From the NCBI RefSeq assembly GCF_002019705.1, contig NZ_KV917377.1, forward strand, positions 3,098,565 through 3,162,564: 64,000 nt of DNA. The letters are read 5' to 3'. This document shows positions 1 through 64,000 of the stretch, in pieces. The position numbers and the translations under genes were made by a program. This stretch comes from Shouchella patagoniensis (GTDB lineage Bacteria; Bacillota; Bacilli; Bacillales; Bacillaceae_D). Within the stretch, counting starts at the first letter, position 1; each line of letters starts with the position of its first letter. Below the pieces are notes generated by a model. That model was not told the origin of the DNA. It searched no databases and was given only the letters and a program-made list of their open reading frames with translations.

Positions 1-489
1 GGCTCCATTATAAAGAATGGTAAGATTCACCGCGGTGCAAATGGGTACGGAGGAGAGTTTGGATACATGGTGATGAATAGAAAAGGCGAGACTTTTAGTG
101 GAACAACTTCTCCTGTTGAACTTGCCAAACGTGTATCGGCAGCCAGAGGGGAAGAAGTTGATGCTGTTCGTTCGTTTGAGCTAGCAAGAACTGGCGATCA
201 CTATGCAACTGCTGAAGTAGAGCGTCATTACTATTATTTGGGAGTAGGGCTTTATAATTTACAACTAACCTACGACCCAGAGGTGATTTTAATTGGTGGA
301 GCAATTAGTGTAAGACCTGATTATATACCAAGCATTTATAAGAAAATCAATCTATTGGTTGAGGCAAATCGAATGATTTCATTAAAACCTACATTGAAAA
401 GTTGTCAGTTTGGTAATGATGCAAATTTAATTGGCGCAGTAGCACATTTTAACCAGTCTTTCCAATCTAAATCAGAGATTGCAGGGTGA
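1..489 (+). CDS. ROK-family sugar kinase, C-terminal part
   Basis: The frame is open from base 1 with no start in the window, so only the last 162 residues are seen; the gene begins upstream. The visible piece has the ROK signature region HRGANGYGGEFGY followed by a helix-rich C-terminal half with the conserved VILIGGAIS strand. ROK proteins are ATP-dependent hexose kinases or, with an N-terminal HTH, repressors; the N-terminus needed to decide is missing. The CxCGxxGC zinc motif seen in many ROK kinases is not visible after the signature. It lies 22 bp before an ABC permease and in the same operon as a secreted mannanase, so a mannose or manno-oligosaccharide kinase (compare GmuE in the B. 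subtilis glucomannan operon) is a reasonable inference. Confidence 0.8.
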   Translation, partial: GSIIKNGKIHRGANGYGGEFGYMVMNRKGETFSGTTSPVELAKRVSAARGEEVDAVRSFELARTGDHYATAEVERHYYYLGVGLYNLQLTYDPEVILIGGAISVRPDYIPSIYKKINLLVEANRMISLKPTLKSCQFGNDANLIGAVAHFNQSFQSKSEIAG

Positions 490-511
490 TTAAAAGTTTG
501 AGAGGAGGAAA

Positions 512-1417
512 ATGATGAGTCTATCTCCAGTAACGAGACTTCGCAGAAGTAAGACGCTTGCATTTTATCTATTTATCTCTCCGTGGCTAATTGGTTTTAT
601 AGCACTTGCTGCTGGACCGATGATCTATTCGTTTTATATGTCATTCACGGAATGGCAGATTATGGGGGGGGCGGAATGGGTTGGACTTGAGAATTATGAA
701 CGGATGTTTTTTCATGATCCTCTGTTTTGGACAACGCTGTGGAATACGTTCTTCTATACGTTTTTTGGTGTACCCCTTGGCCTAGCATTTGGATATTTGC
801 TAGCTGTGTTATTAAATCAGAAAGTGAAGTTTATGGGCGTTTTTCGGACGATCTTTTATTTGCCATCTATTGTCCCAGCGGTTGCAAGCTCACTATTATG
901 GCTGTTAATTTTTCAACCAGAGTTTGGTCTTGCGAATGCGTTGCTTGATGGATTTGGTTTACCAACTTCACGATGGCTTTTAAGTGAGTCGATGGTTAAA
1001 CCCGCGTTAATTATTATGAGTTTATGGGGCGTCGGTGGAGGAATGATTATCTACTTGGCGGGCTTACAAGGAGTACCACCCAGTTTGTATGAAGCAGCTG
1101 AAATTGACGGAGCAGGAAAATGGAGTAAGTTTTGGCATATTACGATTCCCATGACTTCTCACGTGATTTTTTTCAACTTAATTATGGGTGTGATTGGCTC
1201 TTTCCAAGTATTTACGCAAGCTTATGTGATGAGCGGCGGTGGACCAAACTATGCATCGTTGTTTTATGTTCTTTATTTATATCAAAATGCATTTGAATTT
1301 TTTAATATGGGCTATGCTTCAGCACTTGCGTGGATCTTGTTTGTAATTATCTTAATCTTTACCTTGCTTCAATTTAAATTGTTTGGCAAAAAAGTTTATT
1401 ACGAATACGACGATTGA
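512..1417 (+). CDS. ABC sugar permease, MalF/UgpA type
   Basis: A 301-residue membrane protein of the binding-protein-dependent sugar permease family, with about six hydrophobic segments and the ATPase-docking EAA loop (EAAEIDGAGKWSKFWHITIP). It forms one half of the membrane channel; the partner is the next gene. The ATG at 512 follows a good AGAGGAGG site. It overlaps or abuts the downstream permease, which is typical of translational coupling. Placed between a ROK kinase and a receptor plus mannanase, it most likely imports mannan-derived oligosaccharides. No ATPase gene is in this operon, so an ATPase from elsewhere must power it. The sequence is close in layout to the permease at 61150, so the two systems are paralogous. 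Confidence 0.9.
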   Translation: MMSLSPVTRLRRSKTLAFYLFISPWLIGFIALAAGPMIYSFYMSFTEWQIMGGAEWVGLENYERMFFHDPLFWTTLWNTFFYTFFGVPLGLAFGYLLAVLLNQKVKFMGVFRTIFYLPSIVPAVASSLLWLLIFQPEFGLANALLDGFGLPTSRWLLSESMVKPALIIMSLWGVGGGMIIYLAGLQGVPPSLYEAAEIDGAGKWSKFWHITIPMTSHVIFFNLIMGVIGSFQVFTQAYVMSGGGPNYASLFYVLYLYQNAFEFFNMGYASALAWILFVIILIFTLLQFKLFGKKVYYEYDD

Positions 1418-1434
1418 GTGAGGAGGAATCCAAT

Positions 1435-2352
1435 TTGGAACAAGAGCGCAAAGCAAATGTCCCATTAGAACCGGTTGTACCAGGGAATACAGCAAAAAGC
1501 GCTGTACCAGACTATGGAAACTATAAAAGACAGAAGAAAATGGATCGCCTCATCATCTATTTGTTGTTGGTCTTGCTGTCCATCTTGTTTATTCTGCCAT
1601 TCTTGTGGATGATCGCTACGTCATTAAAAACGGAATCACAGGCTATTTCTTATCCACCAACTTTATTGCCGTCTCCCTTTGATTTTGTCAATTACCGTGA
1701 TGTGTTTGAGCTTGTACCGTTCATTCAGTTTTATTGGAACACAATTATCGTAACAGGGTTAACGGTTATTGGAACGGTTATCTCCAGTGCTCTAGTAGCA
1801 TATGCATTTGCACGAATTAAAGGAAGGGGCAGAAACTTTTGGTTCATCTTGCTACTCTGTACGATGATGCTACCACCACAAGTTACAATGATTCCTGTTT
1901 ATCTGATTTTTACAGAACTTGGCTGGGTGAATACATTTTTGCCTTTAGTTGTTCCCGCCTTTTTAGGAAACGCTTTCTTTATTTTTTTGCTGCGACAATT
2001 CTTTCGGGCGATTCCGAAAGAATTGGAGGAATCTGCAATTATTGATGGATGTAGTTTATTCGGGATATTCTGGAGAATTGTCGTTCCGTTATCGAAGCCT
2101 GCGCTTATCACAGTAGCTATTCTATCTTTTATGGGTAGCTGGAATGATTTCTTAACTCCATTAATTTATTTAAATGACATGAGTAAGTATACGTTGGCTT
2201 TGGGGTTACAGATCTTTAATGGGCAGCAAACCATGCAGTGGGGTCCAATGATGGCGGCGAGTACGATGGTTATTTTTCCATTAATCTTATTGTTCTTTTT
2301 TGCACAAAAACATTTTATACAAGGCATTGCATTGTCAGGTATTAAAGGATAA
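1435..2352 (+). CDS. ABC sugar permease, MalG/UgpE type
   Basis: About 305 residues, six predicted membrane spans and an EAA loop reading EESAIIDGCSLFGIFWRIVV, the usual second permease of a sugar ABC importer. I place the start at the TTG at 1435 because GAGGAGG at 1420-1426 sits 8 bp upstream; an in-frame TTG at 1414 overlapping the previous stop would put that Shine-Dalgarno inside the gene. The N-terminus carries an unusually long polar stretch of roughly 35 residues before the first span. Works with the product of 512 and the receptor at 2373; the substrate is inferred to be manno-oligosaccharides from the operon. Confidence 0.88.
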   Translation: MEQERKANVPLEPVVPGNTAKSAVPDYGNYKRQKKMDRLIIYLLLVLLSILFILPFLWMIATSLKTESQAISYPPTLLPSPFDFVNYRDVFELVPFIQFYWNTIIVTGLTVIGTVISSALVAYAFARIKGRGRNFWFILLLCTMMLPPQVTMIPVYLIFTELGWVNTFLPLVVPAFLGNAFFIFLLRQFFRAIPKELEESAIIDGCSLFGIFWRIVVPLSKPALITVAILSFMGSWNDFLTPLIYLNDMSKYTLALGLQIFNGQQTMQWGPMMAASTMVIFPLILLFFFAQKHFIQGIALSGIKG

Positions 2353-2372
2353 TAACAAACAAGGGAGATGGG

Positions 2373-3626
2373 ATGATGAACAAGAAAATTGTAGGCGTGG
2401 CCTTAATCGCTATGCTTTCCGCATGTAGTGGGGATGGAGCTTCAGGCGACGGGGATGTCACACTAAGAATGCTTGCTTGGGGCAATGGTCCAGCTGAATT
2501 GCAAGGGGAAAGGGAGATATTGGACGTTTTTGAAGAAGAAAACCCTGGTATTAAGGTAGAATTAAGTAATGTCCCGTGGGAAAACTACAATGAGCGTCTT
2601 ACAACAATGTCAGCTGGGCGAAATCAACCAGATGTTTTTTGGATGATAGATGCAGCAGCGATGACGAATTATGCAAACCAAGGTATGTTATTGGAACTTG
2701 ATGAAATGATTGAAGAAGCAGGCATAACCGAAGATGAATATTTACCAGGCGCTTGGGATATTGGTACATGGGATGGTGAGCAGTATGCACTTCCGCGTGA
2801 TTTGATTTCCCATCATATTGCATACAATAAAGATATGTTTGATGCAGCGGGGCATCCGTATCCAGAAAGTGACTGGACTTGGGATGATTTTTTAGAAGCG
2901 GCGCAAGCAACAACAATTGAAGAAAACGGACGAATTACTCAATTCGGGGTAGCTGGGATGATTTGGGAGGAGATGATTGTACAAAATGGCGGGGCTTCCT
3001 TTAGTGAAGATGGATCTACAGTTTTAATAGACAGTCCAGAGTCTGTTGAGGCGATTGAATTTATGCGTGATTTAATACATGAGTACCGTGTTGCTCCTCT
3101 TGCAACAGAAGCAGAAGGTTTAGGGAATATGTTCTTGGCAAATCGAGCGGCAATGTCTTATGGGGGACCGTGGCACTGGGTGCAATATGAGTCAGAAGGT
3201 GAGTTTGAGTGGGACATTGTTGAAGTTCCAGCAGGGAAAGCAGGGAATAAAGCACAGCTTCTAGGATTGCCAATAGGGATTGGATCGCAAACTGAGCACC
3301 CAGAGGAAGCGTGGAAGTTACTCGAATTTCTAACTTATGGAAAAGGACAGTCCATCCAGGCAGACATTGTAGGGGCCTATCCTGCTGTCTTGCGTGAAGC
3401 CGATACTTTTACACAAGGGCAGTATGTGCCAGATAATGTAGACGTTGTTCAAAAAACAATGGAAGAAAATACAGTCTTATTGAGCATGTTTCCTGATAAA
3501 CCAGCTGCGTCTTCGTTGATCCAGCCTGTTATTGATCAAATTATGGATGAAGAACGCCAATTGGATGCAAATGAAGGGTTGGCTGGCGTTGCGGATCGGA
3601 TTCGAGAAGAATTTGAGATGAAATAA
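2373..3626 (+). CDS. Sugar-binding lipoprotein of ABC importer
   Basis: A 417-residue extracellular solute-binding protein (family 1). The N-terminus is a short lipoprotein signal peptide ending in the lipobox LSAC, so the mature protein is anchored to the outer face of the membrane through Cys at about residue 18. The body has the family features (LAWGNGPAELQ, VFEEENPGIKVELSNVPW, YNKDMFDAAGHPYPE). AAGGGAG lies at 2361-2367; two ATG codons in a row (2373 and 2376) are possible starts. It is strongly acidic, as expected for an alkaliphile. Partner of the permeases at 512 and 1435; mannan oligosaccharide ligand is inferred from the adjacent mannanase. Confidence 0.9.
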   Translation: MMNKKIVGVALIAMLSACSGDGASGDGDVTLRMLAWGNGPAELQGEREILDVFEEENPGIKVELSNVPWENYNERLTTMSAGRNQPDVFWMIDAAAMTNYANQGMLLELDEMIEEAGITEDEYLPGAWDIGTWDGEQYALPRDLISHHIAYNKDMFDAAGHPYPESDWTWDDFLEAAQATTIEENGRITQFGVAGMIWEEMIVQNGGASFSEDGSTVLIDSPESVEAIEFMRDLIHEYRVAPLATEAEGLGNMFLANRAAMSYGGPWHWVQYESEGEFEWDIVEVPAGKAGNKAQLLGLPIGIGSQTEHPEEAWKLLEFLTYGKGQSIQADIVGAYPAVLREADTFTQGQYVPDNVDVVQKTMEENTVLLSMFPDKPAASSLIQPVIDQIMDEERQLDANEGLAGVADRIREEFEMK

Positions 3627-3641
3627 AGGAGGGAATCTATA

Positions 3642-4604
3642 ATGAAGAATAAGTTCTTAAAAAGGGTAGGCATGGCAGGAGTGATTATTCTCTTATACAT
3701 GGCATTTGGTGAAGAGAGAGGATTGGCGCAAACTGGATTTCAAGTGACTGGGACACAGTTGTTTGATGGAGAGGGCAATCCGTATGTGATGCGTGGAGTC
3801 AATCACGGACATTCATGGTTCAAACAAGACCTTGATACAGCAATACCAGCTATTGCAGAGACTGGCGCTAATACGGTGAGAATCGTTTTATCGAATGGCC
3901 AACAATGGGAGCGAGATTCCGCAGCGGAAGTTGAGAGAGTGCTTGCAGCTACAGAAGAGGAAGGCTTAACGGCTGTACTTGAAGTTCACGATGCGACGGG
4001 AAGTGATGACCCCAACGATTTGTTTACTGCGGTCGAGTATTGGAAACAGTTAGCGGCTGTTTTAAAAGGAATAGAAGATCGTGTTATTATTAATATTGCG
4101 AATGAATGGTATGGATCATGGGCAAGTGAAGTATGGGCAAATGCGTATCGGCAAGCAATTCCGGATTTAAGAGATGCGGGGATTACACATACATTGATGG
4201 TGGATGCCGCGGGTTGGGGACAATACCCTGCCTCCATTCATCAGCGTGGTGCAGATGTACTAGCATCAGATCCACTTAAGAATACGATGTTTTCCATTCA
4301 CATGTATGAATATGCTGGCTCAGATCAAACAACTGTTGAGCGTAATATAAATGGTGTTTTGGAACAAAATCTAGCTGTTGTTATCGGAGAATTCGGTCAT
4401 CTTCATCATGATGGTGATGTTGATGAGGATGCAATCCTCTCTTATACGGCTGAACGCCAAGTTGGTTGGCTGGCCTGGTCGTGGTATGGCAACGGAGGTG
4501 GAGTCGAATACCTTGATCTAGCAAATGGACCAGGAGGAGCGCTGACTAGTTGGGGAGAACGAATTGTAAATGGGCCGAATGGACTTAGAGATAGGATGTA
4601 TTAA
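3642..4604 (+). CDS. Secreted beta-1,4-mannanase, GH5 (subfamily 8-like)
   Basis: A 320-residue secreted glycoside hydrolase with an N-terminal signal peptide of about 30 residues (ends GLAQ) and a single TIM-barrel catalytic domain; no carbohydrate-binding module. The GH5 acid/base is Glu155 in NIANEWYG and the nucleophile is Glu250 in VIGEFGHL. The N-terminal GVNHGHSWF and the C-terminal WLAWSWYGNGGG segments are typical of the alkaline Bacillus mannanases. It would cut mannan or glucomannan outside the cell, feeding the importer encoded just upstream. AAAGGAGGG at 3627-3635 precedes the ATG. It is the last gene of the operon, followed at once by a terminator. Confidence 0.93.
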   Translation: MKNKFLKRVGMAGVIILLYMAFGEERGLAQTGFQVTGTQLFDGEGNPYVMRGVNHGHSWFKQDLDTAIPAIAETGANTVRIVLSNGQQWERDSAAEVERVLAATEEEGLTAVLEVHDATGSDDPNDLFTAVEYWKQLAAVLKGIEDRVIINIANEWYGSWASEVWANAYRQAIPDLRDAGITHTLMVDAAGWGQYPASIHQRGADVLASDPLKNTMFSIHMYEYAGSDQTTVERNINGVLEQNLAVVIGEFGHLHHDGDVDEDAILSYTAERQVGWLAWSWYGNGGGVEYLDLANGPGGALTSWGERIVNGPNGLRDRMY

Positions 4605-4607
4605 GTG

Positions 4608-4640
4608 AAAACGAATCTGCTCATGGGCAGATTCGTTTTT
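4608..4640 (+). terminator. Rho-independent terminator of the mannan operon
   Basis: Arms 4608-4620 (core ACGAATCTGC) and 4627-4639 (core GCAGATTCGT) form a perfect stem with a 6-nt loop followed by a T-run. It starts 3 bp after the mannanase stop. Confidence 0.9.
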
Positions 4641-5013
4641 CTGTTTGATAATTATTGTTATAAATTGTTAGAAACAACAGTTTCAAAAAACAGTAAACAC
4701 CCTAATTCATATTTGGATTAGGACTGTTCTATGTGATTTTAAATTAACCGCTCTCATTCACGCTACCTTTAAGCAATAATAGACCTCATTCATAGAATAG
4801 CTTACCTTTTTTTAGTAGTTAGTTATGGAATTACGGTAAAAAAAGTAAAACTTAGAAATGAAGCAGACGGTAAGACTATGTAATCATCAAATTGAAAGCG
4901 AAACCGTTTTAGTTAATTGTTTTTAAGAAGATGTGATGATTGTGTAAATGAAGCCAATCTTTGTTCAATCCGTGTTTAAATGAACGTACATTCTAAGGAG
5001 GAGGCAATTCAGC
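4641..5013. other. Non-coding gap before the ugp-like operon
   Basis: AT-rich region without a credible gene. It holds a bipartite inverted repeat (AACAGT 4689-4694 / ACTGTT 4723-4728 around CCTAAT 4701-4706 / ATTAGG 4717-4722) and a weak cre-like half (TGAAAGCG at 4893-4900, three mismatches to the consensus overall). The promoter of the downstream operon must lie here but I cannot assign -35 and -10 boxes with confidence. Confidence 0.4.
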
Positions 5014-6117
5014 ATGAAGCAAGTTGAGTTGGTAGGAATATCGAAATCCTATGATAAACAAAAGAATGTTCTTAATGAAATCAACGTATCGATTAAAAAA
5101 GGAGAGTTCTTTGTATTAGTGGGACCATCGGGTTGCGGCAAAAGCACATTACTTCGTATGGTCGCTGGACTTGAAGAAATTACTGGTGGGACATTGCTAC
5201 TAAACGGACAAGAAGCAAATATGTTGGTACCAAAAGATCGAAATCTATCGATGGTTTTTCAGAATTATGCGCTGTACCCTCATCTCACGGTAGAACAGAA
5301 TATTTTATTTGGTCTTCATGCCAAAAAGGTGAACAAAATGGAACAACAAAGACGGATAGAAGAGGCAGCAAAGATGATGGGTCTAGAGGATCTATTAACA
5401 CGAAAGCCAAAAGAACTGTCAGGAGGTCAGAGGCAACGAGTCGCATTAGCACGCGCGGTTGTTAGTGAAGCACCCCTTTGCTTGATGGATGAACCATTAT
5501 CAAATTTGGATGCTAAACTACGTGCTCATATGAGAATTGAAATTCGAAGGTTGCAACGTAAGCTTGGATTAACAATGATTTATGTGACACATGACCAAGT
5601 AGAAGCGATGACGATGGGTGACCGAATTATGGTATTAAATGACGGTGTCATTCAGCAAATAGGAAGTCCGATTGACTTATACAATAAGCCAGAAAATCAG
5701 TTTGTAGCGACTTTTATCGGTTCACCAAAGATGAATACGGCAGAAGTTTTTATTAATCACAATAAGAAAGAATTAGAAATTAAAGATTCGCTCGTTTTAC
5801 CATTGCCAGAAAATTGGACAGAATTAGTCGATCAAGCAGTAATCGGCATTCGGTCTGAACATATTCAATATGAACAGGGTAAGGTTAGCCATTATTTAGA
5901 GGTCGCAAGTGTGGAACAACTTGGCAATGAGACGTTGATTGCTTTTATTGTTGGTAATGAGTTTTGGACAGCTAAATGGCCGGGACAGTGGTCAATTAAA
6001 ACAGGAGACCAGGTTCCAGTTAGATTAGATTTTAATCATTTCCATTTTTTTGATTCCAAGAGCGGAGGATTGCTTCAGTCGGCAAGAGCACAATCGATGC
6101 AAGAGGTTGTTTTATGA
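5014..6117 (+). CDS. ugpC: Sugar/glycerol-phosphate ABC importer ATPase, UgpC/MsmX type
   Basis: A 367-residue cytoplasmic ATPase. Visible motifs are Walker A GPSGCGKST, the Q-loop (VFQNYALYPH), signature LSGGQRQR, Walker B LMDEPLSNLDAKLR and the switch His in VTHDQ, followed by a C-terminal TOBE/regulatory domain from about residue 240. It has the length and layout of UgpC, MalK and MsmX. It opens an operon with two permeases and a UgpB-like receptor, with a 4-bp ATGA overlap to the next gene. It is the only sugar-importer ATPase in the window, although four permease pairs are encoded, so it may energise several of them. AAGGAGGAGG precedes the ATG. Confidence 0.9.
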   Translation: MKQVELVGISKSYDKQKNVLNEINVSIKKGEFFVLVGPSGCGKSTLLRMVAGLEEITGGTLLLNGQEANMLVPKDRNLSMVFQNYALYPHLTVEQNILFGLHAKKVNKMEQQRRIEEAAKMMGLEDLLTRKPKELSGGQRQRVALARAVVSEAPLCLMDEPLSNLDAKLRAHMRIEIRRLQRKLGLTMIYVTHDQVEAMTMGDRIMVLNDGVIQQIGSPIDLYNKPENQFVATFIGSPKMNTAEVFINHNKKELEIKDSLVLPLPENWTELVDQAVIGIRSEHIQYEQGKVSHYLEVASVEQLGNETLIAFIVGNEFWTAKWPGQWSIKTGDQVPVRLDFNHFHFFDSKSGGLLQSARAQSMQEVVL

Positions 6118-7049
6118 GTCAGTTAGAAAAGAGAGTCACCTCTTCAGATCGATTGTTTCAGAGACAAAAGCAAAAACAAGGACGCTTGAACTTTGGAAAA
6201 GGAATGCTTTTTTTGCTGCCATCGTTATTTCTGTTTAGTGTTTTCTTGTTTTATCCAATGGCTAGAACACTCTACCTAAGCTTCTTTTTAACGGATAATC
6301 GTGGTATGGCGACTGTTTTTGTTGGTTTTGATAACTTTTCTCGCATTTTTTCTTCTGACATCTTTGTTAAATCACTTACGTCGACATTCTTATTTGTTCT
6401 TTATACCGTACCAGGCACCATTATTATTGCGTTATTTCTAGCGATTCTAGCAAATGAGAAGCTTAAGGGTGTTGGCGTTTTTAGAATGATTTTTTCTTCA
6501 ACAATGGGTATCTCAGTTGCTGCGGCATCCGTTTTTTGGTTGTTTTTATTCCATCCAAGTTTAGGGTTTTTAAATCAAATACTTCGTTGGCTTGGTGTCG
6601 ATGCAATTGGGTGGTTGACTGACCCTAATTGGGCACTATTTTCAGTCTCGATATCAACGATATGGATGAATATTGGCTTTACGTTTCTAATAATGCTCGG
6701 TGGCCTTCAGTCGATTGACCGTTATTTGTACGAATCGGCCGATATTGACGGAGCTGGTTATTTTTATAAATTGCGTAGAATTACGATTCCGATGCTGTCT
6801 CCAACCTTATTTTTTGTAGTGACTGTTACAATGATTAATGCGTTTCAAACATTTGGGCAAATTGATATGTTAACAAGAGGCGGGCCACAAAATGAGACCA
6901 ACTTACTCGTTTATTCTATTTACCGGGAAGCCTTTGTTAATTATCAATACGGAACGGCTAGTGCACAGGCAGTGATCTTATTTGCGATTATTTTAATTAT
7001 GACACTCATTCAATTTAAGCTTGGTGAAAAGAAGGTGCATTACCAATGA
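6114..7049 (+). CDS. ugpA: Glycerol-3-phosphate-type ABC permease, UgpA-like
   Basis: A 311-residue inner-membrane permease with about six hydrophobic spans after a basic, polar N-terminus of 30 residues, and the EAA loop ESADIDGAGYFYKLRRITIP. It overlaps its neighbours by 4 bp at both ends (ATGA), so the genes are translationally coupled. The assignment to glycerol-3-phosphate or glycerophosphodiester transport rests on gene order with UgpC, UgpE and UgpB homologues and on two glycerophosphodiester phosphodiesterases at the end of the operon; the permease itself would not distinguish this from another sugar. Confidence 0.82.
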   Translation: MSQLEKRVTSSDRLFQRQKQKQGRLNFGKGMLFLLPSLFLFSVFLFYPMARTLYLSFFLTDNRGMATVFVGFDNFSRIFSSDIFVKSLTSTFLFVLYTVPGTIIIALFLAILANEKLKGVGVFRMIFSSTMGISVAAASVFWLFLFHPSLGFLNQILRWLGVDAIGWLTDPNWALFSVSISTIWMNIGFTFLIMLGGLQSIDRYLYESADIDGAGYFYKLRRITIPMLSPTLFFVVTVTMINAFQTFGQIDMLTRGGPQNETNLLVYSIYREAFVNYQYGTASAQAVILFAIILIMTLIQFKLGEKKVHYQ

Positions 7050-7864
7050 TGATGACATGGAAACGAAAACTGCTTTTTTACTTACTTCTTACTGTGTCTG
7101 CAGTTGTTTTGTTTGCACCGGCCATTTTAGCTTTTTTAATGAGCTTTATGACAAGTCAAGACACCCTTACAGGGCAAATAATTCCAACAGTTTGGACGTT
7201 GGAAAACTACATTCAAGCTTTCCAACGTTTTCCACTTTTAAACTATTTGCTTAATAGTTTAATCGTTTCTCTTGTCATAATGCTGGGACAGTTAATTCTG
7301 TGTAGTCTTGCTGCGTATGCTTTTGTGTTTTTAAAGTTCAAAGGACGTGACACTTTGTTTTTTGTCTTTATTGCAACGATGATGATTCCGTTTGAAGCCT
7401 CTATTATCCCTAATTTTCAAACGATACGTGAACTAGGATTATTAAATACATATCCAGGTCTAACATTGCCGTTTTTTGCAATAGCGTTTGGTACTTTTTT
7501 ATTGCGACAGACGTTTAAACAAATTCCGATTGAATTAAAAGAAGCGAGTCAAATTGCTGGAATTGGTGATTTCAAATTTTATTTAACGGTTGTACTTCCA
7601 GTGGCGCGGACAAGCCTTGTAACACTTGGTATATATGGTTTTCTTACTTCGTGGAACATGTATTTATGGCCTTTGCTCGCTACAACAAATGATTCAGTGC
7701 GGACGGTTCAAATTGGCTTAAAACAGTTGCAGTCGCAAGAAACATTAAATCAATGGGGGGTTGTTATGGCAGGTGCAGTTATTGTTATTCTGCCAACATT
7801 AATTCTACTATTTTTAGGTCAGAAAAAACTTCAGCGAGGTCTTGCTGAAGGAGCAATTAAATAA
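7046..7864 (+). CDS. ugpE: Glycerol-3-phosphate-type ABC permease, UgpE-like
   Basis: A 272-residue permease with six hydrophobic spans. Its EAA loop reads EASQIAGIGDFKFYLTVVLP, in which the usually conserved Asp of the EAAxxDG core is replaced by Ala; the fold is otherwise standard. Three consecutive ATG codons are available at 7046, 7049 and 7052; the first overlaps the stop of ugpA. It pairs with the UgpA-like protein to form the channel. The receptor gene starts 31 bp downstream. Confidence 0.82.
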   Translation: MMMTWKRKLLFYLLLTVSAVVLFAPAILAFLMSFMTSQDTLTGQIIPTVWTLENYIQAFQRFPLLNYLLNSLIVSLVIMLGQLILCSLAAYAFVFLKFKGRDTLFFVFIATMMIPFEASIIPNFQTIRELGLLNTYPGLTLPFFAIAFGTFLLRQTFKQIPIELKEASQIAGIGDFKFYLTVVLPVARTSLVTLGIYGFLTSWNMYLWPLLATTNDSVRTVQIGLKQLQSQETLNQWGVVMAGAVIVILPTLILLFLGQKKLQRGLAEGAIK

Positions 7865-7895
7865 AAAACAATGTGTTGTGAGGAGAGATGGGACA

Positions 7896-9218
7896 ATGAA
7901 AAGGAAATTGGGATTATTAGTTAGTACCGCAAGCTTGGTTGCCTTAGTGGCATGTGGATCAGCGGATTCAACGGGTGGTGCAGATGGGAAAACAGTCGTA
8001 ACATTTTGGCACTCTATGGGTGGACCGGCTCAAGTAGCATTGGATCAAATTGTTTCCTCTTATAATGAATCGCAGGATGAAGTACAAGTAAATGCAGAAT
8101 TCCAAGGAACGTATGAGGAGTCTTTGCCAAAGTTCCATAGTGTAGGTGGGACTGAAGATGCACCAACTATTATACAAGTGCAAGAAATCGGCTCGATGTC
8201 GATGATTAATAGTGGAAATATTGAACCAATCCAACGCTTTATTGATGAGGAAGGTTACGATATGAGTGGCTTAGAAGAGAATATTACGAATTACTATAAT
8301 ATTGATGATCAGTTTTATTCAATGCCATTTAATTCATCTACGCCTGTTATGTACTACAACAAAGATGCATTTACCGCTGCGGGACTTGATCCAGAAGCCC
8401 CACCTGAGACATATGAAGAGATTGAAGAAGCAAGTAAGAAGATAATAGAAGCAAACGATGGGATGCGAGGTTTTGCACTTCAAGCTTACGGCTGGTTATT
8501 TGAAGAGTTGTTAGCGAATCAAGGTGGACATTTGCTAAACAATGAAAATGGGCGTTCGGAGTTAGCTACAGAGGTTGCTTTTGACGATGAAAAGGGTAGA
8601 TCAATCTTTCATTGGGTGGAACGAATGATTGAGGAAGAAACATTTATGAATTATGGCACAAACGCCGACAATATGGTGGCAGGATTTTTGGCCGGAGAAG
8701 TTGCAATGTTTATGCAATCATCGGCTCAGTCACGGGATGTAATTGATAATGCTCCGTTTGAGGTGGGGGTTGGTTTTATACCATATCCTGAAAACGCAGA
8801 ACGAGAAGGGGTGGTCATCGGGGGCGCTAGCCTTTGGATGTCTACTGGAAAAGATGCAAAAGAGCAAGAAGCTGCATGGGATTTTATGAAGTATATGGCA
8901 ACGCCTGAAATTCAAGCAGAATGGCATGTAGGGACTGGTTATTTTGCAATAAATCCTGCAGCGTATGAAGAACAAGTTGTACAGGATGCGTATGTGGATA
9001 TGCCGCAGTTACAAACGGCTGTGCAACAACTCCAAGAAACAACACCTTCTGTCGCTACTCAAGGAGCGTTAATGGATATGATTCCTGAAGAAAGGAAAAT
9101 TATTGAGACGGCACTTGAATCTGTTTATAACGGGGAAGATGCAGATCAAGCATTTGAGGATGCTGTGGACCAAGTAAATGCAGCAATTGAGCAGTCAAAT
9201 AAAGCGAGAGGGAATTAA
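7896..9218 (+). CDS. ugpB: Glycerol-3-phosphate/glycerophosphodiester-binding lipoprotein, UgpB-like
   Basis: A 440-residue solute-binding protein. The N-terminus MKRKLGLLVSTASLVALVAC gives a lipoprotein signal with lipobox LVAC. The start of the mature protein carries the UgpB-type strand VVTFWHSMGGPAQVALDQIV and SYNESQDEVQVNAEFQGTYE, which is the best evidence for a UgpB relative. I choose the ATG at 7896, which follows GAGGAGAGATGGG; an earlier in-frame start at 7842 would overlap ugpE and spoil the signal peptide. It would capture glycerol-3-phosphate or glycerophosphodiesters outside the cell and hand them to UgpA/UgpE. Confidence 0.86.
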   Translation: MKRKLGLLVSTASLVALVACGSADSTGGADGKTVVTFWHSMGGPAQVALDQIVSSYNESQDEVQVNAEFQGTYEESLPKFHSVGGTEDAPTIIQVQEIGSMSMINSGNIEPIQRFIDEEGYDMSGLEENITNYYNIDDQFYSMPFNSSTPVMYYNKDAFTAAGLDPEAPPETYEEIEEASKKIIEANDGMRGFALQAYGWLFEELLANQGGHLLNNENGRSELATEVAFDDEKGRSIFHWVERMIEEETFMNYGTNADNMVAGFLAGEVAMFMQSSAQSRDVIDNAPFEVGVGFIPYPENAEREGVVIGGASLWMSTGKDAKEQEAAWDFMKYMATPEIQAEWHVGTGYFAINPAAYEEQVVQDAYVDMPQLQTAVQQLQETTPSVATQGALMDMIPEERKIIETALESVYNGEDADQAFEDAVDQVNAAIEQSNKARGN

Positions 9219-9292
9219 AGAGAAGAAGGGGAGCGGTGTAATTTATCGTTGCCCTTTCTTTAGGAGTAGGACAGCTGTAAAGGGGGAGGCGT

Positions 9293-10165
9293 GTGAGGAG
9301 TAGAAGGTGGGTGTTTTTTTTATCATCTAGTGTGTTACTGGTAGTGGTGCTAAGTTATTTCATAAACAAAACGAGTATGGAAACAAGCTGGGTGCCGGCA
9401 AGTAAGCAAGAAGAGAATGTTTTAACGGATCATTCTATACAAATCTTTGCTCATCGAGGAGCTAAAGATCGGGCAAATGAAGCAACAATAGCTGCCTACG
9501 ATCTGGCTGCGCAGGATGGAGTCGATGCGCTTGAGATTGATTTACGTATGACAAAAGATGGAGTTCTTGTTGCAATGCATGATCAAACGATTGATCGGAC
9601 TACAAATGGGGAAGGAAAGGTGGAGACGTATACGTTGGAAGAGTTAACATCATTTCAAACGATCGGCTATTATAATGAAGAAGAAACAAGAGAACCAATT
9701 CCGACTCTTGAAGAAATTCTTAAACGTTATGGCAAAGATGAAACGTATTATATTGAAACAAGGCTTGTTGCAGGTGAATTGGCGATGGAAGAAGAGCTAA
9801 TTTCGTTATTGGAACAACATGATCTTATGAAGGACAATCGCGTGATGCTCCAGTCGTTTTCAGAGGAAAGCCTTAAGAAATTAAATGACTTGGTTCCGGA
9901 AGTCCCATTAACACAGCTTTTTCGCAGAGGGGAGTTTGACTTAAATAAAGCATTAGCATCACCTTATCCAGCGATTGGAATTGAATCCGGCGATTTACTT
10001 AAGAAGGATGTGGAGGCTTTGCAGTTAGTCGAGAAAGAGGTTCATGTTTATTTTACTGATTATAAAACGGAGCAGGAAGAACAAAAGCGAGTAGTGAAAT
10101 ATGGAATTGATGGTCTATTTACAGATCAGATTCAATTTACAAGTTCATTAGTTGATGAACGGTAA
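9293..10165 (+). CDS. Membrane-anchored glycerophosphodiester phosphodiesterase
   Basis: A 290-residue GDPD with one N-terminal hydrophobic span (about residues 6-23) that acts as a signal anchor, so the catalytic domain should face outside. Family motifs are visible: FAHRGAKDRANEAT (the first catalytic His and Arg), the metal-binding ALEIDLRMTKDG, and the second His in AMHDQTIDRTTNG. The enzyme cuts glycerophosphodiesters to glycerol-3-phosphate plus an alcohol. The GTG start follows AAAGGGGGAGG. It sits 74 bp behind ugpB in the same orientation, so hydrolysis outside the cell could feed the importer. Family members usually read ENT after the first HRG; here it is NEAT. Confidence 0.88.
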   Translation: MRSRRWVFFLSSSVLLVVVLSYFINKTSMETSWVPASKQEENVLTDHSIQIFAHRGAKDRANEATIAAYDLAAQDGVDALEIDLRMTKDGVLVAMHDQTIDRTTNGEGKVETYTLEELTSFQTIGYYNEEETREPIPTLEEILKRYGKDETYYIETRLVAGELAMEEELISLLEQHDLMKDNRVMLQSFSEESLKKLNDLVPEVPLTQLFRRGEFDLNKALASPYPAIGIESGDLLKKDVEALQLVEKEVHVYFTDYKTEQEEQKRVVKYGIDGLFTDQIQFTSSLVDER

Positions 10166-10215
10166 TAAATGTAGGTTAATGAACAGCAGTTGCTGATAAT
10201 AGGAGATGGATAAAA

Positions 10216-10974
10216 GTGACAGCGATTTATGGACATAGAGGTGCAGCTGGTACACATCCAGAAAATACGCTTTTGAGTTTTGAAGAAGCATTAAATAATG
10301 GAGTCGATGGAATTGAACTTGATGTTCAAATAACAAAAGACGGCGAGCTTATTGTTATGCATGATCCGACAGTTGACCGGACTACGAGTGGGTCTGGCTA
10401 TGTTAACGAAATGACACTTGCGGAAATTAAACAACTCAGTGCAGGAAGCGAATTCAGTCACATGATAGACTATGATCCAAATACATGGCCATCAATAAAA
10501 GTCCCAACATTGAAAGAAACATTAAATCTTATTCGACCTCATCGAATTGAATTAAACATTGAATTTAAACCGAACTTGGCTCTTCATAAAGGGATTGAAC
10601 AGATTGTATTAAAAGAGGTTGAGTCCTACGGACAAGGGTTAAAGGTCAGTTATTCATCCTTTCATTTACCAATCTTAATGAGGCTGAAAGCACTCAACAA
10701 AGAGGTGGAGACGGCATTTCTTGTAAATCAAAATGTCCCATTTCCACGGGATTATTTGGAGACTTTTAATCTGGCTACTTTCCATGTCTCTAAGAAACCG
10801 CTATTAGGAGACAGTTTTTTTGAGGCAGAGGAGCTGCTAGAGAAAATAAGAGTGTGGACTGTCAATTGTGATGAAGACATAAACAAGTTACTACAAAAAA
10901 ATGTTAAAGCCATTATGACTGACTTTCCAAAGCGAGCAATTGCGTTGAGACGTACATTTAAAAAACAGGTTTGA
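10216..10974 (+). CDS. Cytoplasmic glycerophosphodiester phosphodiesterase
   Basis: A 252-residue GDPD without signal peptide. Motifs are GHRGAAGTHPENTLLSF, GIELDVQITKDGELIVMHDP and TVDRTTSG, covering both catalytic His residues and the Glu/Asp metal ligands. The GTG start at 10216 follows AGGAGATG. As the last gene of the ugp-like operon it would hydrolyse imported glycerophosphodiesters inside the cell, complementing the anchored enzyme encoded just before. The stop codon lies inside a perfect 40-bp palindrome that forms the terminator. Confidence 0.9.
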   Translation: MTAIYGHRGAAGTHPENTLLSFEEALNNGVDGIELDVQITKDGELIVMHDPTVDRTTSGSGYVNEMTLAEIKQLSAGSEFSHMIDYDPNTWPSIKVPTLKETLNLIRPHRIELNIEFKPNLALHKGIEQIVLKEVESYGQGLKVSYSSFHLPILMRLKALNKEVETAFLVNQNVPFPRDYLETFNLATFHVSKKPLLGDSFFEAEELLEKIRVWTVNCDEDINKLLQKNVKAIMTDFPKRAIALRRTFKKQV

Positions 10975-11001
10975 TCACCGATCGGTGATCAAACCTGTTT
11001 T
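10962..11001. terminator. Bidirectional terminator, perfect 40-bp palindrome
   Basis: A fully symmetric palindrome centred on CCGATCGG, starting with AAAACAGGTTTG and ending with the reverse complement CAAACCTGTTTT. It lies between the convergent GDPD gene at 10216 and the receptor gene at 11024, contains the GDPD stop codon at 10972-10974, and ends each arm with a T-run on the respective strand. Confidence 0.85.
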
Positions 11002-11023
11002 AAGTTGTTAAGTAGTTTGTTCG

Positions 11024-12634
11024 TTATTCTACTACATCTTGGTAACGAGTGTACGCTTCTCTTTGGATGGACATATACTCCTCAAGTCCAAGAGACTCAA
11101 CTTGGGCTACGTAGTCATCCCAGTCATCAAAAGATTTTCTACCTGTTATAAACGCATCTTCTGTTTCATTTATAAACGTTTCTAAGTCACTTCCCATTGA
11201 ATCACGGAATTGTTGTTCTTCTCTAGTGTAATTAAATCCATTCCATACTTCTTCAACAGCGTCGGGCTCTGCTAACTCGCCGTTTTCAATAGAGTTAGGA
11301 TAAGCTTCGGAACCTTTGAAGTAATGTTGTTGAACATAACCAGGATAGCTTCCCCCAAGCCATGTAATATAATCGGCTAGTGCTTGGTCTTGTGTTAATC
11401 CATCGGGATTATCTGTAATTAACTCAGTAAAGTCGAGTGTTCCATCATCATTCTCTACATAAGTTGTTCCTTCTTCTCCCATAAAGTAAAAGCGTGCACC
11501 TTCCTCACTAAAAAAGTAATCCATCCATCGGAGTGTCGCTTCTGGATGCTCATTCTTATCGGTAATCGCAAATGCACCCACATGAACGAGTGGCGGCTTT
11601 ATATGGCTATATAGTTTATCGCCATGTGGACCTTCCAATGCTTCCCCACCTGAAAATGTATCTTGATTCATTAGTGTTTGTGGGTTACTCGTGATAACCG
11701 CTCCTAACTGACCGGCTGCGCCTTTTGCCAGCAATTGTGAGCCGTCATGTGTGTAGACTTCGTGGTCTATTAGTTCTTCAGAGTAAAGTTTATGCAGGTA
11801 CTCAAGAAATTCTTTGTACTTGTCTTCAGTTCGGAAAAATCGTAAATCGTCTGTTCCTGGATCAACGTCAATGAATTTATGACCGACCCCTCTCGTTCCA
11901 AAACCCCATGCACCTTGGAGTTGACCACGTATTTCAGTTATATTTGTGCCTGAAAAGGGGATGGCTTCTCCATCAGCTAAGTTTGGATTATCTTTGACCG
12001 CTTTCAAAAACTCATAAAATTCGTCGGTTGTTGTCGGTCTATCCATACTAACTTCTTCAAGCCATTCATCATTAATCCATAACGGTACACCAATCAGCAT
12101 TGGTAGGAAATCAGGTGTATAGTAAGAAGGGAATGAATAAATATGACCATCAGGCATTGTTAAGCCTTTTCGCATGTCAGGATGTTTTTCAAGAGCTGCA
12201 TGAAAATTTGGGGCGAATTCTTCAATCATGTCATCAAGAGGTATAAGAATGCCCTGCTCCCCGTAAGTGGCTAAGTCGCTTGATGAAAGCCTAGCAGAAT
12301 AAAAAGCGTCAGGGTAATCGCCACTTGTTAGAACTAGGTTACGGCGCTCTGATAAGCCATCAAATGCATTTAATTGGAAATCAACTTTAATGTCTGTCAT
12401 ATCTTCGTACGTGCTCCACACATAAGTTTCTTCAAAATTATTTGAATTTGGTTCTGATTTACCTGTGAAGAAAGTGAGTTCAATCGGTTCTTTTACAATA
12501 GGAAAACCAGATTCATTGACAAGTTCGGCATTCGTACTTTCTTCTGTGCTGCCAGCATCTTCTCCTGAATTGGAACAGCCTGCTACAAAAGCAAGTGCAA
12601 GGACAGAGAAAAGGATTGTCTTTATTTTTTTCAT
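11024..12634 (-). CDS. LplA/LipO-type solute-binding lipoprotein (receptor 1)
   Basis: A 536-residue extracellular binding protein of the family that serves LplB/LplC permeases. The signal peptide ends in lipobox VAGC. The mature part is acidic, with GFPIVKEPIELTFFTG, GDYPDAFYSA and KGLTMPDGHIYSFPSYY. It is clearly paralogous to the receptor at 16265 (same opening motif and long shared blocks such as RKGLTM-DGHIYSFPS), so one permease pair probably has two receptors. It is a single-gene transcript read away from the GlpP operon and carries the same leader element (12667-12730). Glycerophosphodiester ligand is inferred from that shared control and the neighbouring GDPD. Confidence 0.87.
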   Translation of the reverse strand: MKKIKTILFSVLALAFVAGCSNSGEDAGSTEESTNAELVNESGFPIVKEPIELTFFTGKSEPNSNNFEETYVWSTYEDMTDIKVDFQLNAFDGLSERRNLVLTSGDYPDAFYSARLSSSDLATYGEQGILIPLDDMIEEFAPNFHAALEKHPDMRKGLTMPDGHIYSFPSYYTPDFLPMLIGVPLWINDEWLEEVSMDRPTTTDEFYEFLKAVKDNPNLADGEAIPFSGTNITEIRGQLQGAWGFGTRGVGHKFIDVDPGTDDLRFFRTEDKYKEFLEYLHKLYSEELIDHEVYTHDGSQLLAKGAAGQLGAVITSNPQTLMNQDTFSGGEALEGPHGDKLYSHIKPPLVHVGAFAITDKNEHPEATLRWMDYFFSEEGARFYFMGEEGTTYVENDDGTLDFTELITDNPDGLTQDQALADYITWLGGSYPGYVQQHYFKGSEAYPNSIENGELAEPDAVEEVWNGFNYTREEQQFRDSMGSDLETFINETEDAFITGRKSFDDWDDYVAQVESLGLEEYMSIQREAYTRYQDVVE

Positions 12635-12666
12635 TTATCTACTCTCCCTTTGCTCTATTAACATAC

Positions 12667-12730
12667 AAAAAACCCTAATCAACACCAAATAAATGGCGCT
12701 AATTAGGGTTTTCTCCGGTCGACTCCACCC
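12667..12730 (-). promoter_or_regulatory. Candidate GlpP-controlled leader/terminator (minus strand)
   Basis: Read on the minus strand, TATTAT (12740-12735) is a likely -10, then GGGTGGAGTC (12730-12721), a GAGAAAACCCTAAT block, and a 17-bp stem with wobble pairs (12710-12694 against 12687-12671) followed by a T-run, 33 bp before the receptor start. The same arrangement occurs in mirror image at 12961-13041. GGGT at the 5' end can pair with ACCC of the terminator's left arm, so terminator and anti-terminator forms are possible. GlpP, encoded at 13864, is known in B. subtilis to antiterminate such leaders in response to glycerol-3-phosphate; assignment to it here is inference. Confidence 0.7.
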
Positions 12731-12740
12731 GTATATAATA

Positions 12741-12960
12741 GAGCTGTAATACATTTAGTATCTGCTAGAACAAATGAAAAGTCAATAACGAAATAATAAA
12801 TAGATTGTAAATTATAAAATAATATAAGTTGACAAAGAAAGCGCATTTATATATTTTTTAAGTAGATTCCTTCTTTGACTTAGAAAAAGTTAATAAGGAA
12901 TTTACAATGCTTTCATCAAGAGATTACATTTATCATTTATGATGAATGTAAAGAAGTGAA
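12741..12960. other. AT-rich divergent promoter region
   Basis: About 220 bp between the two mirrored leader elements, very AT-rich. It must carry the -35 regions of both divergent transcripts; I see no gene, no clear consensus -35 box and no other repeat. Confidence 0.4.
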
Positions 12961-13041
12961 TATTGTTATGGGTGGAGTCCATTGAGAAAACCCTAATAAA
13001 TGTAGGCACAATAAATGTGCCCTCGTTTATTAGGGTTTTTT
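12961..13041 (+). promoter_or_regulatory. Candidate GlpP-controlled leader/terminator (plus strand)
   Basis: TATTGT (12961-12966) is a likely -10, followed by GGGTGGAGTCC (12970-12980), GAGAAAACCCTAAT, and a terminator: AACCCTAATAAA (12989-13000) pairs with TTTATTAGGGTT (13026-13037), an inner GGCACA/TGTGCC stem (13005-13010/13016-13021), then a T-run. It precedes the HAD-GlpP-permease-receptor-GDPD operon. The first 20-odd bases and the outer stem match the leader on the other strand at 12667-12730, which argues for a shared regulator. GlpP is encoded in this operon, so autoregulation is likely. Confidence 0.72.
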
Positions 13042-13062
13042 CGTGGACAAAAGGGGGCTAAA

Positions 13063-13857
13063 ATGAAGCAATACGAACATTACTTTTTTGATTTGGACGG
13101 CACTCTAATTAATGGGGAGGGTTTATTACCTTATGCTAAGGAGCTAATTTCTTGCTTGCGTAAACAGAAAAAACAGGTATTTTTCCTCACCAATCACCCT
13201 GTTCGATCAAGACGTGTGTTAACAAATGATTTACAAGAACTTGGTTTAGACATTTTTTATGACGAATTAATTACACCTATTATGGGATTAAAGGAATACT
13301 TTGCTCCTAGGAATAAGGACAGCAGGAAATTGTATGTAGCGGGGTCAAAGATGATAAAGGAAGAGCTTCGCGAACAGGGGTTTACTGTGGTAGATGAACA
13401 TGCATCAGAAGAACCTAAGAACATTGCTGTTGTTCTAGGAATGACCCCGGACTTAACGTACAACCAGTTGCAAGTTGGCTTTTGGCTGATGCAACAAGGC
13501 GCTGAGCTTATATTGTTAAATGGGGACTTGCTATGTCCTCATCCAAAAGGGTTTTTAATTGATACAGGCTCTCTGGCACGGGTGCTGGAACATAAGGACA
13601 AAAAGCCTGTTATTGTTGGGAAACCCTCGTATTGGATGCAACAAGCGTTGCTACGTGCAATGCGCGGGAATGTCGAAAATGCTGTCATTATTGGAGATTC
13701 GTTAACAAGTGATATCGGAATAGGGAATTCATTAAACATTGATACAGTGCTAGTCTGTTCGGGAGTTACATCTATCCACCAGATGCAGCATGCGGTACAA
13801 CTACCTACAGTTATTTTTCCGTCTGTTCGGGAGATCTATCAATTGATAAAGGGGTAA
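13063..13857 (+). CDS. HAD-IIA (NagD-like) phosphatase
   Basis: A 264-residue haloacid-dehalogenase phosphatase. Motif I FFDLDGTLING holds the nucleophile Asp and the acid/base Asp, motif II is FFLTNHPVRS, the Lys of motif III is in VIVGKPSYWM and motif IV is IIGDSLTSDIGIG; the cap is of the C2 (IIA) type. Members include sugar-phosphate, p-nitrophenyl-phosphate and glycerol-3-phosphate phosphatases. Next to GlpP and a GDPD, a role in dephosphorylating glycerol-3-phosphate or a head-group phosphate is plausible but not proven. I start at the ATG at 13063 after GGGGGC; an earlier in-frame ATG at 13015 lies inside the terminator stem. Confidence 0.85.
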   Translation: MKQYEHYFFDLDGTLINGEGLLPYAKELISCLRKQKKQVFFLTNHPVRSRRVLTNDLQELGLDIFYDELITPIMGLKEYFAPRNKDSRKLYVAGSKMIKEELREQGFTVVDEHASEEPKNIAVVLGMTPDLTYNQLQVGFWLMQQGAELILLNGDLLCPHPKGFLIDTGSLARVLEHKDKKPVIVGKPSYWMQQALLRAMRGNVENAVIIGDSLTSDIGIGNSLNIDTVLVCSGVTSIHQMQHAVQLPTVIFPSVREIYQLIKG

Positions 13858-13863
13858 AGCCGT

Positions 13864-14394
13864 ATGTTTAATGAACAATTCATCCATGCAATTACAAGCA
13901 AGCAACAAGAGGAAAGATGCCTTCTGTCAGATGTCAATACTGTTTTCTTATTAAATGGAAATATGCATACCTTGCCAGACCAAGTATTTAGCTATCAGAA
14001 AAAGGGAAAGGTTGTTTTTGTTCATGTCGATTTGGTTTCTGGGATTGAAACCCATACAGCTGATGGCATGAGATATATAGCAGAAGTAATCGCTCCTGAT
14101 GGAATTATTAGCACGAGAAGTCAGTCGATTATTCAAGCGAAGAAGGTTGGACTAAAAACGGTCCAACGCGTCTTCTTAATCGATACTCATGCGATGGAAA
14201 AAGCAATTCAGACTGTAAATAAAATTAAGCCTGACGCAGTCGAAGCGATGCCTGGGTTGATGCCTAGGGTGATACAAGAACTTGTTGGAATGACATCTGT
14301 GCCAATCGTTGCCGGGGGACTGTTTAAGACAAGAGCAGAAATGGACCTGGCTCTAAAGGCTGGAGCGGTTGCTGTCTCCGCTAGCATCATTTAA
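13864..14394 (+). CDS. glpP: GlpP, glycerol-3-phosphate-responsive RNA antiterminator
   Basis: A 176-residue small TIM-barrel-like protein matching GlpP along its length: VFLLNGN, VFVHVDLVSGIE, DGIISTRSQSIIQAKK, QRVFLIDTHAM, KPDAVEAMPG and the phosphate-binding end VAGGLFKTRAEMDLALKAGA. In B. subtilis GlpP binds the leaders of glp mRNAs when glycerol-3-phosphate is present and lets RNA polymerase pass a terminator. Here it is second in an operon for glycerophosphodiester uptake rather than beside glpFK, and two matching leader-terminators lie at 12667-12730 and 12961-13041. It may be the only GlpP or a local specialised copy. Confidence 0.92.
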   Translation: MFNEQFIHAITSKQQEERCLLSDVNTVFLLNGNMHTLPDQVFSYQKKGKVVFVHVDLVSGIETHTADGMRYIAEVIAPDGIISTRSQSIIQAKKVGLKTVQRVFLIDTHAMEKAIQTVNKIKPDAVEAMPGLMPRVIQELVGMTSVPIVAGGLFKTRAEMDLALKAGAVAVSASII

Positions 14395-14411
14395 TTAAAG
14401 GAGGAATGTAG

Positions 14412-15359
14412 ATGGAGAGCAAGATCGAGCATACTCGTCAGAAAGTTAAAAAACCGCAAAAAAGAAGATGGAGTATGATAAAGCGAAACTGGGATTTATA
14501 TTTACTCGTTCTTCCAGTTATTTTGTACTTTCTTATCTTTAAATACTATCCAATGTATGGTGTTCAGATTGCTTTTAAAGATTTTATAGCAGTTGAAGGT
14601 ATCTGGGGAAGTCAGTGGATAGGTTTTGATCATTTTGTTCGATTTTTTGAAAGTTTTTATTTTGAACGCCTCCTGTCTAATACAATTGGACTTAGTTTAT
14701 ATAATCTAGCTATTGGTTTTCCAATACCTATTATATTGGCACTCTTAATCAATGAAATTCGTATTAAGAAAGCAAAAAGCTTTGTTCAAACCGTTACGTA
14801 TGCACCCCATTTCTTATCAACAGTGGTTGTGGTGGGTATGCTCTTCTTGCTTTTGTCTCCTACTGGTATAGTTAATCAGTTTCTTAGTTTGTTTGGAATT
14901 TCTGAAACCTCTTTTATGACGCAGCCTGAATGGTTTAAAACAACTTATGTATTCTCAGGAGTGTGGCAGCAGATGGGCTGGAGTTCGATTATCTACTTAG
15001 CTGCATTAGCAGGTATTGATCCCCAGCTACATGAAGCTGCGAAAATAGATGGTGCAAGTCGATTAAGAAGGATCTGGCATGTGAATCTCCCAGGGATACG
15101 TTCAACAATTATTATTTTATTAATTTTACAAACTGGTAGCATTGTAAGTGTTGGTTTTGAAAAAGTGTTTCTAATGCAAAATCAATTAAACATGGAAGCG
15201 TCTGATGTCATTGCTACTCATATATACCGAACTGGTATTGCGGGTGCCCAGTATAGTTACTCAGCGGCGATTGGTTTATTTGAGTCAGTGATTAATTTTA
15301 TTCTTTTAGTCATTGTGAATTATACTGCGAAAAAAACAAGCCAAACGAGCTTGTGGTAA
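14412..15359 (+). CDS. ABC permease, LplB type
   Basis: A 315-residue permease with six hydrophobic spans, a basic N-terminus of about 30 residues and the EAA loop EAAKIDGASRLRRIWHVNLP. The opening segment DLYLLVLPVILYFLIFKYYPMYG is characteristic of the LplB/YtcP group that works with long LplA/LipO-type receptors. AAAGGAGG precedes the ATG. Its place between GlpP and a GDPD suggests a glycerophosphodiester or teichoic-acid-derived substrate. There is no ATPase in this operon. Confidence 0.87.
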   Translation: MESKIEHTRQKVKKPQKRRWSMIKRNWDLYLLVLPVILYFLIFKYYPMYGVQIAFKDFIAVEGIWGSQWIGFDHFVRFFESFYFERLLSNTIGLSLYNLAIGFPIPIILALLINEIRIKKAKSFVQTVTYAPHFLSTVVVVGMLFLLLSPTGIVNQFLSLFGISETSFMTQPEWFKTTYVFSGVWQQMGWSSIIYLAALAGIDPQLHEAAKIDGASRLRRIWHVNLPGIRSTIIILLILQTGSIVSVGFEKVFLMQNQLNMEASDVIATHIYRTGIAGAQYSYSAAIGLFESVINFILLVIVNYTAKKTSQTSLW

Positions 15360-15371
15360 GGGGGGGTTAAG

Positions 15372-16250
15372 GTGAAACAAAGTGCCGGAGATCGGATGTT
15401 TGGAATTGGGGTTTACATCATTATCGGATTGATTACGTTAATCGTTCTTTATCCACTTGTTTATGTACTAAGTGCATCATTTAGTGATCCAGGAGCTGTA
15501 CTAAGAGGGGAGTTATGGCTTTTTCCAATTGATCCAACTTTAGATTCCTACTCAAGAGTGTTTCAGAACGAAGATATTTGGACGGGTTTTAGAAACACGT
15601 TCCTTTATACAACTCTTGGGACTGCGTTAAATCTGGGGCTGTCTATTATGATTGCTTATCCCCTCTCAAGAAGGGACTTTTATGGTAGAAGTCTTTTGAC
15701 GATTTTTCTTGTCTTCACAATGTTTTTTAGCGGTGGAATGGTGCCTACCTATTTACTTGTTCGTGACTTAGGGATGTTAAATACGATATGGGCGGTTATT
15801 GTTCCAGGTGCAGTGTCGGTTTATAACGTAATCATTATCCGGACATTTTTTCAAAACATTCCAAACGAGCTGCGCGAATCGGCTGACCTTGACGGCTGCT
15901 CGAATATCCAGTATTTACTAAAAATATTGTTACCTTTATCAAAACCCGTTATCGCGGTGATGATCTTGTTTTATGGGGTTAGCCAATGGAACGCATTTTT
16001 TGATGCACTCATTTACTTAACAAACCGAGACTTGTTTCCATTACAGTTGTTTTTAAGAGAAATGTTAATTCAAGGACAATTATCAGATATGGTACAAGTA
16101 AGTGACTCAACGCTTGACGCACACGCGCTAACGGTAGAAGGAATTAAGTATGCAGTTGTAATTGTGGCTAGTTTACCTATGCTCATTTTATATCCGTTCT
16201 TGCAACGCTTTTTTGTGAAAGGTGTCATGATTGGTTCGATTAAAGGTTAA
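15372..16250 (+). CDS. ABC permease, LplC type
   Basis: A 292-residue permease of the LplC/YtcP group with six spans and the EAA loop ESADLDGCSNIQYLLKILLP. The GTG start at 15372 follows a long G-rich Shine-Dalgarno (GGGGGG). It pairs with the LplB-like protein encoded 12 bp upstream. The C-terminal end PFLQRFFVKGVMIGSIKG is the conserved tail of this group. Receptor follows 14 bp downstream. Confidence 0.87.
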   Translation: MKQSAGDRMFGIGVYIIIGLITLIVLYPLVYVLSASFSDPGAVLRGELWLFPIDPTLDSYSRVFQNEDIWTGFRNTFLYTTLGTALNLGLSIMIAYPLSRRDFYGRSLLTIFLVFTMFFSGGMVPTYLLVRDLGMLNTIWAVIVPGAVSVYNVIIIRTFFQNIPNELRESADLDGCSNIQYLLKILLPLSKPVIAVMILFYGVSQWNAFFDALIYLTNRDLFPLQLFLREMLIQGQLSDMVQVSDSTLDAHALTVEGIKYAVVIVASLPMLILYPFLQRFFVKGVMIGSIKG

Positions 16251-16264
16251 TAAGGGGGACAACA

Positions 16265-17851
16265 ATGAAAAAGAGGTGGATGCTAGCAGCATCGTTTGCT
16301 GCACTGGCAATCGCGGGGTGTTCAGGGGAAGAAGTCGAGCAGAAATTGGATGAAGAAGAGCGAATAAAAAATGTGAATGCAGAAGGGTTTCCTATTGTAA
16401 ACGAAGCAATTGATATGGAGTTGTATACTGGCCAGGCACCAAATAATTTACAAAACTATGAAGAACGGCTTATTTGGAAGACCTATGCAGATCTCTCTAA
16501 CATAAATGTTGATTTTAATGAAGTGCCATTCGATGGACTCGAAGAAAAAGTGAACCTAACTCTTGCTAGTGGAGAATACCCTGATGCCTTTTATTCTGCA
16601 GGGATCAATTCTCAGCAATTGACGGAATACGGAGCCCAAGGTGTGTTTATCAAATTGGATGAACTAATCGAAGAATATGCTCCTAATTTAACAAAATTAA
16701 TGGAGGAATACCCACAAGTTCGTAAAGGGTTAACGATGGCTGACGGGCACATTTACTCGTTTCCTTCTTTCTATGACCCTGACTTTACTTCGATGGTAGT
16801 TGGTACGCCAATATGGCTAAACCAACACTTTTTAGAAGAGCTTGATATGGATGAACCAACGACAATTGACGAGTATTATCAATACTTAAAAGGTGTGAAA
16901 GAAGAAGAGTTGGGGATTCCATACAGTGGAACAAGCGTCGATAATTTTATAATGCAAATACGTGGATCGTGGGGACTCGGTACAAGGGGTCTTGCTCATA
17001 AGTTTATAGATATTAACCCTGAAACGGAAGAGCTTCGGTTTACAAGGACAGATGAGCACTATAAAGAAGTACTTGAGTTTGTGCATCAACTGTGGTCCGA
17101 AGGATTAATTGATAAAGATATTTACACAATGACGAGTCAGGAATTTTATGCTAAAGGCGAAATCGGTAATATTGGATCTATGATGATTTATAACCCTGTT
17201 ACACAAATGAATCAGAATGCAGAAGCTTACGAAGGTATGGCTGCGCTTGAGGGTCCTTATGGTGATTCATTTTACACGCATGTAAAGGCAGCCCTTGTAC
17301 ACGTAGGATCGTTTGTCATTACTGAAAAAATGGAAAATCCAGAGGCAGCAGTACGCTGGGTTGATCATTTTTACGGAGAAGAAGGTGCGTTGCTCCAATT
17401 TATGGGGGTTGAAGGCGAGACTTTTGAAGTGGCTGATGATGGAAGTTATGAATTTACGGAAGAAATATCAAATCACCCTGACGGATTAACCCAGGATCAA
17501 GCAGTTGCACAGCATATGACATGGCTTGGTGGAAGGGTGCCTTCTTTTGTAAAATCAAATTATTTTACTGGCTCTGAAGGATTGCCAAATGCAATGGAAG
17601 CAGGTGAAAAAGTTAAGGAATCAATCCCGGAAATATGGAATTATTTTAATTACACAGCAGAAGAGCTTCAGTTTAAACAATCAATCGGAACAGATATAGA
17701 AACATTTATTCTAGAAAATGAAGCAGCGTTTGTTACTGGTAAGAACTCCTTTGACGAGTGGGAGGAATACATCGAACAAGTAAACAATCTTGGTGCAGAA
17801 GAATACTTAGCGATAGAAGAGGCTGCATATGAACGATACATTAAAAATTAA
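16265..17851 (+). CDS. LplA/LipO-type solute-binding lipoprotein (receptor 2)
   Basis: A 528-residue binding lipoprotein; the signal peptide ends with lipobox IAGC. It shares GFPIVNEAIDMELYTGQ, VDFNEVPFDGL, GEYPDAFYSAG and RKGLTMADGHIYSFPSFY with receptor 1 at 11024, showing a duplication. It is encoded directly after the permease pair and before a GDPD, so it is the operon's own receptor; receptor 1 may widen ligand range. Strongly acidic composition fits an extracellular protein of an alkaliphile. Confidence 0.88.
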   Translation: MKKRWMLAASFAALAIAGCSGEEVEQKLDEEERIKNVNAEGFPIVNEAIDMELYTGQAPNNLQNYEERLIWKTYADLSNINVDFNEVPFDGLEEKVNLTLASGEYPDAFYSAGINSQQLTEYGAQGVFIKLDELIEEYAPNLTKLMEEYPQVRKGLTMADGHIYSFPSFYDPDFTSMVVGTPIWLNQHFLEELDMDEPTTIDEYYQYLKGVKEEELGIPYSGTSVDNFIMQIRGSWGLGTRGLAHKFIDINPETEELRFTRTDEHYKEVLEFVHQLWSEGLIDKDIYTMTSQEFYAKGEIGNIGSMMIYNPVTQMNQNAEAYEGMAALEGPYGDSFYTHVKAALVHVGSFVITEKMENPEAAVRWVDHFYGEEGALLQFMGVEGETFEVADDGSYEFTEEISNHPDGLTQDQAVAQHMTWLGGRVPSFVKSNYFTGSEGLPNAMEAGEKVKESIPEIWNYFNYTAEELQFKQSIGTDIETFILENEAAFVTGKNSFDEWEEYIEQVNNLGAEEYLAIEEAAYERYIKN

Positions 17852-17874
17852 CAAACAGAAAGGGCGATATCTAG

Positions 17875-18585
17875 ATGACGATTGAAGCGATTGCTCATAG
17901 AGGTTATTCTACAAAGTACCCAGAAAATACACTTTCTGCTTATCAAGCAAGTATTGATTTAGGATTCTCTCATATTGAAATTGATGTCCATTTAAGCAAG
18001 GATGGCATCCCCGTCATTATGCATGATAAAACGGTTGACCGCACAACAGATGGAAGTGGACTTATTATTGACCACACGCTTAATGAGCTCCAGTCATTGA
18101 AAATGAAGGGCGGGGAGAGAATGCCTACGCTAGATGAAACGCTCGAACTGGCGAAGGATCAATGCAAAGTGGCAATTGAGCTTAAGCAAAGCAATGATAT
18201 GTACGAAGGACTTGAGAAGAAAGTGTACGAGTTAATTGTAGAGAAGGAAATGATTGATGCTGTGTATGTAAACTCATTTAACCATGAAGCGATAAGGAGA
18301 ATGAGGTCAATCGCTCCAGAACTTGAACTTGGCATTATTAAAGCAAAAGCAACTCCGGATCTTTTTCCATTGATGAAAGAAATAGGAGCTTCATCACTTG
18401 CAATGGAACTACCTTATTATAGCGATACTTTTGCTGATAAATGCAAGAATGAAGGCATTCAGCTAATTGTATGGCCTGTAGATACAATTGAAGCATGTAC
18501 AATGATGATTAAACGACAGAATGTCTTGTGTACTGTAAATGAATTAGAACAATTTAAAGCATATTACTATGAGAAAGAGGACTAG
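17875..18585 (+). CDS. Cytoplasmic glycerophosphodiester phosphodiesterase
   Basis: A 236-residue GDPD with AHRGYSTKYPENTLSAY, HIEIDVHLSKDGIPVIMHDK and TVDRTTDGSG, giving both catalytic His residues and the acidic metal ligands; no signal peptide. It is short and close to bacterial UgpQ in size. As last gene in the GlpP-led operon it would release glycerol-3-phosphate from imported diesters; that product is also the inducer sensed by GlpP, which would close a positive loop. This is the third GDPD in 9.3 kb. Confidence 0.9.
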   Translation: MTIEAIAHRGYSTKYPENTLSAYQASIDLGFSHIEIDVHLSKDGIPVIMHDKTVDRTTDGSGLIIDHTLNELQSLKMKGGERMPTLDETLELAKDQCKVAIELKQSNDMYEGLEKKVYELIVEKEMIDAVYVNSFNHEAIRRMRSIAPELELGIIKAKATPDLFPLMKEIGASSLAMELPYYSDTFADKCKNEGIQLIVWPVDTIEACTMMIKRQNVLCTVNELEQFKAYYYEKED

Positions 18586-18614
18586 GCTGCTGCCTAAGTT
18601 CTCTTTCTTTTTAT
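18571..18614 (+). terminator. Rho-independent terminator of the glpP operon
   Basis: GAAAGAG (18573-18579) pairs with CTCTTTC (18601-18607), with inner ACTaGGC/GCC-AGT pairing and a TGCT loop, followed by TTTTT. The left arm overlaps the end of the GDPD coding region. Confidence 0.8.
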
Positions 18615-18858
18615 TTGATAACCAGAGCTAAATCGTATGTATGGCAACTGTTGCATCGTTATTTCCGTTTATTGATGCTAGGAATGTAGCAGTTATGAAT
18701 GTGTTCAGGTAACCAATTTGTTAATGAATCGTTGATTTTGACAGTTTGATTATCCACCCAAGTCTATTCGTGCAAGGGCAATTGTTGAATCGATTAATCG
18801 ATTGTGAACATAAGATGAAGGGGGCAATAAGGAAAGTTATGTTCAACAGGAGGGAAGC

Positions 18859-19800
18859 ATGGGATCAAGAAAACTTTTTCATCTATTGTTTATTGCGAAG
18901 GATACATCTTCTTATATTGATCGTAACTATTCGTATTTAGAAGAAGCTTTGGCTGAGCGTGTTCATGTAACGTTTTGGCGGAAATCTGGACATATCCAAT
19001 CTATTCTAAAGCAAATCCCTACCACTCCTGATTTTATTTTAATTATCCATGATATCGGGGGGAGGTTTGAGCCCGGTATAAATGGGCTTTCGACAATATC
19101 GATTCCATCAGCTGTCATTGTGAATGATGTGCATCGGTTCACAGAAAAGAGGCGACAGTTCTTCAGAAAAAATAAGACTACATTTGTATTTAGTGTAGTA
19201 AGGAACGCCTGCCTAGTCACTTACCCTGAATTAGCAGAGCGGATAAGCTGGTTTCCACACTTTGTTGAGCCATCGGTATTTAAGGACTATCAGCTACAGA
19301 AGGAGTATGATTTGCTAATGCTTGGAGCGATAGGTGAGGCCTATCCGTTTCGCAATCATATATTAAAAACGTTTACGAACAATCCTCATTTCGTTTATCG
19401 GCCTCATCCAGGTTATGTTTATCACGAAGCAGCTAGTGATGAGTGGGTTGGAAAGCGTTATGCAATCGAATTAAATAAGGCAAAACTTTTTTTAACGTGT
19501 CCATCGAAGTATAACTATCCAGTAAAAAAATATTACGAGGCACTTGCCTGCCGTACACTTCTAATGGCTCCTAGTTTTAAAGAGTTAGAGGACATAGGAT
19601 TTATACCGGGAACTCACTTTGTTGAAGTGGAAGAAGGAAATATAGCTGAGGCTGCTTCATATTATTTACATCATCAAGCAGAAAGAGAGTTAATTGCTGG
19701 GGAAGGGTACGCGTTTATTCATCGTAATCATTCAACTGCAGCGCGCTCAGAGCAGCTGATTAATCAGATTGAAACAATACTCAACATGAAGGAGAAGTAA
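18859..19800 (+). CDS. CgeB-like glycosyltransferase
   Basis: A 313-residue soluble protein with the layout of CgeB/spore-maturation-type glycosyltransferases: an N-terminal Rossmann-like half and a C-terminal half with the YYEALACRTLLMAPS segment that corresponds to the donor-binding EAxA(C/A)G region of GT-B enzymes. No membrane span. AGGAGGG precedes the ATG. First gene of a surface-polysaccharide group, with 3 bp to the acetyltransferase. In B. subtilis CgeB acts on the spore crust glycan; whether this cluster is for spores or the vegetative wall cannot be read from the sequence. Confidence 0.72.
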   Translation: MGSRKLFHLLFIAKDTSSYIDRNYSYLEEALAERVHVTFWRKSGHIQSILKQIPTTPDFILIIHDIGGRFEPGINGLSTISIPSAVIVNDVHRFTEKRRQFFRKNKTTFVFSVVRNACLVTYPELAERISWFPHFVEPSVFKDYQLQKEYDLLMLGAIGEAYPFRNHILKTFTNNPHFVYRPHPGYVYHEAASDEWVGKRYAIELNKAKLFLTCPSKYNYPVKKYYEALACRTLLMAPSFKELEDIGFIPGTHFVEVEEGNIAEAASYYLHHQAERELIAGEGYAFIHRNHSTAARSEQLINQIETILNMKEK

Positions 19801-19803
19801 ACA

Positions 19804-20484
19804 ATGACTGATAAACTAAAAATAGGACGAAATGTAGTAATTGATGAAGGTGTTGTACTCGGAAATCAAGTAGTAATCGGCGACAACACTGTTATATTAA
19901 GCGGAACAGAGCTTGGGGACGGGGTGGAAGTAGGGGCTAATTGTGTTCTCGGTATTCAGCCAGGTGGCAATAAGCGTATGAGGAAAACAGGTGAAGGGAC
20001 AAAAAAGCTTATTATCGGTGAAGGTACAAAACTTGGATCTTTGGTTTCTATCTATGCTGGAACGGAACTAGGAGAGCACGTTTTTGTTGGCGATCATGCA
20101 AGTATAAGAGAGTCAGTTAAGGTTGGAAATGGAACTGTTATTGGACGCTCTGCTATCGTAGAGTTAAATACAACAATTGGTGCTAGTTGTACAATCCAGA
20201 CATCCGCTTATGTTACTGGAGATACAATTATTGAAGATCATGTCTTTATCGGTCCATGCGTGTCGATGTCTAATGATAAATATATGGGTGCGAAAGCCTA
20301 TGAGATGAAAGGCCCTCATATTGAATCGTATGCCAAAATTGGAAATAATGCAACGTTACTTCCAGGTGTACGTGTAGGTAAAGGCACCATTGTTGGCGCT
20401 GGTGCTGTTGTCACAAAAGATACAGGTGATCATGTGGTTGTAGCTGGTGTCCCTGCTCGTTTGTTAAAGGAGAAGGGCAAATGA
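19804..20484 (+). CDS. Left-handed beta-helix N-acetyltransferase, WbpD-like
   Basis: A 226-residue acyltransferase made mostly of hexapeptide repeats (IGRNVV, LGNQVV, IGDNTV, LGDGVE, VGNGTV and so on), with the WbpD-type region HVFIGPCVSMSNDKYMG and the C-terminal VGAGAVVTKDTGDHVVVAGVPARLL. WbpD acetylates the 3-amino group of UDP-2-acetamido-3-amino-glucuronic acid. The same cluster encodes homologues of all other steps (24269, 25561, 28844, 21737), which supports that role. It overlaps the next gene by 4 bp. Confidence 0.8.
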   Translation: MTDKLKIGRNVVIDEGVVLGNQVVIGDNTVILSGTELGDGVEVGANCVLGIQPGGNKRMRKTGEGTKKLIIGEGTKLGSLVSIYAGTELGEHVFVGDHASIRESVKVGNGTVIGRSAIVELNTTIGASCTIQTSAYVTGDTIIEDHVFIGPCVSMSNDKYMGAKAYEMKGPHIESYAKIGNNATLLPGVRVGKGTIVGAGAVVTKDTGDHVVVAGVPARLLKEKGK

Positions 20485-21719
20485 CAAAAGTATGTATGCT
20501 TGTACACACGCATTCGTTCCTTGACACACGCATCTTTCAAAAGGAAGCAAAATCACTACAAAAACATGGGTACGAGGTTGTAATGATCGTACCAAGAATG
20601 AAGGGGAAGCTCTTCCGAATTAATAAAGAACCATTTGAAAATGAGTTGTTGGAACCTTCATTTATGTATGAGGGTATTAAAATAGTTACGTATGATTTTG
20701 AGACGTTTAAACCAACTGTTGAGCATATGCAGGAGCATGTCGATGTCGAAACATTGGCGTTTAATAACCCCTTAGTAAAGTTAGGTCTTGCGGAGAATGC
20801 CGATGTGTATCACGCTCATGAAGTGGCTTCTTTATTTGCGGGGATAGGAATCAAACGTAAGCGTATAAAGGATGGGAAGCCTGTTAAGTTAATCTTTGAT
20901 AGCCATGATTTAATCCCAGACCCTTTCGATAAAAAGCAGAAATTTATTGCAATGGGCAAGTTGCTTGACGATATGCTAAATGAAATTGACCAACTAATTA
21001 CCGTCTCCCCATCGATAAAAGCGTATTACATTACGAAACAACCGCTTTTACCGATTGAGATTCTTTATAACTCTCCGCCATTAAACAAAGAGTATCAAGC
21101 CAGAATACCAAAAGCGACAGAATTAACAGTTGGCTATGAAGGTCACGTTGCTAATAACAAAAAAGGAAGTAGTGACAAGATCTATAAAATAACAGATCTT
21201 GCAAAGCAGCAGGTTGCTTCTTTCACATTTAAAATTATTGGTGGTGTGTTGCACGGTCACAAACTTGAGATTCCAGAAAAGTTAAAGCCCCATATTGCCA
21301 TGACGGGTTGGGTTCCGTTTGAAGGTATTGCGAAAGAGATGGCGGAGGTTGACATTGGTTGGATTGATTTTGATGACTTAAGTAACTCATTGAATCGATC
21401 GTACGCATTGCCAAATAAATTTTTTAGTTATTTAAATAACGGAATTCCAGTTATTGTGAACAAGTGCCATGATATGGAGCAGTTTATCCAAACGCACCAA
21501 TGTGGAATTGTCTTAAACAAGCAAAAGGCTACAGGGGAAGATTACGCAGAAGCCATTTTATACTTGCATCAAAACCGTGATCAATTACAACAAATGAGCA
21601 TAAATGCACGTAAAGCAATGGAAGATTTATATAACTGGGAGAAGATGGAGCAGCGGATGTTGCAAATGTACGAAGCGTTGCTGGCAGACAAACCGAAAAG
21701 CTTCTATATAGAGAAATAA
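20481..21719 (+). CDS. Family 4-like glycosyltransferase
   Basis: A 412-residue GT-B glycosyltransferase. N-terminal VCMLVHTHSFLDTRIFQKEA and C-terminal SLNRSYALPNKFFSYLNNGIP with a following CGIVL segment are typical of GT4-like enzymes. It is clearly paralogous to the protein at 22951 (same HxFLDxRIFxKEAKSL opening and YxHGY/PNKFFSYL regions). The ATG overlaps the acetyltransferase stop. Donor and acceptor are unknown; a (di)acetamido-uronic acid donor is possible from the cluster content. Confidence 0.82.
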   Translation: MTKVCMLVHTHSFLDTRIFQKEAKSLQKHGYEVVMIVPRMKGKLFRINKEPFENELLEPSFMYEGIKIVTYDFETFKPTVEHMQEHVDVETLAFNNPLVKLGLAENADVYHAHEVASLFAGIGIKRKRIKDGKPVKLIFDSHDLIPDPFDKKQKFIAMGKLLDDMLNEIDQLITVSPSIKAYYITKQPLLPIEILYNSPPLNKEYQARIPKATELTVGYEGHVANNKKGSSDKIYKITDLAKQQVASFTFKIIGGVLHGHKLEIPEKLKPHIAMTGWVPFEGIAKEMAEVDIGWIDFDDLSNSLNRSYALPNKFFSYLNNGIPVIVNKCHDMEQFIQTHQCGIVLNKQKATGEDYAEAILYLHQNRDQLQQMSINARKAMEDLYNWEKMEQRMLQMYEALLADKPKSFYIEK

Positions 21720-21758
21720 AAAAGAACTTCCCTTTGTTAAGAAGGGAAGTTCTTTTTT
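21718..21758. terminator. Bidirectional terminator between convergent genes
   Basis: Perfect 16-bp arms 21718-21733 (ends GAACTTCCCT) and 21743-21758 (starts AGGGAAGTTC) with A-run and T-run on either side, so it can stop transcription from both strands. It contains the stop codon of the minus-strand epimerase. Confidence 0.88.
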
Positions 21759-22819
21759 ATAATCGTATAAATTTGGTCGGCGGAATGACCGTCGCCAAAT
21801 AAGGCCGGGTAAGTCGATTGTTCTTTCGCCAATTGAACAGCTTTTAAAATGGCTGTTGGGTTACGTGCATCAGCTAGTCGGTTCCACTTTGCTTCGACTG
21901 TTTCGATCCATTCTGTTTCATCGCGCAGTGTAACGCAAGGGATACGCAGCATATAGGCTTCTTTTTGCACACCGCCAGAATCGGTTACGATTGCCTTGGC
22001 TTGACTCATCAGTGCTAGCATATCGAAATAATCAAGAGGGTCAATGAAGAGTAAGGAACTTTTATCTGTAAAAATAGGTGCATTTAATTGTTGTAATTGC
22101 TTCTTGGTACGTGGATGGAGTGGCAGTATCACTTTTTTGCCGAGTTTCGAAAGTCCTTCCATAATAGCGCTAAGCCGTGTTAAGTCATCTGTATTTTCAG
22201 CACGATGAATGGTAGCTACATAATACTCTTTTAAAGTGAGGTTTAATTGACTGAGAATGGCGGATTGTTTCTCCGCCTTCGCTTTGTAATGAAGAACGGC
22301 ATCATACATAATATCTCCAGTTGCATAAACCCCTTTTGTAATGCCCTCATTTTTTAATTGATTAGCGGCAGCTTGTGAAGGGCAAAACAAAAGGCTTGAT
22401 AGATGGTCTGTTACAATTCGGTTAATCTCTTCAGGCATGTAGCGGTTGAAACTTCGCAACCCAGATTCAACGTGAATAATTGGGATATGGAGCTTGGACG
22501 AGGCAAGGCTACCAGCAATCGTAGAATTGGTATCCCCATAAACTAATACAGCATCTGGTTTTTCTTTAATGAATACCTGTTCTAATTCGATTAACATTTT
22601 TCCTGTTTGCTCTCCATGTGAGCCGGAGCCGATACCAAGGTGATAGTCGGGTTTAGGAATATTTAGTTGGGTGAAAAAAACATCCGACATATTGGCATTA
22701 TAATGTTGGCCTGTGTGCACGAGCACTTCTTGAATGGAAGGATCTTGGCGCAGCCGTTTTGAAACCATACAAGCTTTTATGAACTGGGGACGTGCCCCAA
22801 TGACAGTAACGATTTTCAT
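21737..22819 (-). CDS. UDP-N-acetylglucosamine-type 2-epimerase, probably WbpI-like
   Basis: A 360-residue non-hydrolysing 2-epimerase of the WecB family: GARPQFIKA, HTGQHYN, VYGDTNSTIAG, HVESGLRSF, MPEEINR, HRAENTD and TDSGGVQKEAY are all present. The segment after the last motif reads LRDETEW where WecB/MnaA proteins have a TERPE motif; the ETEW form is what I expect in WbpI-type enzymes that epimerise UDP-2,3-diacetamido-2,3-dideoxy-glucuronate. Given the neighbouring WbpA/B/D/E homologues, that substrate is more likely than plain UDP-GlcNAc. It is encoded against its neighbours, with GGAGGAG before the ATG. Confidence 0.85.
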   Translation of the reverse strand: MKIVTVIGARPQFIKACMVSKRLRQDPSIQEVLVHTGQHYNANMSDVFFTQLNIPKPDYHLGIGSGSHGEQTGKMLIELEQVFIKEKPDAVLVYGDTNSTIAGSLASSKLHIPIIHVESGLRSFNRYMPEEINRIVTDHLSSLLFCPSQAAANQLKNEGITKGVYATGDIMYDAVLHYKAKAEKQSAILSQLNLTLKEYYVATIHRAENTDDLTRLSAIMEGLSKLGKKVILPLHPRTKKQLQQLNAPIFTDKSSLLFIDPLDYFDMLALMSQAKAIVTDSGGVQKEAYMLRIPCVTLRDETEWIETVEAKWNRLADARNPTAILKAVQLAKEQSTYPALFGDGHSADQIYTIIKKNFPS

Positions 22820-22950
22820 TGTCTCCTCCTATAGATGCACCAATCGGGTGTATGTTTCATTCGATACTAGTAAATGTATGAAAAAGAAGAATTTATGCCA
22901 CGGCAGTAAGGATAATTGGATAAGTACCCTTGGCTATAGGAGGAGAGGCA

Positions 22951-24171
22951 GTGGGAAACCGTGTATGTTTTTTAGTGGCAGAGCACCCCTTTTTAGATGC
23001 ACGTATCTTTAAAAAGGAAGCAAAAAGTCTTGTACAAAAAGGATATGATGTCACGATAATTGTTCCGAGACGGAAAGGGTTTTTATTTGATATAGATGGG
23101 ACGCTAATGAAGGACCGTTTTTTAGAAGTGTCTTTTATGCATGAGGGGGTGCGAATTCTTACTTATGATCCACCAACGGGAAAACAACAACCAGCAAGAC
23201 AACTAAGTTATTTAAGAACAGGAAAAGTGGATCCTCTTCCCGGCCCATTGATAAAACTCGCAGTGAAACATGAAGCCGATCTTTACCACGCCCATGAATT
23301 TGCCTCTTGTTATGACGCTATTATGACAAAGCGAATTCTATCTTTAAAAGGGAAGGACACTCGACTCATTTATGATAGCCATGAACTTGTCCCAGATCCG
23401 AAGGAAAGAATGAGCCAAACTGTAAGAGGAAAGCTGGAAGAAATACGTGCGCACATGTTCAAAGAGGTAGATATAGTGATTACTGTATCTGCTTCGATTC
23501 AACAAACCTATCAGCGTATAAATAGAAATGTGCCTATTGAAGTGCTTTTTAATTCACCGTTTTTATCACCTTATGATCAAAAAGCGAGGGTAGGGAACTC
23601 TCCTCTTGTTCTGGGTTATGTGGGTCGAATGGAGGAACATAAAGGCAGTTTAGCAAAATTGATACAAATTTTAGATTATGGAAATCAGTCAATCGATTTG
23701 CGGGCAAAAATTATTGGTGGTCAAACTGAGGTTAACACCATGGAGTTACCACACCATCTTAGGGATAAGGTTGATATTGTTGGATGGCTACCGTATACGA
23801 ATGTAGCGCAAGCTTTAACGGGGGTCGACATAGGTTGGATTGAAATAAATACAAATAACTCACTCAATCGGATGTATTCGATGCCTAATAAATTCTTTAG
23901 CTACTTAGAAAGAGGGATTCCACCGCTTGTTAATCAATCCAGAGATATGAAAACGTTTATACAAAAATATAAGTGTGGGTTTGTGGTGAAAGAAGATGCT
24001 ACACCATTGGATTTTGCCAATGCACTTATTCAATTGAATGATGACTGGAAGGAAGTTAGCGAGACGGGAAAGCGGGCCAGGAAAGTCATGGAGGATTGGT
24101 TTAGCTGGGAACATATGGAGCAAAAACTGTTTGCCATTTACGACCGTCTCTTAAAATCAGGAAAGCGATGA
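22951..24171 (+). CDS. Family 4-like glycosyltransferase, paralogue of 20481
   Basis: A 406-residue GT-B glycosyltransferase with VCFLVAEHPFLDARIFKKEA near the start, VLGYVGRMEEHKGS and SLNRMYSMPNKFFSYLERGIP. Strong resemblance to the protein at 20481 marks a duplication. I use the GTG at 22951, 6 bp after TAGGAGGAG; a TTG at 22930 in the same frame would put that ribosome site inside the gene. No signal peptide or membrane span is seen. Probably adds another residue of the same polymer. Confidence 0.82.
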   Translation: MGNRVCFLVAEHPFLDARIFKKEAKSLVQKGYDVTIIVPRRKGFLFDIDGTLMKDRFLEVSFMHEGVRILTYDPPTGKQQPARQLSYLRTGKVDPLPGPLIKLAVKHEADLYHAHEFASCYDAIMTKRILSLKGKDTRLIYDSHELVPDPKERMSQTVRGKLEEIRAHMFKEVDIVITVSASIQQTYQRINRNVPIEVLFNSPFLSPYDQKARVGNSPLVLGYVGRMEEHKGSLAKLIQILDYGNQSIDLRAKIIGGQTEVNTMELPHHLRDKVDIVGWLPYTNVAQALTGVDIGWIEINTNNSLNRMYSMPNKFFSYLERGIPPLVNQSRDMKTFIQKYKCGFVVKEDATPLDFANALIQLNDDWKEVSETGKRARKVMEDWFSWEHMEQKLFAIYDRLLKSGKR

Positions 24172-24268
24172 ATTTCCACTTTTCCCTTGATATAGAAGTC
24201 CAGACATCTAAAAAACCCCTACATACAGTAGGTAATGAAGATGGAATCAATGGAGAAGAGGAGACGCT

Positions 24269-25564
24269 ATGAAAAAAGGACAAAAAAGGCAAACGGTTGT
24301 AGTTGTTGGTCTAGGAAAGATTGGGCTTACAATGGCGGCCATTTATGCGAGCAATGGTTTTCATGTTATTGGTACGGATGTGAATCCGGCTGTTATCGAG
24401 TCTGTAAATTCAGGGAAGTCACACGTCAAAAATGAACCAGGGCTTGATGAATTGGTTGAAAAAGGTCACCAAACACAACAGTTGAGCGCTACCCTTGATA
24501 CAAAAGTGGCTGTTTCGAAAGCGGACATTGTTGTTGTAGTTGTACCGGTCCTTGTCTATGAAGATAATGATGTGGATTACACGTATATGGATGCCGCAGT
24601 TGATCAAATCGCAGCAGGTTTAACAAAAAACACAACGGTTATTTTTGAAACGACATTACCTACCGGTGATACAAGAGATCGGTTTGGCGCGAAATTAGAA
24701 GCCGTCTCGGGTTTAATCGCAGGAACGGATTTTTTCTTAGCATATAGCCCGGAACGAGTTTACTCAAACAAGATTTTAAGCGACTTAAAAAAGTATCCTA
24801 AAATTGTAGGGGGAATTAATCAATCAAGCTTGGAGCGTGCTTCGGCGTTTTATAAGCAATCGATTCAAGCGGACATCATCGAAGTGGAATCTACTGAAAC
24901 AGCGGAGTTTGCTAAAGTCGCAGAGTGTGTATACCGCGATGTAAACATCGCTTTAGCGAATGAATTAGCCGTTTATGCTTCTGAGAAAAAGGTCAATATT
25001 CTTGAAGTTATTCAAGCAAGCAATACGCAACCCTATTCGCATATTCACTCACCAGGAATTGGTGTTGGTGGGCACTGTATCCCCATTTACCCTTACTTTT
25101 TTATGAAACGGGGCTTGCCCGAGGGCCTCGCCCACTTAGCACGGAAAGTAAATGATGGTATGTCGATCTATTCGATAAAAGAAATTGATGACTATATGGA
25201 CGGGCTCAAAGACAAGCGAGTGCTTATTCTTGGCTTATCGTATCGTGAAAATGTGAAGGAAGAGACAAAGTCAACGACTTGGTTATTAGTTGACCAATTG
25301 AAACAAAAACAAGCAAAGGTGTTTGTGCATGACCCAATGTTCACGAATATAGAGATCAAAAATCGAAGTCTTACCCCATTCATTTTCACAGAAGACGAAA
25401 CGAAGAAGATTGATGTTATTATTGTGCAAGCTTTCCATGATGAATACAAGAATTTAGAGTTCAGTTCGTTTTCTAACTGCAAGCTGTTGTTTGATGGCAG
25501 GAATGCGCTTGAGCAGCATGAAATAAAAAAACATGGTATTGCATACAAAGGGTTAGGCTTATGA
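24269..25564 (+). CDS. UDP-N-acetyl-hexosamine 6-dehydrogenase, WbpA-like
   Basis: A 431-residue nucleotide-sugar dehydrogenase. N-terminal Rossmann motif VVVVGLGKIGLTMAA, middle domain with STETAEFAKVAECVYRDVNI, and catalytic Cys in GVGGHCIPIYPYF; the C-terminal UDP-binding domain begins near VLILGLSYRENVKEET. It oxidises C6 of a UDP-sugar twice to a uronic acid with NAD+. In this setting UDP-GlcNAc to UDP-GlcNAcA (WbpA step) is the most likely reaction. It overlaps the aminotransferase gene by 4 bp. Confidence 0.85.
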   Translation: MKKGQKRQTVVVVGLGKIGLTMAAIYASNGFHVIGTDVNPAVIESVNSGKSHVKNEPGLDELVEKGHQTQQLSATLDTKVAVSKADIVVVVVPVLVYEDNDVDYTYMDAAVDQIAAGLTKNTTVIFETTLPTGDTRDRFGAKLEAVSGLIAGTDFFLAYSPERVYSNKILSDLKKYPKIVGGINQSSLERASAFYKQSIQADIIEVESTETAEFAKVAECVYRDVNIALANELAVYASEKKVNILEVIQASNTQPYSHIHSPGIGVGGHCIPIYPYFFMKRGLPEGLAHLARKVNDGMSIYSIKEIDDYMDGLKDKRVLILGLSYRENVKEETKSTTWLLVDQLKQKQAKVFVHDPMFTNIEIKNRSLTPFIFTEDETKKIDVIIVQAFHDEYKNLEFSSFSNCKLLFDGRNALEQHEIKKHGIAYKGLGL

Positions 25565-26685
25565 GTGAAGAAAAACGGAAACCAATCCCCATGGTAGATT
25601 TGAAAAAAGAATTCTCTTTGCTTAAGCCGCTACTCCTTACTGAAATAATCGATGTACTTGAAAGTGGTCATTATATTCTGGGAGAAAAAGGGCAGCAGTT
25701 TGAAGAGCGATTGGCAGATTATGTGGATGCGGATTTTGCAAGCGGAGTTGCAAATGGAACTGATGCTCTTGTTATTGCTTTAAAAGCACTGGGCATTGGT
25801 CCAGGCGATGAAGTAATTACAACACCATTTACTTTCTTTGCCACTGGTGAAGTGATCGCCCAAGTGGGAGCTACCCCTGTGTTTGCAGATATTGAAAGAG
25901 AGACTTATAATCTTGATCCCAAGCAAGTAGCGAAAAAGGTAACGGACAAAACCAAGGCAATTATAGTCGTTCATCTTTTTGGTCAAGCAGCGAATATGGA
26001 TGCCATACAAAAAATAGCTAAAAAGCATAATCTTTTTGTCATAGAAGATGCATGCCAAGCGATTGGCACTGAGTATAAAGGGAACCGTGTAGGTGCGCTG
26101 GGGGACGTTGGTTGTTATTCGTTTTTTCCATCCAAAAGTCTTGGTGCATTTGGAGATGCGGGAATGATAGTAACAAATCAGGAATCATTATACAACAAAG
26201 TAAATGAACTACGTAACCACGGGAGCATAAGCAAATACATGCATACTTCCATTGGTCAAAACAGTCGTCTTGATGAAATTCAAGCGGCCGTTTTGTTAAT
26301 TAAACTGAAGTTTCTTGATCTGTTTCTTCACAAACGGAAGGAAATTGCCAAGCGATATTCAGAAGGCTTGATAGATTCTATAAAAAAACCGGTTGTTTCG
26401 AATTTAAGAACGCATACGTTTCATCAATATTGTATTGAGCTTAATAATCGGGATCAACTATCAACTTATTTAACTGAAAAAGGAATTGCTTCTGCTGTTT
26501 ATTATCCTGTACCTCTTCATTTGCAGAAGGTATTTGAGGGACTAGGTTATAAAAAGGGAGATTTCCCAGCGGCGGAACATGCAGCGAACCGTATTTTAGC
26601 TTTGCCTATTTCACCGGAGCTTTCAATCGATGCGCAAAATACCATTATTGATCATGTAAATAAGTTTGTAGCGCAACAGGATTAG
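25561..26685 (+). CDS. DegT/DnrJ/EryC1 sugar aminotransferase, WbpE-like
   Basis: A 374-residue PLP enzyme. GVANGTDALVIALKALGIGPGDEV, EDACQAIGTEYKG and the PLP-lysine region FPSKSLGAFGDAGM are visible, as is the C-terminal YYPVPLHLQ of sugar aminotransferases. WbpE transfers an amino group to C3 of UDP-2-acetamido-3-keto-glucuronate; here the same step is expected between the oxidase at 28844 and the acetyltransferase at 19804. The ATG overlaps the stop of the dehydrogenase gene. Confidence 0.87.
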   Translation: MSEEKRKPIPMVDLKKEFSLLKPLLLTEIIDVLESGHYILGEKGQQFEERLADYVDADFASGVANGTDALVIALKALGIGPGDEVITTPFTFFATGEVIAQVGATPVFADIERETYNLDPKQVAKKVTDKTKAIIVVHLFGQAANMDAIQKIAKKHNLFVIEDACQAIGTEYKGNRVGALGDVGCYSFFPSKSLGAFGDAGMIVTNQESLYNKVNELRNHGSISKYMHTSIGQNSRLDEIQAAVLLIKLKFLDLFLHKRKEIAKRYSEGLIDSIKKPVVSNLRTHTFHQYCIELNNRDQLSTYLTEKGIASAVYYPVPLHLQKVFEGLGYKKGDFPAAEHAANRILALPISPELSIDAQNTIIDHVNKFVAQQD

Positions 26686-27929
26686 GAATCAAGCTGGTCA
26701 AGAAAACCATTCCATTTGGATTGGTTTTTTTGCGTGATACTCGTATCGTGATCACGTACATTGTAAATCGTAAAGTCTTCATAATGTATTGGTCCTCTTT
26801 CAAGGAGAAGGTTAATGATTGAAACGTCTTCATACAACCGGCCTTCTTCATAGGAGATAATTGGAAATCCTCCTAATTCCTTAAGAGTAGTAGTGCGATA
26901 GATACGTGGGCCGAGGGGAAAGCGGTACGTGTGTAATTCATTTTTTGTATGGACGTGTCTTCCTTTAGCGATACCTTTATAAACTATTTGATGCCGACTC
27001 TGTTCTTTCCAACGACGAAAGTTTCCGTATAAAAGCGATGACTTATAAGGCCAACTCTTTAATTTTTTTGCTAAAACGGTAAATGCATCGGGATCAAACC
27101 AATCGTCTGCATCAAGTTCAATGACGTATTCACTTTTAATAAAAGGGATTAGATGGTTAAGTGCTCGAGCCTTGCCTTCATTTTGTTTGTTAAAGAAGGT
27201 ACGAACGTTTTTTGTATTCCATTTGCTTAAATAGGCAGCAGACCCATCGGTAGAGCCATCATCAACTACAAAGATTTGTTCAGGAATGAAAGAACCGACA
27301 AGGCAGGAAGCAATGGCATTGTCCACATACGAGCTTTGATTGTAGTTTGCGATAAGCACCGTGATTGAGAGGGTTTTCGCTTGATCGATATTTAATTTGT
27401 ATTTATCGATCCATTCTTGTTTCGCTTTTAGACTTGTTTGTTTGGAGGAGGTTGCTAGACTTGCCCACTCTTCCTTCGCTGTACAGTAAATTTTTGAGTC
27501 AAATGGGATAAAGTGAAACCAGAATGAGAGCAATGCTTCTGTAAATGGGAGAAGCTTTTGATCTGGAAAAGGATAAATTACACTCAATGCCTGTTTTACT
27601 AGTAAAGCGTGGTGATTCCCAGTTACGCCTGGATTACTCGTTATAGCTGAAGTGATATTTACTTTTGTGGACAAGGACGCACCAGGACCAAGTAGAAGCA
27701 CATAAGGAGCAGTAATTTGAGGCAGCAAGTGATTCAACGTCTCTCCGATGTCATTCCCCTGAATTGGATAAGAAACGCAATGTGAAGCAAGCTTTGGCAA
27801 ATGGTATCCGGGTGGATGGATAATCCAAATCACCTGAACCTCGTCCTTTATACGTTCTATAGATGCAAGGGTAAGGAAGAGGGGGTGATGGCGGTGGTTC
27901 ATAATAATTATCGCTTCAATTTCCTCCAT
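26682..27929 (-). CDS. Family 2 glycosyltransferase with degenerate N-terminal half
   Basis: A 415-residue protein whose residues from about 195 on form a GT2 domain: ITVLIANYNQSSYVDNAI, VVDDGSTDGSAAYL, NEGKARALNH and the metal-binding ELDADDWFDPDAF. The first 190 residues resemble a GT-A fold with lost motifs (an I-I-x-N-H opening and a GPGAS turn where DDD would be) and may be a worn-out duplicate domain. AAAGGAGG precedes the start. It converges on the aminotransferase gene with a 4-bp overlap of the ends. Confidence 0.8.
   Translation of the reverse strand: MEEIEAIIIMNHRHHPLFLTLASIERIKDEVQVIWIIHPPGYHLPKLASHCVSYPIQGNDIGETLNHLLPQITAPYVLLLGPGASLSTKVNITSAITSNPGVTGNHHALLVKQALSVIYPFPDQKLLPFTEALLSFWFHFIPFDSKIYCTAKEEWASLATSSKQTSLKAKQEWIDKYKLNIDQAKTLSITVLIANYNQSSYVDNAIASCLVGSFIPEQIFVVDDGSTDGSAAYLSKWNTKNVRTFFNKQNEGKARALNHLIPFIKSEYVIELDADDWFDPDAFTVLAKKLKSWPYKSSLLYGNFRRWKEQSRHQIVYKGIAKGRHVHTKNELHTYRFPLGPRIYRTTTLKELGGFPIISYEEGRLYEDVSIINLLLERGPIHYEDFTIYNVRDHDTSITQKNQSKWNGFLDQLDS
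26703..26732 (+). terminator. Terminator of the plus-strand sugar operon
   Basis: AAAACCATTCC (26703-26713) pairs with GGATTGGTTTT (26718-26728) with one mismatch, then a T-run. It lies within the 3' end of the convergent GT2 gene. Confidence 0.7.
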
Positions 27930-28098
27930 AAATAAATGCCTCCTTTAAATGGCTTCTATTAAAGTATGTTTTAAGTTGTTATTCAAGAAGGTTGCATTAA
28001 GCGAGACACTGATGGAATTCATAAAAAGTTAGGTCAATCTAACAAGCAATCTGTCATTACGAGCATTTACTAAAAGAGAAGCTAAAAGGAGGGGTAAA

Positions 28099-28362
28099 AT
28101 GTTCATCAAACGTTTTTGGTATGCAATTAAATCGTTTTTTCTATTTTTAAGCTTCCCGATAAGTTGGAAATTACCAATAACAAAACGGGAATTACTAAGC
28201 AGCTTAATTGGAAAACAAATCGAAGTGTCAACGCCGTTTGGTTTTTTATCAGGCACATTACTAGCAAGCAAAAAAGATTATATCGTGCTCATTGATGAAA
28301 CCGATGCGCAAGTGCTTGTACGAATTAGAAAAATTGAGACAGTTCGAGCGTTCTGCGAATAG
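28099..28362 (+). CDS. Small DUF2642-like (Sm-fold-like) protein
   Basis: An 87-residue protein with a basic, hydrophobic N-terminus (FIKRFWYAIKSFFLFLSFPI) and a C-terminal small beta domain LIGKQIEVSTPFGFLSGTLL...YIVLID that resembles DUF2642/YuzF-type proteins, which are common in spore formers. AAAAGGAGGGG precedes the ATG. It is followed 30 bp later by a second protein of the same kind. Function unknown. Confidence 0.65.
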   Translation: MFIKRFWYAIKSFFLFLSFPISWKLPITKRELLSSLIGKQIEVSTPFGFLSGTLLASKKDYIVLIDETDAQVLVRIRKIETVRAFCE

Positions 28363-28392
28363 ATAAAAATGGAGAGAAAGGAGGATGCTATC

Positions 28393-28602
28393 TTGTTTAA
28401 AAGTCTTTTTTACCAAGAGCTTTCCGGCAGACTTGCAGCACGAGTGGAGGTAGCTACGGATACGAATTTGATCGAGGGTTTAATTGTCCGCGTTACGCCA
28501 GAATTGCTCGTAATTGAAGTAACCGATGGCTATGAATCAGGTGCAAACCAATATGTATTTATAGATGCAATAAACTATGTGAGGTTCCCGCAACCAAATT
28601 AA
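28393..28602 (+). CDS. Small DUF2642-like protein, partner of 28099
   Basis: Start chosen at the TTG at 28393 because AAAGGAGG (28377-28384) lies 8 bp upstream; an ATG at 28369 would place that site within the coding region. The 69-residue product starts MFKSLFYQEL and has the same small beta domain (ARVEVATDTNLIEGLIVRVTPELLVIEV). It ends before a strong terminator, so 28099-28602 is likely a two-gene transcript. Function unknown; spore-surface role is only a guess from the family's distribution. Confidence 0.62.
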   Translation: MFKSLFYQELSGRLAARVEVATDTNLIEGLIVRVTPELLVIEVTDGYESGANQYVFIDAINYVRFPQPN

Positions 28603-28632
28603 TAAAAAGGTAGAGAGAATGAGTACTTCTTT

Positions 28633-28678
28633 AGCTTGTCGACCGTCTTGTGAAAATTAGAGGGTCGACAAGCTTTTT
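28633..28678 (+). terminator. Rho-independent terminator
   Basis: AGCTTGTCGACC (28633-28644) pairs perfectly with GGTCGACAAGCT (28663-28674), 18-nt loop, then a T-run. Confidence 0.85.
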
Positions 28679-28796
28679 ACTTCAAAGTGAATAAATAATA
28701 TCCGTCCTGCTCCTACTTAACTGATTTTTTTACCCATTTACATACCTTTGTCGTTAATTTAAGTCCCGTAATCGAGATACGGTAGATTAGTATAAT

Positions 28797-28836
28797 AAGA
28801 AAATACTCAAAGCGCATAAGTATGCAACCTTGAGTA
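28797..28836 (-). terminator. Terminator of the Gfo/Idh gene (minus strand)
   Basis: On the minus strand TACTCAA (28836-28830) pairs with TTGAGTA (28810-28804), with an inner GCATA/TATGC pairing (28825-28821 and 28818-28814), then TTTT. It sits 8 bp after the stop codon. Confidence 0.7.
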
Positions 28837-28843
28837 CTGATTT

Positions 28844-29794
28844 TTACTTATTCTCATTTTTAGCTGTTTGAATCGATTTACTAATGTTACTTGCCAGTGC
28901 TAATGCCTGAATCCCATCTTCGGCAGTGACCAAGGGAGGTTTCTTTTCTTTTACGCATAATAAAAATGCTTGTAATTCCAGTGCTAATGGTTGGTGAAAA
29001 CTTGGTGCCTGAATGATTTCGGTGGTTGATCTGGCATATGTTCCAACTTGCTCTGAATTGCGTGTAATGGCAAGCTCATTCGTTAATAAGTTGGCCACAA
29101 TATAAGAGTTTTTGGTTAATAGATGAATCGAACGGACATTTTTGTTTGATTGGTAACTAGCTGTAAGTTGAATGGCGACACCTGCTGCTGTTTTCGCAAT
29201 GGCTACGGCATGAATAGGCAAATCTTTTGAAAGGTGGCCAACTGTGTAGATGTCTTGAAATCTGTCATTTGCAAGGAGTGCATGTAAGATATATAGATCA
29301 TGAAGCATTAAATCTTGTACGACATCGACACCTTCAAGTCGCGCGCTAAAAGAAGACATTCGATGTGTTTCAATTGCAATGATATCTTCATTTTTAACGG
29401 TTTGTTGTAACGCTTTTACTAATGGATTAAACAATTCAATGTGTCCTACTTGAATGTACACATTTTCCTTTAAAGCTCGTTGTTTTAGTTTCTCTGCTTG
29501 GGCAACGGTTGAGGCAATTGGTTTCTCCATTAAAATATGGACGTTATGCTCTATGCAGGCAAGGCCGACTTCATAGTGATAAGTTGTTGGTACTGTAATA
29601 CTGACTGCATCTACTTCTTGGAGTAGTGCATAAAGAGTTGGAAAAGATTTTACATGATACTTTTCTGCTATTTCGTTGCTGCGAACTTGATTGACATCGT
29701 ATAAGCCAATGAATTGGCATTCTCTTGTTAGAGATAGATAAGTGCGAACATGGTTTTCACCCATTTTACCGGCACCAATAACTCCGACTTTCAT
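28844..29794 (-). CDS. Gfo/Idh/MocA oxidoreductase, WbpB-like
   Basis: A 316-residue NAD(P)-dependent oxidoreductase: Rossmann GVIGAGKMGENHVRTY, the EKP motif in HILMEKPIAS and the active-site region VQDLMLHDLYIL with the conserved Asp/His pair. Size and motifs fit UDP-GlcNAcA 3-dehydrogenases (WbpB/WlbA). It would produce the 3-keto intermediate that the aminotransferase at 25561 uses. Transcribed alone on the minus strand with GAGGGGAG before the ATG. Another Gfo/Idh role cannot be ruled out. Confidence 0.78.
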   Translation of the reverse strand: MKVGVIGAGKMGENHVRTYLSLTRECQFIGLYDVNQVRSNEIAEKYHVKSFPTLYALLQEVDAVSITVPTTYHYEVGLACIEHNVHILMEKPIASTVAQAEKLKQRALKENVYIQVGHIELFNPLVKALQQTVKNEDIIAIETHRMSSFSARLEGVDVVQDLMLHDLYILHALLANDRFQDIYTVGHLSKDLPIHAVAIAKTAAGVAIQLTASYQSNKNVRSIHLLTKNSYIVANLLTNELAITRNSEQVGTYARSTTEIIQAPSFHQPLALELQAFLLCVKEKKPPLVTAEDGIQALALASNISKSIQTAKNENK

Positions 29795-30549
29795 GTAACT
29801 CCCCTCACTTTGCTGAACTGCTAGTTTGCAAGCGGTTTTTTACACCATTTTTTTAATATAAATAATCGCTATACAAGGTAGTTTATGCAGGAGTTTACAA
29901 GTTGAATGGACATACATAACGCCAAATATAAAATGAAGCAAACGACATGATTCTAAAAAAGAATACTTTTTCAATAAAACATTTAAAAATGAGACGTTTT
30001 GTTTATTTAATACCAAATGAGTTGTTTTTTCTTATTAAACTGAATGAGAATATGCAAAATTTTTAAAGGGAGGAAATTAGTAAGGGGATATAAGGACTGG
30101 TGATTTGAAGATTTTGGATTGAGATAGCTGGCGTTTAAAATGAGTGTCTAGTCTGTGTGAGCCGTGTCGAATAAAGACGATTTATAAGATGTAGATATCA
30201 TATAATGATTTGAGTCTTACGGGAATATATTCTATTAATATAGTTCTATTAGATTGATTTAAACGAAAATGGAGTAGTTGAAAGGGATGTGGAAACATGA
30301 GTCTTTAGCCTATAGCGCAATAGGAGAAAAGATCACTAGATTTTATTTTAATAAGCGATCGTATGTATTTTGTTGGAAAATAATACGATAACTAGCATTA
30401 GAAATACTGGTTTTCGCGAGATGGACTTTAAGACTATGGTCTCTGGACTATTGAAACGATTTTCAATGCGCGCTATGCTTTTTGAGGTGCTTACCCGAAA
30501 AAAGTTAAATCGAAACGTAAAGTAACAAGTTTTTTTAAGGAGTGCCAGT
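29795..30549. other. Long AT-rich non-coding gap
   Basis: About 750 bp with very low GC. I find no gene with a convincing ribosome site, no long inverted repeat and no recognised RNA. It may contain decayed coding sequence, consistent with the broken gene that follows. Confidence 0.4.
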
Positions 30550-31478
30550 ATGACTTCATTATCACGAGTAAAAAAAATATGTCTTTCTAAACGTTTAAAA
30601 CGCATTAAGCTCAAACGATCAGGAATTGCATCAACTTTGGAGTTAGGTTTAGCCAGTTGTGTTCAAAGTTCCGCTACTCCTACATTTGAAACGCAAGAAC
30701 AAAACAAAGGGTTGTTAACGTCAGTGAACTTATCGAAAAAGTTACTGGTACAAGGAGAAGCCAATCAGAAGAAAATGAATCCTCATTATTTATATTCCTA
30801 TTACGAAAATGATGATTTAAACAAAGAAGTAAACGTATTTGGATTTAAAAATACGTTAGATAAAGATGTCAGCAACGTTGATGCAAATTGCGGAAGTGGG
30901 ATTGAATATAATGAATACATAGATAATTATACTTCTCATGAGGGAGAGAAACAGGACCAGAGAACGCTGGGAAGTGAAAGTAATCAAGACACCCTCGTAA
31001 ACGAAACGAAGGAGCCACATGTTGAAAATGACCTCATTCATTCTGAAAACACGCAAGATCAAGAAGCGACGCAAACAAATGAACGAGAGAACAATGATGC
31101 TGATCAGGAAGAGTCGAAGCGAACAATTGAACGGAATAACCACGGGAAGGTCCTAGCCGTAGTACAAAATCGTTTTTCCATTGAAACGGAAGATGGACCA
31201 AAGTGGTTTGTTGGAGAATCAGAAGAGACAACCAGATAGAGTTTATGGATGCCGATTTCTTACACTATGCAGGGGAATCCAATTCTGCAATTGTCGTGTA
31301 TATTCCTCCTCAAGAAGTGATTTTTGACTTAAGCAATACGTTGCAAAGTCATGATCTCTCAGCCGAGTACACGAAGGGACAAGCTATTACAATTGGAACT
31401 GTCACACAAATAGATGGAACAATTATTATTGAATCGATTACACCATCAGTAAAAGAAGACCAATTAGCTAATCTATAA
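30550..31478 (+). pseudogene. Unknown protein gene with apparent frameshift
   Basis: An AAGGAG site 7 bp before the ATG at 30550 opens a frame that runs 229 residues and stops at 31237-31239. In the -1 frame, coding potential continues from about 31225 to 31478 (FMDADFLHYAGESNSAIVVY and a C-terminal small beta domain with ITIGTVTQIDGTIIIESI). The joint protein would be about 305 residues: a very basic first 25 residues, a low-complexity acidic, Asn/Gln/Glu-rich middle (about residues 130-195), and a C-terminal beta domain beginning at GKVLAVVQNRFSIETEDG. I do not recognise the family. One base lost or a sequencing error near 31220-31240 would explain the split; a programmed shift is less likely since no slippery heptamer is evident. 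Confidence 0.55.
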
Positions 31479-31482
31479 GATG

Positions 31483-31518
31483 AAACCTGTGCAGGAAGCA
31501 TAGGTTTTTTATTTTTTT
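31483..31518 (+). terminator. Rho-independent terminator
   Basis: AAACCTGTGC (31483-31492) pairs with GCATAGGTTT (31498-31507) through one G-T pair, 5-nt loop, then a long T-run. Confidence 0.82.
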
Positions 31519-31519
31519 C

Positions 31520-31550
31520 TTGTAATTGACGTTACGTCAGCTTTTATAAT
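31520..31550 (+). promoter_or_regulatory. MerR-type promoter with 19-bp spacer
   Basis: TTGTAA (31520-31525) and TATAAT (31545-31550) are separated by 19 bp, too long for normal sigma-A promoters but the hallmark of MerR-activated ones. The spacer holds the dyad TGACGTTACGTCA (31527-31539). The downstream gene is itself a MerR regulator, so autoregulation is expected. Confidence 0.75.
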
Positions 31551-31578
31551 GGAGGAAGAAAGTTAAGGGGGGAGTTTT

Positions 31579-32277
31579 ATGATTACGGTTGGGGAATTAG
31601 CCGAGAGATCATCCGTCACAACAAGGACATTAAGATACTACGATTCGATTGGCTTATTAAAGCCAAGAGCAATAACAAGGGGAAAACATCGACTCTATTA
31701 CGAAGAAGATTTGTTGATGCTTGCGCAAATTCAACTATTAAAACGAATGGGATTTTCTTTAAAACGGATATCGGGAATGATGCATGACGACAAAATGAAT
31801 ACAGTCACACAATTAGAAAATCAATTATCTATTTTAGAAAAGGAAGAAGAAAAGATTTGCAAGATGAGGGAAACGATACGTGGTATCGTTCATGCATTTT
31901 CGTTAGATGGCAGAATCGATTGGTCTATGGTTGTATCGTTAATTAAGCAAGCCGAAAACAAAGGAACAGAACATGAGCGATTGCTCCTTTTCTTTCCTAA
32001 ATTATGCGAGGATTCAGAAGAAACAAAACGAATAATTGTATTGGTGAATGACACTAGGAATGCATTAGCGAGTGGACCAGATTCTGAAATGGGGGTGCGC
32101 ATTTCAGAACGTTTATTTGATTTAATGTCTGAGTTATGTCAGGGAGATAAACAATTGATTGAAGAGCTTTGGGATATTGTGTGTTCACATAAACTATCGG
32201 AAGCACTTGGGTGTTTTCCTATCCCTCGTGAAATTATTGAGTTTTGGGAAGCTGCAAAAAAGGAGATCGATTCGTAA
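31579..32277 (+). CDS. MerR-family transcriptional regulator
   Basis: A 232-residue regulator. The N-terminal winged helix is MITVGELAERSSVTTRTLRYYDSIGLLKP, written here in parts: helix-turn-helix ITVGELAERSSVTTRTLRYY and wing RGKHRLYYEEDL. A dimerisation coiled coil follows (about residues 78-105) and then a C-terminal effector domain of about 120 residues resembling the TipAS/antibiotic-binding type in length. GGGGGGAG lies before the ATG. It overlaps the hydrolase gene by one base (TAATG), so the two are co-translated. Effector unknown. Confidence 0.88.
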   Translation: MITVGELAERSSVTTRTLRYYDSIGLLKPRAITRGKHRLYYEEDLLMLAQIQLLKRMGFSLKRISGMMHDDKMNTVTQLENQLSILEKEEEKICKMRETIRGIVHAFSLDGRIDWSMVVSLIKQAENKGTEHERLLLFFPKLCEDSEETKRIIVLVNDTRNALASGPDSEMGVRISERLFDLMSELCQGDKQLIEELWDIVCSHKLSEALGCFPIPREIIEFWEAAKKEIDS

Positions 32278-33179
32278 TGCAATGGCGAAGAAAAAAAGAG
32301 TGTATGTATAGCGCATCAGGCTACACAATGCTTGTAGATGGAATCAACATGCATTACTTGTGTGCTGGCAAAGGACAAGTAGTTGTTTTTTTGCATGGAG
32401 GACTTCTATGTGCGGATGACTTTAAAGTGTGTGTTGAACTCGTCGCGCGACGTGGTTACACAGCTATTGCGTTTGATCGACCAGGCTACGGTTTTAGCGA
32501 GAGTGGATCCAAAGAATGGACACCTGAAAGCCAGGTCATGCTCATAAATGAGGCATTAAAACAGATGAATATAAAAAAAGCTATTCTCGTTGCTCATTCA
32601 TGGAGTGGTATGATGGCTCTTTCCTATGCACTTCAGTATCCAGCAGCAACTGATGGGATTGTATTAGTTGCTGCGGCAATGTATAAAGAGGGTTATCCTG
32701 CTGAAAATGGCGATTGGCTCTCGAAAATCGTGACAACTCCTGGAATTGGCCAGCTTCTTATGCAAACCTTCTATCGGACGCCGATTGGCCATTATTTAGC
32801 GAAAAACATGGTCAAAGCAACCTTTGCGCCTGAAAAAGCACCACCTGGATATGTAAAGAAAACATGGGCTTTAGGGTTTAGACCATCCCATTTTCTAGCG
32901 AATCGAAAAGACGTTTTGGCTTTTCCGAGTTCCGCAAAAAAATGGAGTCGCTCTTACCAACATATTCGCATGCCAGTCCAAATCCTAATAGGTGAGAACG
33001 ATCCATTTAAAGTCAATGATCAAGCCTACCGTTTAAAGGAGGTTATTCCTCATGCCGAAGTTCATCAGCTCCCTTATGCTGGTCACATGATTCCGCAACT
33101 TCATCCAATGGAAGTACTAACGGCGATTGAGCGGCTTTCTTTTAAGGGAGAAAGTCATAACTCAAAGCGAAACGATTGA
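32277..33179 (+). CDS. Alpha/beta hydrolase
   Basis: A 300-residue alpha/beta-hydrolase. Oxyanion loop VVVFLHGGLLC, nucleophile Ser in VAHSWSGMM, catalytic Asp in ILIGENDPFK and His in YAGHMIP give a full triad. It resembles epoxide hydrolase/haloperoxidase-type esterases; substrate unknown. Start taken at the ATG at 32277 after AAAAGGAGA, which overlaps the MerR stop. Co-expression with a MerR regulator suggests a role in detoxifying a compound that the regulator senses. Confidence 0.85.
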   Translation: MQWRRKKECMYSASGYTMLVDGINMHYLCAGKGQVVVFLHGGLLCADDFKVCVELVARRGYTAIAFDRPGYGFSESGSKEWTPESQVMLINEALKQMNIKKAILVAHSWSGMMALSYALQYPAATDGIVLVAAAMYKEGYPAENGDWLSKIVTTPGIGQLLMQTFYRTPIGHYLAKNMVKATFAPEKAPPGYVKKTWALGFRPSHFLANRKDVLAFPSSAKKWSRSYQHIRMPVQILIGENDPFKVNDQAYRLKEVIPHAEVHQLPYAGHMIPQLHPMEVLTAIERLSFKGESHNSKRND

Positions 33180-33234
33180 GAGATTTAGATAAACAGTATA
33201 GGATAAAAGTAATTAAATTGGAGGCGTTTTCACT

Positions 33235-34026
33235 ATGGATTTAAAGTTGACAGGTAAATCGGTTATTGTCATGGCGGCAAGCAAGGGACTTGGTAAAGCT
33301 ACGGCGGAACTATTTGCGCATGAAGGAGCAAAGGTGGTCATTGCCAGCCGTGATGAGAGAGAATTAAGTAGGGCTGTGGAAGAAATAAAGAAATCAACAA
33401 ATAATCATGCGGTTGAATACCATGTTTGTGACGTAACGAACAAAGAAGAGATTAAAGCAGTTGTTGCATTTGCCAAGGAAAAGCATGGGACTGTAGATGT
33501 ACTCGTTAATAATTCAGGCGGACCACCGGCGGGTACATTCAATCAGTTTGATGATGAAGATTGGCAAAAAGCGTATGAGTTAAACCTATTGAGCTATATT
33601 CGTGCGATCCGGGAAGTATTGCCTCATATGCGTGAACAAGGTGGCGGTCATATTGTTAATTTTGCATCTTCTTCCATTAAACAATCATTGGATAATCTAT
33701 TATTATCAAATACATTTAGAGCTGGAGTCGTGGGGCTTGCCAAAAGTTTGGCCCAAGAACTTTCACAAGATAACATTTTGATTAATACACTAGGTCCAGG
33801 AAGGATTGCAACTGGGCGTGTGGAAAGCCTTGACCGTACCAAAGCGGAGAGGAACGGAGTAACCTATGAAGAGATAAAAGAGGCAGAGGAATATGCCATT
33901 CCAATGCGTAGATATGGACACCCAGCAGAGTTTGCGAGGCAAGCGGTCTTCCTTTGTTCAGGGGCAAATACATATGTTACGGGGCAAGCGCTGCTTGTTG
34001 ATGGTGGGTTAGTAAAAGCTTTATAA
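33235..34026 (+). CDS. Atypical SDR oxidoreductase lacking catalytic Tyr/Lys
   Basis: A 263-residue Rossmann-fold protein of the short-chain dehydrogenase family, close to 3-oxoacyl-ACP reductase-like proteins. The cofactor site reads VIVMAASKGLGKATAE (the first Gly of TGxxxGxG is replaced) and the NNSG motif is intact (LVNNSGGPPAG). Where YxxxK is expected the protein has LSNTFRAGVVGLAK, so the catalytic Tyr and Lys are missing. Ser in NFASSS remains. A known subgroup of BKR-like SDRs shares these losses. GGAGG precedes the ATG. Function unclear; binding or a non-classical reaction is possible. Confidence 0.82.
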   Translation: MDLKLTGKSVIVMAASKGLGKATAELFAHEGAKVVIASRDERELSRAVEEIKKSTNNHAVEYHVCDVTNKEEIKAVVAFAKEKHGTVDVLVNNSGGPPAGTFNQFDDEDWQKAYELNLLSYIRAIREVLPHMREQGGGHIVNFASSSIKQSLDNLLLSNTFRAGVVGLAKSLAQELSQDNILINTLGPGRIATGRVESLDRTKAERNGVTYEEIKEAEEYAIPMRRYGHPAEFARQAVFLCSGANTYVTGQALLVDGGLVKAL

Positions 34027-34097
34027 AGAGAGTCTGTTATCTTTTGTTCATAGCGGGTATAGATCTATAACTGATGAACAGAGGAGAGATGTGTATT

Positions 34098-34709
34098 ATG
34101 GCAAATGTAAAAGTAGCCATTGTTTATTATAGCTCAACTGGTACAAACTACCAGCTTGCCCAATGGGCAAAGGAAGCTGCAGAAGCAGACGGGGCAGAGG
34201 TAAAACTATTAAAGTTCCCAGAACTCGCTCCTGATGCTGCTATTGATTCAAATCCAGCATGGAGAAAGCATATAGAAGCAACAAAACATGTACCTGAAGT
34301 GACGGCTGATGATATGCTTTGGGCGGATTCATATATCTTTAGTGTACCTTCGCGTTTTGGCGTTTTACCCGCGCAAGCAAAACAGTTTTTTGATACACTT
34401 GGTGGCCTTTGGGGCGAAGGCAAGCTTGCGAATAAAGTTGTGAGCGCAATGTCATCTGCTGCGAATTCACATGGTGGGCAGGAACAAACCGTTCTCTCTG
34501 TGTATACAACGATGTATCATTGGGGAGCAATTGTCGCCTCTCCAGCCTACACAAATGCTGTTGCTTTTTCTTCAGGTGGTAATCCGTACGGGACAAGTGT
34601 TACGGTTGATCAAAATGGAAAAATGGTAGAAGATGTTGAAAAAGCGGTTAAACACCAAGCCGCTCGAACAACTGCAGTTGCGAAAGCAATTGTGGAAGGA
34701 TTAAAGTAA
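34098..34709 (+). CDS. wrbA: WrbA-like NAD(P)H:quinone oxidoreductase
   Basis: A 203-residue flavodoxin-like protein. The FMN phosphate loop YYSSTGTNYQLA, SVPSRFGVLPAQAKQFFDTLGGLW and SSAANSHGGQEQTVLSVYTT are typical of WrbA quinone reductases, which make two-electron reductions of quinones. I start at the ATG at 34098, 9 bp after AGGAGAG, rather than at an in-frame ATG at 34074 with no ribosome site. Together with the SDR, hydrolase and MerR regulator it may belong to a quinone or electrophile stress group. Confidence 0.87.
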   Translation: MANVKVAIVYYSSTGTNYQLAQWAKEAAEADGAEVKLLKFPELAPDAAIDSNPAWRKHIEATKHVPEVTADDMLWADSYIFSVPSRFGVLPAQAKQFFDTLGGLWGEGKLANKVVSAMSSAANSHGGQEQTVLSVYTTMYHWGAIVASPAYTNAVAFSSGGNPYGTSVTVDQNGKMVEDVEKAVKHQAARTTAVAKAIVEGLK

Positions 34710-34716
34710 GTTAACT

Positions 34717-34750
34717 AAAACCGTTGGCCTGCTAGGCTAACGGTTTTTTT
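34717..34750 (+). terminator. Rho-independent terminator after wrbA
   Basis: AAAACCGTTGGCCT pairs with AGGCTAACGGTTTT around a GCT loop with one G-T pair, followed by a T-run. Confidence 0.85.
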
Positions 34751-34830
34751 CAGATCTTGTAAGTATGCCTATTAAATAAAAATGGTTAAACGTAATTACT
34801 TTTGATTAATGAATAGGACCTAAGATAAAA

Positions 34831-34844
34831 TGAAAGCGATTAAA
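34831..34844 (+). promoter_or_regulatory. cre-like CcpA site before the AraC regulator
   Basis: TGAAAGCGATTAAA agrees with the CcpA consensus TGWAANCGNTNWCA at all positions but one. A possible promoter (TTGATT 34802-34807, GATAAA 34824-34829) lies just upstream, so the site would cover the transcription start. CcpA would repress here when better sugars are present. Confidence 0.55.
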
Positions 34845-34901
34845 CTCTGTGCTGCTACGTAAAGGTACAGAGAAAACAAGTAGATGAAAGTGGGGACATG
34901 C

Positions 34902-35864
34902 ATGTCATTGCTTGAAAAAATGTTGATGCTTACTGAGGAAGAGAAGGAAACACTTCAATATCGGCAAGTAATGCAAGCTCGCTATACATCAAAACAAAGT
35001 TTTATCATAGAAGCAAACAAATTTCTTGCACCTGGTTCAGAAATCATGATCCGCAAACATACACGGTTCATCGATTTTCCAAAACATCGGCATGATTATA
35101 TTGAACTGAATTATGTTTACAATGGAAGTTTAAAGCAAACGATTGGTGATCGAGATATTCACTTAAAAAAAGGTGAGTTGGTTGTATTAAATCAACATAT
35201 TGAGCATCAAATTGACGCTTGTAACACAGAAGATATTGTTATTAATTTTATTATTCAACCATCTTTCTTTAATTATATATTCTCTTTCCTAAATGTCGAA
35301 GGACCATTTTATTCGTTCCTTGTTGATAGTGTTCATGGTGGGAGTGGGTTTGGTCAGTTTCTCTACTTTAGATGTGCTGAAGAAGAATCAATCCAAACAC
35401 TTCTTCAGCAAATTCTGGAGGAAATTATGAACCCAGATGTTTTTTCTCAAGCAACTATTAAACTTTATGTAGGAATGTTAATTATTGAATTAACAAAGAA
35501 AGCGAATACATTAGAAGGTGGGCATGAAGTTAGTTTACAAAACCAATGGATGAGGGAAGTGTTATTTTATATCCATGAAGAATATAAACAGGCAACACTT
35601 TATGAGCTATCCGAGCGATTAAATCAACCTCATTATTTACTTAGTAAACTGATAAAAAAGCGAACTGGAAAAACATTTAAATCGATTTTACAAGAGAAAA
35701 GGCTTGATATAGCAAGGGAAATGCTTGTTCAGTCAGATTTACCTGTTTCTGTCATAGCAGAGGAAATCGGTTATGATAACTTTAGTTATTTCTACCAGAT
35801 TTTCAAGAGAAAATTTAATCAGACTCCACTTGCTTATCGAAAAGCACAGAACTCCCAGAAATAA
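34902..35864 (+). CDS. AraC-family regulator of the rhamnose genes
   Basis: A 320-residue regulator with an N-terminal cupin-like sensing domain (HTRFIDFPKHRHDYIELNYV, then a LKKGELVVLNQH turn) and two C-terminal helix-turn-helix motifs (LYELSERLNQPHYLLSKLIK and PVSVIAEEIGYDNFSYFYQI). I start at the ATG at 34902 preceded by AAAGTGGGG; an ATG at 34884 in the same frame has a poorer site. It lies directly before the rhamnose operon in the same direction, so control by rhamnose is inferred. Confidence 0.85.
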   Translation: MSLLEKMLMLTEEEKETLQYRQVMQARYTSKQSFIIEANKFLAPGSEIMIRKHTRFIDFPKHRHDYIELNYVYNGSLKQTIGDRDIHLKKGELVVLNQHIEHQIDACNTEDIVINFIIQPSFFNYIFSFLNVEGPFYSFLVDSVHGGSGFGQFLYFRCAEEESIQTLLQQILEEIMNPDVFSQATIKLYVGMLIIELTKKANTLEGGHEVSLQNQWMREVLFYIHEEYKQATLYELSERLNQPHYLLSKLIKKRTGKTFKSILQEKRLDIAREMLVQSDLPVSVIAEEIGYDNFSYFYQIFKRKFNQTPLAYRKAQNSQK

Positions 35865-35886
35865 AATGGGGATCTGTGTTTTTTTG
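35845..35886 (+). terminator. Terminator after the AraC gene
   Basis: CACAGA...CCCA pairs with TGGG...TCTGTG across 35845-35878 with small internal loops, followed by a seven-T run. The left arm lies in the last codons of the regulator. Confidence 0.7.
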
Positions 35887-35938
35887 ATTGTGCAAATTAA
35901 GACAGTTTTTAGTTGAATAGCGCCATAGCTGCTTTAAA

Positions 35939-35952
35939 TGTAAACGCTTAAT
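35939..35952 (+). promoter_or_regulatory. cre-like CcpA site before rhaB
   Basis: TGTAAACGCTTAAT matches the CcpA consensus at 12 of 14 positions and touches TATAAA (35952-35957), a candidate -10 of the rhamnose operon. Confidence 0.55.
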
Positions 35953-35992
35953 ATAAAGACGCAATCTTCTTTAGAAAGTGAGGTGGAATGAG

Positions 35993-37423
35993 ATGAATGG
36001 ATATCGGTTAGCTGTAGATATAGGCGCATCAAGTGGAAGGGTCATGGCTGGTAGAACAGATGGGGATGAACTCGATTTAATAGAAGTACATCGGTTTCGG
36101 AACAGTGCAACGCTAAAAGCCGGTCATTACTGTTGGGACGTTGATTATCTCTTTAACGAGATAAAATATGGCATTAAAACAAGTTGTGAAATGGGTTTTA
36201 AACCAGTCAGCATTGGAATCAATACGTGGGCTGTTGATTTTGTCTTGTTGGATGAACAAGATAATCGATTGACTGAAGCGGTGTCTTATAGAGATGCGCG
36301 AACCGATGGAATCATGGAAGAAGTAATAAACACGTATGGAAAAGCAGCTCTCTACGAACGGACAGGAATTGCTTTTCAGCCTTTTAATACATTGTATCAA
36401 TTACTCGCATTAAAGAAGTTGCATCCCAAAACACTTGCTAAAGCAAAGTCGTTTCTTATGGTTCCGGATTATTTGCACTTTTTACTAACTGGGATTAAAA
36501 CAAATGAATATACAAATGCAACAACGACACAATTGGTGAATGCTTTTTCGAAACGATGGGATGAAGATCTTATTGCTGGAATGGGTTTGCCGGTGAAGTT
36601 GTTTCATGACTTAAAACTTCCAGGAACGAACATAGGACCGATAAAAGCAGAGTTACAAAGAGAATTAGGAGTTAAGCTTGATGTTATCATTCCTGCTACA
36701 CATGACACGGCCTCGGCAATTGTTGCAGTACCAGAATGGCAAACATCGTTGTATATTAGTTCCGGTACATGGTCGTTAATTGGAATTGAGAATCCTTTCC
36801 CTATTTGTATTACGAAGGCAATGGATGATAATTTCACAAATGAAGGCGGTATCAATTATCGTTTTCGCTTTTTGAAAAATATCATGGGGCTGTGGATGAT
36901 ACAGGAAGTTCAGCGTCTTCTTCCTGAAAAATGGACGTATGCCGATTTGGCAGTAGCAAGTAAAAAAACAAATGATATTAGTACTGTTGATGTGGATCAA
37001 CGGAGATTTTTAAAACCAGATCATATGATTGAGGAAATTCAAGCTGCTTGTCGTGAAACAGGGCAGGAAGTTCCTACGACAGCTGGCGAGTTAGCAAAAT
37101 GCATTTATGTCAGCTTAGTTGCAAGTTATGAAAAAGCAATTAAGCAAATTGAGCAAACGGTTGAACGTAGATATGAAAAAATTCATATTATTGGCGGTGG
37201 GTCTCAAAATGGGCAATTAAACCAAATGCTAGCAAATCGTACGAATAAGACTGTCATTGCAGGACCAAGTGAAGCAACTGCTATCGGGAATTTCCTTATG
37301 CAATGCATCTCATGTGGTGAAATCCCTTCTCTTGAAGCTGGGAGAGCACTAGTCAAAAATTCATTTAAAGTAATGGAATATAAACCGCAGAGGAGCGATC
37401 ACGCGTATGCAAACAAGATATGA
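35993..37423 (+). CDS. rhaB: Rhamnulokinase
   Basis: A 476-residue FGGY-type kinase that phosphorylates L-rhamnulose at C1 with ATP. The opening [16 protein letters not shown] is the rhamnulokinase form of the phosphate-1 motif, [11 protein letters not shown] carries the catalytic-type Asp, and [20 protein letters not shown] is the FGGY family's adenosine motif. I use the ATG at 35993, 6 bp after AGGTGG; a GTG at 35978 is also in frame. Its last 17 bp overlap rhaA, indicating coupled translation. Confidence 0.93.
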
Positions 37424-38678
37424 AAGTGCAAAAGAGCAGTATGAGCGTTTAGGTGTTGATGTAGAAGCAGCATTCAAAAAAATTAGTGAAGTTCCAATCT
37501 CCGTCCATTGTTGGCAAGGGGATGATTTACGAGGAACGGAAACGATTCAAAATGAATTGTCAGGTGGTATCGACGTAACAGGGAATCACCCAGGACGAGC
37601 ACGTAATGGGGATGAGATCCGTGCTGACCTTGAAAAAGCGTTAAGCCTGATTCCAGGTCAGCATCGCGTTAATTTACATGCAATGTATGCAGAAACAGAC
37701 GGTGTTGTAGTTGAGCGCGATGAGATTAAGCCAATGCATTTCGAAAAATGGGTTTCGTGGGCAAAGAAAGTAGGAGTCGGACTTGATTTTAACCCAACTA
37801 TTTTTGGGCATCCAAAAGCAGATGATGGGTTAACGCTTGCTCATCCAGATGAAGACGTTCGTACTTTCTGGATTAACCATTGCAAAGCGAGTAGGGAGGT
37901 TGCTGCTTATTTTGCGAAAGAACTGGGCACCCCTTCACTAGTAAACATTTGGGTACCAGATGGATATAAGGACACACCAAGTGACCGCTTAACACCAAGG
38001 CGTCGATTAAAAGAATCGCTTGATGCCATTTATGAAGTTGATTATGATCAATCGCTTGTTATAGATGCGGTAGAAAGTAAGTTGTTTGGAATCGGGTCAG
38101 AAGCATTTGTTGTAGGCTCACATGAGTTTTATATAAATTATGCGAACCAAAGTGGAAAACTGTGCTTGCTTGATACGGGGCATTTTCATCCGACAGAAAT
38201 GGTCTCAAATAAATTATCTGCTATGTTGCTATTTAATGATCAGTTGGCATTACATGTTTCACGCCCTGTTCGCTGGGACAGTGATCACGTTGTTACATTT
38301 GATGATGAGTTACGGGAAATTGCAATTGAACTTGTACGTAATAATGCGCTAGATCGTGTCAATATTGGGCTGGATTTCTTTGATGCGAGTATTAATCGTG
38401 TTGCAGCATGGGCAATTGGCACACGGAATATGACAAAAGCATTATTAAACGCTGCTTTAATGCCCCACGCTCATATGAGGCAATTGCAAGAAGAGGGCGA
38501 TTTCACCTCTCGCTTAGCCTTACAAGAGCAGTTAAAAATGTACCCTTTTGGTGATATGTGGGATGAATATTGCAAACGGCAAGGGGTCTTAGTAGAAAAT
38601 GAATGGTTAGATGATGTAAAGGCATATGAGCAAAATGTACAGCTTAAACGTAAAGGCACAAAAACCATTCAGCAATAG
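37407..38678 (+). CDS. rhaA: L-rhamnose isomerase
   Basis: A 423-residue enzyme matching RhaA in length and sequence: [53 protein letters not shown] (metal/substrate region), [16 protein letters not shown] and [11 protein letters not shown]. It converts L-rhamnose to L-rhamnulose in the cytoplasm. GAGGAG lies 9-14 bp before its ATG, within rhaB. It sits second in the operon, kinase first. Confidence 0.95.
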
Positions 38679-38701
38679 CCAATAGGAAGGTGAGAAATAA
38701 A

Positions 38702-40774
38702 ATGGTCAAACATTTATGGAATGAAGAAGAAGCAAAAAAAGTGGATTCGGGTCTTGGCGAGCTCGTATATCGGTCTAATTTGATTGGTAGCGACCGCGCT
38801 GTTTGTAACTGGGGTGGCGGGAATACGTCTATGAAAACAATAGAAGTTGATTTTCGGGGCGAAGAAGTTAAAGTGATGTGGGTGAAAGGTAGTGGCTCCG
38901 ACTTGGCAACAATGGGGGCTACGAATTTCACTGCTTTACGTCTTGATGATGTGTTGCCGCTTTTAAACAAAGAAGAAATGAGCGATGAAGATATGGTTTC
39001 CTATTTAAGCCATTGCATGATTAATCACTCACATCCACGTGCATCGATTGAAACCCTTTTGCATGCATTTCTTCCATTTAAGCACGTTGATCATACCCAT
39101 CCAGATGCAATTATTAGCCTTTGTTGTGCAGATAATGGTCGTGAATTGGCGGAACAATTATTTGGTGATCGTTTTGTCTGGGTACCTTACATTCGCCCTG
39201 GCTTTACGCTCTCAAAAATGATTGCAGAAGGTGTTGCGGCTAATCCAAAAGCAGAATTAGTACTTATGGAGAAGCATGGGCTTGTTGTTTGGGGAGAGAC
39301 AGCAAAAGAAAGTTATGACCGGACCATTTCAGTCATTAACGAGGCTGAGCAATTTATTGCAAAGAAACGTGATGACACGCACGTCTTCGGAGGAGAGAAG
39401 TATAAAGCTCTTTCAAAGCAGACACGTGAATCATTGCTGGCAGAAATCATGCCGGTTATTCGTGGAGCTGTATCTTATGAAGGAAAGCAAATGATTCTAA
39501 CTTATGATGATGCAGTTGCCACTCTTGAATTCGTAAATAGTCAGAAAGGAAATACCCTCTCTCAAGTTGGCGCAGCTTGCCCAGATCATCTTGTTCATAC
39601 GAAAAGAGTACCTTTATTTATTGAGTGGAAGCCAGCAGAAAATGACTTAGAAGGTCTTGTGGAAGCCATTAGAAAGAGTGTATCTGAATATCAAAAAGAA
39701 TACATTGCATATTTTGAGCGCAACCATAAAGACGGAGATGAGATGTTTGAACCGTCGCCACGAGTATTACTAATACCAGGTATTGGGATGATTAACACTG
39801 GAAAATCACTTACGAATGCAAAAGTAAGTGGAGCGTTATATACTCGTGCAATTTCAGTAATGCGAGGCACAACTGCATTAGGCTCATTTGTTTCATTAAA
39901 TGAGTCAGAGTCTTATGAAATCGAATATTGGCCACTGGAATTATATAAATTATCACTTGCACCTAAGGAAGCCGAATTCTCCCGTAAAGTTGCATTTGTC
40001 ACAGGGGGGGCTGGTGGAATTGGCAGTGAAACATGTCGTCAGTTTGCGAGTCTCGGTGCTCATGTTGTTCTAGCTGATTTAAATCTTGAAGGAGCAGAGA
40101 AAGTAGCAGCTGAAATAAATAAGACATTTGGTTCAGGTCGGGCATTAGCTCTAAAAATGGATGTAACGAGTGAAGAAGCGATTAAACATGCTTTTGCAGA
40201 AGCTGCGCGCACTTTTGGTGGAGTAGACGTGATCGTTAACAATGCAGGGTTAGCTACATCTAGCGCTTTTGATGAGACAACTTTAAAAGAATGGCAGCTA
40301 AATATGGATGTGCTTGGTACAGGTTATTTCCTAGTTGCTAGAGAAGCATTTTCACAAATGAAGGCACAAGGTTGTGGTGGAAGTATGGTCTTTATTGGGT
40401 CCAAAAACTCCGTTTATGCAGGGAAAAACGTTTCTGCTTATAGTGCGGTTAAAGCAATGGAAGCTCACCTTGCTCGGTGCATCGCTGCTGAAGGCGGCGA
40501 GTATGGCATTCGAGTTAATACGGTATTGCCAGATGCTGTTTTACAAGGGTCAGCGATTTGGGATTCGGCTTGGCGTGAAGAGCGAGCTGCTGCATATGGT
40601 ATTAAGCCGGAAGAACTTGATGATCATTATAAAAAAAGGACAACTTTGGGCGTTCATATTTTTCCTTCAGATATTGCAGAAGCGATTCTTTTCTTTGCTT
40701 CATCAAAAGCTGAAAAAACAACGGGATGTATGTTAACCGTTGATGGTGGTGTACCAGCCGCGTTTACACGATAG
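38702..40774 (+). CDS. rhaEW: Bifunctional rhamnulose-1-phosphate aldolase/L-lactaldehyde dehydrogenase
   Basis: A 690-residue fusion. Residues about 1-270 form a class II aldolase/adducin domain (WGGGNTSMK, VKGSGSDLATM, HSHPRASIETLLHAF with zinc-type His, DHTHPDAI). From about residue 430 a complete SDR domain follows: VTGGAGGIGSETCR, NNAGLATS and the catalytic YSAVK. It splits rhamnulose-1-phosphate to dihydroxyacetone phosphate and L-lactaldehyde and oxidises the latter to lactate. B. subtilis YuxG has the same design. I use the ATG at 38702 behind AGGAAGGTGAG; a GTG at 38690 is in frame. Confidence 0.92.
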   Translation: MVKHLWNEEEAKKVDSGLGELVYRSNLIGSDRAVCNWGGGNTSMKTIEVDFRGEEVKVMWVKGSGSDLATMGATNFTALRLDDVLPLLNKEEMSDEDMVSYLSHCMINHSHPRASIETLLHAFLPFKHVDHTHPDAIISLCCADNGRELAEQLFGDRFVWVPYIRPGFTLSKMIAEGVAANPKAELVLMEKHGLVVWGETAKESYDRTISVINEAEQFIAKKRDDTHVFGGEKYKALSKQTRESLLAEIMPVIRGAVSYEGKQMILTYDDAVATLEFVNSQKGNTLSQVGAACPDHLVHTKRVPLFIEWKPAENDLEGLVEAIRKSVSEYQKEYIAYFERNHKDGDEMFEPSPRVLLIPGIGMINTGKSLTNAKVSGALYTRAISVMRGTTALGSFVSLNESESYEIEYWPLELYKLSLAPKEAEFSRKVAFVTGGAGGIGSETCRQFASLGAHVVLADLNLEGAEKVAAEINKTFGSGRALALKMDVTSEEAIKHAFAEAARTFGGVDVIVNNAGLATSSAFDETTLKEWQLNMDVLGTGYFLVAREAFSQMKAQGCGGSMVFIGSKNSVYAGKNVSAYSAVKAMEAHLARCIAAEGGEYGIRVNTVLPDAVLQGSAIWDSAWREERAAAYGIKPEELDDHYKKRTTLGVHIFPSDIAEAILFFASSKAEKTTGCMLTVDGGVPAAFTR

Positions 40775-40781
40775 AGAGTGT

Positions 40782-40805
40782 TCCCTCTGCTTAAAAGCAG
40801 AGGGA
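40782..40805 (+). other. Intra-operon hairpin between rhaEW and rhaM
   Basis: TCCCTCTGC and GCAGAGGGA form a perfect 9-bp stem with a TTAAAA loop. There is no T-run after it, so it may serve in mRNA processing or stability rather than termination. Confidence 0.6.
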
Positions 40806-40855
40806 GATTGTTATCACGTTTAGTAACCGCTTACTTTTTAGAGGGGGGAATTAAG

Positions 40856-41170
40856 TTGATACGTAAGGCTAGTGTTATGAGAGTTTATAAGGACCAATGT
40901 AAGGAGTACAAGAAACGCCACGATCAATTATGGCCAGAAATGGAAGAGATGTTAAAGATGCATGGCGTAAGTGAGTACTCCATTTTTTTACTGGAGGAAA
41001 CGGGTCAGTTGTTTGCATACTTGCGTGTTGAAGATGAGGAAGTATATGCGCGCGTTTCCAGCACTGAAATTTGTCGGAAATGGTGGGCGTATATGGAACC
41101 GCTAATGGAAACGAATGAAGATAAAAGCCCTGTATCAATTGATTTGAAAGAAGTGTTTTATTTAGCTTAA
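40856..41170 (+). CDS. rhaM: L-rhamnose mutarotase
   Basis: A 104-residue protein of the RhaM family: VMRVYKDQCKEYKKRHDQLWPEM, YSIFLLEETGQLFAYLRVED and the KWWAYMEPLM segment. The start is the TTG at 40856, 7 bp after GAGGGGGG; a longer frame from 40778 has no ribosome site and would exceed the family's usual 104 residues. It interconverts alpha and beta anomers of L-rhamnose, supplying the form that RhaA uses. Confidence 0.9.
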   Translation: MIRKASVMRVYKDQCKEYKKRHDQLWPEMEEMLKMHGVSEYSIFLLEETGQLFAYLRVEDEEVYARVSSTEICRKWWAYMEPLMETNEDKSPVSIDLKEVFYLA

Positions 41171-41184
41171 TGGAGGGCAAATAA

Positions 41185-42462
41185 ATGGCAACTAAAAACA
41201 AAGGCATGAAGGCGACAATAACAGTCGCTATGTCTAATTATCTAGAAGCAGGTGCAATTGTTGCTGGCGCTGGTGGTTTAACATTATGGGTTGAATATCT
41301 ACAGCTTACTGATATATGGGTTGGCTTGCTTGGGGCTTTAAGTGCCAATGGTTTTGGCGCTGCAATTGGTGCTTTGTTAGGTGGATACTTTGTTGACAGG
41401 TATGGAAGGAAATTTATTTATAAATATGATTTATTGCTTTATATGGCAGGGATGCTCTTCATTATATTTGCGTTTAACTTTCCAATGCTACTTGTTGGAT
41501 ATATCGTTGTCGGAATTGCTGTAGGTGCGCTTATTCCAGCTGCGTGGACCTATATTGCAGAGGAAGCACCACCAAAAGAACGAGCCGCAAGAGTCGGTTG
41601 GAGTCAGTTTGCTTGGTCCATCGGTCCTGCAATTACTTTATTTTTATCAGTTGCATTAGCACCACTTGGCTTGCTTGGTAGTCGTCTCATTTTTGCCCAG
41701 CTGTTTATTGTTGCCATTATTACGTGGGTACTACAGCAACAAATTAATGAATCTACAATTTGGGAAGAAGAGCAACGAAAGGAAAAAGCAATTCGTGCGG
41801 CCGGAAAACATGTACAAAAAGGTTCAATGAAAGACTTATTTACTGTGAAAGCAAACTTGAAAGCGCTTGTTTTTTTGATTGGGATCTATCTCTTTTGGAA
41901 TCTCGTGGCAGGAACAATGGGTTATTTCATGCCATACATTTATGAGACGGTTGGTGGTTTAACCGCAGCGCAAGCAAACCTTCTTCAAGGAGTTCTGTGG
42001 ACATTTACCGTCATATCAACATATGTTGTCTTTATTAAACTTGGTGATAATGTAAATCGTAAGCTTTTGTTTGGTATTGGGAGCATTATGGGAATTGTTG
42101 CATGGGTGATCTTAACCTTTGGTGGAATGGGCATCGTTGAACTAATCTTGTTTGTCACCCTTTGGGGTATTGCGGCTGGGTTTGGAGCGCAAGCTTTTTA
42201 TGCCTTGTTTGCAAGCGAATTATTTCACACAAAATATCGTGCACAAGCACAAGGGTTTATGTTCTTTGCTGTACGTATTGGCGTTGGTTTAATTTCATTA
42301 GTAGTACCAGCTATGATTTCTGGCATCGGATTTCAAGCAGCCGGAATTATCATGATTGTTTTCCTCGTTATTAGTTTGGTTATTGGTGTGACAATGGCGC
42401 CTGAAACACGTGGACGTTCACTCGAGTCCATTCAAGATGAGCGGTATGTAAAAAGTGCATAG
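41185..42462 (+). CDS. MFS transporter, probable L-rhamnose importer
   Basis: A 425-residue major-facilitator protein with about 12 hydrophobic segments, the sugar-porter-like motif GYFVDRYGRKFIYKYD between spans 2 and 3, a long basic central loop (about residues 190-220) and the end APETRGRSLESIQ that is typical of sugar porters. TGGAGGGC precedes the ATG 15 bp after rhaM. As last gene in the rhamnose operon it most likely brings in L-rhamnose; substrate is inferred only from context. Confidence 0.85.
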   Translation: MATKNKGMKATITVAMSNYLEAGAIVAGAGGLTLWVEYLQLTDIWVGLLGALSANGFGAAIGALLGGYFVDRYGRKFIYKYDLLLYMAGMLFIIFAFNFPMLLVGYIVVGIAVGALIPAAWTYIAEEAPPKERAARVGWSQFAWSIGPAITLFLSVALAPLGLLGSRLIFAQLFIVAIITWVLQQQINESTIWEEEQRKEKAIRAAGKHVQKGSMKDLFTVKANLKALVFLIGIYLFWNLVAGTMGYFMPYIYETVGGLTAAQANLLQGVLWTFTVISTYVVFIKLGDNVNRKLLFGIGSIMGIVAWVILTFGGMGIVELILFVTLWGIAAGFGAQAFYALFASELFHTKYRAQAQGFMFFAVRIGVGLISLVVPAMISGIGFQAAGIIMIVFLVISLVIGVTMAPETRGRSLESIQDERYVKSA

Positions 42463-42472
42463 TGTTATCTGT

Positions 42473-42505
42473 AACCACTTCTCGTTTTGGGAAGTGGTTT
42501 TTTGA
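42473..42505 (+). terminator. Terminator of the rhamnose operon
   Basis: AACCACTTC (42473-42481) pairs with GAAGTGGTT (42491-42499), then a T-run. Confidence 0.88.
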
Positions 42506-42552
42506 TTGACTGGAATAATGTTGGCACTTTGTTCTAATTTTTGGAATAGGTA

Positions 42553-43878
42553 TTAAGTGGATGACGGTTTCCAAGCGGCAAGTGGTTGTTGAAAGACATT
42601 TGTTAAATAAAGTAAGTATACAAACCCAAATGCGATCCAAGTTAACCCGACTTTAAGAGTAGTTACATCAAGCATTGACACGAGAGCAAACATGATTGTT
42701 GCTCCAAATGTAGGAGCGATATATGTTAAAAAAAGCGTACGTTTGACCCTGTTTTTCCAAGATAGAATAATGACACAGAGGTTAACAAATAAGAAAGACG
42801 TTAAAGCACCAAAGTTCACAAATCGAACCGCTGATTCTACTGTCAATAATAGGGAAAGTAGGGATACACAACTTGCAAGTAAGATATTGAAGGTCGGTGT
42901 TTTATAGGTTGGATCGATGAAAGCAAACATACGCTTCGGCAATAAGCCATCACGACCCATAACAAACATAAGGCGTGAGACAGCAGTAATAGAGGCAAGA
43001 CCCTGAGTGAAAATGGCCATGGCCAGAACAATAATGAAGGTCAGTTGCAATATCCCTCCACCCACCGAGAACATTAATTCAAGTGCAGCAGCATCTGCTT
43101 GGACAAATGAAAGGAGAGGGAAAGAGCTTTGTATGACAAAAGAAGAAGTGAGATGAAATGTTCCCACTATAATAAGAATGAGATAAATGGCACGTGGGAT
43201 TGTTTTGGTTGGGTTTTTGGTTTCTTCTGATAAGGTCGTAATTGTATCAAAGCCAAGAAAGGAAAAGACAACAATAGATGCGCCAAGCATGAGTACGTGA
43301 AATGGATTATCTAGCTGTAAAAGCGGTGTCGCAAAGGTAGTTGCTAACGAGAGGTTTCCCCCTAGAAAAAGCTTATAAAGCAAAAAGCCAGCAAATCCCC
43401 CGATAAAAAGTAGCTGAATCACAACAAATAGGGCACTTAGATTGGCTGATGCACCAATCCCTTTAATGGCAATAGCAGCTAGTAATATGATCAAGGCAAT
43501 AATCCACACAAAAGACGGGATTGTGGGAAATTGTGCAGACAAAAATACACCAAACGTTATACAAGCGATTATCGGCGCAAATAAGTAATTGAGTAGCACA
43601 ATCCAACCAACAATAAAGCCTGCGTTTGGATGTATTGCTACTTTAGCAAAGGTGTATGCAGAACCAGATACAGGGATTTTTTTTGCTAAATAGGCGTAGC
43701 TCATTCCGGTGAACATGATGGCAATGAAAGCAAGTGTGTATGTAATCAAAAGCTGGCCATTTGTACTTTTGTAGGAAACTCCAAATGTGGAAAAATAAAT
43801 CATAGGTGTGTTCCATGCTAATCCAAGTGCAGAGACTTGCCAGATAGAGAGTGTGCGTTTTAATGATTTAGTAGACAT
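42553..43878 (-). CDS. APC-family amino acid/amine permease
   Basis: A 441-residue integral membrane protein with about 12 hydrophobic segments. The unwound first helix LGLAWNTPMIYFSTFGVS and the FLGFDTITTLSEETKNPTKT segment after helix 6 mark the APC superfamily. GGAGG lies 8 bp before its ATG. It is divergent from the guanidine operon and separated by about 380 bp, so it may take up a nitrogen compound of that pathway, but APC members have many substrates. No riboswitch is visible on its own leader. Confidence 0.82.
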   Translation of the reverse strand: MSTKSLKRTLSIWQVSALGLAWNTPMIYFSTFGVSYKSTNGQLLITYTLAFIAIMFTGMSYAYLAKKIPVSGSAYTFAKVAIHPNAGFIVGWIVLLNYLFAPIIACITFGVFLSAQFPTIPSFVWIIALIILLAAIAIKGIGASANLSALFVVIQLLFIGGFAGFLLYKLFLGGNLSLATTFATPLLQLDNPFHVLMLGASIVVFSFLGFDTITTLSEETKNPTKTIPRAIYLILIIVGTFHLTSSFVIQSSFPLLSFVQADAAALELMFSVGGGILQLTFIIVLAMAIFTQGLASITAVSRLMFVMGRDGLLPKRMFAFIDPTYKTPTFNILLASCVSLLSLLLTVESAVRFVNFGALTSFLFVNLCVIILSWKNRVKRTLFLTYIAPTFGATIMFALVSMLDVTTLKVGLTWIAFGFVYLLYLTNVFQQPLAAWKPSST

Positions 43879-44123
43879 TTAAAATCCTCCAATTTATTAT
43901 TTTAAAATCATTTATCTTGTTTCATCTCGTTACGGATTTATGGTAAAGGGCAGAATGAAAATTGCAATCTCTTTGTAATAAAGACTGACAAAGAATTTAG
44001 ATGAAATTCAAAATAGACTGAAAAAATACGTTAGATTACCTGACGAAAAGGTAGAAACACGAATGAAATCTATGTAATTCTAGGAGGAACAAAAAAATAA
44101 AGGTTCTTTTTAGAACAAAAAAG
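43879..44123. other. Divergent promoter region before the riboswitch
   Basis: About 245 bp, AT-rich, without a credible gene. It must hold promoters for the APC permease and the riboswitch transcript; I see no strong -35/-10 pair. A small hairpin GGTTCTttttAGAAC (44102-44116) lies just before the riboswitch. Confidence 0.4.
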
Positions 44124-44217
44124 CTTTCTAGGGTTCCGTTGCGTGTAGCGTAAGGCTGGTCCGAGAGAAGGCGTGTGGCAACCGCCGCATACACGGAAGG
44201 ATAAAAGCCTGGGAGAC
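44124..44217 (+). ncRNA. Guanidine-I (ykkC) riboswitch aptamer
   Basis: The characteristic conserved blocks are in order: CTAGGGTTCCG, CTGGTCCGAGAG, the ACACGG stem arm, and AAGGATAAAAGCCTGGGAGA in two parts at 44197-44216. These are the hallmarks of the ykkC subtype 1 aptamer, which binds guanidinium. Its 3' end overlaps the left arm of a terminator, the usual arrangement for an ON switch: guanidine stabilises the aptamer and lets transcription proceed into the carboxyguanidine deiminase and guanidine carboxylase genes. Confidence 0.93.
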
Positions 44218-44234
44218 TCTGTCTCCCAGGCTTT
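44204..44234 (+). terminator. Riboswitch expression-platform terminator
   Basis: AAAGCCTGGGAGAC (44204-44217) pairs perfectly with GTCTCCCAGGCTTT (44221-44234) around a 3-nt loop, followed by a short T-rich tail. The left arm is part of the aptamer, so the two folds exclude each other. Confidence 0.88.
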
Positions 44235-44258
44235 ATTTAATAGGAGGAGGCGTTATAA

Positions 44259-44993
44259 GTGAAGTGGCGACATACATTACAAGCTGGCGGAAAGTGGTCA
44301 GGAACGATTCGAAAAGGGAGCTTGATAAAACTAACAACAAATGGCTCAGGAGGTAATCTCGCTTTTATGCTGTTTCACGCAACACAAAAAGAAGAGCGCT
44401 ATAGCATGCCTGACACGCTAAAGGCACAGAACACGTCCAAGCTCACAAAGGGAAACGTATTGATGAGCGATAATGGGCGAGTGATGGCAAGCATCGTGGA
44501 AGATACGGTAGGATGGCATGATCCTGTTAGCTCCTACATCACCCGTAAACAAACGGATAAAAAATATGGTGAAACAAGTTTTCAAGAGCATTCAAATGAA
44601 TGGCACCGAAGCGGTGAAGAAAATTTTGCAATAGAACTAATCCGTCAAGGTCTTGAACTAAGAGATATGGGACCAGTTGTAAATGTATTTTCAAAGGTTG
44701 ATTATCAAACGACTGGTGCGATGGCTTTTAGTACAAATCATAGCAAAGAGGGAGATTACATTGTTTTACGGACGGAAATGGACCTTCTATTACTATGTTC
44801 AAACACGCCACATCCGTTAAATCCAAGCAAGATATATCCGAGTAAATTCATTCACATTGAAGTGTCAGATGCACCACCTGTGGCAAAGAATGATCGTTGT
44901 GTAAATCATTGCGAGGAAAACAAGCGGGCCTTTGAAAATACATGGATGTTTGAATTGTTAACAGAGAAGAGTGAAAACCTCGTATTAAAATAA
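44259..44993 (+). CDS. Carboxyguanidine deiminase subunit (DUF1989, urea carboxylase-associated)
   Basis: A 244-residue protein of the DUF1989 family formerly called urea carboxylase-associated protein. The GTG start follows TAGGAGGAGG. Visible family segments are GNLAFMLFHATQKEERYSMPDTLKAQNT, written here only as FMLFHATQKEERYSMPDT, MSDNGRVMASIVEDTVGWHDP and LRTEMDLLLLCSNTPHPLNP. With the next gene it forms the two-subunit enzyme that converts carboxyguanidine to allophanate and ammonia in guanidine-assimilating bacteria. First gene after the guanidine riboswitch. Confidence 0.85.
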   Translation: MKWRHTLQAGGKWSGTIRKGSLIKLTTNGSGGNLAFMLFHATQKEERYSMPDTLKAQNTSKLTKGNVLMSDNGRVMASIVEDTVGWHDPVSSYITRKQTDKKYGETSFQEHSNEWHRSGEENFAIELIRQGLELRDMGPVVNVFSKVDYQTTGAMAFSTNHSKEGDYIVLRTEMDLLLLCSNTPHPLNPSKIYPSKFIHIEVSDAPPVAKNDRCVNHCEENKRAFENTWMFELLTEKSENLVLK

Positions 44994-45006
44994 GGGAGGC
45001 ATCTAA

Positions 45007-45657
45007 ATGACAACAATGCAATTAACCAGAAGCGATCGTAATCCTCAAACAGCTTTTTACGATAAGACGTTACCGGCAGGAATTGGGTGGATGCATGATT
45101 TGAAGAAGGGACAGGCTTTTCGAATCGTTGATTTATCAGGAAATCAAGCAGCTGATACGCTTTTATATGATACAAAAAATCCGAATGATCACTATAGTGC
45201 AGCAAGAACGATAACGGAACAAAAAAACCTGTATTTAACAACTGGAAGTATGTTGATGGCAGAGTCAGGTAAACCACTTGTGAAACTGACTGCTGATACG
45301 GTTGGACGTCATGACACGCTTGGTGGTGCTTGTTCTTCCCAGAGCAATACGGTTCGTTACGCACATGAACGAGCAGCGATGCACAATTGCCGTGATACGT
45401 TTATGTTAGAACTTGCAAAAAGAGGTGAGGGATATGCAAAACGGGATTTAGCACCTAATATAAATTTCTTTATGAATGTTCCAGTTACTTCAGAAGGTGG
45501 GCTTTCATTTGCAGATGGTATTTCGAGTCCTGGGGCGTATGTGGAAATGGTGGCTGAAACCGATACAACAGTGCTTATTTCTAATTGTCCCCAATTAAAT
45601 AACCCGTGTTCAGGTTTTAATCCTACACCAATTCGCTTGTTAATCTGGAATAAATAA
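45007..45657 (+). CDS. Carboxyguanidine deiminase subunit (DUF1989, urea carboxylase-associated)
   Basis: A 216-residue DUF1989 protein and paralogue of the preceding one: VDLSGNQAADTLLYDT, TADTVGRHDTLGGACSSQSN, HNCRDTFMLELAKRG and the C-terminal NCPQLNNPCSGFNPTPIRLL. Several Cys and His residues in these conserved blocks could bind a metal, as expected for a deiminase. AGGGAGG before the ATG. Its place between the other subunit and guanidine carboxylase fits the established pathway. Confidence 0.87.
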   Translation: MTTMQLTRSDRNPQTAFYDKTLPAGIGWMHDLKKGQAFRIVDLSGNQAADTLLYDTKNPNDHYSAARTITEQKNLYLTTGSMLMAESGKPLVKLTADTVGRHDTLGGACSSQSNTVRYAHERAAMHNCRDTFMLELAKRGEGYAKRDLAPNINFFMNVPVTSEGGLSFADGISSPGAYVEMVAETDTTVLISNCPQLNNPCSGFNPTPIRLLIWNK

Positions 45658-45680
45658 AAAGAGAAGAGGAGTGGAGCGAC

Positions 45681-48600
45681 TTGTTTAAAAAAATAGTAGT
45701 TGCCAATCGAGGAACAATCGCTGTTCGAATTATTCGAACATTAAAAGAGATGGGGATAACATCAGTCGCTATTTACACAAAAGCGGATGCGACAAGTCTT
45801 CATGTTCAACTAGCTGACGAGGCTATCTGCTTAGGAGAGGGACAAGTAAGTGAAAGTTATTTAAATCAAAGGGTTGTTCTTCAAACTGCTAAAGATACTG
45901 GAGCAGAAGCAATTCATCCAGGTTATGGCTTCTTAAGTGAAAACGCACTGTTCGCTCGTGCTTGTGCAGAGGCGGGTGTCGTCTTTATTGGACCAAAACC
46001 TGAACAGTTGGAACAGTTTGGTTTAAAACACGAGGCGAGGGCACTTGCATTAGCGGCAAATGTACCTTTGTTGCCTGGAACAGACTTGCTTTATACCGAA
46101 GAAGAATCTGTTCAAGCTGCTAAGGAAATTGGCTTTCCTGTTATGGTAAAGAGTACAGCAGGTGGAGGTGGCATAGGCATGCGTGTTTGCCACAATGAGG
46201 ATGAATTGCTTACAGCTTACGCGGCGGTTGTTCATTTAGCGGAACAACATTTTGGAAACGCAGGTCTTTTTATTGAAAAGTATATTGCCCAAGCTCGTCA
46301 TATAGAGGTTCAGTTGTTTGGTAGTCGCAGTGGTGATGTCGTTGCACTGGGAGAACGAGATTGCTCGATTCAACGTCGAAATCAAAAAGTGATTGAAGAA
46401 ACACCAGCACCTAATCTGGAGGAAACGGTGCGTACGGATATGCATGAAAGTGCATTGCGTCTCGCAAATGCTACTGGCTATGTAAATGCAGGTACAGTTG
46501 AGTTTTTATACGACGAAGCAGCTAAACGATTTTATTTCCTTGAAGTAAATACACGCTTACAAGTTGAACATGGAGTAACAGAAGAAGTGTATGGCGTTGA
46601 CATTGTGAAATGGATGGTTCAGGAGGCTGCCGGTGAGTGGGATGTTGCTTTAGCTCAATCGCTTCAACCACAGGGGCACAGTATTCAAGTGCGCGTTTAT
46701 GCAGAGGATTGCCAGCTTGATTTCCGTCCGAGTGCTGGAAAGCTCGACCAGGTTATAGTAGCGCAGAGTGTACGAAACGAGACATGGGTAGAGGCAGGTA
46801 CAATCGTATCAACGTTATATGATCCTTTACTGGCTAAAGTAATTGCTAAGGCAGAAACACGAGATCAAACAATCGTTAAACTGAGGTCAGCTTTAAATGA
46901 AACTCGCTTTTATGGGATTACATCTAATCTGATGTATGCCAGTGCGGTTTTAAACACACCTGAGTTTAAAAATGGGCATGTTTACACAAAATTGCTCAAT
47001 GACTTTGTGACAGATGAAGCGGCTCTTGAAGTTTTAGAGGGGGGCATTCAAACAACGGTGCAAGATTACCCGGCTAGACTAGGTCATTGGGATGTCGGTA
47101 TCCCGCCAAGTGGTCCAATGGATGCAGTTGCGTTCAGAATCGGTAACCGTTTACTTGGTAATGATGAGGGAGCTACCGGGCTTGAAATGACGCTATCAGG
47201 AGGTTCGTATCGTTTCCGGGGAGCGACTACATTTTGCTTGGCTGGAGCAGACATGGAAGCGGAGTTAGATGGTTGTCTTATAAACTTGTACGAGCCAATC
47301 ACAGTAAAGGCTGGAAGCATACTGACTTTTGGAAAAGCGATAACAGGCATGCGTACGTATTTACTCGTTGTTGGAGGGTTTGATGTACCGAAACTTCTTG
47401 GTAGTGGTGCAACATTTACACTAGGTGGATTTGGTGGACATGGCGGGCGTGCTTTGCGGACGGGTGATGTGCTTCGTTTGAATGGAGGTGTTTTTGATAA
47501 AGGAACCTCTACACCTATTAATCAGATGAACGATCAAAAAACATGGACAATTGGGGTTGTCCCAGGTCCTCATAGTACAACCGATTATATTGATCCAGCC
47601 TATTTGAGACAGCTCGAAACTGCAGAGTACGACGTCCATTTTAATAGCTCGCGAACTGGCGTACGTTTAAGTGGCCCGGCCCCTATATGGGCTCGAGAAG
47701 ATGGGGGAGATGCAGGTCTACACCCTTCAAACATCCATGATAATGCATATGCAATTGGTAGTTTGGATTTAACTGGTGATACGCCTATCTTGTTAGGTCC
47801 CGATGGTCCAAGCCTTGGTGGCTTTGTTTGTCCCGTGACAACGGCGACCGCGGAGTTATGGAAGATTGGGCAACTTCAGCCAGGAGATAAAGTGCATTTT
47901 CAACTTTTGACACTTGACCAAGCGAACGACATGCTTGTTAGACAAGAAGCTTACATTAAAGAAGGCGGGTATCTTCCAGAGCTCCCGAAACCAACTAAAA
48001 GATTAGAAGGCTCTTATCCTCTTTTATATGAAAGTGCCGCTGACGGCTCAAATGATATGGCAATAACGATTCGAGCGGCAGGGGATGCGTATATACTCGT
48101 AGAATACGGTGAGATGGAATTACATTTACCTTATCGCTTTCAAGCGCATCTCTTAATGGAAGCAATTGAGTTAGAAGATGATTTTCCAGTATATGAATTA
48201 ACACCAGGGATTCGATCGCTGCAAATTCACCTAGATCCGTTGCGAATATCAGTGCAGGAAGCGTGTGAGAAAGTTGTTGCACTAAATAAAGCCATACCAT
48301 CCCTTGAGACGGTTGAAGTACCTTCGCGTATTGTAAAGCTTCCTTTATCGTGGGCTGATCCGACTGCGCAGCTTGCGATGGAGCGCTATGAAAAGAACAT
48401 TCGCCCCGATGCGCCTTGGTGTCCTGATAATATAGAATTTATTCGACGTATTAATGGGCTTGCGGGGGTGGATGAAGTTGCTCAAACCGTATTTGAAGCA
48501 AATTACATGGTTATGGGCCTTGGTGATGTTTATCTTGGTGCACCAGTAGCAACACCAACAGACCCACGCCATCGTCTGATCACTACAAAATACAATCCAG

Positions 48601-49292
48601 CTCGGACGTGGACACCAGAAAATGCTGTTGGAATTGGTGGAGCCTATATGTGTATATATGGTTTAGAAGGGCCAGGAGGTTATCAACTTGTGGGTCGTAC
48701 GGTGCAAATCTGGAATCACTTAAAGCCGTCAAAAAGTTTTAAAGATGGCAAGCCATGGCTGCTGCGTTTCTTTGATCAAATACAGTACTATCCGGTGACT
48801 GAAGAGGAATTAAATAACATGCGACAAGAGATGGAGCGAGGCTCATTTGAAGTAGAGATGGAAGAAACAACATTTAAGCTAGGAGAATACCTTGCCTTTC
48901 TTGAAGAGATCCAAGAAGGGAGTAAGACTTTTAAACAGAAACAACAGGATGCTTTTGCAAAGGAGCGCGAGGATTGGCGGCAAAAAGGTCTCGCGGAATA
49001 TGTATCTGAAGTTGTAACCGAGAGCAAGGAGATAGTTGATGAGCTACAAGAAGGTGTCGAGCCCGTTGCGAGCACTATGCCTGGGAGCGTGTGGAAGGTA
49101 CTCGTTAAGCCTGGTCAATATGTAGAAGAAGGGGAAATTCTATTAATTGAGGAGAGCATGAAAATGGAGTTTCCACAATACGCCACGGTTTCTGGAACAA
49201 TTAAAAACGTTTATGTGAAACCAGGAGATGAAGTACAAGTCGGTAGCCGTATTGTAGCGATTGCTAAGAAAAAAAGCGAGGTGTTGACCTAA
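45681..49292 (+). CDS. Biotin-dependent guanidine (urea) carboxylase
   Basis: A 1203-residue carboxylase. About residues 1-445 are biotin carboxylase (IVVANRGTIAVRIIRT, ATP loop KSTAGGGGIGMRV, EVNTRLQVEHGVTE); about 455-760 and 790-1045 are AHS2/KipA-like and AHS1/KipI-like parts of the carboxyltransferase domain; about 1125-1200 is the biotinyl domain with Lys1161 in EESMKMEFP (Ser where most have Ala). The TTG start follows AGAGGAGTGGAG. Known relatives behind guanidine-I riboswitches prefer guanidine over urea, making carboxyguanidine. The riboswitch and the two deiminase subunits argue for guanidine here; sequence alone does not prove it. Confidence 0.9.
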   Translation: MFKKIVVANRGTIAVRIIRTLKEMGITSVAIYTKADATSLHVQLADEAICLGEGQVSESYLNQRVVLQTAKDTGAEAIHPGYGFLSENALFARACAEAGVVFIGPKPEQLEQFGLKHEARALALAANVPLLPGTDLLYTEEESVQAAKEIGFPVMVKSTAGGGGIGMRVCHNEDELLTAYAAVVHLAEQHFGNAGLFIEKYIAQARHIEVQLFGSRSGDVVALGERDCSIQRRNQKVIEETPAPNLEETVRTDMHESALRLANATGYVNAGTVEFLYDEAAKRFYFLEVNTRLQVEHGVTEEVYGVDIVKWMVQEAAGEWDVALAQSLQPQGHSIQVRVYAEDCQLDFRPSAGKLDQVIVAQSVRNETWVEAGTIVSTLYDPLLAKVIAKAETRDQTIVKLRSALNETRFYGITSNLMYASAVLNTPEFKNGHVYTKLLNDFVTDEAALEVLEGGIQTTVQDYPARLGHWDVGIPPSGPMDAVAFRIGNRLLGNDEGATGLEMTLSGGSYRFRGATTFCLAGADMEAELDGCLINLYEPITVKAGSILTFGKAITGMRTYLLVVGGFDVPKLLGSGATFTLGGFGGHGGRALRTGDVLRLNGGVFDKGTSTPINQMNDQKTWTIGVVPGPHSTTDYIDPAYLRQLETAEYDVHFNSSRTGVRLSGPAPIWAREDGGDAGLHPSNIHDNAYAIGSLDLTGDTPILLGPDGPSLGGFVCPVTTATAELWKIGQLQPGDKVHFQLLTLDQANDMLVRQEAYIKEGGYLPELPKPTKRLEGSYPLLYESAADGSNDMAITIRAAGDAYILVEYGEMELHLPYRFQAHLLMEAIELEDDFPVYELTPGIRSLQIHLDPLRISVQEACEKVVALNKAIPSLETVEVPSRIVKLPLSWADPTAQLAMERYEKNIRPDAPWCPDNIEFIRRINGLAGVDEVAQTVFEANYMVMGLGDVYLGAPVATPTDPRHRLITTKYNPARTWTPENAVGIGGAYMCIYGLEGPGGYQLVGRTVQIWNHLKPSKSFKDGKPWLLRFFDQIQYYPVTEEELNNMRQEMERGSFEVEMEETTFKLGEYLAFLEEIQEGSKTFKQKQQDAFAKEREDWRQKGLAEYVSEVVTESKEIVDELQEGVEPVASTMPGSVWKVLVKPGQYVEEGEILLIEESMKMEFPQYATVSGTIKNVYVKPGDEVQVGSRIVAIAKKKSEVLT

Positions 49293-51031
49293 TGGAATGG
49301 CATACAATTAAACAGTTGCGTTCTGCATATCGACTCAAGCAGACAACACCAGAAGAAGTGATGGAGGAGTTGATTAAGTGTAGTGTTGAGGATGAAGATT
49401 ACAACATATGGATTTCTCCTCCAGAAAAAAGGAAGCTTGCGCCTTTCTTAGATCATCTACGGACGCTTGATCCGCATGAAGCACCTTTATGGGGCATTCC
49501 ATTTGCTGTAAAAGACAATATTGACGTTGCGGGCTTTGAAACAACAGCAGGCTGCGGAGAGTATGCATATGAACCGAAGCGATCTGCGACGGTCATTGAC
49601 CGCCTTATCGCGGCAGGGGCAATCCCTGTTGGAAAAACGAACTTAGATCAGTTTGCAACGGGACTTGTTGGGACTCGGAGCCCTTATGGAGAAACCCATA
49701 ATGGATTAAGGCCAGAATATATTAGCGGCGGTTCGAGCTCTGGTTCTGCAGTGGCCGTAGCGAGGAGACTAGTGCCATTTTCTTTAGGGACGGATACTGC
49801 GGGCTCTGGGAGAATTCCCGCGAGCTTGCACGGACTTGTGGGATTTAAATCGAGTTTGGGTGCGTGGTCAACAAAGGGTGTCGTTCCTGCTTGCGCAAGC
49901 ATCGATTGTGTCACTGCATTTACTCATACAATTGAAGACGCTCGGCTTGTTGACGACGTTATTCGTGGATATGATGAGGAGGATCCGTTCTCACTAACAA
50001 CTCCTCGACTGTCTTCAGCGAAGCCAGTTCGCTACCTAGTTCCGAAAAAAGACTCGCTTTGTTTTTACGGAGTCCATGCAAAAGCGTATGAACAAGCTTG
50101 GGATGAGTCAGTGCGTGTGCTGGAAGAGATGGGAACGCCCGTTGACTACATTGACACGTCGCTTTTATCGGAAGCGGCCAGTCTTCTTTATGATGGGCCA
50201 TTAGTCGCTGAAAGGTGGGCAGCGGTTGGCGATTTTATCGCTTCTCACCCGAATGTGGCATTCCCTGTTACAGAAAAAGTCATTCGTTCTGCAAAAAATC
50301 CAGCCTACGACGCAACTGCCCTTTTTCAGGCGCAACACCGACTTAAGAAGATTAAGCGCCAGGTGTGGGAGTGGCTTGGTGAAGACGGTGTTTTAATGAT
50401 GCCGACAAATGGTGGTACGTATACAAGAGACCAAGTGCGAGATAATCCAATTTTAACAAATAGTAATATGGGCTTGTACACAAACCATTGCAATTTGCTT
50501 GATTTATGTGCCATCGCAATGCCTGGTAAGACACAAGAAGACGAATTACCGTTTGGAGTCACTTTCTTTGCTACACATAAAAGTGAGCGCTTTATCGTCG
50601 GAGCGGCAGAGGCATTCGAACAAGCAAACGAACCTTCTGCTCTTTTAGCGGTTTGTGGCTTACATATGCGAGGTTTTCCACTCGAAGGACAGATGCGGAC
50701 GCGACGTGCCGTTTTTAAAGAGAAAATAGCTACTGCTCCTATTTATAAATTGCTAAAGCTACCAGGTGAACCAGCGAAACCTGGTCTCGTGAAGCAAAAT
50801 GAAGGTGGTCAGTTAATTGAGGTTGAACTTTGGGATATGCCATTATCTGAATATGGCTCTTTTCTAGGATTGATTAAAGCACCACTTGGCCTTGGCAAAG
50901 TAGTGCTTGCAGATGGTAGAGAAGTAAATGGCTTTATTTGTGAAGGGTCTGCGGTAGAAGGAGCGGAAGATATAACAGATTCAGGTGGTTGGCGAAATGC
51001 CTTACTGAAAGATGAAATTCAAAGGAAATAG
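49292..51031 (+). CDS. atzF: Allophanate hydrolase
   Basis: A 579-residue amidase-signature enzyme with the Lys-cisSer-Ser triad: Lys74 in FAVKDNIDVAG, Ser148 in SGGSSSGSAVAVA and Ser172 in GTDTAGSGRIPA. Beyond about residue 455 a C-terminal domain (ALLAVCGLHMRGFPLEGQM, then LWDMPLSEYGSFLG) matches the second domain of AtzF/Dur1,2. It splits allophanate to ammonia and CO2, the last step of guanidine assimilation. Its ATG shares one base with the carboxylase stop (TAATG). Confidence 0.92.
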   Translation: MEWHTIKQLRSAYRLKQTTPEEVMEELIKCSVEDEDYNIWISPPEKRKLAPFLDHLRTLDPHEAPLWGIPFAVKDNIDVAGFETTAGCGEYAYEPKRSATVIDRLIAAGAIPVGKTNLDQFATGLVGTRSPYGETHNGLRPEYISGGSSSGSAVAVARRLVPFSLGTDTAGSGRIPASLHGLVGFKSSLGAWSTKGVVPACASIDCVTAFTHTIEDARLVDDVIRGYDEEDPFSLTTPRLSSAKPVRYLVPKKDSLCFYGVHAKAYEQAWDESVRVLEEMGTPVDYIDTSLLSEAASLLYDGPLVAERWAAVGDFIASHPNVAFPVTEKVIRSAKNPAYDATALFQAQHRLKKIKRQVWEWLGEDGVLMMPTNGGTYTRDQVRDNPILTNSNMGLYTNHCNLLDLCAIAMPGKTQEDELPFGVTFFATHKSERFIVGAAEAFEQANEPSALLAVCGLHMRGFPLEGQMRTRRAVFKEKIATAPIYKLLKLPGEPAKPGLVKQNEGGQLIEVELWDMPLSEYGSFLGLIKAPLGLGKVVLADGREVNGFICEGSAVEGAEDITDSGGWRNALLKDEIQRK

Positions 51032-51111
51032 ATATCAAATTGGTACGGATAAAAGGTAAATTCCTTTATACAGGTTTTGATTTTCCATGAGCCTAAAAAA
51101 GTCTGCTTTAG

Positions 51112-51137
51112 AAGCATCTCTCTTAGTTATAGAGAGG
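51112..51137 (+). terminator. Terminator of the guanidine operon
   Basis: AAGCATCTCTC pairs with GAGAGGTGCTT (one G-T pair) across 51112-51142 with a T-run reaching to about 51147; placed 80 bp after atzF. Confidence 0.82.
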
Positions 51138-51231
51138 TGCTTTTTTGTATGTCATAAAAATTTAAAGGATTTAACGAGGCGAGAAAGAAAAAGTCAACAT
51201 TACCACTACTTATAAGAAGGGATTGAAAATC

Positions 51232-52065
51232 TTGCGGGATGCGCTGTTGCAGACAGAAGAAGGAATCCATTTATACGAAAACAAACATAGGGCTAAAAAC
51301 CACATTCAAAGCCATTATCATTACACACACCAGCTGCTATACGTGCTGGAAGGTGAAGGAGAATGTATTTTAGATAAGAAACCGTATCCTTTGCTGGAGG
51401 ATCGTTTTATCGTTATCCGCCCATTGACACCTCATTCGATACAAGCTCGTTCAAAAATGACGATGCTTGTGCTTCAATTTGATGAAACATTTTTACCAGA
51501 TGAATATAAAAATGAGTTGGTTTCTCCGGTGTTTGCACAATCGGAGGTCTTGCAACTAAATGCATTTAAAGGTAGTGAAATCAGACAATTATTGAGAAAA
51601 ATGTTATATGAGCAGTTGCATAGACAAGAAGGTCAATCTGCAATTGGTCTTAAATTGTTTTTAGGACAAATCTTGCTTGCTTTAGTACGGATGAAACAGC
51701 ACAGCAATGTTCAAGACGCCAATAACCGTCGGGCTGAGGATCTAAAACGTTATATTGAAAGCCATTATTATCAACTGACTCACGCAGAGGATTTGGCAGC
51801 TAAAATGGGAATTAGCTCTCGTTATATGCAGCAAATTTTTAAGGATAGTTATCAAATGACACCGATACAATACTTAACTGAAATTCGTTTAAATCGAGTA
51901 AAACATTTGTTGGTGGAAACAAATTTAGACATTGTCTCGATTTGTTTTGAAGTTGGTTTTGAGTCGGTTTCAACCTTTTATCGGGTGTTTAAGAACCGGG
52001 TTGGTGTAAGTCCACTTGTTTATCAAAAAACGCACGTAGATGACGTCGTGGAAAACAATCTCTGA
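51232..52065 (+). CDS. AraC-family regulator
   Basis: A 277-residue regulator with an N-terminal cupin domain (HIQSHYHYTHQLLYVLEGEGE, cited as SHYHYTHQLLYVLEGEGE) and C-terminal double HTH (AEDLAAKMGISSRYMQQIFK; IVSICFEVGFESVSTFYRVF). I take the TTG at 51232, 10 bp after AGAAGGG; another TTG at 51223 is too close to that site. It stands directly before the Gfo/Idh-DUF993 genes in the same direction and probably controls them; the sensed sugar is unknown. Confidence 0.83.
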   Translation: MRDALLQTEEGIHLYENKHRAKNHIQSHYHYTHQLLYVLEGEGECILDKKPYPLLEDRFIVIRPLTPHSIQARSKMTMLVLQFDETFLPDEYKNELVSPVFAQSEVLQLNAFKGSEIRQLLRKMLYEQLHRQEGQSAIGLKLFLGQILLALVRMKQHSNVQDANNRRAEDLKRYIESHYYQLTHAEDLAAKMGISSRYMQQIFKDSYQMTPIQYLTEIRLNRVKHLLVETNLDIVSICFEVGFESVSTFYRVFKNRVGVSPLVYQKTHVDDVVENNL

Positions 52066-52152
52066 AATTGAGAATAAGATGCCGAGAGTGGTAAGAGTTA
52101 TATGCGCGCTTCCATTATGATAGGTGTAATTTAATAATTGGGAGTGATGACT

Positions 52153-53331
52153 ATGGGCGAGAAAAAGATTGGTATTATTATGAACGGAGTAACAGGAAGA
52201 ATGGGCACAAATCAACATTTGATTCGTTCAATTGTTGCCATACGTGAGCAAGGTGGTATTGTACTTGATGATGGGGAAGTCTTATTGCCGGATCCTATTC
52301 TTGTTGGCCGCAATGAAGCGAAATTAGAAAATCTAGCAATTAAGTATGGAATTAGTCGAATTGAAACGAATTTAGAGCGGGCATTAGCTGACAAAGAAAA
52401 TTTAATTTATTTTGATTCACAAACAACCAATCGACGCGCGGCAGATATTAAAAAAGCGATAGCGGCAGGCAAACATATTTATTGCGAGAAACCTACAGCT
52501 ACTACTTTAGAGGGTTCACTTGAATTAGCGCAAATGGCGAAGGCGGCAGGTGTTAAAAATGGGGTCGTGCAAGATAAGCTTTTTTTACCTGGTTTATTAA
52601 AATTAAAGCGTTTAATAGATAGTGGGTATTTTGGCGAAATTTTATCCGTTAAACTTGATTTTGGTTATTGGGTATTTGAAGGTGATTGGCAGGAGGGACA
52701 ACGGCCAAGTTGGAATTACAGGGAAGAAGATGGTGGAGGCATCATTGTTGATATGTTTGCTCATTGGCGTTATGTGATTGATCATTTGTTTGGTGAAATT
52801 AAATCACTTACATGTATCGGTGCAACGCATATTCCAAAGCGTATTGACGAACAAGGGAATGTATACAGAGCAACCGCTGACGATGCAGCCTATGCAATCT
52901 TTGAGTTGGAGAATGGCGTTGTGGTTCAAGCAAATTCCTCCTGGACAACGCGAGTTAACCGTGATGATTTGTTAACGATTCAAGTTGATGGGAAATTTGG
53001 TAGTGCGGTGGCTGGTTTACGGGATTGTAAAGTCCAACACCGTGTACAGACTCCACGCCCAACTTGGAATCCAGACATTCCAAATTCAATTAAATTCCAA
53101 GAACAATGGCAGGAAGTACCTGAAAATGAGGTTTATGATAATGGTTTTAAAGCACAGTGGGAGTTGTTTTTAAAACATGTCGAGTGTGGTAGCGAGTTTC
53201 CTTGGGACTTGCTTGAGGGAGCAAAAGGAACGCAATTATCTGATTTGGGTCTGACAGCGTGGCGTGAGCGAAAATGGGTTGATGTACCAAAGCTTGAGCT
53301 TGCTACTGAAGTATCAGCTAAACAGGTCTAG
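52153..53331 (+). CDS. Gfo/Idh/MocA-family oxidoreductase (first)
   Basis: A 392-residue NAD(P)-dependent sugar oxidoreductase. An unusual Rossmann opening IGIIMNGVTGRMGTNQHLIR, the EKP motif in HIYCEKPTATT and a catalytic-type region GGGIIVDMFAHWRYVIDHLF are visible. I start at the ATG at 52153 after TTGGGAG; other in-frame starts lie 6 and 15 bp upstream. The substrate is unknown. It heads a four-gene group (52153-56537) that contains a second Gfo/Idh enzyme and two TIM barrels, an arrangement seen for pathways that oxidise a sugar at C3, rearrange it and reduce it again. Confidence 0.83.
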   Translation: MGEKKIGIIMNGVTGRMGTNQHLIRSIVAIREQGGIVLDDGEVLLPDPILVGRNEAKLENLAIKYGISRIETNLERALADKENLIYFDSQTTNRRAADIKKAIAAGKHIYCEKPTATTLEGSLELAQMAKAAGVKNGVVQDKLFLPGLLKLKRLIDSGYFGEILSVKLDFGYWVFEGDWQEGQRPSWNYREEDGGGIIVDMFAHWRYVIDHLFGEIKSLTCIGATHIPKRIDEQGNVYRATADDAAYAIFELENGVVVQANSSWTTRVNRDDLLTIQVDGKFGSAVAGLRDCKVQHRVQTPRPTWNPDIPNSIKFQEQWQEVPENEVYDNGFKAQWELFLKHVECGSEFPWDLLEGAKGTQLSDLGLTAWRERKWVDVPKLELATEVSAKQV

Positions 53332-53345
53332 GGGGACAACAATCA

Positions 53346-54521
53346 ATGAAAATTACACTTCCTAATGAGAATCGACAGTTAGTCTCCTATACATTAAAAC
53401 AACAAGGGATGGTCTATCCAAGCACAAATCAATTTCATTCTCGCCGAGCATATTCAGCTGCGCATGTTGTCGCAGATCCCATTTCGGCCGCCCATCCTGT
53501 GCTGGGCGGTGATGTTGACTGGAATTCGACTCTCTCTTATCGCCATGCGCTTTGGAATTTAGGATTTGGTGTTGCAGAAGCAATGGATACCGCTCAGAGG
53601 GGGATGGGCTTATCTTGGGAGACGGCAAAAGAATTAATTGCTCGTTCTTCCATAGAGGCGAAAGCGTGTGGAGGAATTATTGCCTCTGGTGCAGGAACGG
53701 ACCAGCTTGACCAAAGTCATAGTCATACACTTGATACGATTATCGCTGCTTATGAAGAGCAGGCAGAATTTGTTGAGTCAAAAGGCAGTAAAGTCATTTT
53801 AATGGCCAGTCGAGCACTTGCAAAAACGGCACAAACACCGGAAGATTATAAGACTGTGTATGAGCGGATTTTAAAGCAAGTAAAAGAACCTGTTATCCTT
53901 CATTGGCTTGGTGATATGTTTGACCCAAACTTAGTTGGATATTGGGGAGACGAAAAAGCTGAGAAAGCGATGGATGTTTGTTTAGAAATTATCCATCAGC
54001 ACGAGGACAAGGTAGATGGAATAAAAATTTCATTACTTGATAAAGACAAAGAGATTAAAATGCGTAATTGTCTCCCAGAGAGTGTGCGGATGTATACTGG
54101 CGATGATTTTCATTACCCAGAATTGATTAGCGGCGATGAATATCGATATAGCGATGCTTTGTTAGGTATATTTGACGCGATTGCACCTGCGGCAGCCAGC
54201 GCGTTTCAAGCATTGGATAATGGGGACAAAGCAACTTATGAGCGGATCTTTGCTCCAACAGTTCCCTTGGCTCGTCATATCTTTGAATCACCGACGTATG
54301 CGTATAAGACAGGAATCGTTTTTATGGCATATTTAAATGGCTTTCAAAATCATTTTCGGATGATTGGTGGTGCAGAAGGAGCAAGGTCAGTGATTCATTT
54401 ATCGAAATTATTTATATTGGCAGATGAAGCTGGTTTACTTTCTAATCCCGAGCAAGCTATACAAAGAATGGCGTATGTGCTTAAAACTGCAGGGGTAAAT
54501 CAAGAGGAAGTCCTTTTATGA
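53346..54521 (+). CDS. DUF993 family protein, DHDPS-like TIM barrel
   Basis: A 391-residue protein of the DUF993 family (distantly dihydrodipicolinate-synthase-like). Segments such as GGDVDWNSTLSYRHALWNLG, GAGTDQLDQSHSHTLDTII, HWLGDMFDPNLVGYWGD and KISLLDKDKEIKMR are well conserved in my memory of the family; the Lys in VDGIKISLL may be the Schiff-base residue. An aldolase or lyase role on a keto sugar is plausible but unproven. Its last bases overlap the isomerase-like gene (ATGA). Confidence 0.75.
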   Translation: MKITLPNENRQLVSYTLKQQGMVYPSTNQFHSRRAYSAAHVVADPISAAHPVLGGDVDWNSTLSYRHALWNLGFGVAEAMDTAQRGMGLSWETAKELIARSSIEAKACGGIIASGAGTDQLDQSHSHTLDTIIAAYEEQAEFVESKGSKVILMASRALAKTAQTPEDYKTVYERILKQVKEPVILHWLGDMFDPNLVGYWGDEKAEKAMDVCLEIIHQHEDKVDGIKISLLDKDKEIKMRNCLPESVRMYTGDDFHYPELISGDEYRYSDALLGIFDAIAPAAASAFQALDNGDKATYERIFAPTVPLARHIFESPTYAYKTGIVFMAYLNGFQNHFRMIGGAEGARSVIHLSKLFILADEAGLLSNPEQAIQRMAYVLKTAGVNQEEVLL

Positions 54522-55339
54522 ATAGTCAAGCAGAGATGAACCGACTTAGTTTAAATCAGATTACGACGGAACAGTGGTCACTTGCAGAGACGATTGAAGG
54601 TTGTGCTCGGCAAAACGTAGCGTGGATATCTGTCTGGCGGCATAAATTACATGAATATGGATTAAACGAAGCAAAAAAGCATATTGGAGATGCAGGACTG
54701 CGTTTATCTAGTCTGTGTCGAGGTGGGATGTTTTCAGCAAGTACAAAAGAAGAACGAGTTCGCCGAATTGATGATAATAAACGAGCAATTGATGAAGCCT
54801 CAGAACTCGGAACGAATGTACTTGTCCTCGTTTGTGGACCTGGTGCAGATAAGGATTTGCTTGAAGCTAGAAAACATGTACAAGAAGGAATTGAACAGTT
54901 GATTCCATATGCAAAAGAACAAGGTATTAAGTTAGGAATTGAGCCGCTTCACCCGATGTATGCCGCTGACCGTTCGGTTATTAATACGCTTGGGCAAGCA
55001 AATGATTTAGTTGAAACCGTTGGAAAAGAACAAGTAGGCGTTGTGATTGATGCGTTTCATGTTTGGTGGGATCCGTATCTTGAAATGCAAATTAAGCGAG
55101 CGGCAGGGAATATTTTAGGGTTTCATGTTTCTGATTGGAAAATTCCTATTACAGATATGTTCAAAGGTCGTTCCTTGATGGGAGATGGTGTCATTGAACT
55201 CAAGAAGATGAGGAGAGTAGTAGAAGCAAATGGCTATAAAGGACCGATTGAAGTCGAAATTATGAATCAAATTTTATGGGATATGCAAGGAGACGAAGCA
55301 TTAACTAAGGTGATTGAACGCTATAAGTCATACGTGTAG
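54518..55339 (+). CDS. Sugar phosphate isomerase/epimerase-like TIM barrel
   Basis: A 273-residue AP-endonuclease-2/xylose-isomerase-like barrel. Metal ligands are expected in LGIEPLHPMYA (Glu), VVIDAFHVWWDP (Asp/His), GFHVSDWKIP (His) and IEVEIMN (Glu), all present. Members catalyse isomerisation, epimerisation or dehydration of sugars and inositols. Coupled by overlap to the DUF993 gene and followed by a second Gfo/Idh enzyme. Confidence 0.83.
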   Translation: MNSQAEMNRLSLNQITTEQWSLAETIEGCARQNVAWISVWRHKLHEYGLNEAKKHIGDAGLRLSSLCRGGMFSASTKEERVRRIDDNKRAIDEASELGTNVLVLVCGPGADKDLLEARKHVQEGIEQLIPYAKEQGIKLGIEPLHPMYAADRSVINTLGQANDLVETVGKEQVGVVIDAFHVWWDPYLEMQIKRAAGNILGFHVSDWKIPITDMFKGRSLMGDGVIELKKMRRVVEANGYKGPIEVEIMNQILWDMQGDEALTKVIERYKSYV

Positions 55340-55367
55340 AAGGAAAGGGCAAAAGAGGGAGGCGCAA

Positions 55368-56537
55368 GTGGTAGACAAAGTGAGAGTACTCGTCGTTGGC
55401 ATTAATGGATATGGGGAGGTTTACATGAATGCGTTGTTGAAACGCACTGATGTCATTATCGTTGGTGTTGTTGAGATAATCCCTAATAAAAGCCGCTATT
55501 ATGATACGCTAAAAGCTAAACGGATTCCTATTTACCCCACAGTTAGTCGTTTTTACGAAAAGGATCAAGCGGATTTCGCAATCATTTCAACACCCATCCA
55601 TCTCCATACGGAACACGTGGTTGAAGCCTTAAAAAACGATAGTTACGTTCTTTGTGAAAAACCGTTGACTGCGGAAAGTAAGGACTTTTCCATTTTGGAT
55701 GAAGCAGTGAAGCATTCAGGGAAATGGATCGCAATTGGTTTTAATTGGTCGTTTAGTGAGACGATTCAGGCAGTAAAGCGTGATTTGATACGAGGAAAAT
55801 TCGGAAGACCTAAAACGTTACGAACGTTGGTGTTATGGCCGAGATACACAACCTACTTTACCCGTTCAAATTGGGCTGGAAAGCGATATGCGTCTGGAGG
55901 TAAGGCTGTTTTTGATAGCATTGCAAACAACGCTGCTGCCCATTTTCTTCACAATATGCTTTATGTACTTGGAGAAGAGATGGACTCTTGTGGTCAAGTG
56001 GCGAAGGTTGAAGGTGACTTGTATAAAGTCAATCCAATTGAGACCTTTGATACGTGTGCAATTCGTACAAATACGGTAGACGGAGCAGAACTTTTATTTT
56101 ATGCCTCTCATTCGACAAGAGAGGAAATCGGTCCCATGTTTGAATATGAGTTTGAACATGCAACGGTCAAATATAAGTGTGAGAATGATACGGGGAAAGT
56201 AATTGCTTATTTTCATGATGGATCAATAAAGGAATATGGAAACCTCAATGTGCATCATAAAGAAGCGTTAACGAAATTAGATACATGTGTTGAGGCTGTT
56301 AAAAATAATAGTAAAGTTGTACCGTGTACACATGAGACAGCTAAAGCTCATGTTCAAGTAATTGAGAGCTTACGAGAATTGCCTGTCAAACAGTTTGAAG
56401 AGGAGAGAATTGAACATATTGAAGGTCAATATATAGTAAATGGGTTGTTAGAAAAAATACTAGATTGTTATCAAATGCCTACTCATTCAGGAACGGTGTT
56501 TGCTCCTCTTACAGAAAGATTGAATATGCAGTCTTAG
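55368..56537 (+). CDS. Gfo/Idh/MocA-family oxidoreductase (second)
   Basis: A 389-residue oxidoreductase: Rossmann start VRVLVVGINGYGEVYMNALL, EKP motif in YVLCEKPLTAE and the middle region GGKAVFDSIANNAAAHFLHN. Differs in its NAD-binding and catalytic segments from the enzyme at 52153, so the two likely act on different compounds. The GTG at 55368 follows GAGGGAGG; an ATG at 55314 would overlap the previous gene with no ribosome site. Last gene of the cluster. Confidence 0.82.
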   Translation: MVDKVRVLVVGINGYGEVYMNALLKRTDVIIVGVVEIIPNKSRYYDTLKAKRIPIYPTVSRFYEKDQADFAIISTPIHLHTEHVVEALKNDSYVLCEKPLTAESKDFSILDEAVKHSGKWIAIGFNWSFSETIQAVKRDLIRGKFGRPKTLRTLVLWPRYTTYFTRSNWAGKRYASGGKAVFDSIANNAAAHFLHNMLYVLGEEMDSCGQVAKVEGDLYKVNPIETFDTCAIRTNTVDGAELLFYASHSTREEIGPMFEYEFEHATVKYKCENDTGKVIAYFHDGSIKEYGNLNVHHKEALTKLDTCVEAVKNNSKVVPCTHETAKAHVQVIESLRELPVKQFEEERIEHIEGQYIVNGLLEKILDCYQMPTHSGTVFAPLTERLNMQS

Positions 56538-56606
56538 GATAGTTGAGAGAAAGACGAGACGAATGACTTTACTAAATGAGTGAATATAAGATGTGTTAGC
56601 GTGTCT

Positions 56607-56687
56607 GACATATATTGCGCTTTTCGCAGGTGATGGATGAACCACACGGCATAGCCGCGGAACTCATCATCAACGAATATGTATGTC
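56607..56687 (+). ncRNA. Candidate structured RNA (unrecognised)
   Basis: GACATATATT (56607-56616) pairs with AATATGTATGTC (56676-56687, two unpaired bases), enclosing a small GCG/CGC hairpin (56617-56625), a 9-bp helix TGATGgATGA (56631-56640) with TCATCATCA (56664-56672), and a terminal CGGC-ATA-GCCG hairpin (56647-56657). The result is a compact branched fold in a non-coding gap. I do not match it to a known riboswitch. It could be an sRNA, part of the leader of the rhamnogalacturonan lyase gene, or chance. Confidence 0.4.
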
Positions 56688-56760
56688 CGACCACTTCACC
56701 ACCTCTAATTGATCTAAAGAGGTTTAGAATTTAATCTGAGAGATATTTTATCTACAAGTA

Positions 56761-56793
56761 GAAACAGTGAGCATGCTTCACTGTTTCTTTGCT
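56761..56793 (+). terminator. Terminator or attenuator hairpin before the PL11 gene
   Basis: GAAACAGTGA (56761-56770) pairs with TCACTGTTTC (56778-56787), loop 7, then TTTG. A second copy of the right arm, TCACTGTTTC, lies at 56811-56820, so the left arm has two possible partners. A further hairpin ACCTCT/AGAGGT lies at 56701-56723. The remaining gap to 56985 shows only AGGGGGT-like ribosome sites. Confidence 0.6.
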
Positions 56794-56985
56794 GTTTAGT
56801 CATCAGAGAGTCACTGTTTCTGAAAGTGGGAAAAGATAGCCGATTTTAATAAGACCAAATTCGAAGGCAGTTGTATGCTAAGAGGTAAGAAGGGATTTTT
56901 TAGCAGAAAAGAAAGGGGGTTTAATACATGTCTTCTTAGATTATCCCTAAGGAATCGTTCTACAAATAATTGGGGGGTTTAAAGA

Positions 56986-59781
56986 ATGTCTGCTTTCATT
57001 CGGAAATTTACTATTGCATTGCTATGTGTAGGGATTGGATTACCACTTTTCATAAGCAGTTCATCAATGGCTGATGAAAAGGTGGATCTTAAAATCAAAC
57101 ATGTTAATGAGTCGGAAGTGGAACTTGAATGGAATAACATAAAGCATGTTGATGGGTATCGAGTTTATTGGGCAGATAAGAATACAGAACAAATGGAATA
57201 TGAACAAGTAGCTGAAACAAATGATTCTAGGTACACATTTGAAGGGTCAACACATGTCCCGCATTTCTTTAAAGTCCTACCTGTCAAAGATGGAGAAGAA
57301 GGGCCACCTTCAGCGGTCGTGTCATCTCCTGTGAAAAAAGTATTTGAGGTGCAACTTGAGGAATTAGATCGTGGGTTAGTAGCCGTAGACACAGGTGAAG
57401 GCATTTTTTTAAGTTGGCGTCTTTTTAAAGAAGAAGCTACAGGTTATTCCGAGAATGGTTTAACAGGAACAGATTTTGACGTGTATCGTGATGGAGAATT
57501 TTTAAAAACAATTACTGATAGCACAAATTATTTGGATGATGAAGGAACAAAAAACTCGAGTTATTATGTAAGCGTTACCAATAGGGGTGATAGAGAAATA
57601 CAGAGCGACGTTGTTGAACCGTGGGAAGATGGATACTATGATCTTCCACTACAGAAACCCGAAGATGGAGTGACACCAGCCGGTGAGGAATATACGTATC
57701 ATGCAAATGATATGAGTGTAGGCGACTTAAATGGAGATGGTCAATATGAATTCATTGTCAAATGGGACCCCTCTAATTCAAAAGATGTATCCCAAAAAGG
57801 ATACACAGGGAATACCTTCATCGATGCTTATACATTTGAAGGCGAGTTGCTTTATCGAATTGATCTTGGAAAGAATATTCGTTCTGGAGCACATTACACA
57901 CAAATGCTCGTCTACGATTTCGATGGTGATGGAAAAGCAGAATTGATGTTTAAAACTGCACCAGGAACGAAAGTGCTCACATTTGATGAACATGGTGAGG
58001 TTGTTTCAGAGGAATATATTACGATGCCAGTAGAAGATGTAAATGCCGGCTATTCTCATGAAGACGATTACCGAATGAGTGCGGATGATTATTATGAACA
58101 CGTTGTAAAGATGTTTATGTCATGGCATGAGCATGAAGAAGTGGTGAATGGGAATTGGCCAGAAACAATTGAAGCGGCACTTGGTATAGATTCGCAGCAT
58201 GTATATCCCTTGAGCCGAGAAGATGCAGAAACGCTAACAGATTACTTTATGGATGAGTATGCTCCGCAAAGGAGTGGAAACAATAAGCTTCGTGAATTTG
58301 AAGGGTTCATAGTGGATGGTCCGGAGTACTTAACTGTGTTTGAAGGAGAAACTGGAGACGAGCTACAAACAATTCATTATAAGCCTGGGCGCGAGGACGA
58401 TGGTTTGATGTGGGGAGATTACGCAATGAACCGAATTGAACCTGGCAATCGGGTAGATCGTTTTTTAGCTGGTGTTGCTTATTTAGATGGTGAGACACCA
58501 TCAGCCATCTTTGCAAGAGGTTATTACACGAGAACCACACTTATTGCGTATGATTGGAATGGCAAAAATATCGTTGAAAAATGGTTTGTAGACAGTGGTT
58601 GGACGCCAATGTCTAATCCCTTTAACGATGGTCCCCATGGAGTGGATGGTACAGATGAGGAGTTTGGAAAAATTACAACACAAGGGGCACACTCACTTAG
58701 TGTTGCGGATGTAGATGGGGATGGCAAACAGGAAATCATCTACGGTGGAGCAACAATCGACCATGATGGCTCCTTATTGTATAGTTCCTTTGCAAAGATG
58801 CCACCAGAAAGTGCGATCCCAGGAGAAATGGCACGACTTGGTCATGGTGATGCATTACATGTTGCCGATATAAATCCTGATCGACCAGGACTAGAATCTT
58901 TTATGGTGTTTGAGGGGGGGAGATATGCTCCATATGGATACGCTTTACGAGATGCCCGTAATGGAGATGTCTTATATGGCGCTTACAGTGGAACGGATAC
59001 AGGGCGAGGCATGATTGGCGATGTTGTTCCTGGACAGAGAGGGCTCGAAACGTGGGCAATCGGTCTTTACACGGCGCGAGGAGAAAGATTGAGCTCGGAG
59101 CAACCCGGTACAAATATGAATATCAAATGGTCTCCTGATATGTCGACACAAGTGATAAATGGTGCAATTGATGTAACACCGACCATTGACGATTGGCAAC
59201 ATGGACGTCTATTGACGGCAACGGGAACAAGGACAAATAACCATACAAAAGGCAATCCATCGCTTGTCGCTGACATCTTCGGAGATTGGCGAGAAGAACT
59301 CCTTGTGCGTACCGAAGACAGTTCTGCAATAAGGATTTATACGAATACGGAAGTAACGGATAGAAAGCTGTATACACTTATGCATGACATTCAGTATCGA
59401 ACAGGAATAGCTTGGCAGAATGTCACTTACAATCAGCCTGCTTACCCTAGCTTTTACTTTGCTTCTGATATTGACTGGGAGTATGTCCCCTTACTAGAGA
59501 CAGTAAAAATAAATTCGTTTGATGCCTTAAAAGAGGCGACACTCTCATTCATTGAAGCAGAAGAAATTCGTGGACCACTTCGTAACCAGTTGCAAAACAT
59601 GCTTAGGCAAGCTGAAAGCCACTTTGAGGCGGGGCGTTATCCACAAGCCATTCGATTTCTGTCCAATTATGAAAAACACTTACATCGGCCAGCGAATGAA
59701 AAGCATGTATCAGAAGAAGCCAAGCGCAAGCTAACCGTCTATATTGATGATGTTAAAGAAGAGTGGGAGGATCTAAACTAA
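56986..59781 (+). CDS. Secreted rhamnogalacturonan lyase, PL11
   Basis: A 931-residue secreted enzyme. A signal peptide (about 1-29, ends SSMA) is followed by a fibronectin-III-like domain (about 33-118), then the PL11 catalytic propeller (about 120-835) with calcium-binding repeats such as GDLNGDGQYEF, YDFDGDGKAELMFKTAPGT and VADVDGDGKQEIIYGG. PL11 enzymes cut the Rha-GalA backbone of rhamnogalacturonan I by beta-elimination. Residues from about 840 form a helical tail (FIEAEEIRGPLRNQLQNML, FEAGRYPQAIRFL) of the FIMAH-like kind seen on Bacillus secreted enzymes. TTGGGGGG precedes the ATG. Provides oligomers for the ABC system that follows and rhamnose for the operon at 35993. Confidence 0.92.
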   Translation: MSAFIRKFTIALLCVGIGLPLFISSSSMADEKVDLKIKHVNESEVELEWNNIKHVDGYRVYWADKNTEQMEYEQVAETNDSRYTFEGSTHVPHFFKVLPVKDGEEGPPSAVVSSPVKKVFEVQLEELDRGLVAVDTGEGIFLSWRLFKEEATGYSENGLTGTDFDVYRDGEFLKTITDSTNYLDDEGTKNSSYYVSVTNRGDREIQSDVVEPWEDGYYDLPLQKPEDGVTPAGEEYTYHANDMSVGDLNGDGQYEFIVKWDPSNSKDVSQKGYTGNTFIDAYTFEGELLYRIDLGKNIRSGAHYTQMLVYDFDGDGKAELMFKTAPGTKVLTFDEHGEVVSEEYITMPVEDVNAGYSHEDDYRMSADDYYEHVVKMFMSWHEHEEVVNGNWPETIEAALGIDSQHVYPLSREDAETLTDYFMDEYAPQRSGNNKLREFEGFIVDGPEYLTVFEGETGDELQTIHYKPGREDDGLMWGDYAMNRIEPGNRVDRFLAGVAYLDGETPSAIFARGYYTRTTLIAYDWNGKNIVEKWFVDSGWTPMSNPFNDGPHGVDGTDEEFGKITTQGAHSLSVADVDGDGKQEIIYGGATIDHDGSLLYSSFAKMPPESAIPGEMARLGHGDALHVADINPDRPGLESFMVFEGGRYAPYGYALRDARNGDVLYGAYSGTDTGRGMIGDVVPGQRGLETWAIGLYTARGERLSSEQPGTNMNIKWSPDMSTQVINGAIDVTPTIDDWQHGRLLTATGTRTNNHTKGNPSLVADIFGDWREELLVRTEDSSAIRIYTNTEVTDRKLYTLMHDIQYRTGIAWQNVTYNQPAYPSFYFASDIDWEYVPLLETVKINSFDALKEATLSFIEAEEIRGPLRNQLQNMLRQAESHFEAGRYPQAIRFLSNYEKHLHRPANEKHVSEEAKRKLTVYIDDVKEEWEDLN

Positions 59782-59847
59782 GCACGGGTCTCAGGGACTG
59801 TAACGTGGGTATGATCAGAAGAAGTGAACTTAAAGGGGGACTTAAAG

Positions 59848-61131
59848 ATGAGAAAAAATCGAAATGGAGTACTTATTGCTACCGTTGTACTTTGCACATT
59901 AATGATTGGGGGGTGCCAAACTGGTAGCTCCGGCGATGGGGGAAATGACGACGATGTTTTGCGGGTTGCTTGGTGGGGAGGTCAAGAAAGGCACACAATG
60001 ACACTTGAAATGATCCAATTATTCGAAAAAAAGCACCCGGATATTACGGTTGAGCCAGAGTACACCGCTTGGGATAACTACTGGGAAAGATTGACGACAC
60101 AAGCTGCAGGAAGTAATTTGCCTGACGTTGTGCAGATGGACAATAGCAAACTTAATGAATATATTTCTAGGAGTCTGATAAAAGATCTTTCTCCTTTCAT
60201 TGATGATGGAATAATTGACTTATCTAACGTTGATGATGCCTATCAAGATATAAATACCGTTGATAATGCTGTATATGGAATTTCACTAGGTTCAAATGCA
60301 CTTGGTGTTGTTTATAATCAAGAATTGTTTGATGAGCATGGAATTGAATTGGAAGATGGATATACGTACGAGGACTTAAAAGAAAAAATGCGAGAGCTCG
60401 GAGCGGCAGTTGGAGACGGATTTTACGGATATGACCTTAGTTCAGAGTTTGAGTTGTTTACTGTTTTTGCAAGACAAAGTGGAGAGAGTGTCTTTAATGA
60501 AGCGGGCGATGGTCTTGGCTACACGGATGAAACATTAATTGCGTTTTTTCAATTTGTTACCGAGATGTTGGAGGAGGATTTGTCTCCGCCACATGAGATA
60601 ACAATGGAATATATAGAAGGTGGCGAATCTACGATTGCAGGTGGATTAACCGGAATGGGTCTTATTGCAAGCAACCAAATTATTGGGCAACAAGCGTTGA
60701 CGGAAGAAGAACTGTCGTTAAGCCCGCTTCCGGCACTTGATGGTGGAGTTGAAGGGAATTGGATTCGACCGAGTATGTCCTTTTCAGTTACAGAGCATAC
60801 AAATCAAGAAGAGAATGCTGCTGTGTTTATTGATTTCGTTACAAATGATCCAGAGGCAAATGAAATTCTTCAAGGAGAGCGGGGCGTTCCGATCTCATCA
60901 GAAATCCGTACTCATTTGGAAGGGAAAGTGTCTGAAGAAGTTGAGAAAACATTTGGATACCTCGAGTTTATGGCTGAAAACTCGGCACCAGCCGATCCTT
61001 TACCTCCTCCAGGTGAAAGTGAAGTACGAGGTGCATTTTTAAGAATTATAGAGTCTGTAAAGTATGGTCAAACATCCCCAGAAGATGCAACAACACAATT
61101 TCGGAGTGAGGCAGAGTCGATTATAAACTAG
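59848..61131 (+). CDS. Oligosaccharide-binding lipoprotein of ABC importer
   Basis: A 427-residue solute-binding lipoprotein; the signal peptide ends in lipobox IGGC. The start of the mature part, LRVAWWGGQERHTMTLEMIQ, is the YesO/YtcQ-like opening and EKKHPDITVEPEYTAWDNYW follows. I use the ATG at 59848 behind AAAGGGGGA. Encoded 66 bp after the PL11 lyase and before two permeases, it should bind rhamnogalacturonan fragments, as YesO does in B. subtilis. Confidence 0.87.
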   Translation: MRKNRNGVLIATVVLCTLMIGGCQTGSSGDGGNDDDVLRVAWWGGQERHTMTLEMIQLFEKKHPDITVEPEYTAWDNYWERLTTQAAGSNLPDVVQMDNSKLNEYISRSLIKDLSPFIDDGIIDLSNVDDAYQDINTVDNAVYGISLGSNALGVVYNQELFDEHGIELEDGYTYEDLKEKMRELGAAVGDGFYGYDLSSEFELFTVFARQSGESVFNEAGDGLGYTDETLIAFFQFVTEMLEEDLSPPHEITMEYIEGGESTIAGGLTGMGLIASNQIIGQQALTEEELSLSPLPALDGGVEGNWIRPSMSFSVTEHTNQEENAAVFIDFVTNDPEANEILQGERGVPISSEIRTHLEGKVSEEVEKTFGYLEFMAENSAPADPLPPPGESEVRGAFLRIIESVKYGQTSPEDATTQFRSEAESIIN

Positions 61132-61149
61132 ACCGGAAGAGGGGAGAAT

Positions 61150-62088
61150 ATGATGAAACCTACGCAAAGTACGCTCAATCCAACCCTCAAGATGAAGTCA
61201 ACAAAAGGGTCAATTCGTAAGGATTTGGTTGCATATTTGATTATTTCGCCTTGGTTGATTGGTTTTTTAGGTTTAGTTATTGGACCAATGATTGCATCAC
61301 TTTACTTTTCTTTTACGAATTACGATATGTTGTCACCAGCAAGTTGGGTTGGTTTGGAGAATTATAAGAATGTTTTAGTGAACGATCCGAGGTTTGTACA
61401 ATCGTTAAAAGTAACCTTGATTTTTGTTTTTGTCTCGACGCCTTTAAAACTAGTATTTGCTCTTTTGCTTGCTATGTTGTTTAATACTGGACGAAAAGGA
61501 ACAGGGTTATTTACTACAATCTATTACATTCCCTCCATTATAGGGGGGAGTGTAGCAATTGCGGTTGTCTGGCGTCAGCTTTTTGGTAGAGAAGGTGCGA
61601 TTAATTCACTCTTTGCTTCTGTGGGTTTAGATGGTTTAAATTGGCTTGGTGACCCCACGTATGCCTTAACGATTCTAATCATTTTAGTTGTATGGCAATT
61701 CGGTTCACCGCTTATTATCTTTTTGGCAGGGCTAAGGCAAATCCCGCTGGAACTATATGAGGCGGCAAGTGTAGATGGAGCTTCATCTTTAACCCGGTTT
61801 TTCCGAATTACGTTGCCGATGTTGACGCCTGTTATTTTCTTCAACTTAATTATGCAAACGATTGGCGCATTCATGACGTTTACTCAAGCATTTCTCATAA
61901 CAAAAGGTGGACCGATGGATGCGACTAACTTTTATGCAGTCTACTTGTATGAAACCGCTTTTGAATATTTGCGCATGGGCTATGCATCAGCGATGGCGTG
62001 GATTCTGTTAGTCATTATTGGTGTCATCACACTGATTTTGTTTGCAACATCAAAATATTGGGTTCACTATGAGGGGGGAAATAAATGA
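61150..62088 (+). CDS. ABC permease, MalF/YesP type
   Basis: A 312-residue permease with six spans and EAA loop EAASVDGASSLTRFFRITLP. The AYLIISPWLIGFLGLVIGPM segment and WVGLENYKNVL are shared with the mannan permease at 512, showing common descent. GAGGGGAG precedes ATG 61150 (a second ATG follows directly). It overlaps the next permease by 4 bp. Rhamnogalacturonan oligosaccharide import is inferred from the lyase upstream. Confidence 0.88.
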   Translation: MMKPTQSTLNPTLKMKSTKGSIRKDLVAYLIISPWLIGFLGLVIGPMIASLYFSFTNYDMLSPASWVGLENYKNVLVNDPRFVQSLKVTLIFVFVSTPLKLVFALLLAMLFNTGRKGTGLFTTIYYIPSIIGGSVAIAVVWRQLFGREGAINSLFASVGLDGLNWLGDPTYALTILIILVVWQFGSPLIIFLAGLRQIPLELYEAASVDGASSLTRFFRITLPMLTPVIFFNLIMQTIGAFMTFTQAFLITKGGPMDATNFYAVYLYETAFEYLRMGYASAMAWILLVIIGVITLILFATSKYWVHYEGGNK

Positions 62089-62927
62089 AGAAACGGACAA
62101 TTCGCGCGGATGCGATCTATTATACGTTTGTCGTATTGTTCGGCTTTGTTATGCTTTACCCTATTTTATGGTTGATAGCTAGCTCACTTAAGTCGCAAAC
62201 AGAGATTTTTGGTAATGCAGCATCTTTATGGCCGAGCGAATTTAAATGGGAAAATTATTTAGTTGGTTGGCAAGGATTTGGACGAACTGGTTTTGATGTT
62301 TATTTTCTAAATTCTGCTTTTGTCACTACCTTTGTGGTAATAGGAGCAATTCTTTCATCGAGTATCGTTGCGTATGGATTTGCTAGATTGCAATTTCGTT
62401 TTAAGAAGCTGCTATTTGCTTGTCTGATTGCTACAGTCATGTTGCCTGTACAAATCACATTAATTCCACAGTATATCATGTTCCATAATATTGGATGGGT
62501 AAATACATTTTATCCATTAATTGTACCAGCCTTTTTAGGGGGGACACCGTTTTTTATTTTCTTGCTTATTCAATTTATACGAGGTATTCCTCGTGAATTG
62601 GATGAAGCTGCAATCATTGATGGTTGTTCCACGTTTGGCATCTTCTGGCGTATTATTTTGCCGTTAGTCAAACCAGCACTTGTAACGGTAGCAATCTTTG
62701 CTTTTATGTGGACATGGGATGATTTTCTTGGACCACTCATTTATTTAAATAGTGCAGATATCCAAACAATTGCTCTTGGCTTGCGTAATTTTATGGATGC
62801 AGAGTCAGGAACATCATGGGGACCACTACTTGCCATGTCATCATTATCACTTCTTCCACAATTTATTATCTTTTTATTCTTTCAAAAGTATTTAGTGGAA
62901 GGGATTGCAACAACAGGATTAAAGTAA
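62085..62927 (+). CDS. ABC permease, MalG/YesQ type
   Basis: A 280-residue permease with six spans and EAA loop EAAIIDGCSTFGIFWRIILP, close to the mannan permease at 1435 (same IIDGCS-FGIFWRI core). Pairs with the permease encoded just upstream; ATG overlaps its stop. No ATPase follows. Last gene before the terminator at 62966. Confidence 0.88.
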   Translation: MKKRTIRADAIYYTFVVLFGFVMLYPILWLIASSLKSQTEIFGNAASLWPSEFKWENYLVGWQGFGRTGFDVYFLNSAFVTTFVVIGAILSSSIVAYGFARLQFRFKKLLFACLIATVMLPVQITLIPQYIMFHNIGWVNTFYPLIVPAFLGGTPFFIFLLIQFIRGIPRELDEAAIIDGCSTFGIFWRIILPLVKPALVTVAIFAFMWTWDDFLGPLIYLNSADIQTIALGLRNFMDAESGTSWGPLLAMSSLSLLPQFIIFLFFQKYLVEGIATTGLK

Positions 62928-62965
62928 GGAGGAAATGTAGCAACTCGTTTATGGTCAGCTTATAA

Positions 62966-62998
62966 AAGGTTTGTGAAACAATGTCAAACCTTGTTTTA
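62966..62998 (+). terminator. Terminator of the PL11/ABC operon
   Basis: AAGGTTTG (62966-62973) pairs with CAAACCTT (62985-62992), 11-nt loop, followed by GTTTTATC. Confidence 0.7.
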
Positions 62999-63188
62999 TC
63001 TTATCAAGTCTAGGGTCAGTTTCATTACGAGGTGTTATTGTAGTCAGAGTCGCTACTGCTTCAATAGCAGTTATTCATAGGAGTGTTATATACTTTTTAG
63101 TGAAAATAGTAATCTGAGGCATGCTGTTACGCAGCATGCCTATGAACATTTTATACGATCGATAGTTCGAAAAATTAAAAATCATTAG
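62999..63188. other. Non-coding gap with a strong hairpin
   Basis: No gene is seen. AGGCATGCTG (63117-63126) and CAGCATGCCT (63132-63141) form a 10-bp perfect stem with a 5-nt loop; only a late T-stretch follows (TTTTAT), so it is a weak terminator at best. Confidence 0.5.
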
Positions 63189-63217
63189 TTGACTCTTTGG
63201 TAGACCCAACGTATAAT
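63189..63217 (+). promoter_or_regulatory. Sigma-A promoter of the GH51 gene
   Basis: TTGACT (63189-63194) and TATAAT (63212-63217) are separated by exactly 17 bp. Transcription should start near 63224, about 70 bp before the start codon. Confidence 0.85.
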
Positions 63218-63226
63218 CCACTATAA

Positions 63227-64000
<774 letters not shown>

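Follow-up and report, generated by a model that had tools for sequence, protein, structure and literature searches.

In B. subtilis, GlpP is described as an activator of the promoters of glpD, glpT and glpFK that works by glycerol-dependent antitermination at a terminator in the 5' UTR (passages of PMC9604022). The closest known counterparts of the leaders reported here are those glpD, glpFK and glpT leaders, for which the same passages give a promoter, a GlpP site and an intrinsic terminator in the 5' UTR. GlpP binding to the glpD leader mRNA appears as the title of a 1998 paper by Glatz in the reference list of PMC3997798. A review passage says that GlpP 'binds the antiterminator', so earlier papers may already describe part of the mechanism; the passages of the same review also describe LicT and SacY, and HutP as reading repeated NAG triplets and so preventing terminator formation (PMC7430163). 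No defined antiterminator structure for GlpP was found in the abstracts and passages covered.

GlpP is a PF04309 protein related to the solved structures 3kts and 1vkf, unlike the BglG, SacY and LicT proteins. The RAT of BglG, SacY and LicT is an RNA hairpin that a protein stabilises and that overlaps a terminator's left arm. The hairpin proposed below would overlap a left terminator arm in the same way, but its boxes and helix are presumably unlike RAT. HutP is a protein unrelated to GlpP. Our proposal shares with HutP the principle of a protein that reads repeated triplets against a terminator, and it differs from HutP targets in having just two GAG boxes, close together within one helix.

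The locus lies in a stretch of 64,000 nucleotides of the Shouchella patagoniensis genome (the window). At positions 12667–13041, two divergent transcripts both carry GGGTGGAGTC, a variable linker of four or five nucleotides and GAGAAAACCCTAAT, followed by an intrinsic terminator. The features are as follows.

12970..12973, + strand: GGGU, 5' strand of the putative antiterminator helix (letters, covarying helix, fold of the truncated transcript)
12974..12977, + strand: GGAG, purine box 1 (conserved among relatives)
12984..12986, + strand: GAG, purine box 2 (comparison with relatives)
12990..12993, + strand: ACCC, the strand common to both pairings, with 12970–12973 or with the right terminator arm (letters, folds)
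12984..13042, + strand: intrinsic terminator hairpin and U-run, the latter ending at about 13041 (fold)
12727..12730, - strand: GGGU of the divergent leader, read from 12730 to 12727 (letters, pattern search, truncated fold)
12723..12726, - strand: GGAG, purine box 1 of the divergent leader (letters)
12713..12715, - strand: GAG, purine box 2 of the divergent leader (letters)
12706..12709, - strand: ACCC, shared strand of the divergent leader (letters, truncated fold)
12668..12713, - strand: intrinsic terminator hairpin of the divergent leader (fold)
11024..12634, - strand: ABC solute-binding lipoprotein (SBP_bac_1), behind the - leader (Pfam)
13063..13857, + strand: HAD-IIA phosphatase, behind the + leader (NCBIfam TIGR01460, 133.8 bits, cut-off 100.15)
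13864..14394, + strand: GlpP (PF04309, 188.3 bits, cut-off 27), placed by trees in the second GlpP branch described below; proposed cognate regulator
14412..17851, + strand: two ABC permeases and a solute-binding protein (Pfam)
17875..18585, + strand: GDPD, glycerophosphodiester phosphodiesterase (Pfam PF03009)

A sequence-only reading had picked out the two mirrored elements, and both were found in place. Each folds as a terminator, with -38.7 kcal/mol (z -7.3) on the + strand and -34.0 kcal/mol (z -6.9) on the - strand, and none of 200 shuffles was equally stable in either case. The outer stem AACCCTAAT/ATTAGGGTT is common to both terminators and the inner stem and loop differ, as that reading had said. 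It had also given both transcripts the same 5' motif with four variable bases; the motif is present in both copies, and the four-base linker is right for the + copy (CATT) but not for the - copy, which has five (GACCG). Its '-10-like box' directly before the motif fared less well: a consensus scan found no sigma-70-type promoter at either start, so the box is weak and the transcription starts are putative. By fold and scan, the terminators adjoin the regulated genes upstream on both the + and the - side. The two GAG boxes occupy the base of the terminator and the letters directly before it, the same as in glpF and glpD leaders. When the genome of 4.65 Mb was searched with GGGTGGAGN{2,9}GAGAAAACCC, a pattern composed from the window leaders and related leaders, exactly two matches were obtained, both at the window elements, and the backwards pattern gave none.

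Three other candidates were set aside. The second exact match of GGTGGAGTCNNNNGAGAA (C1:3276267) lies inside a 167-aa ORF, cupin-like by eye, and was taken as chance. A two-mismatch match in genome G031 spans the start of an ORF and was dropped. A candidate at window position 9206 (stem 22.0, before a GDPD gene) was excluded from the leaders because no box-to-arm helix could be seen in it by eye.

The ACCC of the left arm can pair either with the right arm or with the upstream GGGU, and the two pairings are mutually exclusive. When the window transcripts were cut 6 nt past ACCC, before the right arm, they folded into GGGU:ACCC with an inner 2-bp UC:GA helix (-5.9 and -7.4 kcal/mol). The GGGU:ACCC helix has 4 bp and closes a loop of 16–17 nt, and it is weak without protein. 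In the full-length leaders the terminator fold wins. Free RNA should thus terminate, and read-through would need a protein that holds the early hairpin.

The + operon runs from the HAD-IIA phosphatase through GlpP, two ABC permeases and a solute-binding protein to the GDPD. That it encodes GlpP, as the sequence-only reading had it, was borne out by the PF04309 score, and the protein also matches the related solved structures 3kts and 1vkf. No BglG-type gene was found among the ten neighbouring proteins scanned with Pfam. We consider, with a probability of about 0.78, that the window elements are glycerol-3-phosphate-dependent attenuators of the GlpP antitermination type, which would control a glycerophosphodiester scavenging regulon and would most likely be served by the GlpP of their own operon. 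Without ligand, the left arm (ACCC...) would pair with the right arm (...GGGU) and transcription would end at the U-run. The GlpP of the + operon, loaded with glycerol-3-phosphate (assumed to be the ligand by analogy), would bind the two GAG boxes and hold the short GGGU:ACCC helix, which consumes the left arm and blocks the terminator. Both divergent operons would then be read through, the solute-binding protein on one side and the phosphatase, GlpP, ABC transporter and GDPD on the other, and the cell would take up and hydrolyse glycerophosphodiesters in step with its handling of glycerol-3-phosphate. Here we infer the binding of the protein, its ligand, the antiterminating direction of the effect and the transcription starts.

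This genome has another GlpP, which sits behind glpD (locus L020) with a leader of its own and is 33% identical to the window GlpP. The exact window motif is absent before this glpD and is confined to the two window sites, but the glpD leader is a diverged form (GACCU..GGGUC) with the layout unchanged. Of the earlier expectation that the motif would precede other glp genes, the layout thus held at glpD and the exact letters did not; the latter were not taken as defining because letters vary among GlpP leaders. Upstream of glpK in this genome (L020 3960–4380) the finder recognised no leader, unlike the glpF leaders of genus relatives.

The presence of a canonical, glpD-linked GlpP raises the question of which protein would serve the window leaders, and an unlikely but not negligible answer is that they are targets of this canonical GlpP, or of both. 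The letters lend this some support, since the HAD-side leader of four genus relatives contains GAGACGATGAG, a core that is also found in the canonical glpD leaders of four other members of the genus. The distribution argues against it. PF04309 matches were found in all 13 genus genomes and the window-type GlpP (80–100% identity) in 7 of them, and the leader pattern occurs in exactly those 7, with two copies each. Six of the 7 genomes have the copies on opposite strands, separated by a few hundred bases, and G006 has them on two contigs. Since these leaders had already been read when the genus pattern was composed, what counts is that it is absent from the other 6 genomes and from elsewhere in each genome. 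The relatives retain the 5' motif and most of the outer stem but differ in loops and inner stems, which agrees with the conserved ends and diverged middles that had been read from the window alone.

The same coupling was observed beyond the genus. In a tree of 83 GlpPs, 18 rows form a branch with the window type (support 100/99), and 16 of these have a HAD-IIA phosphatase within 9 kb, against none with HAD nearby among the remaining 65 canonical GlpPs; the positions of L073, L075 and the second GlpP of L081, on long branches, are unsure. An alignment search of 397 genomes of the order, an even sample drawn from a larger group, gave second-branch matches at E up to 1e-60 in 77 genomes. Forty further loci were fetched, their GlpPs being first classed by search score alone, and all 40 fell on the window side of a quick 123-row tree that carries long-branch warnings (58 rows in total, SH-aLRT 99; HAD nearby in 45 of the 58). 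In both trees, the window GlpP falls in this branch and not in the branch linked to glpF, glpK and glpD. The second branch is tied to HAD-IIA phosphatases, ABC transporters and GDPDs.

A broader pattern, GGGTRGAGN{2,9}GAGAN{0,3}ACCC, matched at 45 places in 37 of the 397 genomes. A leader place was present in 29 of the 77 genomes with a second-branch GlpP match versus 8 of the 320 without, and 34 of the 45 places have a second-branch glpP gene within 12 kb. The other 11 are about the number predicted by the backward-pattern control, which gave 12 matches by hand count of the table. Leaders near these glpP genes had been inspected before the pattern was framed, and its presence there is therefore partly built in; the informative results are its absence without the gene, its scarcity elsewhere and the matches near glpP in the previously unread genomes G167, G228, G286 and G354. 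The sequence-only reading had proposed to see whether motif and terminator co-occur with glp, ugp and GDPD genes. In the genome and its relatives they track the second-branch glpP with its HAD, ABC and GDPD context, but were found neither at the ugp-like operon of the window nor, with the exact motif, at glpD. The clustering near second-branch glpP genes and the restriction to 7 of 13 genus genomes speak for the GlpP of the window operon as the regulator.

In 51 second-branch loci, the finder called 60 non-canonical leaders (54 distinct) in 35 loci. The genes behind them are HAD phosphatases (15), solute-binding proteins termed Phn-like (14; in L105, L108, L117, L118, L121 and L127 by eye, from the neighbouring ABC parts), large secreted proteins (6), UgpB-like solute-binding proteins (4), GDPDs (4), GlpP itself (3, one doubtful) and unassigned genes (14). 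In the remaining 16 loci the finder recognised no non-canonical leader, and the pattern search finds one in three of them (L261–L263). Near-copies of the window leader precede HAD genes in other genera (L278, L281, L282 and L286), and L278, L281 and L282 group with the seven window-type rows in the quick tree, as a set of 10. The consensus of 40 second-branch leader rows, alignment A3, is GGGTAGAGAnnAnGAGAAnACCC; these rows are 38 assigned leaders, the doubtful L075 included, and the two window leaders. The 14 unassigned rows were left out of A3 and of the assigned-only test below, and were kept in the 54-leader test. The offset of the left arm varies by a few nucleotides among the leaders aligned in A3.

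Canonical leaders were collected with a rule that ignores the helix to be tested: two GAG boxes 2–9 nt apart, a terminator stem with U-run and a downstream ORF. Extraction around GlpP genes gave 134 rows, namely 55 glpD, 38 glpF, 4 glpK, 7 window-type HAD, 6 window-type SBP, 2 other leaders of L092 and 22 without a class. The 22 unclassed rows and the 2 L092 rows, which are outside the tested classes, were excluded from the canonical covariation test. A typical canonical leader reads AAGTTAATA...GTGAC-GGAGA-NNN-GGAGA-left arm, and the glpF, glpD and glpK leaders across Bacillales have the same order of parts, two GAG boxes and then the terminator. Two loci of the B. subtilis group (L136 and L137) have glpF and glpD leaders of this layout with GlpP in the same locus. 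For glpF and glpD, the comparison with B. subtilis leaders proposed earlier thus turned out well: these leaders share with those of the window the two boxes, the terminator and a helix in which the left arm pairs with the segment 5' of box 1. The window leaders differ from the canonical ones in lacking the AAGTTAATA-type 5' end, in preceding phosphatase, ABC transporter and GDPD genes, and in being linked to the other GlpP branch. Among the named loci, 34 of 39 with GlpP have a leader versus 9 of 41 without GlpP in the locus; 5 loci with GlpP but no leader and the 9 with a leader run against the coupling, GlpP having been sought within the locus only. These counts keep the misparses of the finder (for example, double entries in L137, L145 and L186; shifted boxes in L065, L067 and L107) and the L151 call at 7382, probably inside a gene. 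The named set is also partly non-independent, as L187 (Shouchella miscanthi) repeats the L064 genome (G012) or a near-copy of it, with the same glpF and glpD leaders.

Throughout these leaders, the segment 5' of box 1 tends to complement the first letters of the left terminator arm. The paired letters are UUGUG/CACAG or GGUC/GACC in the B. subtilis group, GCUG/CAGC in Brevibacillus, GUCA/UGAC in Listeria, AGCUG/CAGCU in Shouchella glpF, GACCU/AGGUC in one glpD leader of the genus and GGGU/ACCC in the window leaders; second-branch examples are CUAUGGCU/AGCCAUAG, CAAGGA/UCCUUG and AAGGU/ACCUU. A 5' segment that complements the left arm repeats the sequence of the right arm, as an antiterminator needs, whereas the terminator itself needs no such complementarity.

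For the covariation test, the best helix of the matched 5' and arm segments was compared with that of segments redistributed among the leaders by permutation. For 93 dereplicated canonical leaders, the matched mean was 10.34 versus 8.85 permuted (sd 0.22, z 6.8), and none of 1000 permutations reached it. For the named set (64 leaders from 80 loci), the values were 9.98 versus 8.00 (sd 0.29, z 6.8; 0/1000), and non-redundant sets of 84, 51 and 40 leaders gave z 6.5, 5.2 and 4.9 (0/1000 each). Separately, 52 glpD leaders gave z 4.5, 37 glpF leaders z 3.4, with at least 1 of 1000 permutations above the observed mean, and 4 glpK leaders z 1.0. For the 54 distinct non-canonical leaders near second-branch glpP genes, the matched mean was 11.39 versus 8.99 (z 7.1; 0 of 2000 permutations); non-redundant subsets of 32 and 25 gave z 4.8 and 4.9, and 40 assigned leaders z 3.9 (0/2000 each). 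No excess was observed when a segment further upstream was set against the arm (z -1.2 to -2.5) or the 5' segment against the loop (z -0.5 to -0.9). The reversed-arm control did show some excess (z 2.4 to 2.7, against 4.9–6.5 for the real pairing), so part of the covariation signal may be composition. Perfect 5-bp helices were found in 25 of 126 leaders versus 9.2 permuted. The best helix was shorter than 4 bp in 20/93, 19/64 and 9/54 leaders, some of them misparsed.

GGGU and ACCC are invariant within the window type, so the covariation comes only from the other leaders. As the window's version of the covarying helix, GGGU:ACCC gains comparative support as an antiterminator, and the pairing that had been read from the window letters is strengthened by the covariation of the corresponding helix in three leader sets and by the folds of the truncated transcripts. 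Taken with the shared canonical layout and with a leader type that tracks the neighbouring glpP, these comparisons of sequences favour the earlier proposal that the window leaders are GlpP RNA targets. The covarying helix offers a concrete target for mutation and a route to GlpP regulons from sequence. No description of the helix or of a second GlpP branch was found in the abstracts and passages that a literature search covered, and the helix may be partly known.

Complementary segments may also be read as DNA. On this account, which we regard as improbable, the GGGT...ACCC inverted repeat would serve a repressor or activator as its operator, with the hairpins acting as plain constitutive attenuators. 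Among the 126 leaders, the odd pair in helices with four of five Watson-Crick pairs was A-C in 21, G-U in 11 and another pair in 42 (permuted expectations 10.4, 5.7 and 34.0), a distribution that gives RNA pairing no preference over DNA pairing; the enrichment of A-C mismatches equals that of G-U, as expected of double-stranded DNA. However, the paired sequence changes freely, with 46 distinct 4-nt pairs among helices of at least 4 bp (G-U allowed), and the loop length is variable, unlike the fixed letters that a DNA-binding protein usually requires. The repeat also overlaps the terminator arm, and the linked regulator belongs to a family (GlpP) of known RNA binders.

An RNA that binds its ligand without protein, like a riboswitch or a T-box, would follow the same general logic of mutually exclusive hairpins, and we hold it to be very improbable at these leaders: their conserved part of about 25 nt is too small for a usual aptamer, and it tracks a protein gene. 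Rfam at curated thresholds matched the window only at a guanidine-I riboswitch, and the leaders were unmatched. With E relaxed to 5, five matches below threshold appeared in three leader-bearing loci; the only one touching a leader, mir-7180 on the strand opposite the glpD hairpin of L071 (27.1 bits versus 78), was taken as chance. GlpP is a classic antiterminator, yet its leaders matched no Rfam model in the window and these three loci. That the two elements are ordinary terminators, alike through a local inverted duplication that left about 24 common letters in mirrored positions, is scarcely credible, as both copies were kept in 7 genomes while loops and flanks diverged, and equivalent leaders precede different genes in other families.

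With GlpP as the reader of these RNAs, a wider picture may be drawn, to which we give a little less than even odds. The GlpP family would have at least two branches, both old, that recognise RNA by different codes, and the second would run a separate glycerophosphodiester and phosphoester scavenging regulon, perhaps with another ligand; all targets would share one covarying helix around two GAG boxes, with the paired letters free and the boxes fixed. If so, the second branch with its GDPD, ABC and HAD genes would give many Bacillales a further regulon, for scavenging organic phosphate and carbon, and cells that carry two GlpP-leader pairs would offer a natural test of specificity.

Several further features were observed. 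The guanidine-I riboswitch lies at window 44117–44217 on the + strand (88.1 bits, gathering score 63). The mirrored pair is adjoined by an operon for a UgpC-type ABC transporter, followed by two GDPD-like genes (window 5014–10974, + strand), the second of which, 10216–10974, was named by eye. Before this operon at 5014, no GlpP leader was recognised by eye or by the leader script. An inverted repeat, CCCTAAT...ATTAGG, lies at about 4690–4735 upstream of it, without a U-run; it resembles the outer stem of the window terminators and is possibly a decayed or unrelated element. Large secreted-looking proteins of 635–1003 aa recur behind second-branch leaders (L092 6192–8105 on the - strand, L255, L266, L269, L271 and L279). 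GlpP-type leaders also stand directly before second-branch glpP genes, at about 7887 in L286 and about 8661 in L290, which suggests autoregulation.
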